Shown here: positions 1-64,000 of the stretch, one piece after another | Layout of the letters: the number at the start of each line of letters is the position of its first letter | Numbering within the stretch: position 1 is the first letter of the stretch | Source of the DNA: Miniimonas arenae | Lineage (GTDB): Bacteria > Actinomycetota > Actinomycetes > Actinomycetales > Beutenbergiaceae | Length of the DNA stretch: 64,000 bases | Assembly: GCF_006351005.1 (NCBI RefSeq) | Contig: NZ_VENP01000011.1 | Span: 1 to 64,000 of the forward strand | Direction: 5' to 3' | Program-made: the position numbers and the translations under genes | The notes under the pieces: generated by a model | Seen by the model: the letters and a program-made list of their open reading frames with translations, nothing else | Told to the model about the DNA's origin: nothing | Database searches by the model: none

Positions 1-2
1 GC

Positions 3-158
3 TACCACCACCACCTCATCCACACCGGCGACTGGACCATCACCACCCCACGACCCGGCGCCACACCCACCATCACCCCCGGCCCCACCCTCACCCCGAC
101 CCACCGCCACGCCTGGACACCCACCACCCACCAGCCCAACCACTACCACCGCTGCTGA
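3..158 (+). CDS. C-terminal fragment of HNH endonuclease-like (DUF222/HNH type) protein, cut by window start
   Basis: Only the last 51 codons are in the window, ending in TGA at 156-158. They begin YHHHLIHTGDW, which matches the end of the HNH nuclease module in actinobacterial DUF222/HNH proteins, where a Cys-rich knuckle is followed by HHHxxHxxxW. After it comes a Thr/Pro/His-rich tail ending NHYHRC. The coding strand is strikingly C-rich and G-poor (long runs of ACC, CCC and CAC codons), unlike the G/C-balanced genes that follow. Such proteins occur in many paralogous, often variable copies in Micrococcales, and their biological role is not established. The DUF222 part would lie upstream and cannot be seen. 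The call rests on a short motif. Confidence 0.6.
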   Translation, partial: YHHHLIHTGDWTITTPRPGATPTITPGPTLTPTHRHAWTPTTHQPNHYHRC

Positions 159-257
159 ACAGCGCCGACAGGGTGGGCCGCTAGTAGGGCCGTGCCGACG
201 ACTCGGCCGACGGACGCGTGGGATGTACGTCCCCGGGCGTCGCTCGCGCCACCGCCC

Positions 258-2831
258 CTATGGCCGCTCCGGCCAGGCGTGCTTCGGGTACCTCCCCCGC
301 AGATCCGCCCGCACCGCCGCGTACCCGCCGTCCCAGAAGCCCGCCAGGTCAGCCGTGATCGCCGCGGGCCGACCGGCGGGTGACAGCAGGTGCGCCACCA
401 CCGGAACCCGCCCCCCGGCCAGCCGCGGCGTCTCGTGCATCCCGAAGAAGTCCTGCACGCGCGACGCGATCACGGGCTGGTCCGCCCCGTACTCCACCCG
501 TACGAACCGCCCCGACGGCAGCGCGATCCGCTCGGGCGCGAGCTCGTCGAGCTGCGCGGCGTCCGGCCAGGGCAGCAGCCCGCGCAGCAGCGCGAGCACG
601 TCGACGCGCGCAAGGTCCGTCGTCCCGTCGGGAAGCCACTCCTGCACGCGTTCGGCGAGCGCGTCGTCCCCCACGTCGGGCCACGGCGGACCGAGCTCAC
701 GGTGCAGGAACGCCAGTCGCGCCCGCAGGCCTCTCGCAGCCTCGGTCCAGCGCAGCACGCCGACACCCGAGCGGCGCAGGGCCGCCCGCAGTGCCGCCGC
801 ACCCTCCGGTCCGACGCGGCTCAGCCGCACCGAGGACAGCGGGATCGCGCCCAGGCGGCGCACCCGTGAAGCCACCACGCGCGTGCCCTCGACCGCCACG
901 TCGACTTCCTCACGCACGAGCGCAGCGCCGGCGGCGAGCGCTGCGGCCTCGTCGATCGGAACCCCCGACCGAATCAGCGCGTCCCTCCCCCGCGAGCGAT
1001 CGGCGTCGGCGACGGCGAGCCACTCCTGGCCGACCAGCGCCGACCCCTCGCCCAGCACGGCGCCCGAGCCCGAGGCCATGAGATAGGCGGTCGATCCGGC
1101 CCGACGCCGCGCCAGCCGGTCGGGGTGCGCGAGCGCCACCACCTCGGCCACGACGGCGTCGCTCACCCTCGGCGTGTCGCGCGCCTGCGCGTCGCGCACC
1201 GCCGGCGTGGGCGCGGCCCCCGCGACGTCCGCCCCGCCGTCGGCGTCCTGCACGACGGCGAGCAACCGGTCGCGCGTCCGCGCCCACTCGGTCCCCGCTC
1301 CCCCGCCCCGCGCCGCCCGCCACGCGGCGCTCAGGTCGCCCCCAGGAGCGCGCAAGTCCTCCGCCAGCAGGGCTACCACCTCGGCCGCGGCGCGCGGACC
1401 GACGGACGCCGCGCCGTCGAGCAGCGCGCGGGCGAGCCGCGGATCCGTCGGCACCCCGGCGATCGCGCGACCCCGCGCGGTCACCACGCCGTCGCCGTCG
1501 AGCGCGCCCAGCCCGCGCAGCACCTCCTCGGCCGCCTCGAGCGCGGCGCGGGGTGGCGCGTCGGGCAGCCGGAGCCCGGCGACGCCGTCGCGCGACCAGC
1601 ACGCGGCCTCGAGCACGAACAAGGCGAGGTCCGCCGTCGCGACCTCGGGCTCCGCGAACGGCGCGAGCCGGGCGTGCTCGGCCTCGGACCAGCACCGGTA
1701 CACCGCCCCCGGGCCCTCACGCCCGGCGCGGCCCGCGCGCTGCTCGGCGCCGGCGCGGCTCACCATCACCGTGACCAGCCCGGCAAGCCCGCGCCGGTGG
1801 TCGGTGCGCGGCTGCCGTGCCAGTCCGGCATCGACCACCACGCGCACGCCGGGCACCGTGAGCGAGGACTCCGCGACGGCGGTGCTCACCACGACCCGTC
1901 GGCGCCCACCGGCCCGCAGCGCGCGGTCCTGCGCCGCGGCGGACAGGCGCCCGTGCAGCGGCAGCACCTCCGGCTCCTCGCTGCGACGCCCGTCGGCGGC
2001 GTCCTCGGCGCCGGCCCCGTCGGCGGCGGGCGCGCCGGCGAGACCCCCGAGGGGCGCACGCCGCAGCCCGGCCACGACGTCGTCCACCTCCCGCGCCCCC
2101 GGCACGAACACGAGTACATCACCCGCACGCTCGGCGACGGCGCGCCGCGCGACGGCGATCACGTGCTGCAGGTACTCGCGCCGCACGCCTCGCTCGTCGC
2201 TGCGCACGAGCGGCCGCTCGGGAGGGCACCACACCGTGTCGACCTCGTGCAGCGCCCCGTCCGCCACGACCACCGGCGCGTCCCACGCGGCGCCGAGCGC
2301 GGCGGCGTCCAGCGTCGCCGACATTACGACCACGCGGAGGTCCTCGCGCAGCGCCTCCCGCACGTCGGCGACCATCGCCAGCACGAGGTCGGACTCCAAC
2401 GACCGCTCGTGCACCTCGTCGAGCACCACGCCTGCGACGCCGGGCAGCGCCGGGTCGCGCTGCAGCCGGCGCAGCAGCACGCCGGTCGTGACGACCTCGA
2501 CCCGGGTGCGCGGGGACGTGCGCGACTCGCCCCGCACCGTGACGCCGACGTCGCCGCCGACCTCCTGGCCGAGCAGCGACGCAAGCCGGCGCGCGGCCGC
2601 CCGGGCCGCGATCCGCCGCGGCTGGGTGACCACGATTCGGCCGGCACCGGTACCGGCACCGGCACGCACGATGTCCGCGAGCAGCGGCGGGACGAGCGTG
2701 GTCTTGCCGCTCCCGGGCGGCGCCGTGAGCACCGCGACACCCGCGCGCTCGACGGCGGCACGCACCTCCGGCAGCGCGCCCCGCACCGGGAGGTCGCCGG
2801 GGTTCGCGAGCAGCCGCGCGATCGCATCCAT
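258..2831 (-). CDS. hrpB: ATP-dependent helicase HrpB (DEAH/DExH family)
   Basis: An 857-residue protein, close to the roughly 810-residue HrpB of enterobacteria. Motifs in order: Walker A APPGSGKTT (about 37-45), TQPRR (motif Ia), DEVH box (138-141, in LDEVHER), SAT motif III (about 170) and QRAGRAGR (motif VI). These define the HrpA/HrpB branch of superfamily 2 RNA helicases. The C-terminal half carries the HrpB-type extension ending in conserved GRYPKHAWPERP-like residues. The ATG at 2831 is chosen because everything upstream in frame is Arg-rich out-of-frame noise, and residues 1-30 match the usual HrpB N-terminus just before motif I. The cellular function of HrpB is poorly defined; it is usually dispensable. 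It faces the next gene divergently. Confidence 0.9.
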   Translation of the reverse strand: MDAIARLLANPGDLPVRGALPEVRAAVERAGVAVLTAPPGSGKTTLVPPLLADIVRAGAGTGAGRIVVTQPRRIAARAAARRLASLLGQEVGGDVGVTVRGESRTSPRTRVEVVTTGVLLRRLQRDPALPGVAGVVLDEVHERSLESDLVLAMVADVREALREDLRVVVMSATLDAAALGAAWDAPVVVADGALHEVDTVWCPPERPLVRSDERGVRREYLQHVIAVARRAVAERAGDVLVFVPGAREVDDVVAGLRRAPLGGLAGAPAADGAGAEDAADGRRSEEPEVLPLHGRLSAAAQDRALRAGGRRRVVVSTAVAESSLTVPGVRVVVDAGLARQPRTDHRRGLAGLVTVMVSRAGAEQRAGRAGREGPGAVYRCWSEAEHARLAPFAEPEVATADLALFVLEAACWSRDGVAGLRLPDAPPRAALEAAEEVLRGLGALDGDGVVTARGRAIAGVPTDPRLARALLDGAASVGPRAAAEVVALLAEDLRAPGGDLSAAWRAARGGGAGTEWARTRDRLLAVVQDADGGADVAGAAPTPAVRDAQARDTPRVSDAVVAEVVALAHPDRLARRRAGSTAYLMASGSGAVLGEGSALVGQEWLAVADADRSRGRDALIRSGVPIDEAAALAAGAALVREEVDVAVEGTRVVASRVRRLGAIPLSSVRLSRVGPEGAAALRAALRRSGVGVLRWTEAARGLRARLAFLHRELGPPWPDVGDDALAERVQEWLPDGTTDLARVDVLALLRGLLPWPDAAQLDELAPERIALPSGRFVRVEYGADQPVIASRVQDFFGMHETPRLAGGRVPVVAHLLSPAGRPAAITADLAGFWDGGYAAVRADLRGRYPKHAWPERP

Positions 2832-3055
2832 CGCGACCAGTCTGCCGGGCCCAGCGCCACGCCCGACGGCGAGGCACGCGCCGCGACGCCCTGTCCGGGC
2901 CGCCAGCGCCACCGCCTCGCTCCCACGACCGCGAGCCCGCCGGTCCCGCCCCTGTGGCCGTCGCCACGGTCCCGGACTCGCTGCGCAGCCCGCCCGTAGA
3001 CTTGACCGACTCGACTCTCTCCGCAGGTTCGCGCCTGCCCGGCCCAGGCAGGCGT

Positions 3056-4618
3056 ATGACCACCCTCGAGGACCTCTCCAGCAGATCGGACGCGTTCGAC
3101 GCCGACGCCGACGCAGACCTCCCCGGCGCCGACGCAGACCTCCCCGGCGCCGGCGCCGACGCCGACGCACCAGCGGGCGTCGACCCCGCCGACATGGCGG
3201 TCTTCGTCCGCGTGGCGCGCCAGGTGGCGCACCTGCCCTCGGACCACCCCGACCAGATCGAGGCCCGCCGCGCGACGGCGGGTCTGTACAAGCTGGCCAA
3301 GAAGGTCCGCCGCGACGAGCGCCGTCGCGACCTGCAGGACCACGACCGCGCCGTAATCCACTCCACCGCCACCGGCAGCCCCGGCCGGATCGACGACGAG
3401 ACGGCCGGCCTTCTGCCGAGCTCGGCCACCACGCCCGACCGGGTGGCGGGCACGCTGCGCAAGCCGCAGCCGTGCTACGTGTGCAAGGAGCTCTTCACGC
3501 AGGTCGACTGGTTCTACCACCAGCTCTGCCCCGCGTGCGCGGCCCTCAACCACGCCAAGCGCGACGCCCGCACCGACCTCACGGGGCGGCGCGCCCTGCT
3601 GACCGGCGGGCGGGCGAAGATCGGCATGTACATCGCGCTGCGTCTCCTGCGCGACGGCGCCGACCTCACCATCACGACGCGCTTCCCGCGCGACGCCGCC
3701 CGCCGGTTCGCCGCGATGCCGGACGCGCACGAGTGGCTGGACCGGCTCGACGTCGTGGGCATCGACCTGCGCGACCCCGCCCAGGTGGTCGCGCTCGCCG
3801 ACCACGTCGCGGCCCGCGGTCCGCTCGACATCCTCGTCAACAACGCCGCCCAGACCGTCCGGCGCACGCCCGGCGCCTACTCGGCCCTGGCCGAGGCGGA
3901 GAACCTGCACCTGCCGGACGACCCGGACGTCCCCACGATCACCTTCGGGCGCACCAGCGCCGCGCACCCCGCGATGCTCGCGGGCTCCGTGACGGACCTG
4001 CCGAGCAACCCCGTCGGCGCCGACCTCGCGAGCCTCGGCCCCGCCCGGGCCGCCCTCGACGCCGCGAGCGCCTCCCTCGAGCGCCACCTCGCGGGCACCG
4101 CGATCGACGCCGGCGGCCTCCTGCCGGACGAGGTGGACCACAACTCCTGGGTCGCGACCGTCGAACAGGTCGACCCGATGGAGCTGCTCGAGGTGCAGCT
4201 GTGCAACTCCACGGCGCCGTTCATCCTCCTCTCGCGCCTGCGGGCGAGCATGTCGGCGACCGCGACCGGCCGCGCCTACGTGGTCAACGTCTCCGCCATG
4301 GAGGGCGTCTTCGCGCGCGGCTACAAGGGCCCCGGGCACCCGCACACGAACATGGCCAAGGCCGCCGTGAACATGCTCACCCGCACCAGCGCGACCGAGC
4401 TCGCCGAGCACGGCATCTACATGACGAGCGTGGACACCGGCTGGATCACGGACGAGCGCCCGCACACCACGAAGGTGCGTCTCGCGCAGGAGGGCTTCCA
4501 CGCGCCGCTCGACCTCGTCGACGGCGCCGCCCGGGTGTACGACCCCATCGTGCGCGGCGAGGCCGGGGAGCTGCTGCACGGCTGCTTCCTCAAGGACTAC
4601 GCGCGCGCGCCGTGGTGA
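3056..4618 (+). CDS. SDR-fold protein with N-terminal zinc-ribbon-like extension, catalytic Tyr replaced
   Basis: A 520-residue protein. The N-terminal ~180 residues hold an Asp/Ala/Pro-rich stretch made by a 21-bp duplication, a charged helical part, and a CX2C-X14-CX2C knuckle (C140/C143, C158/C161) that may bind zinc. From about residue 183 there is a short-chain dehydrogenase fold: TGGRAKIG (TGxxxxIG nucleotide loop) and LVNNAAQT (NNAG equivalent). The Lys of the YxxxK motif is K435 in HTNMAKAA, but the position four residues earlier is Thr431, not Tyr. A large insertion lies between the NNAA and active-site parts. I recall similar HTNMAKAA sequences in long SDR homologues, so the change may be a family trait rather than a mutation. 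The substrate is unknown. The stop overlaps the GTG of the next gene, implying co-translation. Confidence 0.8.
   Translation: MTTLEDLSSRSDAFDADADADLPGADADLPGAGADADAPAGVDPADMAVFVRVARQVAHLPSDHPDQIEARRATAGLYKLAKKVRRDERRRDLQDHDRAVIHSTATGSPGRIDDETAGLLPSSATTPDRVAGTLRKPQPCYVCKELFTQVDWFYHQLCPACAALNHAKRDARTDLTGRRALLTGGRAKIGMYIALRLLRDGADLTITTRFPRDAARRFAAMPDAHEWLDRLDVVGIDLRDPAQVVALADHVAARGPLDILVNNAAQTVRRTPGAYSALAEAENLHLPDDPDVPTITFGRTSAAHPAMLAGSVTDLPSNPVGADLASLGPARAALDAASASLERHLAGTAIDAGGLLPDEVDHNSWVATVEQVDPMELLEVQLCNSTAPFILLSRLRASMSATATGRAYVVNVSAMEGVFARGYKGPGHPHTNMAKAAVNMLTRTSATELAEHGIYMTSVDTGWITDERPHTTKVRLAQEGFHAPLDLVDGAARVYDPIVRGEAGELLHGCFLKDYARAPW
3110..3151 (+). repeat. 21-bp perfect tandem duplication inside the SDR gene
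   Basis: Two adjacent perfect copies of a 21-bp unit (3110-3130, 3131-3151), in frame, encode the repeated DADLPGA peptide in the disordered N-terminal region of the SDR-like protein. It is probably a slippage product and length-variable between strains. Confidence 0.85.
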
Positions 4619-6468
4619 GGACCGTTCACGCGGTGAGCGCCGCGGGAGTGCTGGCGTCGCTCCGGGCGGCGCGTGCCCTGGCGACGGACCGGGCGGCCAC
4701 GGCCACGGCGGCGGACGCGGCGCGAGCAGCAGCAGCGGTGACGCCGGCCGCGGCGAGCGCCCGCCTGGCCGTCGGCCCGCTCGGCCGCTTCTGGCGCAGC
4801 CTCTCCCCCGCGGGCCTCGCCGTCGGCGCCGCGGCCTACGCGGCCGGCACCCGACCGACCCTCGCGCCGCGCGGAGCCGTCGCCCAGGGCGTGGCCGCCG
4901 GGCTGTCACTCGCCGTCGGGTACGCGCTCGGCGCGCGCGGTGAGCGCCTCGTGCACTGGGCGCGCCGCGGCGCGCACCGCGCGGACGACGCGGCGGGCCA
5001 CCCGTGGTCCGACGCCCAGCCCGTCGCACGCGCGGTCGCCGGCGCGAGCCTCGCCGCGACCGCCGTCGTCACGCTCTGGACCGGGGCCCAGGGGCAGCGT
5101 CGCCTCCAGCGGCTGTGGGGCCTGCCCGCGACCGCGCAACCGGATCCGCGCACCCTCGCCGTCGCCGCCGGCGCGATCGTCCTGCCCGTCATCGCGCAGC
5201 GGCGCATCCGGCGCCGTGTGCACGCGCTGCGCAGCCTGCTCGGGCGCTGGCTGCCCGAGCCCGTCGCGGGCGTGGCGGGCGACGCCCTCTACACCGTCGG
5301 CTCGATCCTCCTCCTGCGCGCGGGGTTCGCCGAGATCCTCGGCCGCTACGTCACCGGCCGCTTCGCGATCCGCAGCGGCACCATCTCCCACGAGTACGAG
5401 CGCCCGACGGCGAGCACCCGGTCCGGTTCGCCGGCCTCCTTCGAGCCGTGGTCGGGTCTCGGCGCGGAGGGCCGTCGGTTCGTCGGCTCCGGTCCCTCCG
5501 TCGAGGAGATCGCCGAGCTCACCGGCCGCCCCGCGGTCGAGCCGATCCGGGTCTACGTGGGCGTCACGACGCACGGGAAGCTCGTGGACCCGCCCGACCT
5601 GGACGCGATGGCCGCACGCCTCGTCGCCGAGCTGGACCGGACCCGTGCCTGGGAGCGGGACGTGCTCGTCCTGGTCACCCCGACCGGGTCGGGCTGGGTG
5701 GACGGTCCGGCCGTGGCGGCCGTGGAGTACCTGCACGGCGGCCGCACCGCGGTCGCCGCCCTGCAGTACTCGGTGAACCCCAGCTGGGTCCAGCTGGCCC
5801 TCGAGCTGGACCTGCCGGCCCGCGCCGGCCGCGCGCTCTTCGAGGCCGTGCACGCGCGCTGGCGGCAGCTGCCGCCGGACTCCCGGCCCCTGCTGGTGCC
5901 CTTCGGGCTGTCGCTCGGCGCCTACGGCTCGCAGGCCGCGTTCGGCTCGCTGGAGGACGTCCTGAGCCGGGCGGGTGGCGCGGTGTGGGCGGGCTCGCCC
6001 CGGTTCACGCCGCTCGTGACCGAGCTCACAGCGCGGCGGGATGCCGGCTCCACCCAGATCCACCCCGTCCTGGACGGCGGTCGGCACGTGCGCTTCGCGA
6101 CCCGCAACGGCGGACCCCAGCACCTCGACGCCCTCGGCTCGGCCGGCTCGCCTCGCGTGGTCTACGTCCAGCACCCGAGCGACGGCGTCGCGCGCTGGTG
6201 GTGGCCCGAGCTCTGGCGTCCCGACGACTGGCTGCGCGAGCCCGTCGGCCAGGACGTGCTGCCACGCCTGCAGTGGTGGCCGGTGATCACCGGTGTCCAG
6301 CTCTTCCTCGACATGATGGTCTCCGACTCCGACGGGATCCCCGCGGGCTACGGGCACCACTACTGCGGCGCCTACGTCGACGCCTGGCGCTGGGTGACTC
6401 AGCCCGACGGGTGGGACGAGTCGCGTCTCGCGGCCCTGCGTGCGCGCCTGGCCGACGTGCCGCGCTGA
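4615..6468 (+). CDS. Integral membrane alpha/beta-hydrolase (Abhydrolase_9 type)
   Basis: About 617 residues. The N-terminal ~240 residues are Ala/Leu/Val-rich with several probable membrane segments (for example around LAVGAAAYAAG, GLSLAVGYALG, ASLAATAVVTLW and TLAVAAGAIVLPVIA). The C-terminal half is a soluble hydrolase domain with a nucleophile elbow GLSLGAYGS (Ser about 433). The layout matches the actinobacterial two-part family with a membrane N-domain and an alpha/beta-hydrolase C-domain (PF15420/PF10081). The substrate is unknown; a lipid or cell-envelope ester is plausible from topology only. The start is uncertain: GTG at 4615 gives a GTGA overlap with the preceding stop, and GTGs at 4612 and 4633 are alternatives. 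The first copy of the downstream 61-bp-type repeat begins on this gene's stop codon. Confidence 0.8.
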   Translation: MRTVHAVSAAGVLASLRAARALATDRAATATAADAARAAAAVTPAAASARLAVGPLGRFWRSLSPAGLAVGAAAYAAGTRPTLAPRGAVAQGVAAGLSLAVGYALGARGERLVHWARRGAHRADDAAGHPWSDAQPVARAVAGASLAATAVVTLWTGAQGQRRLQRLWGLPATAQPDPRTLAVAAGAIVLPVIAQRRIRRRVHALRSLLGRWLPEPVAGVAGDALYTVGSILLLRAGFAEILGRYVTGRFAIRSGTISHEYERPTASTRSGSPASFEPWSGLGAEGRRFVGSGPSVEEIAELTGRPAVEPIRVYVGVTTHGKLVDPPDLDAMAARLVAELDRTRAWERDVLVLVTPTGSGWVDGPAVAAVEYLHGGRTAVAALQYSVNPSWVQLALELDLPARAGRALFEAVHARWRQLPPDSRPLLVPFGLSLGAYGSQAAFGSLEDVLSRAGGAVWAGSPRFTPLVTELTARRDAGSTQIHPVLDGGRHVRFATRNGGPQHLDALGSAGSPRVVYVQHPSDGVARWWWPELWRPDDWLREPVGQDVLPRLQWWPVITGVQLFLDMMVSDSDGIPAGYGHHYCGAYVDAWRWVTQPDGWDESRLAALRARLADVPR

Positions 6469-6655
6469 CGAGGCCGACCGCGCACGGTGCGCTCCGCCGT
6501 CCGGCCCTGACGAGGCGGACCGCGCGAGGTGCGCTCCGCCGTCGGCACCCGTCGCCGCGCCGGCGCGCTGACGAGGCCGACCGCGCGAGGTGCGCTCCGC
6601 CGTCGGGCCCCGTCGCCGCGCCGGCGCGCTGACGAGGCCGAACGCGCTCGGCGCC
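6465..6655 (+). repeat. Tandem repeat block (period 61 bp) containing TGA stop motifs
   Basis: Four related units begin CTGACGAGGC at 6465, 6507, 6568 and 6629. The last three are spaced exactly 61 bp apart, the first two 42 bp, and the last is truncated. The shared core is CTGACGAGGCCGACCGCGC followed by AGGTGCGCTCCGCCGTC. The first unit overlaps the end of the hydrolase gene and supplies its TGA, so the duplicated segment includes a stop codon and downstream sequence. The units are rich in CG/GC palindromes and could fold as serial hairpins between the hydrolase and glgX. Confidence 0.8.
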
Positions 6656-6723
6656 CCCGCTGAGCGCAACGCTCTCCCCGACCGCGTCACAGGGATGTCA
6701 CGCGTCCATGACATGCTTCCGCA

Positions 6724-9075
6724 ATGCGTATCTGGCCTGGACACCCCTACCCGCTCGGCGCGACCTACGACGGGACGGGGACGAACTTCGCCCTCTTCTC
6801 CTCGGTCGCCGAGCGGGTCGAGCTCTGCCTGATCGACGACGCGGGGAACGAGGAGCGCATCGAGGTGCGCGAGGTCGACGCGTACGTGTGGCACGTCTAC
6901 CTGCCCGCCGTGCAGCCCGGGCAGCGCTACGGCTACCGCGTGCACGGTCCCTACGAGCCCGAGCGCGGCCTGTGGTGCAACCCCGCGAAGTTCCTCCTCG
7001 ACCCGTACGCCAAGGCGTTCGACGGCACGATCGACGGCGACCCCGCGCTCCTGTCCTACCCCGCCGGCGGCGCGCCCGAGCCGGGGCAGGCGCCCAACGA
7101 CCTGGACTCCCTCGGTCACACCATGACCTCCGTGGTGCACAACCCCTTCTTCGACTGGGGCCACGACCACCCGCCGGCGCACGAGTACCACCGCAGCGTC
7201 ATCTACGAGGCCCACGTCAAGGGCATGACGATGCTGCACCCCGACGTCGCGGAGGACCTGCGCGGCACGTACGCGGGGATGTCGCACCCCGCGGTCATCG
7301 AGCACCTCAAGACCCTCGGCGTCACCGCGATCGAGCTCATGCCGGTGCACCAGTTCGTCAACGACTCCACGCTCCAGGGCAAGGGCCTGTCGAACTACTG
7401 GGGCTACAACACGATCGGCTTCTTCGCACCGCAGAACACCTACAGCGCCACCGGCAGCCGCGGCCAGCAGGTGCAGGAGTTCAAGGGGATGGTCAAGGCG
7501 CTGCACGAGGCGGACATCGAGGTGATCCTCGACGTCGTGTACAACCACACGGCGGAGGGCAACCACCTGGGCCCGACCCTGTCCTTCCGCGGCATCGACA
7601 ACCCCGCGTACTACCGGCTCGTCGACGACGAGCCCATCCACTACTTCGACACCACCGGCACGGGCAACTCGCTCATGATGCGGTCCCCGCACGTGCTGCA
7701 GCTGATCATGGACTCGCTGCGCTACTGGGTCACCGAGATGCACGTGGACGGCTTCCGCTTCGACCTGGCGGCCACCCTCGCCCGCGAGCTGCACGAGGTG
7801 GACCGCCTGTCGGCGTTCTTCGACCTCGTCCACCAGGACCCGGTCGTCTCCCAGGTCAAGCTGATCGCCGAGCCCTGGGACCTCGGCGAGGGCGGCTACC
7901 AGGTCGGCGGGTTCCCGCCCCTGTGGACCGAGTGGAACGGCGCCTTCCGCGACACCGTGCGCGACTTCTGGCGCGCCGAGCCGCACACGATGTCGGAGTT
8001 CGCGAGCCGGTTCGCCGGGTCCTCCGACCTCTACGAGCACACCGGCCGCAAGCCGATCGCGTCGGTCAACTTCATCACGGCGCACGACGGCTTCACGCTC
8101 AACGACCTCGTCTCCTACAACGAGAAGCACAACGAGGCCAACGGCGAGGACAGCCGGGACGGGGAGTCGCACAACCGGTCCTGGAACTCCGGTGCCGAGG
8201 GACCCACGGACGACCCGGAGATCCTCGAGCTGCGCGCGCGGCGGGCCCGCAGCCTGTTCGCCACGCTGCTGCTGTCGCAGGGCGTGCCGATGATCGCGCA
8301 CGGTGACGAGCTGCGGCGCAGCCAGGGCGGCAACAACAACGTCTACTGCCAGGACAACGAGATCTCCTGGATGAGCTGGGAGCTGGACGAGCCCCAGACC
8401 ACGATGCTCGAGTTCGCGCGCAAGGTCATCGCGCTGCGCGCCAAGCACCCGGTGTTCCGCCGCCGGCGGTTCTTCGAGGGCACCTACACCGAGTCCGACG
8501 GCGACCGGATCCAGGACATCGCGTGGCTCACTCCCGCGGCGGAGCCGATGACGGGCGAGGAGTGGAACACCTGGTACGCCAAGGCGCTCATGGTGTTCCT
8601 CAACGGCGACGCGATCAACGAGCCCGACGAGTGGGGCGAGCCGATCGTCGACGACTCCTTCCTCGTGCTCTTCAACGCCGACCCGGCGCCCATCACGTTC
8701 ACCCTGCCGCCCGCCTCCTACGGTCAGGCCTGGCAGGGCGTGCTCGACTCCGACCACTCCTTCGAGGACTGGCAGGTGTTCGCGGCAGGCACGAGCGTCG
8801 AGGTCGCCGGCAGCTCGATCGTCGTGTTCTCCCGTCCGAGCGTCAGCGTGACGCCGCGGCCCACCACGAGCGTGTCGACGGGCACGACGGCGCAGCTCGC
8901 CCGGGCGGCGGAGGCCGCGCCCACGGCGTCGGTCTCCACCGCGCCCACCGACCCGGCGACGGCGGCCGCGGCGGCCGACGAGACGGGGACCAGCGGCGGG
9001 GCGACGCCACCCAACCCGCCCACGCCGAAGCGACGCGCGCCGCGCAAGCCGCGCGCCAAGAAGAACGACGCATGA
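6724..9075 (+). CDS. glgX: Glycogen debranching enzyme GlgX/TreX (GH13)
   Basis: A 783-residue isoamylase-type GH13 enzyme. An N-terminal CBM48-like domain (from WPGHPYPLGATYDG) precedes the (beta/alpha)8 barrel. Visible GH13 residues: nucleophile Asp347 in FRFDLA, acid/base Glu383 in IAEPWDLG, and Asp455 in TAHDGFTLND; YNHTAEG is conserved region I. It would hydrolyse alpha-1,6 branches of glycogen or limit dextrins, supplying linear maltodextrins to TreY/TreZ next door. The tail after about residue 700 is unusual: ~80 residues of Ala/Thr/Pro-rich sequence ending in a Lys/Arg cluster (PKRRAPRKPRAKK), absent from typical GlgX. The ATG at 6724 lies 6 nt after a CATGCT -10-like box, so the mRNA may be leaderless. 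The stop overlaps the treY ATG (ATGA). Confidence 0.95.
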   Translation: MRIWPGHPYPLGATYDGTGTNFALFSSVAERVELCLIDDAGNEERIEVREVDAYVWHVYLPAVQPGQRYGYRVHGPYEPERGLWCNPAKFLLDPYAKAFDGTIDGDPALLSYPAGGAPEPGQAPNDLDSLGHTMTSVVHNPFFDWGHDHPPAHEYHRSVIYEAHVKGMTMLHPDVAEDLRGTYAGMSHPAVIEHLKTLGVTAIELMPVHQFVNDSTLQGKGLSNYWGYNTIGFFAPQNTYSATGSRGQQVQEFKGMVKALHEADIEVILDVVYNHTAEGNHLGPTLSFRGIDNPAYYRLVDDEPIHYFDTTGTGNSLMMRSPHVLQLIMDSLRYWVTEMHVDGFRFDLAATLARELHEVDRLSAFFDLVHQDPVVSQVKLIAEPWDLGEGGYQVGGFPPLWTEWNGAFRDTVRDFWRAEPHTMSEFASRFAGSSDLYEHTGRKPIASVNFITAHDGFTLNDLVSYNEKHNEANGEDSRDGESHNRSWNSGAEGPTDDPEILELRARRARSLFATLLLSQGVPMIAHGDELRRSQGGNNNVYCQDNEISWMSWELDEPQTTMLEFARKVIALRAKHPVFRRRRFFEGTYTESDGDRIQDIAWLTPAAEPMTGEEWNTWYAKALMVFLNGDAINEPDEWGEPIVDDSFLVLFNADPAPITFTLPPASYGQAWQGVLDSDHSFEDWQVFAAGTSVEVAGSSIVVFSRPSVSVTPRPTTSVSTGTTAQLARAAEAAPTASVSTAPTDPATAAAAADETGTSGGATPPNPPTPKRRAPRKPRAKKNDA

Positions 9076-11666
9076 GCCGCGAGCCCCACCAGCCCTCCCG
9101 ACGCACCCCGGTCTCCACCTACCGCCTCCAGCTGGGTCCCGACCTCTCGTTCGACGAGGCGCGCGCCCAGCTGCCGTACCTCGAGCGGCTCGGGGTGACC
9201 GACCTCTACCTCTCGCCCGTGCTCGCGGCGGCGCCGGGGTCGACGCACGGGTACGACGTCGTGGACCACGACGAGGTCAGCGAGGTGATGGGCGGGCGCG
9301 CCGCGCTCGAGCGGCTCTGCACCGCGGCTCACGAGCGGGGCATGGGCGTGGTCCTGGACATCGTGCCGAACCACATGGCCGTGCCCACCCCCGCCTGGCA
9401 CAACCGCGAGCTGTGGGACGTCCTCGCGCACGGGGAGACCTCGGAGTACGCCGAGTGGTTCGACGTCGAGTGGTCGGGCCCGTCGGCCGGGCTGCTCATG
9501 CCCGTCCTGGGCGACCGGATCGGCGCCGTGCTCGGGCGGGGTGAGCTCACCGTCGACGAGATCGACGTGCCCGGCGTCGGGCCCACCACGGTGCTGCGCT
9601 ACTTCGACCACATGTTCCCCGTCCGGGCCGGCACCGAGAGCCTGCCCCTGACGCGACTGCTCGAGGCCCAGCACTACCGGCTCGCCTACTGGCGCGTCGC
9701 GGACGAGGAGCTGAACTACCGACGGTTCTTCGACGTCGGGACCCTCGTGGCGATCCGCGTGGAGCGCCCGGCGGTGTTCGACGCGACCCACCGCCTGGTG
9801 CTCGAGCTCATGGCGCAGGGGTTCGTCGACGGCCTGCGGATCGACCACCCGGACGGCCTCGCCGACCCGCGCGCCTACCTGCGGCACCTGGACGAGGCGA
9901 CCGGCGGAGCCTGGGTCGTGGCCGAGAAGATCCTCGAGCCGACCGAGGAGCTGCCCGCCGACTGGCCCGTGGCGGGCACCACCGGGTACGACACCGCATG
10001 GCGGGTCGGCCAGCTCCTCGTGGATCCCGCCGGTGCGCCCGCGCTCGCCGGGATAATGCACGAGCTGACCGGCGACGGGCCGATGGGCCTGCCGGCGCTC
10101 ACCGTGGAGAGCAAGCGGCAGGTCGTCGAGCAGTCGCTGTTCGCCGAGGTGCACCGGCTCACGTCCCTCATCTCCGACGTGTGCCACGACGACATCCGGC
10201 TGCGGGACCACACGTGGCGCGCCCTGCTGGACTGCGTCACCGAGCTCGTCATCGCCTTCGACCGCTACCGCGCCTACGTCGTCCCGGGCGAGCCCGCCCC
10301 GCCCGCCGCCGTCGCCCTCGTGGAGGAGGCGGCCGCCCTGGCCGCGTCCCGGCTGGACGAGGAGCGTGCCGACACGATGCAGGTGGTGGTCGACCTCGTG
10401 CTCGGGCGCGAGGCCGGCAGCGCGGGCAAGGTGCGCGAGCCCCGCCGCGACGAGATCATCGTGCGCTTCCAGCAGGTCTGCGGCGCCGTCATGGCCAAGG
10501 GCGTGGAGGACACCACCTTCTACCGGTGGACCCACCTGGTGAGCCTGTGCGAGGTGGGCGCCTCGCCGGGCACGTTCGCCCTCGGGCCGGACACGCTGCA
10601 CTCGTGGGCTGAGCGCCAGCAGCAGCGCTGGCCCGACACGATGACGGCGGGTACGACGCACGACACCAAGCGCGGCGCCGACGTGCGCGCGCGGATCGGG
10701 GTGCTCAGCGAGCACGCGACGGCGTGGGTCGACCTGGTCCACGCGCTGCGCGCGGCCACGTCCGACGCGCGACCCACCGACCTGCCGGGCCGGACCGAGA
10801 ATCTGCTCTGGCAGATCCTGGCCGGCACCTGGACGGACGAGGGCCCGCTCGAGGCCGACCGGTTCACGGGGTACCTGCTCAAGGCCGCACGCGAGGCCAA
10901 GGAGTGGACCGCCTGGACCAACCCGGACGCCGCTCGCGAGGAGCGCGTGATCGCCTTCGCCGAGCACGTGCTCGCCTCGCCGGACGTCGCCGAGCTCATG
11001 GCGGGGTGGCTGGACCGCACGCGGGCCTCGGTCCGCGCGGCCACGCTCGGTCAGACGCTCCTCCAGCTCACGCTGCCGGGCGTCGCGGACGTGTACCAGG
11101 GCACCGAGACCACCCGGATCGCCCTGGTCGACCCCGACAACCGGCGCCCCGTGGACTACGCGGCCCTCGCCGTCGCGCTCGACCGCGTCGAGCGGACCGA
11201 CGGCAGCGGCACCGGCTCGCTCGGCGAGGAGAAGCTCGCGCTCGTGCGCGCCGTGCTGCACGCGCGGCGCGGCGACCCCGAGGCCTTCGTGGGCCCGCGT
11301 GCGGGCTACCTCCCGCTCGCAACCTCCTCCGAGCGGGCCGTCGCCTTCGCCCGCACGCGCGACGGCGAACCCCGCTCGGTCACGGTGATCAGCCGGCACA
11401 CCACGGGTCTGACGTCGGGCTGGGGTGAGCGCGAGGTGGTGCTGCCCGACGGCACCGCGTGGGCCGATCCCCGCCGACCCGGCCTCGTCCACCGACCGGG
11501 CCCGGTCCGGCTCGCCGACCTGTTCGCCCCCTCCCCCGTCGCGTTCCTGCTGCCGGTCGAGGATGTGACGGCCGAGGCGGTGGGGGCTGCCGAGGCGGGT
11601 GTGGCTGCCGAGGACGCCGGGCACGCCGCGGACGCCGTCGCCGGGCCGTCCGGGACGCCCTCGTGA
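9072..11666 (+). CDS. treY: Malto-oligosyltrehalose synthase TreY (GH13)
   Basis: 864 residues. TreY isomerises the reducing-end alpha-1,4 bond of maltodextrins to alpha-1,1, giving maltooligosyltrehalose. Diagnostic features: the N-terminal STYRLQL motif of TreY, LSPVLAAAPGSTHGYDVVD, DIVPNHM (region I), GLRIDHPDGL with the nucleophile Asp, VVAEKILE with the acid/base Glu, TTHDTKRGADVRAR, and the late LPGVADVYQGTE motif. The length fits slightly above the usual 700-850 residues, the excess being an Ala/Glu-rich C-terminus. The start overlaps the glgX stop by 4 bp and the stop overlaps the treZ GTG by 4 bp, so the three genes form one translationally coupled operon for glycogen-to-trehalose conversion. 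Confidence 0.95.
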   Translation: MSREPHQPSRRTPVSTYRLQLGPDLSFDEARAQLPYLERLGVTDLYLSPVLAAAPGSTHGYDVVDHDEVSEVMGGRAALERLCTAAHERGMGVVLDIVPNHMAVPTPAWHNRELWDVLAHGETSEYAEWFDVEWSGPSAGLLMPVLGDRIGAVLGRGELTVDEIDVPGVGPTTVLRYFDHMFPVRAGTESLPLTRLLEAQHYRLAYWRVADEELNYRRFFDVGTLVAIRVERPAVFDATHRLVLELMAQGFVDGLRIDHPDGLADPRAYLRHLDEATGGAWVVAEKILEPTEELPADWPVAGTTGYDTAWRVGQLLVDPAGAPALAGIMHELTGDGPMGLPALTVESKRQVVEQSLFAEVHRLTSLISDVCHDDIRLRDHTWRALLDCVTELVIAFDRYRAYVVPGEPAPPAAVALVEEAAALAASRLDEERADTMQVVVDLVLGREAGSAGKVREPRRDEIIVRFQQVCGAVMAKGVEDTTFYRWTHLVSLCEVGASPGTFALGPDTLHSWAERQQQRWPDTMTAGTTHDTKRGADVRARIGVLSEHATAWVDLVHALRAATSDARPTDLPGRTENLLWQILAGTWTDEGPLEADRFTGYLLKAAREAKEWTAWTNPDAAREERVIAFAEHVLASPDVAELMAGWLDRTRASVRAATLGQTLLQLTLPGVADVYQGTETTRIALVDPDNRRPVDYAALAVALDRVERTDGSGTGSLGEEKLALVRAVLHARRGDPEAFVGPRAGYLPLATSSERAVAFARTRDGEPRSVTVISRHTTGLTSGWGEREVVLPDGTAWADPRRPGLVHRPGPVRLADLFAPSPVAFLLPVEDVTAEAVGAAEAGVAAEDAGHAADAVAGPSGTPS

Positions 11667-13537
11667 CCAGCGGGCCGGGCGCCGCCCCGCTGTCGGTGTG
11701 GGCGCCCTACGCGGACGCCGTGGCGGTGGTGCTCGGCGCAGGGCGCAAGGGTGGCGACGCGCACGAGGAGGCGATGCTCGCCGTCGGCGGCGGGTGGTGG
11801 CGCACCACCGGCGACGTCGCGCCGGAGGTGGACTACGCCTTCCGGCTCGACGGCGGCGATCCCCGCCCCGACCCGCGCTCGCCCCGGCAGCCCGCCGGGG
11901 TGCACGGGCCGAGCCGCACGTTCGACGCACACGCCTTCGCGTGGACCGACGCGGCGTGGGCGGGGCGCGACGTGCGCGGCGCCGTGACGTACGAGCTGCA
12001 CGTGGGCACCTTCACGCCCGGCGGCACGCTGACCTCCGCGATCGAGCGGCTGGACCACCTCGTCGCGCTCGGCGTCGACGTCGTCGAGCTCATGCCGCTC
12101 GCCGCCTTCAACGGGGACCGCGGCTGGGGGTACGACGGCGTCGCGCTCTACGCGGTGCACGAGCCCTACGGCGGCCCCGAGGCTCTGCAGGCGTTCGTCG
12201 ACGCCGCGCACGCCCGCGGGCTCGCGGTGTGCCTCGACGTCGTCTACAACCACCTCGGTCCGTCGGGGAACTACCTCGGCGAGTTCGGCCCCTACTTCAC
12301 GGACGCGCACACCACCCCGTGGGGGTCGGCCGTGAACCTCGACCGACCGGGCAGCGCCGAGGTGCGCGCCTTCCTCGTCGACAACGCGCTGCGCTGGCTG
12401 CGCGACTTCCACGTCGACGCGCTGCGGCTGGACGCCGTGCACGCGCTCGTCGACGACTCCGAGCGGCACCTGCTCGCCGAGCTGTCCGACGCCGTCGCGG
12501 ACCTCGCGCGCGAGGTGGGCCGGCCGCTCTCGCTCGTCGCGGAGTCCGACCTCAACGACGCCGTCATGGTCACGCCGACCGCGGCCGGGGGCCACGGCAT
12601 GACCGCGCAGTGGGACGACGACGTGCACCACGCGGTGCACGCCCTGCTCACCGGGGAGCGCGCGGGCTACTACGTGGACTTCGGCTCGACGGCGGCACTC
12701 GCCCAGGTGATGCGCGACGTCTTCGTGCACAACGGCACCTACTCGACCTTCCGCGAGCAGGACTGGGGCGCGCCGGTGCCCGAGGGGGTCGACGGCCACG
12801 CCTTCGTGGTGTGCTCGGCCAACCACGACCAGGTGGGCAACCGGGCGACGGGTGACCGGCCGGGCGCGAGCCTCCCGCCCGCCGCACTCGCGCAGGCCGC
12901 CGCGCTCGTGCTCGCCTCGCCGTTCAGCCCGATGCTCTTCATGGGTGAGGAGTGGGGCGCGAGCACGCCGTTCCGCTTCTTCACGTCGCACCCCGAGCCC
13001 GAGCTCGGCGAGGCCGTGACCCGGGGGCGGCGCGAGGAGTTCGGCGGTCACGGCTGGGACACCGACGAGGTGCCCGACCCGCAGGACCCTGAGACCTTCG
13101 AGGCGAGCCGGCTGGACTGGAGCGAGATCGACGCTCCGCGGGGCGACGCACACGACGCTGGTTCCGGTGCGACACCCGACGACGGCGCGCGCCGGCACCA
13201 CCGGCTCCTCGCGTGGCACCGCGACCTCATCGCGCTGCGCCGCCGCGAGCCGGCCCTCGCCTCGGGCGACCGGTCGCGCACCCGGGTGGACGCCGACGAC
13301 GACGCGACCGCGCTCGTGCTGCACCGTGCCGGGGAGGCGGCGCAGGCTGCGGACGGTGGCGCGTCGGACGGCGGCTCGGGCGTCGCCGTCGTCCTCAACC
13401 TCACCGACGAGCCGCTCCCGGTGCGCGTCGAGGGCGCCGTCGAGGTGCTGCTCGCGTGGGAGCCGGGCACCAGCGTGCACGACGGCGTGGTCGACCTGGG
13501 CGCCCACGGCGTCGCGTTGGTGCGTACCCGGAGCTGA
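11663..13537 (+). CDS. treZ: Malto-oligosyltrehalose trehalohydrolase TreZ (GH13)
   Basis: 624 residues. TreZ releases trehalose from maltooligosyltrehalose made by TreY. An N-terminal CBM48-like domain (LSVWAPYADAVAVV) is followed by TYELHVGTFTPGGT, LDVVYNHLGPSGNYL (region I), ALRLDAVHAL with the nucleophile Asp, LVAESDLND with the acid/base Glu, and ANHDQVGNRATGDR with the transition-state Asp. The GTG at 11663 is chosen because it makes the 4-bp GTGA overlap with treY and opens directly on the conserved N-domain. The C-terminal beta domain is present and the end is intact. A strong hairpin follows the stop. Confidence 0.95.
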   Translation: MTSGPGAAPLSVWAPYADAVAVVLGAGRKGGDAHEEAMLAVGGGWWRTTGDVAPEVDYAFRLDGGDPRPDPRSPRQPAGVHGPSRTFDAHAFAWTDAAWAGRDVRGAVTYELHVGTFTPGGTLTSAIERLDHLVALGVDVVELMPLAAFNGDRGWGYDGVALYAVHEPYGGPEALQAFVDAAHARGLAVCLDVVYNHLGPSGNYLGEFGPYFTDAHTTPWGSAVNLDRPGSAEVRAFLVDNALRWLRDFHVDALRLDAVHALVDDSERHLLAELSDAVADLAREVGRPLSLVAESDLNDAVMVTPTAAGGHGMTAQWDDDVHHAVHALLTGERAGYYVDFGSTAALAQVMRDVFVHNGTYSTFREQDWGAPVPEGVDGHAFVVCSANHDQVGNRATGDRPGASLPPAALAQAAALVLASPFSPMLFMGEEWGASTPFRFFTSHPEPELGEAVTRGRREEFGGHGWDTDEVPDPQDPETFEASRLDWSEIDAPRGDAHDAGSGATPDDGARRHHRLLAWHRDLIALRRREPALASGDRSRTRVDADDDATALVLHRAGEAAQAADGGASDGGSGVAVVLNLTDEPLPVRVEGAVEVLLAWEPGTSVHDGVVDLGAHGVALVRTRS

Positions 13538-13546
13538 TCGCGGTCG

Positions 13547-13578
13547 GCGCCGGCGCCGGCTCGCGAGGGCGCCGGCGC
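13547..13578. terminator. Perfect 11-bp GC hairpin between convergent treZ and M23 peptidase genes
   Basis: GCGCCGGCGCC (13547-13557) and GGCGCCGGCGC (13568-13578) are perfect inverted copies with a 10-nt loop, 10 nt after the treZ stop. There is no T-tract, as is common for actinobacterial hairpin terminators. It could serve both converging transcripts. Confidence 0.45.
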
Positions 13579-13595
13579 GCGCCGGCGCGGGTGCG

Positions 13596-14951
13596 CTACG
13601 GAGCGGCGGTCGGCTCGGGGTCCCCGGCCACGGCGGCGCTCGAGGTCGGCTCGTCGCTCGCGGCGGCGGACGGCGCTGCTGACGCGGAAGGCTGCGTCCC
13701 TGCGGGCTCGGGTGTCGCCGTCGCGGCCGGTGTCGGCGTGGCGGTGGGGCTCGGGCTCGGAGAGGGTTGCGGTGACGGCTCGGGCGTCGGGCTCGGAGTC
13801 GGCGTGGGCGTAGTCGAGGGATGCGGCGTCGCCGAGGGTCCGGGGCTGGGCGACGGACTGGCCGACGGACTGGGCGAGGGACTCGGCGACGGCTCCGGCG
13901 TCGGGCTCGCAGTCGGTTCGGGCGTGGGCGTCGGGCTCGGGGACGGGTCGGGCGTGGGCGTCGGGGTCGGCGACGGCGCCTGCACCACCGGCACGGGCGG
14001 GAGCGGCGTCATGGCGATCGCCACCAGGTTGGCCTGGAACGCGGCCTGGGCGGCGAGGTAGTCGGCGGTCAGCGGGACCGGCGTGACGGTGCGCCCGGAG
14101 CGCAGGTCGACGCCGCGCGCCAGCATGAACGGGACGGGGTCGACGGCCACGCCGTTGACGTGCACCGAGAAGTGCAGGTGCGGTCCGGTCGACCGACCCT
14201 CGGTCCCGACCAGTGCGACGATCTCGCCCTCGCGGACCTGCTGCCCGAGGGTCACGAGCACGCCGGCCTGGGCCATGTGGTTGTACGCGGTCACGACGCC
14301 GTCGCCGTGGTCGATCGCGACCACCCATCCGGAGAGCCCCAGCTCGCGGCTGCCGTTGCCGACGTACACCACGGTGCCCGCGGCGGCCGCCCGGATCGGG
14401 TACCCGAGCGGGGCCGAGAGGTCCACGCCGTTGTGCAGCCCCGCACTGGTCAACCCCGCGATCGCGCCGCGGAACCCGAAGGGTGAGGCGAACTTCCCGT
14501 TCGGCAGCGGGTGCACCCAGCCGAGCTCAGACACCTCGACCCCCGCCTCGGCGAGCGAGAGCCGGTACGCGGCCTGCTCGACCGCGGCGTCCACGGCGGA
14601 CAGCAGCGGGGCGGGCGGCGGGGGCGCGGTCCCGGTCGCGGTGGCCGGGGTCCACCACGAGGCGGCCTCCGCCAGCGGGTCGACCGAGTCCTCCTCGAGC
14701 GGATAGTCCATCGGGGAGAGCCCGTCGGAGTCGGCCGCCCCACGGGCGCTCGACGTGCGGTCCCAGCGCGGGCTGGCGTGCTCGGGTGCGAGGTAGGCCG
14801 CCCCGGCGATCGGGGAGTCGAGGTAAGCGAGGGCGCTCTCCCCCGAGACCGGCAGCGGCACCGGCGCCGCCTGCGCGCCGCCCGCCACGAGCACCCCGAC
14901 GGCGGCCGCGAGGCATGCCGCGACGCCTCTCGTCAGGACCGTTGCCCGCAC
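13596..14951 (-). CDS. Secreted M23-family metallopeptidase with long Pro/Thr/Ser-rich tail
   Basis: 451 residues from the preferred GTG at 14951 (an in-frame GTG at 14984 is the alternative). The preferred start lies 9 nt after GGAAGG and opens directly on a signal peptide: positive n-region, [12 protein letters not shown] core, and AQA cleavage site. The mature part carries a LytM/M23 domain with HNGVD (HxxxD zinc ligands) and HLHF (HxH ligand plus catalytic His), so it probably cleaves peptidoglycan peptide or acts as an activator. The last ~140 residues are a low-complexity SPTPTPSPSP repeat plus an acidic Ala/Ser/Glu end, typical of cell-wall-spanning or glycosylated regions. A CRP-type site overlaps its probable promoter. 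Confidence 0.88.
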
Positions 14952-14991
14952 GTCCGTCACCCTTCCGCCGCCCCCGGCTGCCACCCCCGAT

Positions 14992-15007
14992 GGTGACCCG
15001 GATCACA
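14992..15007. promoter_or_regulatory. CRP/FNR-type operator between the M23 peptidase and HIT genes
   Basis: On the minus strand this reads TGTGA-TCCGGG-TCACC, matching TGTGA-N6-TCACA at 9 of 10 consensus positions. It has the same layout as the two sites before pflB. It overlaps a TAGTGT -10-like box (complement of 15005-15010) for the M23 gene and lies about 47 bp before the probable transcription start of the HIT gene. It could therefore repress one gene and activate the other. Confidence 0.45.
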
Positions 15008-15047
15008 CTACCTCGGCAACCCCGCGCCTTCGATACCGTCAGGACCC

Positions 15048-15491
15048 ATGACGACCCTGTTCACCCGCATCATCGACGGCGAGATCCCCGGACGGTTCGT
15101 CTGGTCCGACCCCACGTGCGTCGCGTTCCTCACGATCGCCCCCGTGCGCCCCGGGCACGCCCTGGTCGTGCCGCGCGCCGAGGTGGACCACTGGCTGGAC
15201 GCCGACCCCGGACTCATGGCCCACCTCGTGGACGTCGCCCGCATCGTGGGACGCGCGCAGCTCGAGGCGTTCGGCGGTGTCCGCTCGGGCCTCGTCGTGC
15301 AGGGCTACGGGGTCCCCCACCTGCACCTTCACGTGCTCCCGACCCACGGCCCGGAGGACTTCCACGGCATCGAGGGCCCGCCCGCGCCGGACTCCGAGCT
15401 CGACGACGCAGCCGAGCGGCTGCGCGACGCCCTCGCCGCCGGCGGGCAGGCCGAGCCCGTCGAGGAGGCCCGGGCGCTCAGCGCGCGCTGA
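15048..15491 (+). CDS. HIT-family nucleotide hydrolase/transferase
   Basis: 147 residues, typical for bacterial HIT proteins. The histidine triad PHLHLHVLP (HxHxHxx) provides the catalytic His that takes up a nucleotidyl group. The N-terminal TLFTRIIDGEIPGRFVW and the APVRPGHALVVPR stretch are standard for this family, which hydrolyses AMP-amidates, AMP-lysine or dinucleoside polyphosphates. The exact substrate is not readable. A TACCGT -10-like box lies 8 nt before the ATG with no ribosome binding site, so translation is probably leaderless. It is divergent from the M23 gene. Confidence 0.92.
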   Translation: MTTLFTRIIDGEIPGRFVWSDPTCVAFLTIAPVRPGHALVVPRAEVDHWLDADPGLMAHLVDVARIVGRAQLEAFGGVRSGLVVQGYGVPHLHLHVLPTHGPEDFHGIEGPPAPDSELDDAAERLRDALAAGGQAEPVEEARALSAR

Positions 15492-15599
15492 CCGCCGGGG
15501 TCGGACGGGTGCCGGATCCCTCGTCCCGTGACCGTTCGGCGTGCGGCGCAGATGCCGTCGGCGAGCCGGCGACGGCGCCGCGCGAGGTCGGGCGGGGGC

Positions 15600-16628
15600 T
15601 CAGGGCAGGGGCCGTCCGGCCAGCGCACCGAGCCGCGAGAGTGCCCGGAAGTACTTCTTGCGGTACCCCTTCGTCAGCATGCGAGGGCTGAACAGATCGG
15701 CGACCGCCGCTCCGCCGAGCCGGACCGGGACGTCACGGTCGTACAGCCGGTCGACAAGGACGACGAGCCGCAGCCCCACCATGTCGTCGTCGAGCTCGTG
15801 CACGCCGGTGACCGCGACGAGGTCGAGGCCGTCCACCAGCTGCCCGTAGCGGGAGGGGTGGATCCGCGCGAGGTGCGCCATGAGCCCGCCCCAGTCGTCG
15901 AGGCTCGCCTGCGCGCCGCTCGCCGACGCCTGCTCGACGGCGAGGCGCACCTCCTCGTCGGACAGCGCGGTCCGCTCGGGGCGTCCGTCGCGCAGGCGAT
16001 AGTCCTCGCCGTCGATCCGCATGACCTCGAACCGGGCGGCGAGGGCCTGGATCTCGCGGAGGAAGTCCTCCGCGGCGAACCGGCCCTCACCCAGCGCCTC
16101 GGGCAGCGTGTTCGACGTGGCCACGAGCGTGACCCCCGCGTCGGCGAGCTCGCGCAGGAGGCGCGACATGAGCACCGTGTCGCCCGGGTCGTCGAGCTCG
16201 AACTCGTCGATCGCGACGAGCGCGCGGTCCGACAGCGCGGCCACGCACTCGCGGAACCCGACGGCGCCCACGAGGTGGGTGTACTCGACGAACGTGCCGT
16301 ACGCGGAGCGCTCGGGCCCGACGGCGTGCGCCAGCGAGGCGAGCAGGTGCGTCTTCCCGACGCCGTAGCCGCCGTCGAGGTAGAGCGACGCCGGAGGCGG
16401 GGGCGCCTTGCGGAACAGGCCCTTGCGCGGGGGTTCGACGATGCGGGCCGCGAGGTCGCGCATGCGCTCGCGTGCCTGGGCCTGCGAAGGGTGCGCCGGA
16501 TCGGGCACGTAGGAGTCGAACGAGGCGCGGGCGAACTGCGGCGGCGGGACGAGGCCGGCGAGCAGCTGCGCCGCCGTGACCTCGGGGAGTCGGTCCGTGA
16601 GCGAGATCGGGTGGGCGGGGTCGGGCAC
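15600..16628 (-). CDS. zapE: Cell division ATPase ZapE (AFG1/LACE1-like)
   Basis: 342 residues, the usual length of AFG1-like ATPases. Walker A GGYGVGKTH (86-94), Walker B ALVAIDEFELDD (about 136-147), and sensor-like VATSNTLPE are all intact, followed by the family-typical LRIDGEDYRLRDG-like region and a C-terminal LVDRLYDRDVPVRLGG block. Known homologues are ZapE (which associates with the Z-ring in E. coli under low oxygen) and mitochondrial AFG1. It is a cytosolic P-loop NTPase. It starts with GTG. Its divergent neighbour is a small hypothetical gene, and the ~190 bp between them is a run of CCTGGCGGG-like G/C repeats. Confidence 0.9.
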   Translation of the reverse strand: MPDPAHPISLTDRLPEVTAAQLLAGLVPPPQFARASFDSYVPDPAHPSQAQARERMRDLAARIVEPPRKGLFRKAPPPPASLYLDGGYGVGKTHLLASLAHAVGPERSAYGTFVEYTHLVGAVGFRECVAALSDRALVAIDEFELDDPGDTVLMSRLLRELADAGVTLVATSNTLPEALGEGRFAAEDFLREIQALAARFEVMRIDGEDYRLRDGRPERTALSDEEVRLAVEQASASGAQASLDDWGGLMAHLARIHPSRYGQLVDGLDLVAVTGVHELDDDMVGLRLVVLVDRLYDRDVPVRLGGAAVADLFSPRMLTKGYRKKYFRALSRLGALAGRPLP

Positions 16629-16821
16629 GTGGGCAGGCTACCTGGCACTCTGCGACGGCGGGCACCGGGCCCTGGCGGGCCCGGCGGTCCTGGCGGGGCC
16701 CAGGCCCTGGCCGGCTCGGCGGGGCTGGCGGCCCTGGCGGGCCCCGCGGGGCCTAGGCTGGTGGCGCCGCGCGACCAGACCCTCGGACGCGCCACCCGTT
16801 CCCCGCAGGAAGGCCCGTGCC

Positions 16822-17316
16822 ATGCCCCAGACCGTCGTCGTCCTGAGCGAGGACGTCCTCGCCGCCTCCGACGTCGCGAAGATCCTCGCGCTCGCCGGTG
16901 AGGACGGCGCCGTCTACCGGGTGCTCGTGCCCACCGAGGTGAAGCACAGCGTCGTGTCGGACTTCCTCGACCACCTCATGGTGCTCGACCTCAAGGAGGC
17001 GTGGGAGGACGTGACGGGCAGGAACGACCTGCCCGACGACGTCGCCCGCCGCGACGCCGCCGAGGTGCTGCAGGGCTCGGTGGACGCGCTCGAGGCGGCC
17101 GGCGCCGAGGTCGAGGCCGCGACGATCGCCGACGACGTCGTCGTGGCCCTGCGCGCGGAGCTCGCCGCGGCCCCCGACATCCTCCAGGTCATCGCCGTGA
17201 CGCAGCCCCGCGCCGTGGAGGACACCTTCCACCGCGGCTGGGCCGACAAGGCGGAGAAGGAGCTCGGCGTGCCCGTCCTGCACTTCTACACGGGCACCTC
17301 CGTCGTCGGCGAGTAG
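16822..17316 (+). CDS. Conserved hypothetical protein, alpha/beta fold (164 aa)
   Basis: 164 residues with no family I can name with confidence. The ATG at 16822 follows AGGAAGG (16807-16813) at good spacing. The sequence alternates hydrophobic strands (TVVVLSEDVLA, AVYRVLVPT, ILQVIAVTQP, VPVLHFYTGTSVV) with amphipathic helices, suggesting a Rossmann-like or universal-stress-like fold, but no USP ATP-binding G-x2-G-x9-G-S/T motif is seen. There is no signal peptide or membrane segment. It sits alone between divergent zapE and the convergent ATP-grasp gene. Codon use is normal for the window, so it is a real gene of unknown role. Confidence 0.8.
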   Translation: MPQTVVVLSEDVLAASDVAKILALAGEDGAVYRVLVPTEVKHSVVSDFLDHLMVLDLKEAWEDVTGRNDLPDDVARRDAAEVLQGSVDALEAAGAEVEAATIADDVVVALRAELAAAPDILQVIAVTQPRAVEDTFHRGWADKAEKELGVPVLHFYTGTSVVGE

Positions 17317-17366
17317 CACGCCTCGCCTCGGCGGCGCCCGCCGCAGACGCGGCGCGCGGCTCCCGG

Positions 17367-18701
17367 TCAGCGGCGACCGGCGAGCGGCGACGCCGGGTGG
17401 TACCGGAGCAGCTTGCGGGCCTGGTTCACGGCCGCGACCGTCACGTACCACCAGCGCCGCGGGCTCCGCTCGGCCCGGTACACCAGCACGTTCGTCACGG
17501 CGCGGGCCCGGCGCAGCCGCCGCACCTGGGCGCGCGCCTGCGGCGCGAACACGCGCAGGAGCGCCGTCGGCACCACGGTGAACAGGTGCTCCCGCGCGCC
17601 GAGCACGGGCGCCGCCGGCGCGGGCGCGCCGTCGAGGTAGGCGTCGACGTACATCGCCGCCACGTTGTACCCCGAGGCCGTCACCGCGTACCCGCTGCGA
17701 CCCACGCGCGGGTTGATCTCGAGCACGCGGTAGGTGCCCGCAGCGTCCTGCATGAGGTCGACGTTCGCGAAGCCGCTCCAGCCCAGATGCCGCAGCAGCC
17801 GCTGGACGTCGGCCAGCACCGCGGGCGCCAGGGCGTCGGTGCGGGCGTCGGCCGTGACCTGGGCGAGGGAGTTGCCCAGGGCCGTCGGCGTGTGCTCCTC
17901 CAGGAGGACGCGACCGAGCTGCGCGAACCGCACCTCGCCGTCGGGCCCAACGAAAACGTTCGCCGCGGCCATCGCGCCGTCCCCGCCCGGGAGGACCTCC
18001 TGCACGAGAACCCCGCCGCGCAGGCCGGCCGCGGCCATCCGGCCGAGCAGGTCGCGCGCCTCGGCCGCGTCGGCCACCACGTGCACCTTCGCCTGGCCGG
18101 GGTACGTCACGTCGTGCGCCCGCGACGTCGAGGCGACCTTCACCACGCGCGGGTAAGTGAGCTCCGCCAACGGCGCGAGCACGGCGTCGAGCCTCGCCTC
18201 GCCGTCGAGCACGAGCACGGCCGTCTCCGGGTGCGGCACGCCGAGGGCGGCGCACGCGGCCATCACCTGCGCCTTGTCCGACGCCCGCGCGACGACGTCG
18301 GCCGGTGCGTACGGGACGACGACGCCGAGGTCGCGCAGCTGCGGCGCCGCCGCGACCACGGCCTCGACCAGCCAGTCCGCGCTCGCCAGCACGAGGTGGC
18401 GCTCCCCCGGTCGCTCCGCGACGATCGCGCCCAGGGTGGCGACGAGGTCGGCGGCGACGTCGGGCACGACCCGCAGGTCGACGGCGACGGAGTCGCGGAC
18501 CGGCCCGGTGGCTGCGCCCGCGACCACGACCGAGCGCACGCCGAACGCCTCGTGGAACGCCCGCGCGGACGCGTAGGCCCCGATGTCGCCACCGAGGACG
18601 ATCGGCCGCACGGGCCGCACCGCCGCGCTGCCCCGCACTCCGCGAGAGCGGTGCCCGGCAGGGCCTCCGGACGCGGGCGGGGGCGGGGTTGTGAGCGGCA
18701 C
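17367..18701 (-). CDS. ATP-grasp carboxylate-amine ligase
   Basis: 444 residues. The ATP-grasp layout is clear: N-terminal IVLGGDIGAYASARAF, central DKAQVMAACAALGVPHPET, a strand-Lys motif YPRVVKVAS, a Gly-rich grasp region, and the Mg-binding pair FANVDLMQ and YRVLEINPRVGRSGY. This places it in the carboxylate-amine ligase branch that includes the D-aspartate ligase of enterococcal cell walls. In organisms with A4-type peptidoglycan (L-Orn/L-Lys with D-Asp or D-Glu bridges, typical of Cellulomonas relatives) an enzyme of this type adds the D-amino acid, so a cross-bridge role is a reasonable inference but not proven. The GTG at 18701 is 7 nt after a TAGGCT -10 box, so it is leaderless. Confidence 0.75.
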   Translation of the reverse strand: MPLTTPPPPASGGPAGHRSRGVRGSAAVRPVRPIVLGGDIGAYASARAFHEAFGVRSVVVAGAATGPVRDSVAVDLRVVPDVAADLVATLGAIVAERPGERHLVLASADWLVEAVVAAAPQLRDLGVVVPYAPADVVARASDKAQVMAACAALGVPHPETAVLVLDGEARLDAVLAPLAELTYPRVVKVASTSRAHDVTYPGQAKVHVVADAAEARDLLGRMAAAGLRGGVLVQEVLPGGDGAMAAANVFVGPDGEVRFAQLGRVLLEEHTPTALGNSLAQVTADARTDALAPAVLADVQRLLRHLGWSGFANVDLMQDAAGTYRVLEINPRVGRSGYAVTASGYNVAAMYVDAYLDGAPAPAAPVLGAREHLFTVVPTALLRVFAPQARAQVRRLRRARAVTNVLVYRAERSPRRWWYVTVAAVNQARKLLRYHPASPLAGRR

Positions 18702-18708
18702 GACGGCG

Positions 18709-18714
18709 AGCCTA
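18709..18714 (-). promoter_or_regulatory. -10 box (TAGGCT) of leaderless ATP-grasp gene
   Basis: TAGGCT on the minus strand ends 7 nt before the GTG at 18701, so transcription would begin at or next to the start codon. No Shine-Dalgarno is present. The divergent DUF3000 gene has its own -10 box 24 bp away. Confidence 0.5.
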
Positions 18715-18738
18715 GACCGCGCCGGTGGCGCACCCGCC

Positions 18739-18744
18739 TAGCGT
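18739..18744 (+). promoter_or_regulatory. -10 box (TAGCGT) deciding the DUF3000 start
   Basis: TAGCGT ends 6 nt before GTG 18751 and directly abuts the other candidate GTG at 18745. A leaderless transcript starting about 7 nt after the box would begin at 18751, so that codon is preferred as the start. Confidence 0.5.
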
Positions 18745-18750
18745 GTGAGC

Positions 18751-19335
18751 GTGGCCACGGATGCACCGACGCTGCCGCCCGACTTCGAGGCGGCGCTGCT
18801 CAGCCTGCGCGGACACGCGTTCCGACCCGAGGTGCACCTCGAGGAGGTGCCCCCGCCGACCCGGATCGCGCCCTGGGCGCTGGCGATGACGGCCGAGATC
18901 AACCCCACCAACGACGCCGAGGACATGCTCGCCAACGGGCGGTTCGTCGTGCTGCACGACCCGGAGGGCCAGGACGCCTGGAACGGGACCTTCCGCGTCG
19001 TCGTGCTCGCCCGTGCGCGGCTGGAGGAGGAGATGGGCGCCGACCCGATGCTCGGCGAGGCCGCGTGGAGCTGGCTGACCGACTCGCTCACGGACGCGCG
19101 CGCCGAGTACCACTCGCTCTCGGGCACCGTGACCCGCGTGCTCTCGGAGACGTTCGGCGGGCTCGAGGTGCGTGGCCACGAGGTCGAGATCGAGATGCGG
19201 GCCTCGTGGACCCCCGCCTCCTCCGACCTCGGTCCGCACCTGCGCGCGTGGGTCGCGGCCACCGCGTGGGCCGGCGGCCTGCCGCCCCTGCCCGAGAACG
19301 TGACCGCCCTGGGCATCCGCAGGAACCGTGGCTGA
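18751..19335 (+). CDS. DUF3000 family protein
   Basis: 194 residues from GTG 18751 (a GTG two codons upstream is the alternative). It matches the actinobacterial DUF3000 family: PPDFEAALLSLRGHAFRPEVHLEEVPPPTRIAPWALAM-like N-terminus and the INPTNDAEDMLANGRFVVLHDPEGQ block. The function is unknown. It is soluble, without a signal peptide. The last 8 bp overlap the start of the RNase D gene, an arrangement that, as far as I recall, is common in actinobacteria and suggests a link to RNA metabolism only by position. Confidence 0.85.
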   Translation: MATDAPTLPPDFEAALLSLRGHAFRPEVHLEEVPPPTRIAPWALAMTAEINPTNDAEDMLANGRFVVLHDPEGQDAWNGTFRVVVLARARLEEEMGADPMLGEAAWSWLTDSLTDARAEYHSLSGTVTRVLSETFGGLEVRGHEVEIEMRASWTPASSDLGPHLRAWVAATAWAGGLPPLPENVTALGIRRNRG

Positions 19336-20728
19336 GTCGGCAGGCGCGGTGACCACCGCCGACATCACGGGCAGCACTGGCAGCACTGGCAGCACGGGCA
19401 GCACCGACAGCGCTGACGCCACGGGCACCACCAGCTCCCCGGGCACCGCCCCGACCGAGCCGGCGGTCCGCCCGGTCACGCCGCTGACGGAACCGCGCGA
19501 CGGCGTGCCCGACGTCCTCGTGACCGAGGCGGAGCTCGCGGCGTACGCGGCCGCGCTCGCGGCCGGCACGGGCCCGGTCGCCGTCGACGCCGAGCGGGCC
19601 TCGGGCTTCCGCTACGGCCAGCGCGCCTACCTCGTGCAGGTGCGCCGCGAGGGCGCCGGCACGGCGCTCATCGACCCCGTCGAGCTGCCGGACCTGTCCT
19701 CGCTCACGCGCGCGACGGCGGGCGTCGAGTGGGTGCTGCACGCCGCCTCCCAGGACCTCGCCTGCCTCGCCGAGGTCGGCTTCGTGCCCGACCTCCTGTT
19801 CGACACCGAGCTCGCCGGCCGCCTCCTCGGCCGTGATCGCGTCGGGCTCGCCGCCATGGTCGAGGCCGAGCTCGGCCTCTCGCTCGCCAAGGAGCACTCC
19901 GCGGCCGACTGGTCCACCCGCCCCCTGCCCGAGTCGTGGCTGCGCTACGCGGCGCTCGACGTCGAGGTGCTCGTGGAGCTGCGCGACGCGCTCGAGGCCG
20001 ACCTCGTGCGCCAGGGCAAGCTCGAGTGGGCCCGCCAGGAGTTCGAGGCCGTCCGGCTCGCGCCGCCGCCCCCGCCCCGCGTGGAGCCCTGGCGACGCAC
20101 GTCCGGGTTGACGTCGGTGCGGGACGTGCGCCGGCTCGCCGTCGTGCGGGAGCTGTGGCAGCAGCGCGACGACGTGGCGCGCGACCGCGACATCTCCCCC
20201 GGTCGGGTCCTGCCCGACCGCGCCATCGTTGCGGCCGCCACGGCCCTGCCGCGCTCGGCCGACGCGCTCGGTGCGCTGCCCGAGTTCTCCGGCAAGGGGA
20301 CGCGGCGGCGCCTGGGGATCTGGTGGTCCGCCGTCGCGCGTGCGCTCGCGCTGCCCGAGAACGAGCTGCCCTCGCGGCGAGGCCCCGCGGCCGACGTGCC
20401 CTCCCACCGCGCGTGGCGCGACCGCTACCCCGAGGCGGCCGAACGGCTGCGGGCGGTGCGGGCGCGGATGCGCGAGATCGCCGAGGAGGTCGGCACGCCG
20501 CAGGAGAACCTGCTCACGCCCGACCTGCAGCGCCGGCTCGCCTGGGAGGCCGGCGAGGTCACGCCGCGCGACGCGATCACGACCGGCGTCGTGGCGACCT
20601 GGCTCACCACGCACGGCGCGCGGCCCTGGCAGGCCGAGGTCTGTGCGGCCGGGCTCGCGGCGGCGCTGCGGGACCCGGCCTCGGTGGCCGACCCCGACGG
20701 CGAGCAGCGGGCCGCTGACCCCGCCTGA
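19328..20728 (+). CDS. rnd: Ribonuclease D-type 3'-5' exonuclease with HRDC domain
   Basis: 466 residues. The DEDDy exonuclease domain spans about 60-240: VAVDAERASGFRY (Exo I, Asp and Glu), LHAASQDLACL (Exo II Asp) with DTELAGRLLG, and YAALDVEVLVEL (Exo III Tyr and Asp). It is followed by an HRDC-like helical region (RRLAVVRELWQQRDDVARDRDISPGRVLPD). It trims 3' ends of tRNA and other stable RNAs. The first ~50 residues are low complexity (a GST repeat, then Thr/Pro/Ser) and unlike typical RNase D. The GTG at 19328 overlaps the DUF3000 gene by 8 bp. Some homologues may start at a later codon, so the N-terminal tail is less certain than the rest. Confidence 0.88.
   Translation: MAESAGAVTTADITGSTGSTGSTGSTDSADATGTTSSPGTAPTEPAVRPVTPLTEPRDGVPDVLVTEAELAAYAAALAAGTGPVAVDAERASGFRYGQRAYLVQVRREGAGTALIDPVELPDLSSLTRATAGVEWVLHAASQDLACLAEVGFVPDLLFDTELAGRLLGRDRVGLAAMVEAELGLSLAKEHSAADWSTRPLPESWLRYAALDVEVLVELRDALEADLVRQGKLEWARQEFEAVRLAPPPPPRVEPWRRTSGLTSVRDVRRLAVVRELWQQRDDVARDRDISPGRVLPDRAIVAAATALPRSADALGALPEFSGKGTRRRLGIWWSAVARALALPENELPSRRGPAADVPSHRAWRDRYPEAAERLRAVRARMREIAEEVGTPQENLLTPDLQRRLAWEAGEVTPRDAITTGVVATWLTTHGARPWQAEVCAAGLAAALRDPASVADPDGEQRAADPA
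19370..19411 (+). repeat. 9-bp microsatellite-like repeat encoding Gly-Ser-Thr in RNase D
   Basis: Four to five imperfect copies of GGCAGCACT/G/C in frame encode GSTGSTGSTGSTDS near the N-terminus of the RNase D-like protein. The 9-bp unit preserves frame, so copy-number change would only alter linker length. Confidence 0.8.
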
Positions 20729-20779
20729 CGGGCCGACCTCGTCCGACGAGGTCTGACGACCGGCGGCGACGGCGCCCGT

Positions 20780-20808
20780 TTACCGGTACCCGCGGTATCA
20801 GGTAACGT
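20780..20808 (+). promoter_or_regulatory. fadAB promoter with embedded inverted repeat
   Basis: TTACCG (-35, 20780-20785), 17 bp, TAACGT (-10, 20803-20808). The spacer contains TACCG-N7-CGGTA (20781-20797), and the outer GTTTACC/GGTAACG are also partly complementary. An operator inside the promoter is therefore likely, as expected for a TetR-type regulator of fatty acid degradation; the regulator is not encoded nearby. Confidence 0.45.
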
Positions 20809-20859
20809 CGTCCTCGACACCGTCGTCCCGCCGCCTGCGCGGCCCTCCCGGAGGTCACC

Positions 20860-22148
20860 GTGACCAGCTCTCCCCCTATGCGCCGCGGCCTGCTCGGCCG
20901 ACGCGTCGTCCTCGTCGACGGCGTGCGCACCCCGTTCGGTCGCGCCCGCGACGACGGCCTGTACGCCGGCACACGCGCCGACGACCTCGCCGTCGCCTGC
21001 GTGCGCGAGCTCCTGCACCGCAACCCGAACCTGCCCCCCGAGCGCGTGGGCGAGGTCGCGATCGCGGCGACCACCCAGCAGGGCGACCAGGGCCTCACGC
21101 TCGGCCGCACCGTGGCCATGCTCGCGGGCCTGCCGCAGGAGGTGCCGGGCTACGCCGTCGACCGCATGTGCGCCGGAGCGCTCACCGCGACCACGCAGGT
21201 CGCGGCCCAGATCGCGGTCGGCGCCGTGGACGTCGCGATCGCGGGCGGGGTCGAGCACATGGGCCGGCACCCGCTCGGCGGCGGCGCCGACCCGAACCCG
21301 CGGTTCGTCGCCGAGGGGCTCGTCGACTCCGACGCGCTCGTCATGGGCGCCACGGCCGAGAACCTGCACGACGGCGACGCTCGCCTCACCCGCGAGCGTG
21401 CGGACCGGTACGGGGTCGCCAGCCAGGAGCGCTACGCAGCCGCGCTCGCCGCGGGCCGGATCGACCGCGACCTCGTCGCCGTCGGGGTCCGCGACCAGGG
21501 CGCCTGGACGCTCGCGACCGCGGACGAGCCGCCCCGGCCGGGCACCACGCTCGAGGGCGTGCGCGACCTGCCCACGCCCTTCCGGCCCGGCGGACGCGTC
21601 ACCGCGGCGACCTCCTCGCCGCTCACCGACGGCGCGACGGCGTGCCTGCTGGCCGCGCAGGACGTCGCCGCCGAGCTCGGGCTCGCCGCCAGGGCCCGCC
21701 TGGTGTCCTTCGCCTACGCGGGCGTCGACCCCGCCGTCATGGGCCTGGGCCCCGTCCCGGCGACCCGCCGCGCGCTCGAGCTCGCGGGCCTTGGCATCGA
21801 CGACATCGGCGCGATCGAGGTCAACGAGGCCTTCGCCGTCCAGGTGCTCGCCTTCCTCGACGCCTTCGGCCTCGACGACGCCGACCCGCGCGTCAACCCC
21901 GACGGCGGCGCGATCGCGGTCGGCCACCCGCTCGCCGCGAGCGGCGTGCGACTCGCCATCCAGCTCGCCCGCCGCTTCGAGGACGACCCCAGCATCCGGT
22001 ACGGCCTCACCACGATGTGCGTCGGCCTCGGCCAGGGCGCGACGGTCGTCTGGGAGAACCCGCACCACCCCGCGTACGACGGCGAGCGCACCTCGGGCGA
22101 GCACCTCGCGTCCGCGGGTGCGACGCCCACCACCCCGGAGGTCCAGCT

Positions 22149-22152
<4 letters not shown>
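20860..22152 (+). CDS. fadA: Acetyl-CoA acyltransferase (3-ketoacyl-CoA thiolase, FadA type)
   Basis: 430 residues. Thiolase active-site residues are intact: Cys104 in DRMCAGAL (acyl acceptor), NEAF, His356 in GGAIAVGHPLAASG, and Cys387 in TMCVGLGQG (proton transfer). It cleaves 3-ketoacyl-CoA with CoA to acetyl-CoA, the last step of beta-oxidation. GTG at 20860 follows GGAGG (20850-20854). The stop overlaps the start of the fused hydratase/dehydrogenase gene by GTGA, so the two make the FadA/FadB multienzyme pair. A short acidic tail after the last motif (about 30 residues) has no obvious function. Confidence 0.93.
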
Positions 22153-24257
<2,105 letters not shown>

Positions 24258-24277
24258 TCCCGGAGTCACGACGTCGA

Positions 24278-24304
24278 GCACGACGGCGAGGCTCGCCGTC
24301 GTGC
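24278..24304. terminator. 12-bp hairpin between convergent fadB and pflA, with duplicated arm
   Basis: GCACGACGGCGA (24278-24289), 3-nt loop, TCGCCGTCGTGC (24293-24304): a perfect 12-bp stem. The right arm plus flank (TCGCCGTCGTGCACGGCG) is repeated at 24315-24332, giving a second smaller stem (24305-24321). It lies 20 nt after the fadB stop and could end both converging transcripts. Confidence 0.55.
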
Positions 24305-24372
24305 ACGGCGAGGATCGCCGTCGTGCACGGCGTGAGCCGGGCGGGGCCGCGCTGGGCTGCGCTGGGCTGGGC

Positions 24373-25224
24373 TCAGTAGGTGGTGAGCCCAGCGGCGCGG
24401 AACATGTCGCGGACCTGCTCGGTGCGCTCGACCGTGGGCGGCTTGGTGTCGCCCAGCTCGTAGCGCATCCCGATCTCCTCCCACTTCGCGCGGCCCATCT
24501 GGTGGAAGGGCAGCACCTCGACCCGGCTCACGGACTCCAGCGACGCGGCGTACTCCACGATCGGGGCGATGTTCTCGTCGGCGTCCGTGAGGCCCGGGAC
24601 CAGCACGAAGCGGATCCAGGTCTCGATGCCGAGCGCCGAGAGCCGCCGACCGAACGTGAGGGTGGGCGCGAGCTCGCGGCCCGTGGTGCGCTTGTAGGTG
24701 TCCGGCAGGCCGGACTTCACGTCGAGCAGGACGAGGTCGACGTCGGCGAGCAGCTCGTCGCTGGCGTTCGCGCCGAGGAACCCGGAGGTGTCCAGCGCGG
24801 TGTGGATGCCCATGGCCTTGGCGCCGCGCAGGATGCGCGCCGCGAACGCGGGCTGCATGAGCACCTCGCCGCCGGACAGCGTGATGCCGCCCCTGGTCGC
24901 CTTGAACACGTTGCGGTAGCGCTTGATCCGACCGAGCAGGTCGTCTGCGCGCACCGGCTTGCCGCCGCGCATCTGCAGCGTGTCGGGGTTGTGGCAGTAC
25001 AGGCAGCGCAGCGGGCAGCCCGAGAAGAACGTGGTCATCCGGGTGCCCGGGCCGTCCACGGCCGTGACGAGCTCCCACGAGTGGACCATGCCGATCTCGC
25101 CCGTGCGCATGCCGGCGAGCAGCTCGCGCCGGTCGGCGTCCATCGCCGTGGAGAGGCCCCCGAGCATGGTCGGGGCGCCCGCCGTCGTGCTCGTCGTCGT
25201 GGTGGTTCCGGTGGTCGCGGTCAT
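24373..25224 (-). CDS. pflA: Pyruvate formate-lyase activating enzyme PflA (radical SAM)
   Basis: 283 residues. The radical SAM cluster motif is SGCPLRCLYCHNP (CX3CX2C); it is preceded by VDGPGTRMTTFF and followed by GGITLSGGEVLMQP (SAM-binding GGE), all standard for PflA. The enzyme uses SAM and a 4Fe-4S cluster to install the glycyl radical on PflB under anoxic conditions. The ATG at 25224 follows a strong AGGAGG (complement of 25231-25236) at 7-nt spacing. The first 20 residues are a Thr-rich extra stretch, so translation from the later Met (MLGGLST) cannot be excluded. It lies 83 bp downstream of pflB, separated by a large hairpin. Confidence 0.95.
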   Translation of the reverse strand: MTATTGTTTTTSTTAGAPTMLGGLSTAMDADRRELLAGMRTGEIGMVHSWELVTAVDGPGTRMTTFFSGCPLRCLYCHNPDTLQMRGGKPVRADDLLGRIKRYRNVFKATRGGITLSGGEVLMQPAFAARILRGAKAMGIHTALDTSGFLGANASDELLADVDLVLLDVKSGLPDTYKRTTGRELAPTLTFGRRLSALGIETWIRFVLVPGLTDADENIAPIVEYAASLESVSRVEVLPFHQMGRAKWEEIGMRYELGDTKPPTVERTEQVRDMFRAAGLTTY

Positions 25225-25243
25225 CGCGACACCTCCTTGTCGT

Positions 25244-25292
25244 GCCGAACGGGCGCCCGGCTGCCTGGTCGGCAGCCCGGCGCCCGTTCGGC
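25244..25292 (-). other. 21-bp inverted repeat in the pflB-pflA intergenic region
   Basis: GCCGAACGGGCGCC (25244-25257) pairs with GGCGCCCGTTCGGC (25279-25292); after a C.C mismatch, GGCTGCC pairs with GGCAGCC; the loop is 5 nt. In the pflB-pflA mRNA this is a very stable stem ending about 8 nt before the pflA Shine-Dalgarno. It may stop most transcripts after pflB or protect their 3' end, giving much more lyase than activase. No T-tract follows. Confidence 0.75.
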
Positions 25293-25307
25293 TCGTGACT
25301 GATCGCG

Positions 25308-27569
25308 TCAGACGGACTCGTGGAACGTGCGCTGGAGCACGTCCATCTGCTGCTCGCGGGTCAGCTTGACGAAGTTGACGGCGTAGCCGGACACGCGCAC
25401 CGTGAGCTGCGGGTAGTTCTCCGGGTTCGCCATGGCGTCCACCAGCGTGTCCTTGTTGAGCACGTTGATGTTGGCGTGGAAGAGGCCCTCGCCCATGCCG
25501 GCGTCGAGGATGCCGACGAGGTTGGTGACCTGCTCGTCCTTGGTCCGGCCGAGGGCGGACGGCGTGATCGTGTTGGTGAGCGAGATGCCGTCGAGGGCGT
25601 CGTCGTAGTCGAGCTTGCCGACCGACATCATGCTCGCGATCATGCCGTGCGTGTCCATGCCGTTCTCCGGGTTGGCGCCCGGTGCGAACGGCTGACCGGC
25701 GCGGTGACCGGACGGGAACGACCCGGTCGCCTTGCCGTAGACCACGTTCGACGTGATCGTGAGGACGGACTGCGTGGGCACCGCGTCGCGGTACGTGGGC
25801 AGCGCGCGGATCTTGTCCATCACGGTCTTGACCACGAGCTGCGCGATCTCGTCGGCGCGGTCGTCGTCGTTGCCGTAGACGGGGAACTCGCCCTCGGTGA
25901 GGTAGTCGACCACGAGGCCGGTCTCGTCCCGCACGGGCGTCACGGTCGCGTACTTGATGGCCGAGAGGCTGTCCGCGACGATCGACAGGCCGGCGATGCC
26001 GCAGCCGAGGGTCCGGACGATCTCGTCGTCGTGCAGCGCCATCTCGATCGACTCGTAGGCGTACTTGTCGTGGCTGTAGTGGATGATGTTGAGCGCCTCG
26101 ACGTAGGTCTGCGTGACCCAGTCCAGCATCGCGTCGTACTTCGCCCACACCTCGTCGAACTGCAGCGGACCGTCGCCCTGGATGGGCTCGTAGCCCGTGA
26201 CGATCTGCTTGCCGGACATCTCGTCCCGGCCGCCGTTGACGGCGTAGAGCAGCGCCTTGGCGGCGTTCACCCGCGCGCCGAAGAACTGCATCTGCTTGCC
26301 CACGCGCATCGGCGAGACGCAGCACGCGATGGCCGCGTCGTCGCCCCAGTGGTCACGGATCTCGTTGTCCGACTCGTACTGGATCGCGCTGGTCTCGATC
26401 GAGATCGCGGCGCAGAACTCCTTGTAGCCCTCGGGCAGCTCGTCGCTCCAGAAGATCGTGATGTTCGGCTCGGGCGCGGGGCCCAGGTTGCGCAGCGTCT
26501 GCAGGAGGCGGAACGAGGTCTTGGTGACCTGCGTGCGGCCGTCCTCGCTCATGCCGGCGTCGGACCAGGTCGCCCAGTACGGGTCGCCCGAGAAGATCTG
26601 GTCGTAGTCGATCGTGCGCAGGAACCGCACGATGCGCAGCTTGATGACGAGCGCGTCGATGATCTCCTGCGCCTGCTCCTCCGTGAGGGTGCCGGCGGCG
26701 AGGTCACGCTCGAAGTACGCGTCGAAGAACGGCGAGAGGCGGCCGATGCTCATCGCGGCGCCGTCCTGGCTCTTCACCGAGGCGAGGTAGCCGAGATAGG
26801 TCCACTGCACGGCCTCGATCGCGGTGCGTGCGGGCCGACCGAGGTCGAAGCCGTACTGCTCGCCGAGCTTCTTGAGCTTGAGCAGCGCCTTGATCTGCTC
26901 GCTGTGCTCCTCGCGGAACCGCGCCCAGCTCTCGGAGAAGGGCTGGCCGACGACCGAGTCCTTGTCCTTCTTCTTCTCGGCGATGAGGCGGTCGACGCCG
27001 TAGAGCGCCACGCGGCGGTAGTCGCCGATGATGCGGCCGCGGCCGTAGGCGTCCGGCAGACCCGTGATGATGTGCGAGGACCGGGCGGCGCGGATGCGCG
27101 GGGTGTAGACGTCGAAGACGCCCTCGTTGTGCGTCTTGCGGTACTTGGTGAAGATCTCCTTGACGCGCGGGTCGACCTCCTTGCCGGCCTCCTGGATCGC
27201 GGTCTCGACCATGCGCCAGCCGCCGTTCGGCATCATGGCGCGCTTGAGCGGGACGTCGGTCTGCAGGCCCACGATCACGTCGTCGTCGGCGCTGATGTAG
27301 CCGGCCGGGAACGCGTCGATGTCGGCGGGGGTGTGGGTGTCCACGTCGTACACGCGACGCTCACGCTCGACGGCGAGGTAGTCCTTCGCCAGGGTGTCCC
27401 ACGTCCGGAGAGTCTTCTCCGTGGGCCCGGCGAGGAACGAGGCGTCCCCGGTGTAGGGGGTGTAGTTGCGCTGGATGAAGTCACGCACGTCCACGGACTC
27501 GGTCCACGGCCCGGGGACGAACCCGGCCCAGGCGTCGACCTCGACACCCGCCGGAGCAGTGGTGGTCAT
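25308..27569 (-). CDS. pflB: Formate C-acetyltransferase (pyruvate formate-lyase) PflB
   Basis: 753 residues, near the 760 of E. coli PflB. The thiyl-radical pair is Cys416-Cys417 in IACCVSPM. The glycyl radical site is Gly728 in [10 protein letters not shown] near the C-terminus. It converts pyruvate and CoA to acetyl-CoA and formate during fermentation. The ATG at 27569 follows AGGAGG with 9-nt spacing. The promoter region upstream carries two CRP/FNR-type sites, as expected for an oxygen- or cAMP-controlled gene. pflA follows in the same direction. No formate transporter or adhE is in the window. Confidence 0.97.
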
Positions 27570-27621
27570 GTTCTCGTTCCTCCTGGTGGTACGGAAGCGA
27601 CCCGATCGGGCCTTGACCTCG

Positions 27622-27651
27622 ACTTTACGAACCGCGCCGGTCGAGCGTCAG
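27622..27651 (-). promoter_or_regulatory. Predicted pflB promoter
   Basis: Reading the minus strand: CTGACG (-35, complement of 27646-27651), 18 bp, TAAAGT (-10, complement of 27622-27627). Transcription would start near 27615, giving a ~46-nt leader with the AGGAGG before pflB. The nearest CRP/FNR-type site is then centred about 65 bp upstream, close to the -61.5 class I position. Confidence 0.5.
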
Positions 27652-27672
27652 GGACTCTGGTCCCGACCCTCC

Positions 27673-27688
27673 TGTGAGGCGCCTCACC
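27673..27688. promoter_or_regulatory. CRP/FNR-type site 1 upstream of pflB
   Basis: TGTGA-GGCGCC-TCACC. The inner 14 bp GTGAGGCGCCTCAC is a perfect palindrome. It fits TGTGA-N6-TCACA, the site of CRP/GlxR-type regulators; FNR sites differ (TTGAT-N4-ATCAA), so the CRP side of the family fits best. Confidence 0.65.
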
Positions 27689-27691
27689 TGC

Positions 27692-29975
<2,284 letters not shown>

Positions 29976-30038
29976 GCTAGCAGGTACGAACGAGCCGGGT
30001 CGCCGAGCGAGCTCGGCGGGCAAGTTCCGGGCACGGGC

Positions 30039-30413
30039 TCAGCGCGCGAGCTCGAGGCCGAGCACGTCGAGTCCCCGGGCGACCCACGGGTGCGCCGCGT
30101 ACGCGTCCCACACCACGGAGCTGCCGAGCGCGGCCGCGCCGAGCAGCGCCGAGACCCCCTTGTTGAGCCCGAACCGCGCGGGCGCGTACCAGGTCCTCGC
30201 GACGGTGCCCTCGGACCCGGGTGCGGCGTCGCCCGCCCCGAGGTTCACGCCGTCGCACCAGCCGTACCGCTCGTCCCACGCGCCGGGGTGGTCGCGCTCG
30301 AGCCGGTGCAGCGCCTCGGCCGCCGCGTCCGGCGCGAACGGCAGGGCCCCCACGAGCGACGCGGGCGGCACCGTGCCGTCGCAGTGCGGGGCCGGCGCAC
30401 GACCTGCGGTCAC
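30039..30413 (-). pseudogene. C-terminal remnant of a glucoamylase-like protein (COG5368/PF10091 type)
   Basis: The frame (124 codons) begins abruptly near DGTVPPASLVGALPFAPDAAAEAL and runs through ERYGWCDGVNLG, LNKGVSALLGAAALGSSVVWDAYAAHPWVARGLDVLGLELA. This parallels the last ~110 residues of bacterial glucoamylase-like proteins (DGTI-P-AA-GS-PFAP..., YGF-DAFN, GIDQGP...NY-SG-VW). Intact members are 400 or more residues, and no catalytic N-terminal part exists upstream in any minus-strand frame. The usual GIDQGP is degraded to GLNKGV. The DNA beyond its start (30414-30520) carries short direct repeats (GACCTGCGGTCAC twice, CAGCGCTCGCCGCG twice), consistent with deletion scars. Family assignment is from remembered motifs. 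Confidence 0.6.
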
Positions 30414-30523
30414 GGCCCGCCACCGAACGCTGACCTGCGGTCACCACAGCGCCCTCCGGTGACGCAACGCAGCGCTCGCCGCGGAAGCATGACCAGGACC
30501 CAGCGCTCGCCGCGACCCGCGCG

Positions 30524-31195
30524 TCAGGGCCGCACGGTCGTCACCACGCGGGTCAGCCCGGGCGCCCTCGGCGACGACCCAAACCCGAACCGCACCGGCG
30601 GGTCGACGGGAGCGAGCACGCCGAGGTCCTCGCCGGACCAGGTCCCCTCGACCGCGATCGCCCGACGGCGGTCCCACGCCCCGTAGGTGGCGCGCCGCCC
30701 GTCGCGGGTCAGCCCCGCGGTGCGCACGCCGGGCGCGAGCAGCCGGGCGGGTGCGTCGACGACGCGTGCCCACGACGTCGAGGCCGCCAGGCCGCGCGGC
30801 AGGAGCGACAACACCCTGCCGAGCCCGTCGCGACCGCCGAGCGTGACGGTCAGGCGCAGACCCGGGGCGCTGACGACGAGGAGACCGGGATGCGCGTCGG
30901 ACGCAGCGCTGCCCTGCACGCGCACGGGTCCGAGGCGGACCTGGTCGAACCGGTACAGGCGCGCGACCTCGTCGGCGATCTCTCGGGAGGGCGCGAGGAG
31001 CGTGCGCCGGCCGCCCGGGTCCTCGACCATGACGTCCGCAAACGTCCCGAACGGGCTGCGCCGCCACAGCCCGACCACGAGGCGCGTCCCGCTCGCCGAC
31101 CCCACTCCGAGGATCTCGCCGTCGTAGCGCCACACCCGGGTCGGGTCGAGTGCCGACGCGCTCGCTGCGCCGCCGCTCCCCGCTGCTGCTGTCAC
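30524..31195 (-). CDS. Conserved hypothetical actinobacterial protein (223 aa)
   Basis: Not recognised. GTG at 31195 opens VTAAAGSGGAA...DPTRVWRYDGEILGVGSASGTRLVVGLW, followed by a region rich in beta-strand-like alternation (FADVMVEDPGGRRTLLAP, VARLYRFDQVRLGPVRV, LTVTLGGRDGLGRVLSLLP, RRAIAVEGTWSG, RFGFGSSPRAPGLTRVVTTVRP). It lacks a signal peptide and membrane segments. The pattern suggests an all-beta cytosolic protein. Coding character (third-position GC) and a clear end support a real gene. It is divergent from the phosphotransferase gene, with 81 bp between them. Confidence 0.7.
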   Translation of the reverse strand: MTAAAGSGGAASASALDPTRVWRYDGEILGVGSASGTRLVVGLWRRSPFGTFADVMVEDPGGRRTLLAPSREIADEVARLYRFDQVRLGPVRVQGSAASDAHPGLLVVSAPGLRLTVTLGGRDGLGRVLSLLPRGLAASTSWARVVDAPARLLAPGVRTAGLTRDGRRATYGAWDRRRAIAVEGTWSGEDLGVLAPVDPPVRFGFGSSPRAPGLTRVVTTVRP

Positions 31196-31276
31196 CGGCC
31201 CAGCGTGCCACCACGAGCTCGAACGCGCGCCGTCACCCTCGCGCGGGGCCGTGGGCCCGTCGGGCACGATGGCCCG

Positions 31277-32266
31277 GTGCCCGTCCCGCCCCGCGACCTG
31301 CCCCTGGACCACCCGATCGACGCCGACCTCGTGGGCCACCTGCTCGCGGAGCAGCACCCCGACCTCGCCGGCCTGCCGCGCCACGTCGTCGCCGAGGGCT
31401 GGGACAACGTGCTCGTCCGGGTCGGGGACGACCTCTGCGTTCGGCTGCCCCGGCGCGCCCAGGGCGTGCCGCTCATCGAGCACGAGCAGCGGTGGCTGCC
31501 CGCCCTCGCGCCCCGTCTCCCGGTGGTGGTGCCGGTCCCGGTGCGGGTCGGTGCGCCGTCGCCGCGCTACCCCTGGCCGTGGACCGTCACGCGCTGGGTG
31601 AGCGGTGCGCGCTCCGCCGATCGGCCCCGACGGCGAGCCTCGGCCTGGGCGGTCGACCTCGCCGACGCGCTCGCCGCCCTGCACACCACCGCTCCGCCCG
31701 ACGCACCGCACAACCCGGTGCGGGCGGTGCCCCTCGCGACGCGCGTCGCCGCCGTGACGGCCCGCTTCGACCGCGCACGCGCCGGGGCTGGCGCCGTCCC
31801 GCTCGAGGATCTCGACCTCGCCGAGGCCCGGTGGCGGGCCGGCGTGGCGGCCCCCGCGTGGGCGCACGCACCGGCGTGGGTGCACGGGGACCCGCACCCC
31901 GCCAACCTCGTGGTGACGCCCGGGGCGGACGACGGCGCACGCGGGGACGCTCTCGCCGCGCTCCTCGACTTCGGCGACCTCAGCGCCGGCGACCCCGCGT
32001 GCGACCTCGCGACGGCGTGGCTCGCGTTCGACGCATCCGGTCGCGCCGCGTTCGCCGCGGCCTACGAGGCGCGGCGCCCCGGCGGCCCGGGCGCCGACCG
32101 CCCCGATCCCGGCCGCTGGCGGCGCGCGGGGGCGTGGGCGGTCGCGATGGCGACGGGCGTGCTCGTCGACGCGCCCGAGGATCCGACGAACGGACCGTGG
32201 GCGCGTGCCGCGCTCGACGAGCTCCTGCACGCGTCCGACGCCGGCGACGACCCCGTGGAGCCGTGA
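31277..32266 (+). CDS. Aminoglycoside/choline-kinase-like phosphotransferase (APH family)
   Basis: 329 residues. The kinase-like fold motifs are clear: GWDNVLVRVGDDLCVRLPRR (nucleotide-binding strand Lys replaced by Arg as in many APH-family members), WVHGDPHPANLVV (catalytic loop HGDxxxxN) and LLDFGDLSAGDPACDLA (metal-binding Asp of the DFG-like motif). It matches the chromosomal APH-family proteins common in actinobacteria that phosphorylate small sugars or unknown metabolites; antibiotic resistance cannot be inferred. GTG at 31277 is 6 nt after a CACGAT -10-like box, so it may be leaderless. It is followed by a methyltransferase gene. Confidence 0.85.
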   Translation: MPVPPRDLPLDHPIDADLVGHLLAEQHPDLAGLPRHVVAEGWDNVLVRVGDDLCVRLPRRAQGVPLIEHEQRWLPALAPRLPVVVPVPVRVGAPSPRYPWPWTVTRWVSGARSADRPRRRASAWAVDLADALAALHTTAPPDAPHNPVRAVPLATRVAAVTARFDRARAGAGAVPLEDLDLAEARWRAGVAAPAWAHAPAWVHGDPHPANLVVTPGADDGARGDALAALLDFGDLSAGDPACDLATAWLAFDASGRAAFAAAYEARRPGGPGADRPDPGRWRRAGAWAVAMATGVLVDAPEDPTNGPWARAALDELLHASDAGDDPVEP

Positions 32267-32277
32267 GGCGCGCGGCG

Positions 32278-32283
32278 TAGGGT
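32278..32283 (+). promoter_or_regulatory. -10 box (TAGGGT) of leaderless methyltransferase gene
   Basis: TAGGGT lies between the phosphotransferase stop and the GTG at 32290, with 6 nt between box and start codon and no ribosome binding site. The methyltransferase thus has its own promoter although only 23 bp separate the two genes. Confidence 0.5.
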
Positions 32284-32289
32284 GCTGGC

Positions 32290-33099
32290 GTGACCGAGCG
32301 TGCGACGTCCTTCGGAGCAGCAGCCGCGACCTACGAGGCCGGCCGCCCGACCTACCCGGAGCCCGCCGTCGCGTGGTTGCTCGGCGACCCGTCGCCGGAC
32401 GCTCCCCCGCTGCGCGTGGCCGACGTCGGCGCCGGGACCGGCAAGCTCACCCGCGGGATCGTCGCGACGGGTGCCGAGGTGGTCGCCGTCGACCCCGATC
32501 CGGCGATGCTGGCGGTGCTGCGCGAGCAGGTGCCGGGCGTCCCGACCTTCCGCGGCACCGCCGAGGCGCTCCCGCTGCCGGACGGATCCGTGGACGCCGT
32601 GGTGATGGGACAGGCGTGGCACTGGGTCGAGCCCGGGGCCGCGAGCCGCGAGGTTGCCCGTGTCCTGCGCCCCGGCGGCGTGCTCGGGCTGATCTGGAAC
32701 GTCCGCGACGAGTCGGAACCGTGGGTGCGCAGGCTGACTGAGATCATGCACGGCAGCCGAGCCGAGCAGATGGTCGCGGCCGGCGCTCCTCCGGTCGCTC
32801 CCCCGCTGTCGTCGCGGCTGGACCGCGCCGAGTGGCGCTGGACGCAGACCGTGACACGTGCGGATCTCCTGGCCATGGCGCGGTCGCACAGCTACCTCAT
32901 CACGGCCGGCGACGAGGAGCGCGCCCGGATCGAGCGTGGGCTGGCCGACCTCCTCGACGAGGTGTTCCGCGCCGCCCCGGGGTTCGACACGGAGACCCGC
33001 ACGGCGTCCGGCGCGGACACCGTGGAGCTGCCGTACGTCACGACGGCGTTCCGGGCCCACGTGTCCGAGGAGCCGACGGACGGCGTGCCGCCCGCCTGA
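32290..33099 (+). CDS. Class I SAM-dependent methyltransferase
   Basis: 269 residues. Motif I VADVGAGTGKLTRGI (SAM-binding GxGxG), acidic VDPDPAML after strand 2, and LPDGSVDAVVMGQAWHWVEP (motif IV region) are typical of methyltransferase domain 11/25 proteins related to small-molecule or quinone methylases. The AWHW motif is found in a large actinobacterial and fungal subgroup annotated only as class I SAM methyltransferases. The substrate is unknown. The start at GTG 32290 is supported by the TAGGGT box just before it. Confidence 0.88.
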   Translation: MTERATSFGAAAATYEAGRPTYPEPAVAWLLGDPSPDAPPLRVADVGAGTGKLTRGIVATGAEVVAVDPDPAMLAVLREQVPGVPTFRGTAEALPLPDGSVDAVVMGQAWHWVEPGAASREVARVLRPGGVLGLIWNVRDESEPWVRRLTEIMHGSRAEQMVAAGAPPVAPPLSSRLDRAEWRWTQTVTRADLLAMARSHSYLITAGDEERARIERGLADLLDEVFRAAPGFDTETRTASGADTVELPYVTTAFRAHVSEEPTDGVPPA

Positions 33100-33197
33100 C
33101 CGGGCAGCCGAGGAAACTAGCCGCAGGCCACGAGAACGAGCAGCCCGACCGTCGGCCTGACGAGCAGCCTGACCGTCGCCCGGACCGCCCGGACCCC

Positions 33198-34838
33198 TCA
33201 GGAGACCTCGAGCACCACGGTGTGCCACCCGGTCGCACCGTCCGGCGCGGGCGAGGCGATGTCCGAGGTCTGGGTCTCGCCGTCGGAGTTCGTCGCGCGG
33301 ACCGCGATCTCGTGTCGACCCGACGTCGCCACCCAGTCAAGCCGCCACTGCCGCCAGGTGTCGGGCCCCGTGACCTCGGCCAGCTCGGCATCCCGCCACT
33401 CGCCGTCGATCCCGACCTCCACGCGCGCGATCCCGGTGTGCTGGTCCCACGCGACACCCGCGACGACGACCGGGCCTGCCGCGACGTCGCTGCCTCGCTT
33501 GGGCACGTCGATCCTCGACGCGGTCTTCACCGGCCCGAGCGCCGCCCAGCCGAGCGGCGTCCAGTAGCCCTGGTCGTCGGCGAACGTGGTGACCCGCAGC
33601 TCGCGCACCCACTTCGTCGCCGACACGTAGCCGTACAGGCCCGGCACGACCATCCGGACGGGGAAGCCGTGCTCCACCGGGAGCGGCTCCCCGTTCATCC
33701 CGACGGCGAGCAGCGCCTCGCGGTCGGGATCGGTGAGCGCCTCGAGCGGCGTCCCGGCCGTCCAGCCGTCCTCGCTCGTCGACAGGACCATGTCCGCACC
33801 GGGCAGCGGGCCCGCGCGCGCGAGCAGCTCGCGGATCGGGAGCCCGAGCCACGTCGCGTTCCCCACGAGGTCGCCGCCCACGGGGTTCGACACGCACGCC
33901 AGGGTCGCGGCGTGCTCGACGAGCGGCATGGCGAGCAGCTCCGCGAACGTCACCGTCACCTCCTGCTCCACGAGACCCGTGATGCGCAGGGTCCACGTGT
34001 CCGCGTCCACCACCGGGACCCGCAGCGCGGTGTCGATGCGATAGAAGGTCGCGTTGGGCGTGCGGTAGGACGACAGGCCGTCGACGCCGAGCTCGGCTCC
34101 CGCCGGCACCGACTCGGTCGTCGCCGGGGCCGGCAGCGTGAGCAGCGCGCGGGTCTGCTCGACCACGCTCGCCGCGGCACCCCAGGCGCGCAGGGCGACG
34201 GCGCCGATCACCGTGAGCGCCGCCGTCGCCGAGGTCCAGACGAGGAATGATCGGCGGGCGGCCCCGGCGGGACCGGAACCGGATGCGGGCACCACGGGCG
34301 CGATCGGAAGACCGGGTACATTCCATACGGCCTCGGCGCCCGGCCGGGGAGCAGGTGCACGCGCCCCGGCGCCACCCGCGCGCAGCCGCCGCGTCAACGC
34401 CCGTAGCAGCACGACGCCAGCCACGCCCGCGACGGCGGCGGGCAGCGCCGCCACCAGCGACTCGGCCCGCACCGCGGCCGCAACGCCCGCCACGGTCGCG
34501 AGGCCCGCGAGCACGAGCGACCCGGCGCCGTCGCGACGGACCTCGCTCGCGCCGGCCCAGCCCGCGAGCGCGAGCACCACGAGCACGACGATGCCGAGCA
34601 GCACGGGCTTGTCGGCGGTGCCGAGCGTCTCCTTGCCCCAGTTCACGAGCGAGGCCGGCAGCGCGTCGATGACCGCTCCCCCGACCGCGGCGACCGGCGC
34701 CCCCGCCGGCACGAGCACGGTGGCCACGAGCTCGCCCGCCACGAGGGCTGCGGCGCCTGCGACCACGCCACCGAGCACCGGCCACCACCCGGGCGGCGAC
34801 GCACCGGAGCCTGTCGCGGGGATCGCCGGCCGGGTCAT
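33198..34838 (-). CDS. Membrane-anchored molybdopterin-dependent oxidoreductase (sulfite-oxidase family)
   Basis: 546 residues. The N-terminus has about five membrane segments (residues ~20-150 and ~198-218). The periplasmic part carries a sulfite-oxidase-type Mo-cofactor domain (PNATFYRIDTALRVPVVDADTWTLRITG..., Mo-ligand Cys315 in TLACVSNPVGGD) and a C-terminal dimerisation domain (ASRIDVPKRGSD...HTGIARVEVGIDGEW). This layout is found in actinobacterial COG2041 proteins fused to membrane anchors; the natural substrate may be sulfite or an oxidised sulfur compound. No twin-Arg signal is seen, though RRSF precedes the last membrane segment (about 196), which could act as a Tat-like entry. The start ATG has no ribosome binding site. 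Confidence 0.88.
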   Translation of the reverse strand: MTRPAIPATGSGASPPGWWPVLGGVVAGAAALVAGELVATVLVPAGAPVAAVGGAVIDALPASLVNWGKETLGTADKPVLLGIVVLVVLALAGWAGASEVRRDGAGSLVLAGLATVAGVAAAVRAESLVAALPAAVAGVAGVVLLRALTRRLRAGGAGARAPAPRPGAEAVWNVPGLPIAPVVPASGSGPAGAARRSFLVWTSATAALTVIGAVALRAWGAAASVVEQTRALLTLPAPATTESVPAGAELGVDGLSSYRTPNATFYRIDTALRVPVVDADTWTLRITGLVEQEVTVTFAELLAMPLVEHAATLACVSNPVGGDLVGNATWLGLPIRELLARAGPLPGADMVLSTSEDGWTAGTPLEALTDPDREALLAVGMNGEPLPVEHGFPVRMVVPGLYGYVSATKWVRELRVTTFADDQGYWTPLGWAALGPVKTASRIDVPKRGSDVAAGPVVVAGVAWDQHTGIARVEVGIDGEWRDAELAEVTGPDTWRQWRLDWVATSGRHEIAVRATNSDGETQTSDIASPAPDGATGWHTVVLEVS

Positions 34839-34880
34839 GCCCGCATCCTCGCACCAGGGTGCGACAGCGCTTGACGCGTG

Positions 34881-36290
34881 CTACCCCGCACTCGGGTCGC
34901 GCACCGCGGCGAGGAACAGCGTGAGCCCGGTCTCCGCGTCCGCGACCCGCAGGAGGAACGGCCGGTCGAACGTCACGACGAACGCGTCCGCCGGCTGGAC
35001 CTGCGCGGCGGTCGAGTCGGCCGCGAGCTCGGTGACGGCAGCGGCGACGGTTCCGCCCTCGTCCAACGTCAGACGCGCCTGCTGGGCCGCCTGGGCGAGA
35101 ACGAGATTCTCCGTCGTGGTGATGCCTCCCAGGTCGGGCAGGTCGGACAGACGGGACAGCTCCCCGAGCCCGACAGCGTCCAGCGCGAGAAGGAGGTCGA
35201 GCGGGCCCGGCTCGAGGTCGAGCACGGGCACCGCGACGCCGATCGGCCGGCCCTGCGCCAGGTCGGTCGCCTCCGCCCCCGTGCGCAGCCCGCCGAGCAC
35301 GTCGAGCGAGACGTCGGCCGGGTCGGTCCCGGCCGGCGGCAGGACGAGGTCGGCGACGAAGCCCTCGACGTAGGGCAGCCGCACGCTGGTCCAGCCGTCG
35401 ACGTCGTGCGCCGTCCAGTCCGCCTCCGCAGTCCCGTGCAGCGTGTCGACGTCGACCATGTCGGTGCCGGTGGCGAACGCGGCCGGCGCGGTGTCGCTCG
35501 GCTCGAACGGGACGCGCCAGCGGGCAGCCAGCACGATCGCGTCCTGCAGGACGACGCGCAGGTCGGGGTGGGGCGTGATCGCCGACGACCGTACGAGGCC
35601 GCCCGTCTCACGGTTCACCCACTCGTCGAGCACGGCCTTGGCCGCGGCGACGCCCAGGTCGGTCGTGTCGACACCCGCGTCGTACCCGCGCGCCAGCGCG
35701 GCGAGGAAGTCCGGCTCGACGTCGAGCTCGTCGTCGAGCACGACACGGTCGGCCAGGTGGAGCAGCGGGGCGGCGGGCAGCTGGTCGGCCGCGGCGAGCG
35801 TGGGGTCGCCGTCGTAGGCCAGCAGCGCCTCCCGCAGCGCCGAGACGCTCGCCGTGCGGTCGGCACCGGCCGCGCCGAGGGCCGCGTCGAACGCCGCCGC
35901 CGTGTCGCCGCGCGCGCCCTCCGCGAGCATCGAGAGCGCGACGTAGGCGCCGAACGGACTCGCGACGGCGTTGGTCGCGTCGCTCGAGGAGAGCATCGCG
36001 GCGCCGAGGGCGTCGTTGGCGGCGAGCACGCCGTCGAGCGCGGGCGCCTCGTCGAGCGAGACGGGCTGGTACGCGACCTCGCTGCGCAAGGGTTCGGTCG
36101 CACCCTCCGGCGCGGCGCACCCCGCGGCGAGCGTCGCCGACACGACGGCCGCACCGACGACGGCGAGCGACCGGCCGCGAGGACGCTCGCCGGGCGCGGT
36201 GCGATCTGGACGGCAGGGCCGGACCGGACGCGCACGGCGAGCAGCGCGAGCGGAGGCAGTGGGATCAGCGGGACGAGCGGGACCCTCCAT
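34881..36290 (-). CDS. Serpin-family lipoprotein
   Basis: 469 residues from ATG 36290. A basic N-terminal part is followed by a membrane segment and lipobox LAAGC (Cys58), predicting a lipid-anchored extracytoplasmic protein. The rest is a serpin fold: NAVASPFGAYVALSMLAEGARG (helix B/C consensus), VDTTDLGVAAAKAVLDEWVNRETGGLV, VLQDAIVLAARWRVPFEPSDT, and the hinge DEGGTVAAAVTE just before the reactive-centre loop, with FVVTFDRPFLLRV closing the fold. Serpins trap serine or cysteine proteases. The n-region before the lipobox is long (about 40 residues), so the true start may be further in. A subtilase is 13 kb away; no direct link is shown. Confidence 0.88.
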   Translation of the reverse strand: MEGPARPADPTASARAARRARPVRPCRPDRTAPGERPRGRSLAVVGAAVVSATLAAGCAAPEGATEPLRSEVAYQPVSLDEAPALDGVLAANDALGAAMLSSSDATNAVASPFGAYVALSMLAEGARGDTAAAFDAALGAAGADRTASVSALREALLAYDGDPTLAAADQLPAAPLLHLADRVVLDDELDVEPDFLAALARGYDAGVDTTDLGVAAAKAVLDEWVNRETGGLVRSSAITPHPDLRVVLQDAIVLAARWRVPFEPSDTAPAAFATGTDMVDVDTLHGTAEADWTAHDVDGWTSVRLPYVEGFVADLVLPPAGTDPADVSLDVLGGLRTGAEATDLAQGRPIGVAVPVLDLEPGPLDLLLALDAVGLGELSRLSDLPDLGGITTTENLVLAQAAQQARLTLDEGGTVAAAVTELAADSTAAQVQPADAFVVTFDRPFLLRVADAETGLTLFLAAVRDPSAG

Positions 36291-36343
36291 GACCGTGATG
36301 TGTCCGCCGGCGGTCCGTGCTTGCACCGCCGGCTCGACGGTGC

Positions 36344-36928
36344 TCAGCGAAAGCGCGCCGCGATCTCCTCCAGCCGCTGTCGGTAGGCCGCCCACTGCTG
36401 CGCGCTCCACGCCGGCACGTTCGGGTCGTCGCGGCGGGAGCCGAGCGCGCCGTCGAGCTCCTCGCGCAGGATGTCGGCCTGCCCCGCGTGCCGCGAGACC
36501 TCGACGAGGACGTGCGCGAGGATCTCGCCGAACGTCACCGCACCGCGCTCGCCCCACCAGGGCACCCGTCCGGGTGAGTCCAGCGTGAGCGCCTCGCTCG
36601 AGCGCCCCACCTGCTCGATCGTGTGGTGGGCGAGACCGACCACCCACGACCGCTCGACGTCGGGCGACACCCACATGTCCGCGCCCTCCTCGGCGTCGGG
36701 CCCGAAGAAGGGCAGCTCGATCCCCGCCTCGCGCCCGAAGCACTCGGTCACGTAGCCGAGCACCACGGCGCTCGTGTGCTGCAGCAGCCCGAGCAGGCTG
36801 GTCCCGCTGCCCACGAGCGGCCGCCGCGCGTCGTACTCGCTGAGCCCCTCGGTCTTGTCGACGAGGCTGCTGAGCTCGCGCTGCACGCGGTCGACGAGGT
36901 GGTCCTGCACCGTGGACGTCGTGGTCAT
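36344..36928 (-). CDS. DinB family protein
   Basis: 194 residues from ATG 36928 (an in-frame start 10 codons upstream is possible). It matches the DinB/DUF664 four-helix bundle: LLQHTSAVVLGYVTECFGRE, WVVGLAHHTIEQVGRS, and LAHVLVEVSRHAGQADILREELDGALG, with His residues (LLQHTS and SRHAGQ) at positions that bind a divalent metal in the family. Related proteins act as thiol-dependent transferases or have unknown activities. ACACT lies 7 nt before this ATG, suggesting a leaderless start. Confidence 0.85.
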   Translation of the reverse strand: MTTTSTVQDHLVDRVQRELSSLVDKTEGLSEYDARRPLVGSGTSLLGLLQHTSAVVLGYVTECFGREAGIELPFFGPDAEEGADMWVSPDVERSWVVGLAHHTIEQVGRSSEALTLDSPGRVPWWGERGAVTFGEILAHVLVEVSRHAGQADILREELDGALGSRRDDPNVPAWSAQQWAAYRQRLEEIAARFR

Positions 36929-36961
36929 GGCGCCGAGTGTGCCAGCGGGGTGCGACACGCA

Positions 36962-37000
36962 CGACGGCGGCCCTCACCGCGAAGGTGAGGGCCGCCGTCG
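36962..37000 (-). terminator. Strong acnA terminator hairpin (17-bp perfect stem)
   Basis: CGACGGCGGCCCTCACC (36962-36978), loop GCGAA, GGTGAGGGCCGCCGTCG (36984-37000): a perfect 17-bp stem 57 nt after the aconitase stop. No T-tract follows. It also separates acnA from the DinB promoter. Confidence 0.8.
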
Positions 37001-37057
37001 GGCACGCGGGTGGCCCGCAGCGCCGGGGTGTCAGGCGCGGGTGTCACACGCCGGGCG

Positions 37058-39841
<2,784 letters not shown>

Positions 39842-39868
39842 GGGGTCTCCTCGCGCTCGCGCAAAAAC

Positions 39869-39886
39869 TATCTTGACGTCAAGATA
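39869..39886. promoter_or_regulatory. 18-bp perfect palindrome (operator) upstream of acnA
   Basis: TATCTTGACGTCAAGATA is its own reverse complement over all 18 bp, in a locally AT-rich island. It lies 28-45 bp before the acnA ATG and 3 bp after the ATPase stop. TTGACG inside it could serve as a -35. It is a probable repressor site; the regulator is not in this window and I do not assign a name. Confidence 0.65.
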
Positions 39887-39888
39887 TC

Positions 39889-42396
39889 TTACGTCGTCGG
39901 GCCCACCGACGGCGAACCGGCTCGCCCAGCATGCCCGCCGTCCCGCGCCTGCACCACCCGCCGCAGCAGCACCAGCAGGGCTCCGCCGACGGCCACGACG
40001 GCGAGCACGAGCAGCCAGTCGGCCGCCGTCGGCACCTCGAGCAGGAAGAAGTCCCGTGCGAGCGGCACGTACGGCGCGCCGACGCCGGCCGCGGCGAGCA
40101 CCGCGACCATCGCGGCCTTCCACCACGCGAACCGGCCCTGGTAGGCCACGACGATGACGAGCCCGAGTCCCGTCGCGCTGAGGGTCGCCAGCGTGCGGGC
40201 CGTCGTCTCGCCGTCGTGCGCGGGGTCGCGGGTGGCCAGGTACACGCCCATCGCGGCGACGGCGACGAGCAGGCCGGCCGGCAGCGCGAACGAGAGCACC
40301 CGGCGCAGGAAGCCCGGCACGTACCGCTCCTGCGAGGGCGGCAGCGAGAGCAGGAACCCGGGGATGCCGATCGTGAGCGCGGAGACCAGCGTGAGGTGGC
40401 GCGGCAGGAAGGGGTAGCCGATCGGCACGGCGAGGGTCGCGAGCACCGTCACGACGGCGAGCACGGTCGAGTAGGCGGTCTTGACGAGGAAGAACGTCGC
40501 CACCCGCTCCATGTTGGCGATGACCCGCCGGCCCTGCGCCAGGACGCCGGGCAGGGTGGCGAACCGGCCGTCGAGCAGCACGATCCGGGACACGGCCTTG
40601 GTGGCGCGCGCGCCCTCGCCCATCGCGATGCCGAGGTCAGCCGTCTTGATCGCGAGCGCGTCGTTCACGCCGTCGCCGGTCATCGCGACCGTGCGGCCCT
40701 GCGCCTGCAGCGCCTCGACGATGCCGACCTTCTGCTCGGGCGTGACCCGCCCGAGCACGGGCGCGTCCTGCAGCGCGTCGCCGAGGGCGGCCACGTCGTC
40801 GGGCAGCGTGCGGGCGTCCGTGCCCGGCACGTCGACCCCCGGCCCGAGCAGCTCGACCTTCGTCGCGATGGCGCCGACCGTGTCGGCGTTGTCGCCGGAG
40901 ATGACGTGCAGCGCGACGTCCTGCTCGCGGAAGTAGCCCAGCGTCGCCGACGCGTCGCCCCGGACGCGCTCGGCGAGCACCGCGAGCGCGGCGGGCACGA
41001 CGGCGGGCATCGCCTCGTCGACGTCCGGCAGGCCCTCGGGGGCGCGGGACAGCAGCACGACCCGCGCACCCGCACCCGCCCGCTCGCGGGCGGCCGCGAG
41101 CGTTGCGCGGGCCAGGGCGTCCTCCCGGCCCGCGAGCACGACCTCGGGCGCCCCGAGGACCCAGGCCTCGCCGTCGGCGTCGAGCGCGGACCACTTGCGC
41201 GCCGAGGAGAACGGGACCGAGGCGCCCACGGCGGCGGGCACGATCGCGGATCCGGTCGTGCTCGCCCCGCTCGCCGCACCCGGCGCGGTGCCCGCCCTGG
41301 ACCGCACGTGCTCGGCCAGGGCCGCGGCGGTCGCGTTCGCCCCCGGCTGCGCGCCGATCGCGGCGAGCACCGCGAGCACCCGGCGGTCCGGCTGCGCGGA
41401 GGTGGGCTCGCCGTCGGCGTCGAGCACGAGGAGCGCCTCGCACGCGACGGCGCCGTCCGTGATCGTGCCGGTCTTGTCCAGGCAGAGCACGTCGACCCGG
41501 GCCAGCACCTCGACCGCGGGCAGCTCCTGGACGAGGACGCCTCGCCGCGCGAGCAGCACGGCGGCGAGGGCGAAGTTGAGCGACACGAGCAGCACCAGGC
41601 CGTCGGGGATCATCCCGACGACCCCGGCCACGGACTGCACGACCGCGTCGCGCCACGTCCCGTTCGCGAGCGCCGCGTCCCATCCGCCGAGCGCGCGCAG
41701 CTGGCTGAGCCCGAGCAGCACGGCCATCGGCACGATGATCCACGAGACGACGCGCAGCACGCGGCGCACCCCCGCCTGCAGCTCGGAGGAGGCGAGGGAG
41801 TAGCGCTTGGCGGCGGCCGTCACCTTCTGCGCGTAGGAGTCGGCACCGACCCGGACGGCACGCACGGTCGCGGCCCCGGCGACCACGGACGAGCCCGAGA
41901 GCACCTCCTCGCCCGTGCCGCGGCGCACCGGACGGGACTCGCCGGTGAGCAGGGACTCGTCGAGCTCGAGCCCACGGGTCTGCAGGACCTCCGCGTCCAC
42001 CGGGACCTGGTCGCCCGCGGCGATCTCGAGCACGTCGTCGAGCACGACGTGCCCGACGGCGACCTCCCGCACCTGCCCGTCGCGCAGCGCCCGCGCGGTG
42101 GGTGCGTCGAGCACCGCGAGCTGGTCGAGGGTGCGCTTCGCGCGGTACTCGGTGACGACGCCCACGAGCGTGTTGACGACCAGCACGAGGCCGAACAGCG
42201 CGTCCTGCCAGCGGCCGGTGAGGAGGACGAGCACGAACGCCGTGCCGAGCATGGCGTTGAACAGGGTGAGGGTGTTCGCCCGGAGGATGTCCGCGAGGCT
42301 GCGCGACGTGGCGTCGTCGGCGCGGTTGACCTGACCCGCGGCGACCCGCTGCGCGACCTCGGCCTCGGTGAGCCCGACGAGGGTCGCCGTCGTCAC
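39889..42396 (-). CDS. ctpE: Cation-translocating P-type ATPase (CtpE-like, Ca2+ uptake type)
   Basis: 835 residues. P-type hallmarks: actuator TGES (151-154), phosphorylation DKTGT (Asp307), GDGVNDALA hinge, and about ten membrane segments, four at the C-terminus. The overall sequence ([87 protein letters not shown]) closely follows mycobacterial CtpE, described as a Ca2+ importer. The membrane motif before the phosphorylation site is IPDGL rather than the PEGL of many P2 ATPases. GTG 42396 overlaps the stop of the preceding RNA methyltransferase gene by GTGA, so it is the last gene of a three-gene overlapping operon. Confidence 0.9.
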
Positions 42397-43790
42397 GCCG
42401 GCCACCCCTGCTCCGCGGCGAGGCGGAGGTCCCCGGGCGCGTCGAGCACCGCGATCGCCTCGACGTGGTGGGTGTGCGGGAAGAGGTCGTAGGCCTGCAG
42501 GTCGCTCAGCACGTAGCCGCGGGCGACGGCGCGGGCCGCGTCCCGCGCCAGCGCGGCGGGGTCGCACGCTACGTAGACGATGCGCCGCGGGCGCAGCGCG
42601 GTCAGGGCGTCGACCACGCCGCGACCGGCGCCGACCCGGGGCGGGTCGAGCACCACGACGTCGGGTCGCACGTCAGCGAGCAGGCCGCGCGTCCCGGGCG
42701 CCCGGGTCTGCGCGTCGGCCCTCGTCCGGCCGCCGCGCCCCGAGCGGCCCCGCGCGCCGCGGCCGCCGCCCTCGCCTCGACCTCGGGGCGCGTGGCCGTC
42801 GGCGGCCTGCGCGAGCAGGTGGTCGACGTCGCCCTCGACGAGCCGCACCCACGGGTGGGCGCGCGCGTTGCGCCGGGCGTAGCGTGCGCCGTCGCCGGCC
42901 CCCTCGACGGCGACCACGACGCCGGACTCCCCCACCGCGTCCGCGAGCGGGAGCGTGAGCAGGCCGGCGCCGGAGTAGAGCTCGAGGACGTGCTCGCCCT
43001 CGCGCAGGTCCGCCGCGGTCAGCACGCGCTCGGCCAGCAGGCTCGGCGCCTGGGGGTGCACCTGCCAGAAGCCCGTGCCCGCGACGCGGAACTCGTACTC
43101 CCGGCTCGCGCCCGCGGGGTCGGTCACCGTCACGCGCTCGACGACGCCGGCCCGCACGCCCGGTCGGCCGGGCGCGGGCTCGCCGTCGACGTAGACCGCC
43201 AGGCCGTCGTGCGCCGCGACGACGTCGAGGCGGGTGCCCGGCGGCCAGGACTCCTCGAGCACGCCGGAGGAGCGGATCTGCTCGACGGCGAGCGGCATGT
43301 CCGGCACGGGCACGAGCGCGTGGCTGCGGTGGCGGTGCATCGCCGGGCGACCCTCGGCGTCGACGACGAGCTCGATGCGGGTGCGCGTGCCGAGCCCGCC
43401 GCGCGCCTCCTCGCCCGGCGCCGCGTGCACCGGCACGTCCGGCACCTCGAGGTGGCCGATGCGCCGCAGCGTGTCGGCGATGACGGTCGCCTTCCAGCGG
43501 CGCTGGGCCTCGAGCGTGAGGTGGCCGAGCTCGGCGCCGCCCACGCCGCCCGGCCCGGCCGGCGGCCACACGTGCGGCACCCGGTCCGGGGAGGGCTCGT
43601 GGACGCTGATCGCGTCACCGCGCCAGAACCGCGCGCCCTCGCCGGCGTCGGTGAGCCGGACGTCCACGAGCTCGCCCGGCGCGGCGTGCCGCACGAAGAC
43701 GACGCGACCCTCGTGCCGGGCGACGACGTGCCCGCCGTGCGCCGGGGCGCCCGTGCGGACGCCGCGCAGCACGTGGCCGTCCTGGCTCAC
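42393..43790 (-). CDS. TRAM-domain class I SAM-dependent RNA methyltransferase (TrmA/RlmD type)
   Basis: 465 residues. An N-terminal TRAM domain (GGHVVARHEGRVVFVRHAAPGELVDVRL) is followed by a m5U-methyltransferase core: GTGFWQVHPQAPSLLAERV, ELYSGAGLLTLPLAD (SAM motif I), VVLDPPRVGAGRGV, and YVACDPAALARDA with the catalytic Cys. It lacks the N-terminal 4Fe-4S Cys set of RlmD. An Arg/Gly-rich insertion (about 325-350, GRGEGGGRGARG...) between motifs may aid RNA binding and is unusual. It probably methylates uridine C5 in rRNA or tRNA. It overlaps the LacI gene upstream and the ATPase gene downstream by 4 bp each. Confidence 0.88.
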   Translation of the reverse strand: MSQDGHVLRGVRTGAPAHGGHVVARHEGRVVFVRHAAPGELVDVRLTDAGEGARFWRGDAISVHEPSPDRVPHVWPPAGPGGVGGAELGHLTLEAQRRWKATVIADTLRRIGHLEVPDVPVHAAPGEEARGGLGTRTRIELVVDAEGRPAMHRHRSHALVPVPDMPLAVEQIRSSGVLEESWPPGTRLDVVAAHDGLAVYVDGEPAPGRPGVRAGVVERVTVTDPAGASREYEFRVAGTGFWQVHPQAPSLLAERVLTAADLREGEHVLELYSGAGLLTLPLADAVGESGVVVAVEGAGDGARYARRNARAHPWVRLVEGDVDHLLAQAADGHAPRGRGEGGGRGARGRSGRGGRTRADAQTRAPGTRGLLADVRPDVVVLDPPRVGAGRGVVDALTALRPRRIVYVACDPAALARDAARAVARGYVLSDLQAYDLFPHTHHVEAIAVLDAPGDLRLAAEQGWPA

Positions 43791-44848
43791 GAGCGCCCCC
43801 CGCGCAGGGGAGCCCCCGAGGAGGCCCGTGGGATGAGGGTCGGCATGGCGCGTTCGATCCGCGGCTCGCCGTGCTCGGCGAGCAGGTCGAGCGCGGTGGC
43901 GGCGATGTGGTCGTACGGGACGAGGACCGAGGAGAGCGGCACCGGCATCCGGCGGGAGAACGGGATGTCGTTGTAGCCCACGATCGCCACGTCCTGCCCC
44001 GGGACCTGGCCGGCCCGGTACGCGGCCGACATCACCCCGATGGCGAGGTTGTCGTTCGCGGCGAACACCGCCGTCGGTCGCTCTGCCGCGGGAAGGGCGA
44101 ACAGTCGCTCGCCGGCGAGCACGCCGTCGTCCACGCCGTACGTCGGCGCGTGGCCGACGAGCTCGGCGGGCGCCTCGAGGCCGCGCTCGGTGAGGGCGCG
44201 CCTCGCCCCGGCCAGCCGCGATCGCGCGGTCGAGGTGAACGCGGGTCCTGCCACGACGGCGACGCGCTCGTGCCCGAGGTCGAGCAGGTGGCGCGTCGCG
44301 AGGTAGCCACCCGTCTCGTCGTCGCCGAGCGAGGACGCGCTCACGCCGTCGGTCCGCAGCACGAGGACGTGCGGGATCCCGCGCTCGCGCAGCGACGCGG
44401 GGAGGGAGTCGTCGAAGCGCGCCGTCGCCAGCACGAGGCCGTCGACGTTGCGGTCGAGCAGCGTCTCGGTGGCGCGCGCCTCGTCCTGCGGGTCGTCACC
44501 GCTCGTCGCGACGACCGCCATGAAGCCGCGCGCTCGCGCGGCGCTCTCGACCGCCTCGTACATGACGGCCATCACGGTGTCGGACAGCCGCGGGACCAGC
44601 ATGCCGATCGTCCCGGTCGCACCACGGCGCAGGCCGGCCGCGATCGCGTTGCGGCGGTAGCCCAGCTCGTCGGCGGCGCGGCGCACCCGGTCAGCGCTCG
44701 CCGAGCGCGACCGGGGCCCCCGTTCGTCCAGCACGCGGCTCGCGGTCGAGACGGACACCCCGGCTGCGTCGGCGACGTCACGCAGCGTCACGACCTGTCG
44801 TTCGAACGCCACGTCCACCCCCGGTTCGGTCTGGCCTGCACCCGCCAT
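43787..44848 (-). CDS. LacI-family transcriptional regulator
   Basis: 353 residues from ATG 44848, which follows a purine-rich GGATGGAAGG. The HTH VTLRDVADAAGVSVSTASRVLDERGPRS is typical of the family, and the periplasmic-binding-like effector domain follows (GTIGMLVPRLSDTVMAVMYEAVE, ATRHLLDLGHERVAVVAGPAF, AVFAANDNLAIGVM). It probably represses the divergent DHDPS-family gene and the Nramp-like gene through the matching operators at 44955 and 47576. A half-site CGGGAACGAT (44898-44907) lies in its own promoter region, so autoregulation is possible. Its stop overlaps the RNA methyltransferase GTG; linking a local repressor to two housekeeping-type genes is odd. Confidence 0.93.
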   Translation of the reverse strand: MAGAGQTEPGVDVAFERQVVTLRDVADAAGVSVSTASRVLDERGPRSRSASADRVRRAADELGYRRNAIAAGLRRGATGTIGMLVPRLSDTVMAVMYEAVESAARARGFMAVVATSGDDPQDEARATETLLDRNVDGLVLATARFDDSLPASLRERGIPHVLVLRTDGVSASSLGDDETGGYLATRHLLDLGHERVAVVAGPAFTSTARSRLAGARRALTERGLEAPAELVGHAPTYGVDDGVLAGERLFALPAAERPTAVFAANDNLAIGVMSAAYRAGQVPGQDVAIVGYNDIPFSRRMPVPLSSVLVPYDHIAATALDLLAEHGEPRIERAMPTLIPRASSGAPLRGGRS

Positions 44849-44924
44849 CCTTCCATCCGCTCGGCCACGCCGCCGCGCCACCATCGCGCCGGCGACCCGG
44901 GAACGATCCGTGGCAGACGCAGGG

Positions 44925-44954
44925 TTGACCTGTGATCGGGACGGGGGGCATACT
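44925..44954 (+). promoter_or_regulatory. Promoter of the DHDPS-family gene
   Basis: TTGACC (44925-44930), 18 bp, CATACT (44949-44954). Transcription would start at about 44961, inside the LacI-type operator that begins at 44955, so bound repressor would block initiation. Confidence 0.6.
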
Positions 44955-44980
44955 TGCAATCGTTCCCGTGAACGATTGCA
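44955..44980. promoter_or_regulatory. LacI-type operator 1
   Basis: TGCAATCGTTC (44955-44965), CCGT, GAACGATTGCA (44970-44980): perfect 11-bp arms around a 4-bp centre. It begins directly after the -10 box. The left half recurs exactly before the Nramp-like gene. Confidence 0.8.
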
Positions 44981-45006
44981 CGTTGATCCCGACAAGGAGA
45001 AGAACA

Positions 45007-45942
45007 ATGACGTTGGACATGCGCGGCATCAACCCGGCCCCCGTGACGCCCTTCACCCGCGACGGTGCGGTGGACGTCGAGGCCATCCACCGCCTCGGCG
45101 GCTACCTGGGCTCCCTGCCCTACGTGAAGAGCCTCATCGTGCTGGGCCACGCGGGCGAGGGCACGTTCCTCACCCAGGCCGAGCAGGTGCAGGTGATCGA
45201 GGAGTTCGTGGCGTCCACCGACGGGCGCGTCCCGGTCATCGCGGGCATCACCGGCGAGGGCACGGCCGTCGCCGTCGAGGAGTCGCGCCGCGCGGTCGCC
45301 GCGGGCGCCGCCGCCGGGCTCATCTACCCCTCGCACGGCTGGCTGCGCTTCGGCTTCCAGAAGGGCGCCCCGCAGGACCGCTACAAGGCGATCTACGAGG
45401 AGGCAGGCCTGCCCAGCATCCTCTTCCAGTACCCGGACGTCACCAAGGCGTCCTACGACCTCGAGACCCAGCTCGAGATCGCCGGCCAGGAGGGTGTGTT
45501 CGCCACCAAGAACGGCGTGCGGAACATGAAGCGGTGGGACACCGAGATCCCGATCCTCCGCGAGACCTACCCCGACCTGCAGATCCTCTCCTGCCACGAC
45601 GAGTACCTGCTGCACACGGCGTTCGACGTGGACGGCTTCCTCGTCGGCTACGGCAACATGGCGTCGGAGCTGCTGAACGAGCTGCTCGAGGCCGGCAAGG
45701 CGCAGGACTACGCCGCGGCGAAGGCCGTGCACACCAAGCTCTTCCCGCTCACCCAGGCCGTGTACCACCGCGGCTCGCACATGGAGGGCACCGTGGCCCT
45801 CAAGGAGGCGCTGGTCGCCCGCGGCATCCTCGAGCACGCGACCGTCCGCTCGCCGCTCCTCCCGCTCGCCGAGGGCGCGCACGAGGAGATCGCGGCCGCG
45901 CTGGCGTTCGCGGGCCTCGGCCAGGCGGTCGTCCCCGCCTGA
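45007..45942 (+). CDS. DHDPS/NAL-family aldolase-type lyase (not a true DapA)
   Basis: 311 residues. The TIM-barrel DHDPS fold is clear, with Schiff-base Lys168 (FATKNG) and catalytic Tyr142 (LFQYPD), equivalent to K161/Y133 of E. coli DapA. The pyruvate carboxylate-binding GTTGE/GSTGE motif is GHAGE here (47-51), so both Thr/Ser positions have changed, and the usual Arg138-type residue is not obvious. It is therefore probably a catabolic aldolase or dehydratase acting on a keto acid rather than lysine biosynthesis. ATG 45007 follows AAGGAGA at 6 nt. A LacI operator controls it, and a strong terminator follows, then transporter genes. Confidence 0.85.
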   Translation: MTLDMRGINPAPVTPFTRDGAVDVEAIHRLGGYLGSLPYVKSLIVLGHAGEGTFLTQAEQVQVIEEFVASTDGRVPVIAGITGEGTAVAVEESRRAVAAGAAAGLIYPSHGWLRFGFQKGAPQDRYKAIYEEAGLPSILFQYPDVTKASYDLETQLEIAGQEGVFATKNGVRNMKRWDTEIPILRETYPDLQILSCHDEYLLHTAFDVDGFLVGYGNMASELLNELLEAGKAQDYAAAKAVHTKLFPLTQAVYHRGSHMEGTVALKEALVARGILEHATVRSPLLPLAEGAHEEIAAALAFAGLGQAVVPA

Positions 45943-45958
45943 TCGGCCCACACAGATC

Positions 45959-45993
45959 TCCCGGCCGCGCGGCTCACCCCCGCGCGGCCGGGA
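45959..45993 (+). terminator. 14-bp hairpin terminator after the DHDPS-family gene
   Basis: TCCCGGCCGCGCGG (45959-45972), 7-nt loop, CCGCGCGGCCGGGA (45980-45993): a perfect stem 16 nt after the stop. It would separate this gene from the dcu-type gene or limit readthrough. Confidence 0.7.
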
Positions 45994-46091
45994 CGCCCCG
46001 CTCCCCCGACGTTCCCGTTCCTCCCCCAGGGTGCCGGCCCACCCGCAGGCCTACGGCGTCTCGACGCCGCCATCGAAGGAGATGACCCGCG

Positions 46092-46196
46092 TTGTCCGGC
46101 ACCCCGACGGGCGGCCCCGTGCGCCCCCGTCCCACCACCCCCGCTCCCACCCCGTTCCCGCGGCCGCTCGCGGTCGCCAGGGGGTGGCGGCGATGA
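46092..46196 (+). CDS. Possible 34-codon leader ORF coupled to the dcu-type gene
   Basis: A TTG at 46092 lies 10 nt after GAAGGAG and opens a 34-codon frame (Pro/Arg/Thr-rich) whose TGA overlaps the dcu ATG as ATGA. The good Shine-Dalgarno and exact overlap suggest translation coupling, but the peptide has no recognisable family. The same Shine-Dalgarno sits 0-1 nt before an in-frame ATG of the dcu frame at 46082, which is too close to be used. It could equally be chance. Confidence 0.25.
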   Translation: MSGTPTGGPVRPRPTTPAPTPFPRPLAVARGWRR

Positions 46197-47520
46197 TCTG
46201 GCTCCACCTGCTCATCCTGCTCGGCGCCATCGCGATCGGCGCCAAGGTCGGCGGCATCGGCATCGGGTTCGCGGGGGGCCTCGGCGTCCTGCTGCTCGGC
46301 CTCACGGGCGCCACGGTCTCGCTCGACGACCTGCCCCTCACCGTCGTGGCGTTCATCATGGTGGTGATCGTCGCCGTCGCCGCCATGCAGGTCGCCGGCG
46401 GCATGGACTACCTCGTCGATCTCGCCGACCGAGTGCTGCGGGCCAACCCCAAACGACTCACCGTGCTCGGTCCGGTCGTCATCTACCTGCTCACGCTCAC
46501 CGCCAGCACCGGTCAGGCGTCCTTCGCGACGATGCCGGTGATCGTGGAGGCAAGGAGAACGACGTCCGCCCGCAGCGCGCCCTCACGATCGGCGTCGCGG
46601 CCTCGCTCGTCGCGATCACCGCCTCCCCGATCTCAGCGTCCGTCCTGTTCATGTCCTCCCTCCTGGAGGACGGGGACACGGGCTGGGACTACCTGCTCCT
46701 GCTCGCCATCGTGATGCCAGCGACACTGCTCGCGGTCCTCGCGACCTCGGTGCTCTACCTCGTCTGGGACCGCGCGCGGGGCCGCACCGCGCTGTCGACG
46801 CTGCCCGAGTACGCCGAGCGTCTGCGCACCGGTGAGGCGCGGCCTCCGCAGCCGCACGAGGCGCGCGACCTGCCGCCCGGCGCCCGACGCTCGGTGGTGA
46901 TCTTCGTCGTCGGACTCGTCGCGGTGCTCACCTACGCGGTCCTCACGAGCGAGCGGGTCGGCCTCGTCGACCCGCCCGCGATGAACGGCGCGGCGGCTCG
47001 CGTCGCGGCCATGCTGACCGTCGCCCTGGCGATCCTCGTGCTGTGCCGCGGGGACGTGAAAGAGATCCCGTCGGCCTCGACCTTCAAGGTCGGCATGACG
47101 GCGTGCACGTGCATCCTCGGCGTGGCCTGGCTCGGCTCGACCTTTGTCAACAACCACAGCGAGCTCATCGGCGAGCTGGCGGGCGATGCACTGGTGCAGT
47201 GGCCGTGGCTGCTCGCCGTCGTCATGATCCTTGCCTCGTCGCTGCTCTACTCCCAGGCCGCGACGGCGCAGGCGCTGATGCCGACCGCGCTCGCCCTCGG
47301 CGTCGCGCCGGCTGCGATCGTGGCGGCGTTCCCCGCCACCTCCGGCATGTTCATCCTGCCGACCTACCCGACCCTCCTGGCCGCCGCCGAGCTCGACGAC
47401 ACCGGTTCCACGCGGCTCGGCCGCCACGTGTTCGACCACCCGTTCCTCGTTCCGGGCCTGATCGTGGCCGGGCTGTCCGTGACGCTGTCGTTCGTCTTCG
47501 CGGGCCTGTACGGGGCGTGA
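46193..47520 (+). pseudogene. DcuA/DcuB-family C4-dicarboxylate transporter gene with frameshift
   Basis: The product follows E. coli DcuA throughout: ILLGAIAIGAKVGGIGIGFAGGLGVLLLG, MQVAGGMDYLVDLADRVLR, then, after the shift, ITASPISASVLFMSSLLE, STFKVGMTACTCILGVAWLGSTFVNN, LLYSQAATAQALMPTALALGV and FILPTYPTLLAAAELDDTGSTRLG. Reading frame 1 (ATG 46193, AGGGGG Shine-Dalgarno) is correct up to GTG GAG at 46549. Two bases (GC) then precede AAG GAG AAC, which continues in another frame to the stop at 47520. Family members have VAKE here, so four bases seem missing (or two gained). As it stands the protein would be cut after ~120 residues plus ~55 out-of-frame ones. A sequencing error must be excluded; otherwise it is a recent pseudogene. 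Confidence 0.85.
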
Positions 47521-47545
47521 CGCGGCGACCTCCGGGAACTGGCCC

Positions 47546-47575
47546 TTGACGGCGGCCTCGACGCGCCCGCACACT
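47546..47575 (+). promoter_or_regulatory. Promoter of the Nramp-like gene
   Basis: TTGACG (47546-47551), 18 bp, CACACT (47570-47575), then immediately the operator TGCAATCGTTCCC. Elements and spacing are the same as in the promoter at 44925. Confidence 0.6.
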
Positions 47576-47600
47576 TGCAATCGTTCCCGGGAACGTTCCT
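47576..47600. promoter_or_regulatory. LacI-type operator 2 before the Nramp-like gene
   Basis: TGCAATCGTTCCC shares the left half of operator 1 exactly; the core CGTTCCCGGGAACG is a perfect 14-bp palindrome and the right outer arm (TTCCT) is diverged. Its position relative to the -10 is identical to operator 1. Confidence 0.7.
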
Positions 47601-47697
47601 TATCGAACGTCCCTCGCGGTCATGCACCCCGTGACCACTCGTCCGAGCCTTCCCGTCGACGTCGACCCGCGGCAGAGTTGCCGCTACGGAGGACCCC

Positions 47698-49056
47698 ATG
47701 CACGACACGACCCGTCCCACCGGCACCGTCGCCCCAGCGGCCGTCCGCGCAGACCCGCTCCCCCAGACGGTCGCGGGCCCGCCCGCGCCAGAGCGGCAGG
47801 CAGCCGCGTCCACCGCAGTGCCGAGCGCCACGGGCGAGACGACCACCACCGGTCGTCGCTCCTTCGTCCGGCTGCTGCGGATGGCCGGCCCCGCATTCGT
47901 AGTCGGCTGCTGGGGCTTCGGCCCCGGCAACCTCACCACGTCGATCCAGGCCGGCTCCGGCTTCGGGTACCAGCTCGTCTGGGTCGTCGTGGCGGCGACG
48001 ATCCTCATGCTCACGCTGACCGACATGAGTGTCCGCATCGGCATCAAGTCCCCCGTCTCGCTGCTCACCGCGGTCAAGCAGCGGCTCGGCACCTGGGTGG
48101 GCTACCTCGCCGGCTGCGCCGTGTTCGTCATCACGCTGATGTTCTCCGTCGGCAACGCGGTCGGGTCCGGCCTGGCCCTCTCGATGCTCTTCGGCGGCGC
48201 GCCGGTGTTCTGGTCCGTCGTGTGCACGCTCGCCGTCGCCGTCGTGCTCGTGCTGCGCAACGTCTACGGCGTGATGGAGCGGGTGATGATCGTCGCGATG
48301 GCGCTCATGGCCCTCGCGTTCGTGCTGTCGGCGGTGCTCGCCCGACCGGACTGGTGGCTCGCCGTCGAGGGCCTCGTCCCGCGCGTCCCGGAGGGCTCCA
48401 CGACCATCGTCATCGCCCTCATCGGCACCTGTCTCTCGGCGAACGCCGCCTTCTACAGCGCCTACGGGACGCGCGAGCGTCGGCGGACGGAGTCGCAGTA
48501 CCGCGACATCACCGTCGCCGACACGGTGCCCGGCATCGTCGCGCCCGGCGTCATGACGGCCCTCGTGATCCTCGTGGCGGCCAAGGTGTTCGACGGTCCC
48601 GGCGAGATCGCCTCGACGATCGGTCAGCTCTCCTCCGTGTTCGAGCCGCTCGCCGGCAGCGTGGGCACCTGGGTCTTCTCTCTCGGCTTCTTCGCGGCGG
48701 CGTTCTCCGCGATGACCGCCAACGCGACCGCCGGCGGCACGATGCTCTCCGACGCGCTCGGGAAGGGCGCCTCCGCGTCCACGAAGGCCGCCCGCATCTT
48801 CTCCGGCGTCATCCTCACCGTGGGTCTCGTCGTCACCGCCATCTTCCAGGCCTCGCCGGTGCAGCTCATCGTGATCGCGCAGTCCCTCACCGTGCTCACC
48901 GCGCCGGTGCTGTGCTTCCTGCTCGTCTACATGGCGACGAAGGCGGAGTTCATGGGCCGACTCCGGGACCGGTGGTGGCAGGTCGCGCTCGGCGCCGTGG
49001 CCTTCGTGGTGCTCGGGGTGTTCTGGGTCCAGCTCGTGATCGGGCTCGTCTCGTGA
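47698..49056 (+). CDS. Nramp-like transporter lacking canonical metal-binding residues
   Basis: 452 residues, about 11 membrane segments after a ~55-residue Pro/Ala-rich N-terminus. It follows the Nramp (MntH) fold: GPAFVVGCWGFGPGNLTTSIQAGS for helix 1 and AGSVGTWVFSLGFFAAAFSAMTANATAGG later on. The helix 1 motif DPGN is GPGN (75-78), so the metal-ligand Asp is Gly; in helix 6 the usual MPHN is SANA (about 247-250), so the Met ligand is lost as well. A classical Mn/Fe transporter is therefore unlikely; Nramp-related Mg2+ transporters or an organic substrate are alternatives. ATG 47698 follows GGAGGA. A LacI operator suggests induction by a small metabolite together with the DHDPS-family enzyme. 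Confidence 0.85.
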   Translation: MHDTTRPTGTVAPAAVRADPLPQTVAGPPAPERQAAASTAVPSATGETTTTGRRSFVRLLRMAGPAFVVGCWGFGPGNLTTSIQAGSGFGYQLVWVVVAATILMLTLTDMSVRIGIKSPVSLLTAVKQRLGTWVGYLAGCAVFVITLMFSVGNAVGSGLALSMLFGGAPVFWSVVCTLAVAVVLVLRNVYGVMERVMIVAMALMALAFVLSAVLARPDWWLAVEGLVPRVPEGSTTIVIALIGTCLSANAAFYSAYGTRERRRTESQYRDITVADTVPGIVAPGVMTALVILVAAKVFDGPGEIASTIGQLSSVFEPLAGSVGTWVFSLGFFAAAFSAMTANATAGGTMLSDALGKGASASTKAARIFSGVILTVGLVVTAIFQASPVQLIVIAQSLTVLTAPVLCFLLVYMATKAEFMGRLRDRWWQVALGAVAFVVLGVFWVQLVIGLVS

Positions 49057-49082
49057 CCGGCCTCCTCGCGTGATCCCCGGCC

Positions 49083-49103
49083 GACGGCGAAGGCCCCGCC
49101 GTC
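49083..49103 (+). terminator. Hairpin after the Nramp-like gene
   Basis: GACGGCG (49083-49089), 7-nt loop, CGCCGTC (49097-49103), 26 nt after the stop. It is short and GC-only without a T-tract. Confidence 0.4.
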
Positions 49104-49298
49104 CCTGACGGCGCACGCCCGGGCTCGATCCTGACCGAGACCCTTGAACCCGCACGGGTCCGGGGGTCTGGGCGCGTCGGCCGAGATCCGCCTGGCCCTG
49201 GGCGATGTCGGCGGCGCGTGGCACGCTCGACCCACGCCCCCGCCCCGGGGTGAGCACGTCCCCCTCGGACCCGCACCCGTCACTTTCGAGGAGCCCCC

Positions 49299-50558
49299 AT
49301 GAGCCTGGACAGCACCACCCGCGCCGACCTCCCCACCGGGACGACCGGACGCACGATCGTCGTCCTCGAGCCCGGTGCCCGCGGCGAGGGCGAGGGGCTT
49401 CTGCGGGACGTCACCGGCATCCGCGTGCAGCGCGTGGGCGATGCGCCGCCGGGCTCCGTCCCGGGCGAGGACGCCTACCTCGACCAGCTCGGCATCGCGA
49501 TCCTCGCGGCGGATCCCGACCAGGTCAGCGCCCTGGGCGCGGCCGCCGCCGGAACCGAGCTCCCCGTGCGCTCCTGCGAGCCAGAGGTCTACGTCCGTGC
49601 GCTGGGCCAGCACACCGCCGCGGTCTCGGCCGACGAGACCTACCTCGCGGAGGAGCCGGGCACCGACCCGGCCACGCTCTGGGCGGACTCGCCGAACGCG
49701 ACGTGGGGCATCCAGGCCGTGCACGCCGCGCCGCCCGCCGGAAGCCGCGCGCCCTGGGCCGGCTCCGGGATCACGGTCGCGGTGCTGGACACCGGAGTCG
49801 ATCTCGGCCACCCCGACCTGGCCGGGGTCGTCGTCGCCCACCAGAGCTTCGTCGACGGCGAGGAGGTGCACGACGGGCTGGGCCACGGCACGCACGTGGC
49901 GGGCACGATCGCCGGCGCGCACACGCCGCCGGGCGGGCAGCGCCGGTTCTCGGTCGCCCCCTCGGCGCGCCTCGCCGTCGGCAAGGTGCTCTCGAACGAG
50001 GGGTCGGGGTCCTCGGGCGGCGTGCTGGCGGGCATCAACTGGGCCGTCTCGCTCGGAGCGCCGGTCATCTCGATGTCGCTCGGCTCGGCCGTCGCCAAGG
50101 GCGAGACCTACCTGCAGTACTACGAGGCCGCCGCCCAGGCCGCGCTCGACGCGGGCTGCCTCATCGTCGCGGCCGCGGGCAACGAGGGGTACATGCCGGT
50201 CGGCTCACCCGCCAACTGCCCGAGCGTGATGGCCGTGGCCGCGCTCGACCGGGCGCTGCTGCGGGCGTCCTTCTCGTGCGTCGCGCTCAACGGCGACGGC
50301 GGCGAGGTGAACATCGCCGCGCCGGGGGTCGACGTCTACTCCTCCTACCCGGTGGCTCGGGGGTCCTACGCCTACCTCTCGGGCACGAGCATGGCGACGC
50401 CGCACGTGTCCGGGGTCGCCGCCGTGTACGCGCGGGCCACCGGGCTGCGCGGGCGCGAGCTGTGGGCGCGGGTGGTCGAGACCGCGCGGGGGACCGGGCA
50501 GGACGCGATGCTCGTCGGCGCCGGCTGCGCCACGGTGCCCACCCGGCCGCCGGCCTGA
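49299..50558 (+). CDS. Subtilisin-like serine peptidase (S8) without signal peptide
   Basis: 419 residues. Catalytic residues: Asp164 in VAVLDTGVD, His196 in GHGTHVAGT, Ser364 in SGTSMATPHVSG, with oxyanion Asn in AAAGNEG. The first ~150 residues include a propeptide-like region (GRTIVVLEPGARGEGEGLLRDVTGI...) but no hydrophobic signal sequence or twin-Arg, so the enzyme appears cytosolic or is exported by an unusual route. No C-terminal membrane anchor (as in mycosins) is present. ATG 49299 has GAGGAG close upstream. The next gene encodes a small protein resembling the S8 propeptide/I9 inhibitor fold, suggesting a protease-inhibitor pair. Confidence 0.92.
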   Translation: MSLDSTTRADLPTGTTGRTIVVLEPGARGEGEGLLRDVTGIRVQRVGDAPPGSVPGEDAYLDQLGIAILAADPDQVSALGAAAAGTELPVRSCEPEVYVRALGQHTAAVSADETYLAEEPGTDPATLWADSPNATWGIQAVHAAPPAGSRAPWAGSGITVAVLDTGVDLGHPDLAGVVVAHQSFVDGEEVHDGLGHGTHVAGTIAGAHTPPGGQRRFSVAPSARLAVGKVLSNEGSGSSGGVLAGINWAVSLGAPVISMSLGSAVAKGETYLQYYEAAAQAALDAGCLIVAAAGNEGYMPVGSPANCPSVMAVAALDRALLRASFSCVALNGDGGEVNIAAPGVDVYSSYPVARGSYAYLSGTSMATPHVSGVAAVYARATGLRGRELWARVVETARGTGQDAMLVGAGCATVPTRPPA

Positions 50559-50624
50559 GGATCGGGCGCGGCCCGGGGGTGAGCAGTCGTCGACGGCAGG
50601 CCGACCCGGGGTGAGAATGGAGGC

Positions 50625-50912
50625 ATGTCCGGCTCCACGCCGCTGCACCGTCGCACCCACCACGCCCCCGAGCGCCCCGAGCGCCCCGAGCGCCAGGCCG
50701 TCGTGGTGACGATCACCGGTCGCCCGCTGAGCACGACGCTGCCCGCGCTCGAGGAGTGCGGGCTCGCCGTCACCTCGGTGCTCGATCAGCTCGGGATCGT
50801 GCTGGGGCGAGCCGACACCCCGACCCGCGAACGGCTGGACCTGCTTCCGGGCGTGCACGTCGAGGCCGAGCAGGCGGTGCAGCTGCCACCGCCGGACTCG
50901 CTCCTGCAGTAG
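50625..50912 (+). CDS. Small I9/propeptide-inhibitor-like protein
   Basis: 95 residues. After a ~23-residue His/Pro/Arg/Glu tail comes AVVVTITGRPLSTTLPALEECGLAV...VLDQLGIVLGRADT...RLDLLPGVHVEAEQAVQLPPPDS. The strand-helix-strand pattern and the closing GVxVEAEQAVQLPPP resemble the I9 subtilisin propeptide, whose last strand ends in GVxxVExdxxVxL. It is encoded just after an S8 peptidase, in the same direction, so a standalone inhibitor or folding aid is a good guess. GAGAAT lies 6 nt before the ATG, suggesting a leaderless start. The I9 link is by pattern only; structure prediction would settle it. Confidence 0.7.
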   Translation: MSGSTPLHRRTHHAPERPERPERQAVVVTITGRPLSTTLPALEECGLAVTSVLDQLGIVLGRADTPTRERLDLLPGVHVEAEQAVQLPPPDSLLQ

Positions 50913-50917
50913 CCGGG

Positions 50918-50935
50918 CCGGTCGTGGTCGACCGG
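50918..50935. terminator. Short hairpin between convergent I9-like and kimA genes
   Basis: CCGGTCG, loop TGGT, CGACCGG, between the two converging stop codons (50912 and 50950). It may end both transcripts. Confidence 0.45.
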
Positions 50936-50949
50936 GTCGCCTCGGCGGC

Positions 50950-52965
50950 TCACTCCTGCGGGCCGCCGGTCCGCCACTGGACGACCGGCTCGTCCCACCG
51001 CGACTCGTCCGCGCCGTCGCTCGCGGAGTCCAGCTGCCAGGGCACCGAAGCCACCACGACGCCGGGCGTGAACAGCAGACGGCTCTTGAGCCGCAGGGCG
51101 CTCTGGTTGTGCAGGATCTGCTCCCACCAGTGCCCCACCACGTACTCCGGCACGTAGACGACCACGAGGTCGCGCGGTGAGGTGCTGCGCAGCGACTTCA
51201 CGTAGTCCAGCACCGGGCGGGTGATCTCGCGGTAGGGCGAGTCCAGCACGGTGAGCGGGATCGGGATCTCCTTGTCGACCCAGTCGGCGCGCAGCCGCTC
51301 GACGTCCTCCGGGTCGACCCCGACCGTGATGGCTTCGAGCGAGGACGGGCGGGTCGCTCGCGCGTACGCGATGGCCCGCATCGTCGGCTTGTGCACCCGC
51401 GAGATGAGCACGACCGCCTGGACCCGGGACGGCAGCGCACGCGCGGCGCTCACGTCGTCGAGCTCGAGCTCCGCGCGCACCCGGTCGTAGTGCTTGGCGA
51501 TGCCGCGCATCGCGACGAAGAGGATCGCCATGAGGACGAGGGTGATCCAGGCGCCGCGGGTGAACTTCGTGACGAGGACGATGACGAGCACGACGCCGGT
51601 GAGCCCCAGCCCGAACGCGTTCACCGCGCGCGAGCGGACCATCCGCGACCGGACTCGGGCATCGACCTCGGTGCGCAGCGCGCGCGTCCAGTGCCGCACC
51701 ATGCCGAGCTGACTCATCGTGAAGCTGATGAAGACGCCCACGATGTAGAGCTGGATGAGCCGCGTGACCGAGGCGTCGAAGATGATGACGAGCGCGATCG
51801 CGGCGGCCGCGAGGGCGATGATGCCGTTGGAGAACGCGAGGCGGTCACCCCGGGTGTGCAGCTGCCGCGGCAGGAGCCCGTCCCGCGCGAGGATCGAGCC
51901 CAGCACGGGAAACCCGTTGAACGCCGTGTTCGCCGCGAGGACGAGGATGAGGCCGGTGACCGCCGTCACGAAGTAGAACAGCACCGGGGTGTGGTGGAAC
52001 ACCGCGTCGGCGATCTGCCCGATGACGGGGTGCTGCTCGTACCCCTCGGGGAGCGCCCGACCACCGTCGGTCATCTGCTCGTGCGGGTTCTCGGCGAAGA
52101 CGACGCCCGTGGCCCGGGCGAGGAAGAGGATGGCGGCGATCATGGTCACCGAGATGAGACCCAGCAGCAGGAGGGTCGTCGCGGCGTTGCGCGACTTCGG
52201 CTTCTTGAACGCCGGAACCCCGTTGCTGATCGCCTCGACACCCGTCAGCGCCGCGCAGCCGGAGGAGAAGGCCCGGGCCAGCAGCATCGCTCCGCCGATG
52301 CCGACGAGGCCCTGCTCGAACCCGGGCTCGGCCACCAGCTCGAAACCCGCGCTCTCGGCCAGCGTGAGACTGCCGGTGAAGTACTGCACGGTGCCCCACA
52401 CCGCCATCAGCCCCATCGCGAACATGAACAGGTACACCGGGACGGCGAAGAACGCCCCCGACTCCCGCACGCCGCGCAAATTCATGAGGGTGAGGAGCAC
52501 GATGGCGCCCACCGCGATGGCGGCCTCGTAGCCGTTCACCGACGGGACGATCGCCGACAGGTACTGCGCGGCCTGGGAGATCGAGACCGCCACCGTCATG
52601 ACGTAGTCCACGAGCAGCGCGCTCGCGACGCTGATGCCCGCGTTGCGGCCGAGGTTCGTCGTCGCAACCTCGTAGTCCCCGCCACCCGAGGGGTAGGCGT
52701 GCACCGTCTGGCGGTAGGACGCGACCACCGTGAGGAGGACGACGGCGACGGCGAGCCCGATCCAGGGCGACAGGAGGTAGGAGGTGACGCCCGCGATCGA
52801 GAGCGTCAGCAGGATCTCGTCCGGCGCGTAGGCGACTGAGGACAGCGCGTCCGAGGCGAAGACGGGCAGCGCGATGCGCTTGGGCAGCAGCGTGTGGCCC
52901 AGCGCGTCGCTGGACATCGGGCGCCCGAGGAGGACGCGCTTGGCGCCGTCGAGGATTCCTGGCAC
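50950..52965 (-). CDS. kimA: APC-superfamily K+ transporter (KimA-like)
   Basis: 671 residues with about 12 membrane segments (LPVFASDALSSVAYAPDEILLTL start) and a cytosolic C-terminal domain (AVVLISRVHKPTMRAIAYARATRP...VDPEDVERLRADW...YREITRPVLDYVKSLR) as in the KimA (YdaO) family of high-affinity, proton-coupled K+ importers. Older annotations call such proteins amino acid permeases. Divergence from two TrkA-type regulator genes supports a potassium role. In Bacillus, KimA is inhibited by c-di-AMP through this C-terminal domain; whether that holds here is not shown. GTG 52965 follows TAGCAT by 8 nt, giving a probable leaderless mRNA. Confidence 0.85.
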   Translation of the reverse strand: MPGILDGAKRVLLGRPMSSDALGHTLLPKRIALPVFASDALSSVAYAPDEILLTLSIAGVTSYLLSPWIGLAVAVVLLTVVASYRQTVHAYPSGGGDYEVATTNLGRNAGISVASALLVDYVMTVAVSISQAAQYLSAIVPSVNGYEAAIAVGAIVLLTLMNLRGVRESGAFFAVPVYLFMFAMGLMAVWGTVQYFTGSLTLAESAGFELVAEPGFEQGLVGIGGAMLLARAFSSGCAALTGVEAISNGVPAFKKPKSRNAATTLLLLGLISVTMIAAILFLARATGVVFAENPHEQMTDGGRALPEGYEQHPVIGQIADAVFHHTPVLFYFVTAVTGLILVLAANTAFNGFPVLGSILARDGLLPRQLHTRGDRLAFSNGIIALAAAAIALVIIFDASVTRLIQLYIVGVFISFTMSQLGMVRHWTRALRTEVDARVRSRMVRSRAVNAFGLGLTGVVLVIVLVTKFTRGAWITLVLMAILFVAMRGIAKHYDRVRAELELDDVSAARALPSRVQAVVLISRVHKPTMRAIAYARATRPSSLEAITVGVDPEDVERLRADWVDKEIPIPLTVLDSPYREITRPVLDYVKSLRSTSPRDLVVVYVPEYVVGHWWEQILHNQSALRLKSRLLFTPGVVVASVPWQLDSASDGADESRWDEPVVQWRTGGPQE

Positions 52966-52973
52966 GGGTCGAC

Positions 52974-52979
52974 ATGCTA
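52974..52979 (-). promoter_or_regulatory. -10 box (TAGCAT) of kimA
   Basis: TAGCAT on the minus strand ends 8 nt before the kimA GTG. It lies only 8 bp from the oppositely oriented TAGCGT box of the trkA-type operon, so the two promoters overlap and RNA polymerase binding is probably mutually exclusive. Confidence 0.5.
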
Positions 52980-52987
52980 GGCGCGTG

Positions 52988-52993
52988 TAGCGT
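52988..52993 (+). promoter_or_regulatory. -10 box (TAGCGT) of the trkA-type operon
   Basis: TAGCGT ends 7 nt before the GTG at 53001, predicting a leaderless transcript divergent from kimA. Confidence 0.5.
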
Positions 52994-53000
52994 CTGACGC

Positions 53001-53669
53001 GTGCACGTCGTCATCATGGGTGCGGGCCGCGTGGGCGTCATGCTCGCGGAGACGCTCGAGAACCAGGGCCACTCGGTGGCCGTCATCGACTCCAACCCCG
53101 AGGCGTTCCGCCGGCTCCCGGCCGACTTCTCCGGACGACGCGTCACCGGCATGGGGTTCGACCGGGACGCCCTGACCCAGGCCGGCATCGACGAGGCCTA
53201 CGCGTTCGCCGCGGTGTCCAACGGCGACAACTCCAACATCCTCGCCGCCCGCGTGGTGCGCGAGACCTTCGGCGTCGACAACGTGGTCGCGCGGATCTAC
53301 GACGCCGGCCGCGCCGAGATGTACTCGCGGCTCGGCATCCCGACCGTCGCCACCGTGCGGTGGACGGTGGACCAGATGCTGCGTCGCCTGCTGCCGGCCC
53401 GTGAGATGACCGAGTACACCGACTCCTCGGGGAAGGTCGCGCTCGTGGAGATGTCGCTGCACGCGGGCTGGATCGGCGTGCCCGTGGCTCGCCTCGAGCA
53501 GGCGTCGGGCGCCCGGGTCGCCTTCCTCACCCGCTGGGGCGCCGGCATGCTCCTCACCCCCGAGTCCGTGGTGCAGGAGAACGACGTCGCGCACGTGCTG
53601 TGTGCGCCGTCGTCCGCGAACGCCGTCCAGCGCGTGCTCGCCACGCCGCCGCGCAAGGAGGAGTCATGA
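53001..53669 (+). CDS. TrkA/KTN-type K+ uptake regulatory protein (CeoB-like)
   Basis: 222 residues. N-terminal RCK/TrkA-N Rossmann domain: HVVIMGAGRVGVMLAETL (GxGxxG), acidic VIDSNPEAF after strand 2, VSNGDNSNILAARVVRETFG; C-terminal TrkA-C domain from about residue 140. It binds NAD(H) or nucleotides and gates Trk/Ktr-type channels. No TrkH/KtrB pore gene is in the window. GTG 53001 is leaderless. The stop overlaps the ATG of the second trkA-type gene (ATGA), so the two form the CeoB/CeoC pair typical of actinobacteria. Confidence 0.92.
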   Translation: MHVVIMGAGRVGVMLAETLENQGHSVAVIDSNPEAFRRLPADFSGRRVTGMGFDRDALTQAGIDEAYAFAAVSNGDNSNILAARVVRETFGVDNVVARIYDAGRAEMYSRLGIPTVATVRWTVDQMLRRLLPAREMTEYTDSSGKVALVEMSLHAGWIGVPVARLEQASGARVAFLTRWGAGMLLTPESVVQENDVAHVLCAPSSANAVQRVLATPPRKEES

Positions 53670-54403
53670 AGGCTGTCATCGCCGGTGCCGGCAGTGTCGG
53701 CCGGTCCATCGCCCGCGAGCTGCTCGGGCACGGCCACGACGTCACGCTCATCGACCGCAACCCCGCCGCGATGCGCGTGGCCAGCGTGTCGCGCGCCCGC
53801 TGGCTGCTCGGGGACGCGTGCGAGATGGCGACCCTGGAGCAGGCGGGCCTGGAGGACTGCGACGTCGTCGTGGCGGCGACGGGCGACGACAAGGTGAACC
53901 TCGTGCTGTCGCTCATCGCCCGGACGGAGTTCGCGGTGCCGCGCACCGTCGCGCGCGTGAACAACCCGAAGAACGAGTGGATGTTCGACGAGACGTGGGG
54001 TGTGGACGTCCCTGTCTCGACGCCGCGGATCATGACGGCGCTCGTCGAGGAGGCCGTCAGCGTGGGGGACCTCGTCAAGCTCTTCGAGCTGCAGTCCTCC
54101 GGTGCGGGGATGTACGAGGTCGCACTCCCCGACAGCTCCCCGCTCGTGGGGCGCCGCGTCGGTGAGGTGGCCTGGCCGCTCGACGTGGTGCTCGCCACCA
54201 TCATCCGCAGCAACCACCCGATCCCGCCGAGCCCGGACGACGCCCTGGAGGGCGGGGACCAGCTGCTGTTCGTGGTGGCCGACAAGGTCGACGCGCACCT
54301 CAGTCCCGACGGGACGCCCGTGCAGCAGCTCCAGCGTGTCCTGGACGCCGGACCAGCAGCCACGTCAGCCACAGCACCAGCGCCCACAGCGGCAGCCCCA
54401 TGA
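53666..54403 (+). CDS. trkA: TrkA/KTN-type K+ uptake regulatory protein (CeoC-like)
   Basis: 245 residues. KAVIAGAGSVGRSIAREL (GxGxxG), TLIDRNPAAMRVA, LEDCDVVVAATGDDKVNLVLSLIARTEF and ARVNNPKNEWMF are the RCK core; a TrkA-C domain follows (GMYEVALPDSSPLVGRRVGEVAWP). ATG 53666 follows AAGGAGGAG and overlaps the previous stop. The last ~20 residues (Ala/Thr/Pro-rich) lie in DNA that also encodes the conserved C-terminus of the convergent DUF3159 gene: the two genes overlap tail-to-tail by 104 bp. The extended tail is probably the product of a lost stop codon. Confidence 0.92.
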   Translation: MKAVIAGAGSVGRSIARELLGHGHDVTLIDRNPAAMRVASVSRARWLLGDACEMATLEQAGLEDCDVVVAATGDDKVNLVLSLIARTEFAVPRTVARVNNPKNEWMFDETWGVDVPVSTPRIMTALVEEAVSVGDLVKLFELQSSGAGMYEVALPDSSPLVGRRVGEVAWPLDVVLATIIRSNHPIPPSPDDALEGGDQLLFVVADKVDAHLSPDGTPVQQLQRVLDAGPAATSATAPAPTAAAP

Positions 54404-55226
54404 CGAGCCGGGCCGTGCCGAGCCAGGCGACCTCGCCGCCGAGGTAGAGCGGCAGCTGGACGGCCAGGCGCAGCACGAACGCGGCGAACCAGAGCCACGT
54501 GGCGATCGTGTAGCGGCGCATCGCCTGCGGGTCGCGCCGCCACGAGGAGTCCAGCACGGGCGGAGCCGGCTCGCCCGGTTCGACGGCGGCACCCGCCTCG
54601 GTCCGTGCGTCGACCGGGGCCTTGGGCGCCAGGCCGAGCGCGCTCACCACGATCCCCACCAGCGGCCAGCGCACCGCGAGGGAGATCCCCACGCCGAGCG
54701 CGAACGCGGCGTTCGTGAGCAGGCCCCACGCGAAGTAGTTCTCGGCGTCGCCCGAGCGCCAGGCCCAGAAGGCGCCGATCCCGACGCCGAGCACGCCGCC
54801 GAGCGCGTACGTCACCGGGCTACGACGCACCAGCCGCGCGACGACGGCGATCGCCGCGACGGCGAGCGAGGCCAGGACAGGCGGTCGCACCTCGTTCGTG
54901 ACGACGAAGACGACGACGAAGACGAACCCGGGCGCGACCGACTCGATCAGCCCGCGCCACCCGCCGACGGCCTCCTCGAGCGAGAAGCCCTCGCCGCCGA
55001 GCGCCCGCAGGCCCTGCGCGCGCGCGACGTCCGGCGCCAGCTCGCGAGCGGTCGCGGGCACGACGGCGGGAGTCACCGCGGGCGCGACGGCGGGACCGGC
55101 GTGGGACACGCCGTCGGGAGCGGCGGGCCTGGCAACAGGGGGCGTGGCGGCGGGCGAGGCGTCCGGCCCAGCGTCTGGTGCGGTGGGGGCGGCGCCGTCG
55201 ACGCGGTCCCGCGCCGCGTCGCTCAC
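54300..55226 (-). CDS. DUF3159 family membrane protein
   Basis: 308 residues. The N-terminal ~90 residues are Ala/Pro/Val-rich; the rest has about six membrane segments (for example FVFVVVFVVTNEVRPPVLASLAVAAIAVVA, YALGGVLGVGIGAFWAW, YFAWGLLTNAAFALGVGISLA, ALVLWLTWLLV), matching DUF3159 with its GGEGFSLEEAVGGWRGLIESVAPG entry motif. The function is unknown. GTG 55226 overlaps the OB-fold gene stop by GTGA, making it the fourth gene of the dut-DUF3710-OB-DUF3159 operon. Its last 104 bp are antisense to the trkA-type gene. Confidence 0.85.
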   Translation of the reverse strand: MSDAARDRVDGAAPTAPDAGPDASPAATPPVARPAAPDGVSHAGPAVAPAVTPAVVPATARELAPDVARAQGLRALGGEGFSLEEAVGGWRGLIESVAPGFVFVVVFVVTNEVRPPVLASLAVAAIAVVARLVRRSPVTYALGGVLGVGIGAFWAWRSGDAENYFAWGLLTNAAFALGVGISLAVRWPLVGIVVSALGLAPKAPVDARTEAGAAVEPGEPAPPVLDSSWRRDPQAMRRYTIATWLWFAAFVLRLAVQLPLYLGGEVAWLGTARLVMGLPLWALVLWLTWLLVRRPGHAGAAARASRRD

Positions 55227-55603
55227 CCGGCACCCGGCCTGGTGGCGATGAGGTCGTAGCGCGGGTTGAACATCAGCAGGCGCGCCTGGCGCGCCTCGCC
55301 GCGCGCCACCATGCCGGTGGCGAGCAGCCGCCGGCCGGGCACGATCCCGGGCACGTCGCGGCGTCCCGTCCAGCACAGCTCGATCGAGCCGGTGCCGTCG
55401 AACAGCTCCGCGCGCAGCGCCGTCGTCGAGCCCACCGGCGCGTACGTCACGGAGCGCAGCACGCCGGCCACACGGCTGCGGTGGCGCGGCTGGAGGGCGG
55501 CGATGTCCTCGGTCTGGTACCGCTCGACCCAGCTGCGCTGCTCCGATGCCTGGAGCTCGGCGTGGCTGGCGAGCCAGCCGACGCGGGCCGAGGTCGCCCC
55601 CAC
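55223..55603 (-). CDS. OB-fold nucleic-acid-binding domain protein
   Basis: 126 residues. The segment RSRVAGVLRSVTYAPVGSTTALRAELFDGTGSIELCWTGRRDVPGIVPGRRLLATGMV reads as an OB fold of the tRNA-anticodon/RecG-wedge type (VxGxVxSVxxxP...LxAxLxDGTGxIxLxWxGRxxIxGIxPGxxLxxxG). It is small, cytosolic and without catalytic motifs. GTG 55603 lies one base after the DUF3710 stop, so it is co-translated. Such single-OB proteins are frequent between DUF3710 and DUF3159 genes in actinobacteria; their role is unknown. Confidence 0.8.
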   Translation of the reverse strand: MGATSARVGWLASHAELQASEQRSWVERYQTEDIAALQPRHRSRVAGVLRSVTYAPVGSTTALRAELFDGTGSIELCWTGRRDVPGIVPGRRLLATGMVARGEARQARLLMFNPRYDLIATRPGAG

Positions 55604-55604
55604 C

Positions 55605-56351
55605 TCAGCGCACCTCGGTGATCTCGGGACCGCGGCGGAGCAGGTCCGGCTGCGCGGGCGCCGGCTCGGCGGGCGCCGGCCGGCCGGGCATCGTGAGGGT
55701 GAGCAGCTCGCTCGGCGGCTTGGCCTCGCTGCCGCGCACCACGACCACCTCGGAGAAGTACTGCTCCATCTGCGTCGCGGCCGCGCGGTCGGCGAGGGCT
55801 GCCCCGGTGAGCACGCCGCGCAGGAACCAGCGCGGTCCGTCCACGCCGAGGAACCGGGCCGGCCGGCGTGCCACGTTGCCGGCCTGGTCCCGCACCGGGA
55901 GCAGCGCGAGCAGCTCGGCGCCGAACGGGCCCTTGGCCTCCTGCACCGAACCGCCCTGGGCCGTGATCTGCGCGGCGATCTGGCCGCGGATCTCGTCCCA
56001 GATGCCCGCAGTGCGCGGTGCGGCGAACGCCTGCAGCTGCAGGTTGGACTGGCCGATCGTCACGTTGGCCGCCATGACGCGCTTGGACTGGCGGTCCAGC
56101 TCCATCCGCAGCGCCATCCCGTTGCGGCCGGGGATGCGCAGCGCGCCGAGGTCCACGCGGCCGGGGCGGTCGTCGGCGTCGGCGACGTCCCACGGGCCAC
56201 GCTCGCCGGCGGGCACCGCCTCGGGCGAGAGCGTGGCCTCGCCGGCGTCGGCCTCGCCGTCGTCCGGGGTGGCCTCGCCGTCGGCCGCCTCGGCAGCCGG
56301 CTCGGGCGCTGTCTCCTCCGCCTCGCGGCGGCGTCGACCGAACAGAGCCAT
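55605..56351 (-). CDS. DUF3710 family protein
   Basis: 248 residues. Start MALFGRRRRE, an acidic Ala/Glu/Asp-rich linker (residues 10-60), then the DUF3710 core: GPWDVADADDRPGRVDLGALRIPGRNGMALRME, IGQSNLQLQAFAAPRTAGIWDEIRGQIAAQI, and GVDGPRWFLRGVLTGAAL. It is conserved in actinobacteria, is of unknown function, and has no membrane segments. The ATG shares one base with the dut stop (TGATG), so the two are coupled. Confidence 0.85.
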   Translation of the reverse strand: MALFGRRRREAEETAPEPAAEAADGEATPDDGEADAGEATLSPEAVPAGERGPWDVADADDRPGRVDLGALRIPGRNGMALRMELDRQSKRVMAANVTIGQSNLQLQAFAAPRTAGIWDEIRGQIAAQITAQGGSVQEAKGPFGAELLALLPVRDQAGNVARRPARFLGVDGPRWFLRGVLTGAALADRAAATQMEQYFSEVVVVRGSEAKPPSELLTLTMPGRPAPAEPAPAQPDLLRRGPEITEVR

Positions 56352-56854
56352 CAGGAGTCCTCTCCGGCGGGGACGAACCCGCCCGTGGAACCGAAACCGC
56401 CCGTCCCGCGGACGGTCTCGGGCAGGTCCTGTGCGACCTGCCAGCGTGCGTGCGCCACGCGCTGCAGCACGAGCTGGGCGATCCGGTCGCCCCGCTCGAG
56501 CGTGACCGCGCGGTCACGTGACGTGTTGACGAGCACGACGGCGACCTCGCCGCGGTAGTCCGCGTCGATCGTGCCGGGTGCGTTGAGCACGGTGACCCCG
56601 TGCCGCGCGGCCAGGCCGGAGCGGGGGTGCACCAGCGCGACGAACCCCCGCGGCACCGCCAGCGCGAGCCCCGTGGGCACGGTGGCACGCTCACCCGGCT
56701 CGAGGGTCACGGCGACCCGTGCGCGCAGGTCCGCACCCGCGTCGAACCGGTGCGCATAGGTGGGCGGCTCGATGCCGTCGTCGAGGATCTTGATCGCGAC
56801 GTCGACCTCCTCGGGGCCCTCCCCGGGCGCTCCCGCCATGCCGTCGTGCGTCAC
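56351..56854 (-). CDS. dut: dUTP diphosphatase
   Basis: 167 residues, trimeric dUTPase type. Motifs in order: DAGADL (motif 1), HPRSGLAARHGV (motif 2), NAPGTIDADYRGE with catalytic Asp (motif 3), DRIAQLV (motif 4) and RGTGGFGSTG (motif 5, the C-terminal arm closing on the nucleotide). It hydrolyses dUTP to dUMP and PPi. GTG 56854 is 6 nt after a TAGAGT box, so leaderless; an internal ATG at 56839 is less likely. It is first in the operon with DUF3710, OB-fold and DUF3159 genes. Confidence 0.95.
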   Translation of the reverse strand: MTHDGMAGAPGEGPEEVDVAIKILDDGIEPPTYAHRFDAGADLRARVAVTLEPGERATVPTGLALAVPRGFVALVHPRSGLAARHGVTVLNAPGTIDADYRGEVAVVLVNTSRDRAVTLERGDRIAQLVLQRVAHARWQVAQDLPETVRGTGGFGSTGGFVPAGEDS

Positions 56855-56860
56855 CCGGCC

Positions 56861-56866
56861 ACTCTA
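56861..56866 (-). promoter_or_regulatory. -10 box (TAGAGT) of the dut operon
   Basis: TAGAGT on the minus strand ends 6 nt before the dut GTG, fixing the GTG at 56854 as the probable leaderless start of the four-gene operon. Confidence 0.5.
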
Positions 56867-56910
56867 CCTGCGCGTCTGCACGGCCCCGGCGCCGTGGCAG
56901 GCTTGGACAC

Positions 56911-57390
56911 ATGCCCCCCGCTGTCGAGTCCGCCGACGTGTTCGTGGAGCGTCAGTGGCCCTCCGCGGGGGCCTGGGTGCTCGCACCGTTCGGGGGTCTG
57001 CTGGCGGGGCTCGTGGTCTTCCCGCTCTCGGAGGTGACCGCCCTGGCGACCGCGATCGTGGTGACCGCCACCATCGTGCTGCTGCTGGCCCGGACCGCCG
57101 ACCGCGTCAGCGTGAGCGACGGCACCGACCCGGGCCTGCGCGCCGGCCGCGCGTTCCTGGACGCGTGGCACATCGGCGAGGTGCGCGCGCTCGACGCCGA
57201 GGCGACCCGGCACGTCCTGGGGCCGGGTGCGGACGCGCGCGCCTACCTCGCGCACCGCGGCTGGATCCGCACCGCCGTGCAGGTCGAGGTGCGCGACGAC
57301 GCGGACCCGACGCCGTACTGGGTCGTCTCCTCCCGGCGCGCGGACGAGCTGGCACGCGCGCTGCAGGCGATCCGTCCACCCGTCGCCTGA
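56911..57390 (+). CDS. DUF3093 family membrane protein
   Basis: 159 residues. Two adjacent membrane helices (about 20-60: WVLAPFGGLLAGLVVFPL and ALATAIVVTATIVLLLA) are followed by a soluble domain with DAWHIGEVRALDAEATRHVLGPGADARAYLAHRGWIRTAVQVEVRDDADPTPYWVVSSRR, the hallmark of DUF3093. It is conserved in actinobacteria next to dut; the function is unknown. ATG 56911; CAGGCT lies 7 nt upstream as a weak -10, with no ribosome binding site. Divergent from dut. Confidence 0.87.
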   Translation: MPPAVESADVFVERQWPSAGAWVLAPFGGLLAGLVVFPLSEVTALATAIVVTATIVLLLARTADRVSVSDGTDPGLRAGRAFLDAWHIGEVRALDAEATRHVLGPGADARAYLAHRGWIRTAVQVEVRDDADPTPYWVVSSRRADELARALQAIRPPVA

Positions 57391-57440
57391 CGGCACTCAG
57401 GCCGGGTCCGCGGTCGAAGGACGACCGCGCCGAGACGACG

Positions 57441-57468
57441 ACGGCCCCCGGCTGGAGCCGGGGGCCGT
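57441..57468. terminator. 12-bp hairpin between convergent DUF3093 and DUF4193 genes
   Basis: ACGGCCCCCGGC, loop TGGA, GCCGGGGGCCGT: a perfect stem 20 nt beyond the DUF4193 stop and 50 nt after the DUF3093 stop. It can work for both. Confidence 0.6.
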
Positions 57469-57487
57469 GCTGTCGCTGAGGGTCGGA

Positions 57488-57787
57488 TCAGGCGGCGCAC
57501 TCCGCGCAGACCGCTCCGACCGAGTCGCTGAACGCGAGCTGGCTGCGGTGGTGCACGAGGAAGCACCGCGTGCACGTGAACTCGTCCGCCTGCCGCGGAA
57601 GGACGCGGACGGTGATCTCCTCACCGGACAGGTCGGCGCCGGGCAGCTCGAACCCCTCGGCGGCCTCGGTCTCGTCCTCGTCCACCACGGCCGAGGTCTT
57701 CTCGTTGCGGCGGGCCTTCAGCTCCTCGAGGGAGTCCTCGTTGAGCTCTTCGTCGGTCTTGCGGGGGGCGTCGTAATCGGTCGCCAT
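57488..57787 (-). CDS. DUF4193 family zinc-ribbon protein
   Basis: 99 residues. The start MATDYDAPRKTDEE, an acidic middle, and a C-terminal zinc ribbon FTCTRCFLVHHRSQLA...AVCAECAA (CX2C...CX2C) are typical of this small actinobacterial family. In mycobacterial and Streptomyces relatives such proteins are abundant and of unknown function, perhaps linked to RNA polymerase or ribosomes (uncertain). The ATG at 57787 has no clear ribosome binding site; the nearest -10-like sequence is CACAAT (complement of 57884-57889), giving a ~90-nt leader. Confidence 0.9.
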   Translation of the reverse strand: MATDYDAPRKTDEELNEDSLEELKARRNEKTSAVVDEDETEAAEGFELPGADLSGEEITVRVLPRQADEFTCTRCFLVHHRSQLAFSDSVGAVCAECAA

Positions 57788-58180
57788 GGTGGGGCGTCAC
57801 ACTCCGTCTTCGTCGGGTGGTTGTCCACCCAGGGATTCACGTCGGGCCGGTTCGCCGACTCGGCGGGCAGGTCGAGCGGGGTGATTGTGCACCAAACGAG
57901 ACCCGACCGCACGCGGCCCGCCCTCCGGGGTGTCGCCGACCGGGATCGGCCGACGGCTCCACGGGGCCGGACACTGCGCCTAACGCACGCAACCCCGCGG
58001 TTGTTCCCGGTCTCGCGAGGCAGTCGAGACGGCTGAGGACGACGTCGCGACCGACCGTGCCGCGTCGCCGCCGCGCAAGCCCTCGGACCGCGTCGAGATG
58101 GTCCGGAGGCGGCCACACTCCGCACCGGGTCCCACGGTCCTCGCGTGCCAGGTGGCACCCTGGGGGCAGAAGGAGGCCAC
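57788..58180. promoter_or_regulatory. 393-bp divergent regulatory region between DUF4193 and sepH
   Basis: No coding frame with family support was found here. It holds a small hairpin GGGTGG-TTGT-CCACCC (57815-57830) inside the DUF4193 leader, a CACAAT -10-like box for DUF4193 (complement of 57884-57889), a slightly lower-GC patch around 57885-57900, and near its right end the palindrome TGCCAGGTGGCA (58147-58158) followed by AAGGAGG (58170-58176), the sepH ribosome binding site. The length and divergent layout suggest promoters for both genes. Confidence 0.45.
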
Positions 58181-59443
58181 ATGCGTGAGCTACAGCTCGA
58201 GAGCCTGCACGCCGACGGCGAGCACCTGGTCCTCGTCGACGGCGAGGGGCAGCGCTACCTGCTCGTGATCGACGAGCCCCTGCGCGTCGCCGTGCGGCGG
58301 GACCGCCCGCACCTGGAGGCGCTGCGCGCAGCCGAGCGCAGCCCGCTGTCCCCTCGGGAGATCCAGGCACGGATCCGCGCGGGCGCGAGCGTCGAGGAGG
58401 TCGCCGCCGCGGGCGGCGTCGCCCTCGAGGCGGTGCGCCGGTTCGAGGGTCCGGTGCAGGCGGAACGCACGTGGATCGTGCAGCAGACGCGCGCCCTGGC
58501 GATCGGTCACGAGGTGGGCGCGCCCACGCTCGGGGACCTCGTGCTGGACCGGCTCGCCGCCCGTGGCGTGGAGTCCGAGGCCGAGTGGGACGCCCTGCGC
58601 CGAGCCGGCGAGCCGTGGGAGGTCAGCGTCACGTTCACCGCGGGCGCCGCGGTGCGCCGCGCCGCGTGGCACGTCGACCTCCAGGCCCGTTCGATCACCG
58701 CGCTCGACGACGAGAGCCGCTGGCTCTCCGAGACCGACCTCACCACGCGTCGCCCGCGCGGCGCGACGCCGTTCGACGTCGAGGCTGGCGAGCACCGCCG
58801 CGGCGCCGATCTCGTGATCCGCGACCTGCGCGGCTCGGCCGGGTCGACGGGGTCGGCGGGACCAGCCGCGGCGGCCGGGTCAGGGGCCGACGGACCCTCC
58901 GTCGGGTCGACCGCCGGCCCGCAGCCCGGTGAGCGCGGGCGCTCGACGCACGGCGCGGCAACCGCCGAGGACGTGCCCGGTGCCGACCCCGCGGCGCACG
59001 CTGGCGCAGCGGACGACGCCGGCGCGGCCAGCGCGACGGACTCCCTGCTGGCCGAGCTGACGGCCCGCCGCGGGCGGCGCGGTCACGCTGCACGGGACGA
59101 CGGCGCAGCGGACGACGGCGACGAGCGCGCCTCGAGCGGGGGCCTTCTCGAGCCGGGCGACCCGGACGTTCTCGGTGACTCGCGCTCCCCCGGGCTCGGC
59201 GGCACCGACGTCGACGCACCCGCCGAGGAGGGTCTCTTCCCGGTCCCACCGGTCCTCCGCCTGCGCCGTGCGGCCGCAGACTCCACCACCGGCGCCTCCG
59301 GGGCGGAGTCCGGGTCCGATGACACCGCGGCCACGGCTGAGGACCCGGCAGCGCCCGCCGCGCCCGCGCGGGGGAAGTCCCGCTCGCGGCGCACGTCGGT
59401 GCCGTCCTGGGACGAGATCGTGTTCGGGTCGCGCTCGGACTGA
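58181..59443 (+). CDS. sepH: Septation protein SepH
   Basis: 420 residues. N-terminal DUF3071/SepH domain: MRELQLESLHADGEHLVLVDGEGQRYLLVIDEPLR, then a helix-turn-helix-like part (SPREIQARIRAGASVEEVAAAGGVALEAVRRFEGPVQAERTWI), a strand-rich domain (WEVSVTFTAGAAVRRAAWHVDL) and a long Gly/Ala/Asp-rich disordered region ending in the conserved SVPSWDEIVFG. In Streptomyces, SepH binds FtsZ and promotes its assembly at division sites. ATG 58181 follows AAGGAGG at 4 nt; an upstream in-frame start lacks a ribosome binding site. It is convergent with the phosphatase gene at its 3' end, 11 bp away. Confidence 0.93.
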   Translation: MRELQLESLHADGEHLVLVDGEGQRYLLVIDEPLRVAVRRDRPHLEALRAAERSPLSPREIQARIRAGASVEEVAAAGGVALEAVRRFEGPVQAERTWIVQQTRALAIGHEVGAPTLGDLVLDRLAARGVESEAEWDALRRAGEPWEVSVTFTAGAAVRRAAWHVDLQARSITALDDESRWLSETDLTTRRPRGATPFDVEAGEHRRGADLVIRDLRGSAGSTGSAGPAAAAGSGADGPSVGSTAGPQPGERGRSTHGAATAEDVPGADPAAHAGAADDAGAASATDSLLAELTARRGRRGHAARDDGAADDGDERASSGGLLEPGDPDVLGDSRSPGLGGTDVDAPAEEGLFPVPPVLRLRRAAADSTTGASGAESGSDDTAATAEDPAAPAAPARGKSRSRRTSVPSWDEIVFGSRSD

Positions 59444-59454
59444 CCGAACCGACC

Positions 59455-60678
59455 TCAGGTCCGGGTGACGAGCGCGGGGACGGCGAGCTCCGCCGTCGTG
59501 AGCGAGCCGTGCATCCCGACCAGCCGCAGCGACGCGGCGCTCTGGCTGCGCGAGTCGACGACCGCCGTCGTGCCCGTGAGGGCGACCACGAGGTCGCCGA
59601 TCAGGGCGCGGTTGCGGTCGGCGACCGGGCCGAACAGCCCGCCGGCCGCTGCGTCAGCCCCGGTCAGCACCCACGCCCGCTCGCCCAGCGCCTCGGCCCA
59701 GCGCTCGTGCGCCGCGCCGATCTCGGCGCCGGGCTCGAGGTGCACGTGCAGCGCGCGCGGCTCGCCCGCCACGAGCACCACCTGCTCGCGCAGCGCCGGG
59801 GTCTCGGCGACGTCGAGGCGCTCGGTGACGTCGACCATGCCGTGGTCGGCCGTGACGAGCACGGTCGTCCCGCGCGGCGCCCGGCGCAGCAGCGTGCGCA
59901 GCCCCGCGTCGAGCGCGGCGAGCTCCTCGCCCCACTCGGGCGCCGCCCAGCCGCGCTGGTGCCCGACCGCGTCGAGCGCGCCCCAGTACAGGTAGACGAG
60001 GCCGGGTCGGCGCAGGGCGGTGAGCGTGGCCTCGACGGCGTCGTCCCACCGGTCGGCCGGCACGAACGTCGCGCCGCGCAGGGCCGCCGTGGTGAGCCCG
60101 GAGCCGGCGAACTTGGACTTGCCGATCGCCGTGGAGGCGCCCTCGAACCGCTCGAAGACGGTCGGCAGCGGCTGCCACGTGCGCGCGTCGGGCACGGGTG
60201 CACCCGGACCGGCGGTCCACGAGACGAGGTTGACGAGCTGATCGGCGGGGGGCAGCCCGAGCGCCGCCGCGTCGGGGCAGCGCAGCGAGTAGCCGAGCAG
60301 TCCCGTCTCGCCGGGGCTGCGCCCGGTACCGAACGAGCCGAGCGACGCCGCGGTCGTGCTGGGGTAGCCGGCGCTCGCGTGCGGTTCGCCCGCCGCGGCG
60401 GCGTCGGCGAGCATCCCGCGCAGCACGGGCGCGTGCCCCGCGCGTGCGGTGAGCGCCTCGGCGCCGAGCCCGTCGACGAGCACGACGACGGCGCGCTCCC
60501 CCGCGGAAAGGTCGAGCCCGGCGCCCGGCAGGTCGGGCAGGACGGCACCGAGCGAGCGCGCGACGTCCGGCAGCAGTCCGCGCAGCGGCCGCCGCGTGCC
60601 CGGCAGCTCGAGCCCGGCGGGTGGGTGCAGCTGCGGCGGGTCCGGCGCGGCGACCTCGGCGGCCGTGGGTCCGGTCAC
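59455..60678 (-). CDS. Alkaline phosphatase/phosphodiesterase-superfamily protein (type I NPP-like)
   Basis: 407 residues. The metal-dependent phosphodiesterase fold is visible as VVVLVDGLGAEALTARAGHAPVLRGML (first metal Asp), ASAGYPSTTAASLGSFGTGRSPGETGLLGYSL (nucleophile Thr in the STTA segment), YLYWGALDAVGHQRG (Asp/His ligands) and VTADHGMVDV (Asp-His ligands). There is no signal peptide, so the enzyme is cytosolic or non-classically exported. The substrate is unknown; the family includes nucleotide pyrophosphatases and phosphoglycerate mutase-like hydrolases. GTG 60678 overlaps the DUF5998 stop by GTGA. Confidence 0.88.
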   Translation of the reverse strand: MTGPTAAEVAAPDPPQLHPPAGLELPGTRRPLRGLLPDVARSLGAVLPDLPGAGLDLSAGERAVVVLVDGLGAEALTARAGHAPVLRGMLADAAAAGEPHASAGYPSTTAASLGSFGTGRSPGETGLLGYSLRCPDAAALGLPPADQLVNLVSWTAGPGAPVPDARTWQPLPTVFERFEGASTAIGKSKFAGSGLTTAALRGATFVPADRWDDAVEATLTALRRPGLVYLYWGALDAVGHQRGWAAPEWGEELAALDAGLRTLLRRAPRGTTVLVTADHGMVDVTERLDVAETPALREQVVLVAGEPRALHVHLEPGAEIGAAHERWAEALGERAWVLTGADAAAGGLFGPVADRNRALIGDLVVALTGTTAVVDSRSQSAASLRLVGMHGSLTTAELAVPALVTRT

Positions 60679-61241
60679 GTGCGTGCGGTCGCGGCGGACA
60701 GGGCGCGCGCGAACCCGAGCGCGGCACCCAGCGCCTCCTCGCCCTCGGCCTCGGCGCTGACCCGCACCACGAGGTCGTCCGGCGTGGCAGCGCCGGTCAG
60801 CCCGTGGTCGGCCTCGCACTGCGGATCCCCGCACGTCGCGGGCTCGAGGTCGATGCGCTGGACGGCACCCCAGCCCAGGGACATCGTGAGGTCGCGCCGG
60901 CGGGAGACGCCGTCGTGCTGGGCGGGGTCGGTGAAGCCCTGGGTGATGACGACCGAGCGCACCTCACGCAGGGGCACGGCCTCGGTGCTCGCGAGGGCCT
61001 GCGCCTCGCCGTCGAGCGTGTGGTCGTCGACGTGCGCCACGATCAGCCGGTGCGGCGTGAGCACGAGGGCGGTGAGGTGACGGCGCACCTCGGCGTCGTC
61101 GAACGTCGTCTCGGGCTGCAGGAGGTGGGCGACCACCTCCTCACCGGCGAGCGCGACGTCGATGACGTCCGCGACGAGGTCCGGGTAGTACCCGCACCGG
61201 TGCAGGTCCTGCACGAGGTCGGTTGAGGTGGGTCGGCGCAC
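60675..61241 (-). CDS. DUF5998 family protein
   Basis: 188 residues, matching a conserved actinobacterial family of unknown function: STDLVQDLHRCGYYPDLVADVIDVALAGEEVVAHLLQPETTFDDAEVRRHLTALVLTPHRLIVAHVDDH and VVITQGFTDPAQ. The PH-like phrase VLTPHRLIVAHVDDH and the strand pattern suggest a PH-like fold. It has Cys residues at C17 and in EPATCGDPQCEADHG, the latter a possible metal knuckle. GTG 61241 is 6 nt after AACAAT, consistent with a leaderless start. It is coupled to the downstream phosphatase. Confidence 0.82.
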   Translation of the reverse strand: MRRPTSTDLVQDLHRCGYYPDLVADVIDVALAGEEVVAHLLQPETTFDDAEVRRHLTALVLTPHRLIVAHVDDHTLDGEAQALASTEAVPLREVRSVVITQGFTDPAQHDGVSRRRDLTMSLGWGAVQRIDLEPATCGDPQCEADHGLTGAATPDDLVVRVSAEAEGEEALGAALGFARALSAATART

Positions 61242-61344
61242 CGCGACATTGTTCCATCCCGGGCCGCCCCGCGGGCGATGCCCACAGCCCGGGCCCCGGG
61301 CTGGTGCCGCGCGCCAGCCGCAAGCCGCAGGCCGCGAGCCCGTA

Positions 61345-61385
61345 GCGCGCGGCGTCAGGCGCGTCGCGCGCGGCGTCAGGCGCGT
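61345..61385 (-). repeat. 21-bp tandem duplication spanning the stop codon of the pat-like gene
   Basis: GCGCGCGGCGTCAGGCGCGT occurs at 61345-61364 and 61366-61385. The second copy includes the gene's TGA (complement of 61376-61378), and the first is the duplicated downstream segment. As with the 61-bp repeat at 6465, a stop-codon segment was duplicated into the intergenic DNA. Confidence 0.75.
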
Positions 61386-63985
61386 AGCGCGCGCCGCCCG
61401 CCGTCGGGCCGGGACTCGGGCGTGAGGTCCACGTGGGCGGAGAGCACGACGACGCCCTCGGGCGAGGCGAGCGCCGGCCGCAGCTCGACGCGGTGCAGCT
61501 GCGGGAGCGCCTCGACGGCCTCGGCGACCCGCGCGAGCAAGTCCTCCAGGGCCGCGACGTCGACGCTCTCGCCCCCGCGCTGCCCGAGCAGCCGCGGCGC
61601 GGCGCGGACGGAGTGCACGAGCCGGTGCACGTCACCGGTGCGCAGCGGCGGCATCGCGTAGGACGCGTCGTCGAGCAGGTCGGTCGCGTCGCCCGCGAGG
61701 CCGAACGAGACGACCGGGCCGAGGAGGCGGTCCTCGCCGGCCGTGACGACGCACGCCACGCCGAGCGGCGCCATCGGCTGGATCTCCACCGGGGCGTGCG
61801 CGTCCTGGCGCAGCCGCACCTGGCGGACCGCCTCGACGAGCTCGATCGGCCCCGCGACGTCCAGCCGGACTCCGCCCAGGTCCGCGCGGTGGCGCAGCAT
61901 CGCGTCGGTCGACTTCACGGCCACGGGCCAGCCGAGGTCGCGCGCGGCGGCGAGCGCCTGCGACGTCGAGCGCACCTCGCGGCTGGGCAGCACCTCGATC
62001 CCGAAGGCCGAGAGCAGCTCGCGCGTCCGGTCACGTCCGAGGCGCACCCGCTCCCCCGGTGCCGCGTGGGCGACCTCCGCGGCGACGAGCTCACGCGCAC
62101 GACGCAGGTCCACGCCGTCGGGCGCGACGAGGTGACCGCGGTCGGTGCGCCGCCAGCGCGCGTACGCGTCCGCCAGCTCCAGCGCCGCCACGGCGTCCTC
62201 GACGGACGGGAACGCGGGGACGGTCCGCTCATGCGTGAGGCCGGGCGTCACGCCGACGAGACCGGGCACGACGGCGAGCACCGGTCGCTCCCCCGACCCC
62301 AGTCGTGCAATGGCCTCGAGCACCTCGGCCTCCGGCGGCCCCAGCGGCGGGGAGTACACGGCGAGCGCGACGTCCCAGTCCTCCCGGGTCGCGAGCGTCG
62401 CGGCGGCCTCGACCACGGCCCCGGGCGGGCTGGCCCACGGCAGCTGGACCACGACGGGGTCGGGGTCCAGGTGCGCGACCTGCGCCGCGACGAGCCGCGC
62501 CACCGACGCGGCGGTGGTGAGGACCGCGACGCGTGCCCCGCGCGGGAGCTCCTGGTGGGCGAACAGCGTGGTCGCGGCCACCATCGCGCGCATCGTCGGA
62601 GCCACGAGGACGCCCGCCGCGAGCATGGCCTCCTCGACGGCCCCGCGCCCCAGGGTGCCGGCCTCCCGCGACCGCTCGCGCTGGCTGGCGCCCACCACGG
62701 CTACGACCGGGACCGCCGCGCTGACGCGGCTCGCGACGCGCGCGAACTTGCGCGGGTTGCCGAGGGACTCCAGGTACATCCCGACGACGCGGACGTCGCT
62801 CTGACCCGCGAGGTACTGCAGCACGTCGTTGCCGGAGACGTCGGCGCGGTGTCCCGCCGAGACGAACGTGCCCACCCGTGCGCCGTACGTCTCGACCTCG
62901 TCCATCATCTCCTGCGCCATCGCGCCGGACTGGCAGAAGAACGCGGCCGGGCCGGGCGTCAGGGGCTCGGTGCGCAGCGTCGCGTTGACCACGCGGTCGC
63001 CGCGCGCCACGGACACGCCGAACGAGCGCGGACCGATCAGCCGCAGACCCGCCTCGCGCGCGGCCGTCACGAGGTCGCTCAGGCGCGGGGCGTCGCCGTC
63101 GGGCGCGTCGAAACCGTCGGACAGGAGCACCACGCCCCGCACCCCGCGGGCCGCGAGGGGGGCCAGCAGGTCGAGCACGGCGTGCGGCGACGCGGCGACG
63201 ACGGCGAGCTGGAGCGGGTCCTCCGGCGCACCCGCCAGGTCGGCCGACCAGGTGTGGCCGGCCTGCGCGGCGACGTCGGCCAGGGCCTCGCCGACGCAGT
63301 GCGCGAGGGTGCCGGTGAGGTTCGCGGCGACCCGGCGCGCGAACGCGGCGTCGTGGCCGTCGGTGACCACGAGCACGCCCGTGGGGTCCAGGAGCATCCG
63401 CATCGACGCCGCGTCGGTGCGCTGCTCGCGGCTCGCGACGACCTCGAGGGACCGGTCGGTCGCCTCGATCGCGAACGACAGCGAGATCACGCCGTCCTCG
63501 TACCGCTGCACGACGTCGTAGCCCGCGTCGGTGAAGACACGGATCATCTTCGCGTTGCCCGGCAGGACGTCCGCCACGAACGTGGACACGCCCCGCTCGC
63601 GCGCGGCGGCCGCGAGGTGCTCGAGCAGCACCGACCCGAGGCCGCGGCCCTGGTAGACGTCGGACACGTTGAACGCGACCTCGGCGGAGTCGGCGTCGAT
63701 CCGGTCGTAGCGCCCGACGGCGACGATCGCCGACCCGGAGACGACGACGAGCGCGACCCGGTCGACGTGGTCCACCGTGACGAGGCGCTCCAGGTCGCGC
63801 TCGGGCAGCCGGCGCAGCGGCGCGAAGAACCGGAAGTAGATCGACTCCTCGCTCTGCGCGACGTGGAACGCCTGCAGCGCGTCGGCGTCGGTGGGGCGGA
63901 TCGGCCGGATCCGCATGGTCGAGCCGTCCCGCAGCAGCACGTCCGCCTCCCAGTGCCGGGGGTACGGCTCTCCAGCGGGCTGCAT
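61376..63985 (-). CDS. pat: Protein lysine acetyltransferase of Pat type: N-terminal GNAT fused to NDP-forming acyl-CoA synthetase domain
   Basis: 869 residues. An N-terminal GNAT domain (RIRPIRPTDADALQAFHVAQSEESIYFRFF..., acetyl-CoA loop VYQGRGLGSVLLEHL) is followed by the NDP-forming acyl-CoA synthetase modules: CoA-binding (MLLDPTGVLVVTDG...), succinyl-CoA-ligase-like (FFCQSGAMAQEMMDEVETYGARVGTFVSAGHRADVSGNDVLQYL) and ATP-grasp (VKSTDAMLRHRADLGGVRLDV). This order is the reverse of Salmonella Pat and the same as Streptomyces PatA, which acetylates acyl-CoA synthetases. ATG 63985 is chosen because TAGGGT ends 7 nt before it and overlaps the alternative GTG at 63994. The gene is complete. Confidence 0.9.
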   Translation of the reverse strand: MQPAGEPYPRHWEADVLLRDGSTMRIRPIRPTDADALQAFHVAQSEESIYFRFFAPLRRLPERDLERLVTVDHVDRVALVVVSGSAIVAVGRYDRIDADSAEVAFNVSDVYQGRGLGSVLLEHLAAAARERGVSTFVADVLPGNAKMIRVFTDAGYDVVQRYEDGVISLSFAIEATDRSLEVVASREQRTDAASMRMLLDPTGVLVVTDGHDAAFARRVAANLTGTLAHCVGEALADVAAQAGHTWSADLAGAPEDPLQLAVVAASPHAVLDLLAPLAARGVRGVVLLSDGFDAPDGDAPRLSDLVTAAREAGLRLIGPRSFGVSVARGDRVVNATLRTEPLTPGPAAFFCQSGAMAQEMMDEVETYGARVGTFVSAGHRADVSGNDVLQYLAGQSDVRVVGMYLESLGNPRKFARVASRVSAAVPVVAVVGASQRERSREAGTLGRGAVEEAMLAAGVLVAPTMRAMVAATTLFAHQELPRGARVAVLTTAASVARLVAAQVAHLDPDPVVVQLPWASPPGAVVEAAATLATREDWDVALAVYSPPLGPPEAEVLEAIARLGSGERPVLAVVPGLVGVTPGLTHERTVPAFPSVEDAVAALELADAYARWRRTDRGHLVAPDGVDLRRARELVAAEVAHAAPGERVRLGRDRTRELLSAFGIEVLPSREVRSTSQALAAARDLGWPVAVKSTDAMLRHRADLGGVRLDVAGPIELVEAVRQVRLRQDAHAPVEIQPMAPLGVACVVTAGEDRLLGPVVSFGLAGDATDLLDDASYAMPPLRTGDVHRLVHSVRAAPRLLGQRGGESVDVAALEDLLARVAEAVEALPQLHRVELRPALASPEGVVVLSAHVDLTPESRPDGGRRALRA

Positions 63986-63992
63986 GACCGTC

Positions 63993-63998
63993 ACCCTA
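63993..63998 (-). promoter_or_regulatory. -10 box (TAGGGT) deciding the pat-like gene start
   Basis: TAGGGT on the minus strand ends 7 nt before ATG 63985, predicting a leaderless mRNA that begins at that ATG. The in-frame GTG at 63994 overlaps the box itself and so is an unlikely start. Confidence 0.5.
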
Positions 63999-64000
63999 AC

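What the first reader, a model, noticed from the sequence alone, without database searches (positions are those of the whole stretch)
49299..50912. Cytosolic-looking subtilase paired with a separate I9-like inhibitor/propeptide gene
The S8 peptidase keeps all catalytic residues (Asp164, His196, Ser364) but has no signal peptide, Tat motif or membrane anchor. Directly downstream, in the same direction, a 95-aa protein shows the spacing and closing strand (GVxVEAEQAVQL) of the I9 propeptide/inhibitor fold. Subtilase propeptides are normally fused. A free-standing, separately promoted inhibitor beside an intracellular subtilase suggests a controlled protease system, for instance stress- or phage-triggered activation.
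Basis: partly seen in the sequence, partly recalled or inferred. Interest (0 to 1): 0.6.

Follow-up and report, generated by a model that had tools for sequence, protein, structure and literature searches.

The report
Cytosolic subtilase with paired propeptide-like inhibitor
Next to the gene for a protein-cutting enzyme that appears to stay inside the cell lies a small unnamed gene whose product folds like the removable 'safety catch' of such enzymes, and the same two-gene pair recurs in at least seven bacterial phyla, so it is probably a widespread and so far unnamed way to keep a dangerous enzyme in check.

Summary
In detail: a complete S8 peptidase (49299-50558) without a visible signal peptide is followed on the same strand by a 95-aa gene (50625-50912). 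AlphaFold2 gives the small protein a confident beta-alpha-beta-beta-alpha-beta fold (pLDDT 97-98 in the core). Its 15 best structural matches are all subtilisin-type propeptides or pro-enzymes (Z 8.0-9.7). A profile built only from free-standing homologues finds, in whole genomes, either free-standing genes beside this type of S8 or the fused pro-regions of other subtilases.

The pairing is conserved: of S8 loci fetched by the protease alone, 22 of 24 in this clade have the small gene downstream, against 0 of 56 other S8 loci. The clade is one supported branch spanning seven or more phyla and some plasmids. In the annotated records read, the small gene is only 'hypothetical protein'.

'Separately promoted' and 'phage-triggered' are unsupported. 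Best explanation: a trans-acting, propeptide-like inhibitor of the mature protease (inhibition inferred, about 0.7). Nearest precedents are ASP/ORF2, YIB2/POIA1 and IPI/Isp1. New variant of a known kind.

The parts
49299..50558 (+). S8 (subtilisin-like) serine peptidase, 419 aa, no visible signal peptide
   Evidence: PF00082 7.5e-44; PDB relatives Carlsberg, Savinase and others; clade of 39 S8 rows, support 98/93
49341..49604 (+). fused I9-like N-terminal domain (residues ~15-102) of the peptidase
   Evidence: strand-helix order in the model; alignment from residue 17 with unprocessed pro-subtilisins, Z 42.9; hhalign with the small family E 2.4e-4 for a single comparison. Caveat: its alignment held misplaced rows
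49761..50513 (+). S8 catalytic domain: Asp164 (49788-49790), His196 (49884-49886), Asn295, Ser364 (50388-50390)
   Evidence: invariant columns
50559..50624 (+). 66-nt spacer between the genes; no promoter- or terminator-like site found
50625..50912 (+). free-standing I9-like (propeptide-like) protein, 95 aa
   Evidence: AlphaFold2 pLDDT 91; subtilisin propeptides are the best structural matches; homologues beside S8 genes
50691..50888 (+). beta-alpha-beta-beta-alpha-beta core, residues 23-88, superposed on the subtilisin propeptide 7-77
50880..50909 (+). C-terminal tail QLPPPDSLLQ, at the place of the propeptide tail that enters the active site; PP in the last 14 residues in 28 of 40 homologues, PPx(2-4)Q end in 17 of 40
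   Evidence: structural register

Best explanation
This is a two-gene protease-control module. The subtilase appears to be made in the cytosol with its own fused I9-like prodomain, which probably helps it fold and keeps it off until it cuts itself free. The downstream gene supplies a second I9-fold protein in trans. It most likely binds the same face of the mature catalytic domain, with its C-terminal tail (QLPPPDSLLQ here) in the active-site cleft, so that any enzyme that has lost its prodomain stays inhibited until the small protein is removed, diluted or degraded. The Pro-Pro in the tail would make it a poor substrate. Shown here: the fold and its kinship to subtilase pro-regions, the fused N-domain, the gene order and its conservation across phyla. 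Inferred: binding, inhibition, the role of the tail, and any trigger.
For: Fold: mean pLDDT 91, core 97-98. The top 15 VIA-align rows are all subtilisin-type propeptides or pro-enzymes, Z 8.0-9.7, rmsd 1.5-2.2, model residues 23-88 on propeptide 7-77; Foldseek ranks propeptides first, though at weak E-values (8e-3). Sequence: a profile of free-standing members alone, run over 346 whole genomes, hit 26 long ORFs, and in 23 the hit lies before an S8 catalytic domain in the same ORF. Pairing, found by S8: 22/24 in the clade against 0/56 other S8; plasmids 6/6. Found by small gene: all free-standing hits at order, phylum and class level lie beside an S8 of the clade, apart from a few chance hits inside unrelated long ORFs. 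Tree: the S8s with a partner form one branch, 98/93, 36 of 39 rows. Coupling: 4-nt overlaps in six pairs. Precedent: propeptides inhibit in trans, and the C-terminal residues of YIB2, POIA1 and propeptides set potency (PMC10580911).
Against: No complex was modelled: the single-chain stand-in could only be read through structural alignment, and its alignment had ten small-protein rows misplaced on the N-domain. No coordinates could be inspected. A Leu-to-Pro change at the C-terminus of the Tk-subtilisin propeptide weakened binding (cited in PMC10580911), so a Pro-rich tail could mean weak inhibition. 12 of 40 homologues lack Pro-Pro near the C-terminus. Three clade members have no partner, among them the closest relative of the window protease (L045:5716-7098). 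The small protein could be a foldase instead.
Confidence: 0.7

Rival explanations
1. External foldase: the small protein is a trans-acting chaperone needed to fold the protease, like ORF2 of the Aeromonas sobria protease, and inhibits only in passing.
For: The ASP/ORF2 pair has the same gene order: ORF2 is encoded just downstream, its C-terminus lies at the catalytic site, IC50 84 nM (PMC5638518). ORF2 (3wqb_B) is among the Foldseek hits of the small protein (E 0.086).
Against: ASP has no propeptide of its own, whereas this protease keeps a fused I9-like domain that superposes with the catalytic domain on unprocessed pro-subtilisins. Three clade members keep an intact protease without a partner.
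Confidence: 0.2
2. The small protein has a common ferredoxin-like fold and an unrelated job (regulator, adaptor or substrate); its neighbourhood with S8 genes reflects a shared pathway, not direct contact.
For: NapD, ACT and NikR domains also score Z 6-7.7; no Pfam I9 match for the window protein, and only two of 22 members touch PF05922, weakly.
Against: Propeptides stand above all other folds (Z 8-9.7), and the sequence profile singles out S8 pro-regions. The partner is tied to one S8 clade and to no other S8.
Confidence: 0.07
3. Toxin-antitoxin-like or abortive-infection use: the small protein is a labile antidote, and its loss under stress or phage attack frees a suicidal protease. (This can be true together with the inhibitor reading.)
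For: Small downstream partner of a dangerous enzyme, 4-nt overlaps, carriage on plasmids, distant phyla mixed within the tree, TPR-CHAT and sigma genes near two copies.
Against: Within the window the neighbours are transporters and TrkA-like genes. No conserved defence neighbourhood, no specific PADLOC match. Nothing shows lability or toxicity.
Confidence: 0.15

Closest known systems
Aeromonas sobria serine protease ASP and its external chaperone ORF2 (PMC5638518)
   Same: Subtilase gene followed directly by a gene whose product acts as a trans-encoded propeptide, with its C-terminus at the catalytic centre; ORF2 is a weak structural match.
   Different: ASP is secreted, kexin-like (S8B) and lacks a propeptide; the pair was reported in five genera only (PMC5638518). 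Here the protease looks cytosolic, keeps its own I9-like domain, and the pair spans at least seven phyla.
Free-standing I9 inhibitors: yeast proteinase B inhibitor 2 (YIB2) and Pleurotus POIA1 (PMC10580911; PDB 1v5i)
   Same: Single I9-fold protein acting in trans, C-terminal residues important for inhibition.
   Different: Fungal; as far as I recall not encoded beside the target protease; the small protein here has no significant Pfam I9 match.
Bacillus subtilis Isp1 and its intracellular inhibitor IPI (PMC3901451)
   Same: Intracellular subtilisin plus a separate protein inhibitor.
   Different: IPI has an Ig-like fold and its gene is in no species near a subtilisin gene; Isp1 has only an 18-residue propeptide.
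Fused I9 propeptides of secreted subtilases (subtilisin BPN', subtilisin E, Tk-subtilisin)
   Same: Same fold, superposed at Z 8-9.7, detectable sequence kinship to pro-regions.
   Different: Fused in cis and removed after maturation; here a separate gene accompanies a protease that also has a fused copy.

Membership tests
Peptidase family S8 (subtilases) | PF00082 above its cut-off and a complete Asp-His-Ser triad | tested here: met
   150.6 bits against a cut-off of 21.8; Asp164, His196, Ser364, Asn295 invariant
Inhibitor family I9 (small protein) | propeptide beta-alpha-beta-beta-alpha-beta fold | tested here: met
   pLDDT 91; 15 best rows all subtilisin-type propeptides or pro-enzymes
Inhibitor family I9 (small protein) | significant match to the Pfam I9 profile PF05922 | tested here: not met
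   no Pfam match for the window protein; two of 22 members at best E 0.064. I therefore call it I9-like and not a Pfam I9 member
Inhibitor family I9 (small protein) | sequence kinship to subtilase pro-regions | tested here: met
   23 of 26 long-ORF hits of the family profile lie before an S8 domain
Inhibitor family I9 (small protein) | inhibits a subtilase | not testable with these tools
   needs an enzyme assay
ASP/ORF2-type protease and external chaperone | protease lacks its own propeptide | tested here: not met
   fused I9-like domain, residues 15-102
ASP/ORF2-type protease and external chaperone | propeptide-like partner encoded directly downstream | tested here: met
IPI/BsuPI inhibitors (PF12690) | Ig-like all-beta fold and PF12690 match | tested here: not met
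   alpha/beta fold; no Pfam match
Known anti-phage systems (PADLOC) | specific match of both genes to a defence model | tested here: not met
   only generic subtilase and partial IetS matches for the protease, none for the small protein

The most novel reading that the evidence does not exclude
A cross-phylum cytosolic 'double-lock' protease: the cis prodomain makes the enzyme and the trans copy holds it off, and signal-dependent loss of the trans copy releases proteolysis inside the cell, as a stress or immunity switch.
Probability: 0.2. Interest if true: 0.75.

Novelty: new variant of a known kind. Interest (0 to 1): 0.5.

Why it matters
A strict, widespread partner of an apparently intracellular subtilase has gone without a name, and no Pfam or NCBIfam model matches it. 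Naming the pair gives a testable answer to how bacteria tolerate a general protease in the cytosol, and it offers many natural trans-acting propeptides for study of subtilase folding and inhibition. The pair is small and easy to assay.

Tried and rejected
Single-protein genome-contig search with the window small protein found nothing, and the alignment A2 had no stretch conserved enough; I switched to S8-based fetching plus whole-genome profile searches. Hits G012, G180, L157, L170 and L173 are treated as chance matches inside long unrelated ORFs. Phage carriage was tested and not found. A conserved third gene was sought by all-against-all comparison and not found; CNNM-type transporter genes sit between the two genes in two genomes, and TPR-CHAT plus sigma genes occur near two copies. 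Profile comparison of the small family with fused pro-regions (E 4e-13) is not independent, because those pro-regions were picked by the same profile; it is not used as proof. The N-domain gave no significant PDB sequence hit, and the small family only sub-threshold ones, among them several propeptides. The single-chain stand-in for the complex (window:49299-50909 read with TGA as Trp) was submitted before I saw that ten rows had been aligned to the N-domain, so I draw only the N-domain and catalytic-domain arrangement from it, with that caveat. Literature searches found no description of this pair, but only open-licence papers were searchable.

Full report
What is in the window. A 419-aa S8 peptidase (49299-50558) and a 95-aa protein (50625-50912) lie on the same strand, 66 nt apart. 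The peptidase has a full catalytic set and no visible secretion signal. Its upstream neighbour is an Nramp-type transporter, and downstream on the other strand is an amino-acid permease, so the setting is ordinary.

The small protein is propeptide-like. No Pfam or NCBIfam model matches it. With 21 homologues, AlphaFold2 gives beta-alpha-beta-beta-alpha-beta at mean pLDDT 91 and 97-98 in the core. The 15 best rows of the structural comparison are all subtilisin-type propeptides or pro-enzymes (Z 8.0-9.7, rmsd 1.5-2.2); other ferredoxin-like folds follow at Z 7.7 or less. Foldseek also ranks propeptides first, though with weak E-values. Independent sequence support: a profile made only of free-standing members, searched over 346 whole genomes in six frames, gave four free-standing genes (the window among them), each with an S8 in the locus, and 26 hits in long ORFs, of which 23 lie before an S8 catalytic domain in the same ORF.

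The pair is conserved. Fetching loci by the protease alone gave 80 S8 loci. Of the 24 in the window's clade, 22 have the small gene next downstream (21 by profile; Chryseobacterium by reading the sequence). None of the other 56 has one. Six plasmid records with a clade S8 (Methylobacterium, Streptomyces, Rhizobium, Palleronia, Hymenobacter, Deinococcus) all have it, annotated 'hypothetical protein'. In the window's own family, the five genomes with the clade S8 are the same five that hold the small gene, apart from one chance hit. Searches that start from the small gene reach the same S8 clade. In two order-level genomes a CNNM-type gene stretch lies between the two genes. A tree of 88 S8 catalytic domains puts all the paired ones on one branch (98/93), 36 of 39 rows, with distant phyla interleaved, which suggests horizontal transfer. 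Some family and order rows in that tree were chosen by their small gene; the S8-first counts above are the unbiased ones.

The protease has its own fused I9-like domain. Residues 15-102 show the same order of strands and helices; the model aligns from residue 17 to 418 with unprocessed pro-subtilisin E (344 residues, Z 42.9, rmsd 3.2), beyond the ~266 residues of the catalytic domain; and profile comparison with the small family is in register (E 2.4e-4 as a single comparison). The clade members aligned here share this domain. So the small protein is a second copy supplied in trans, not a replacement. Caveat: the alignment for that model had ten small-protein rows placed on the N-domain.

Mechanism. 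In subtilisin propeptides the C-terminal tail lies in the active-site cleft like a product, and its residues set potency (PMC10580911). The small protein superposes through residue 88, its tail reads QLPPPDSLLQ, and 28 of 40 homologues have Pro-Pro within the last 14 residues. I infer that it binds the mature protease in trans and is hard to cleave. A Leu-to-Pro change in the Tk propeptide weakened binding (cited in PMC10580911), so potency is uncertain. Overlaps of 4 nt in six pairs point to co-translation; there is no sign of a separate promoter, though that scan is weak for actinobacteria.

Comparison. ASP/ORF2 has the same gene order, but its protease lacks a propeptide and the pair was reported in five genera (PMC5638518). 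IPI inhibits intracellular Isp1, but has an Ig-like fold and is not encoded beside a subtilisin in any genome examined by its authors (PMC3901451). YIB2 and POIA1 are free-standing I9 inhibitors of fungi. The present pair joins features of all three: a new variant of a known kind. A defence role is not excluded and not supported.

Noticed in passing
L045:5716-7098 (G023): Second S8 copy of the clade, the closest relative of the window protease, has no small gene downstream, a Pro-rich C-terminal extension, and a TPR-CHAT protein directly upstream.
   Followed up: partly
L043:8434-9887 and L043:10010-15484 (G006): Second S8 copy in G006 has its N-domain and catalytic domain in different frames (frameshift or sequencing error); a TPR-CHAT gene and a sigma-70-like gene lie nearby, as they do near the copies of G023.
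   Followed up: partly
L138:7667-9655 (Streptomyces jietaisiensis plasmid): A trypsin-like (Trypsin_2) protease gene follows the S8/small pair directly.
   Followed up: no
L139:7591-7824 (Rhizobium sp. WL3 plasmid): The small protein starts with GRYLVVVD, like the fused N-domain of clade proteases (TGRYLVLL), which hints that the two I9-like domains are paralogues.
   Followed up: no
L047:5140-7589 and L048:8047-10532: CNNM/CBS/CorC-type transporter genes sit between the S8 and the small gene in two Micrococcales genomes.
   Followed up: no
window 50619-50627: The GGAGG motif before the small gene ends one base before the ATG, an unusually short spacing; the true start may differ, but no other ATG, GTG or TTG is available upstream in frame.
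   Followed up: no
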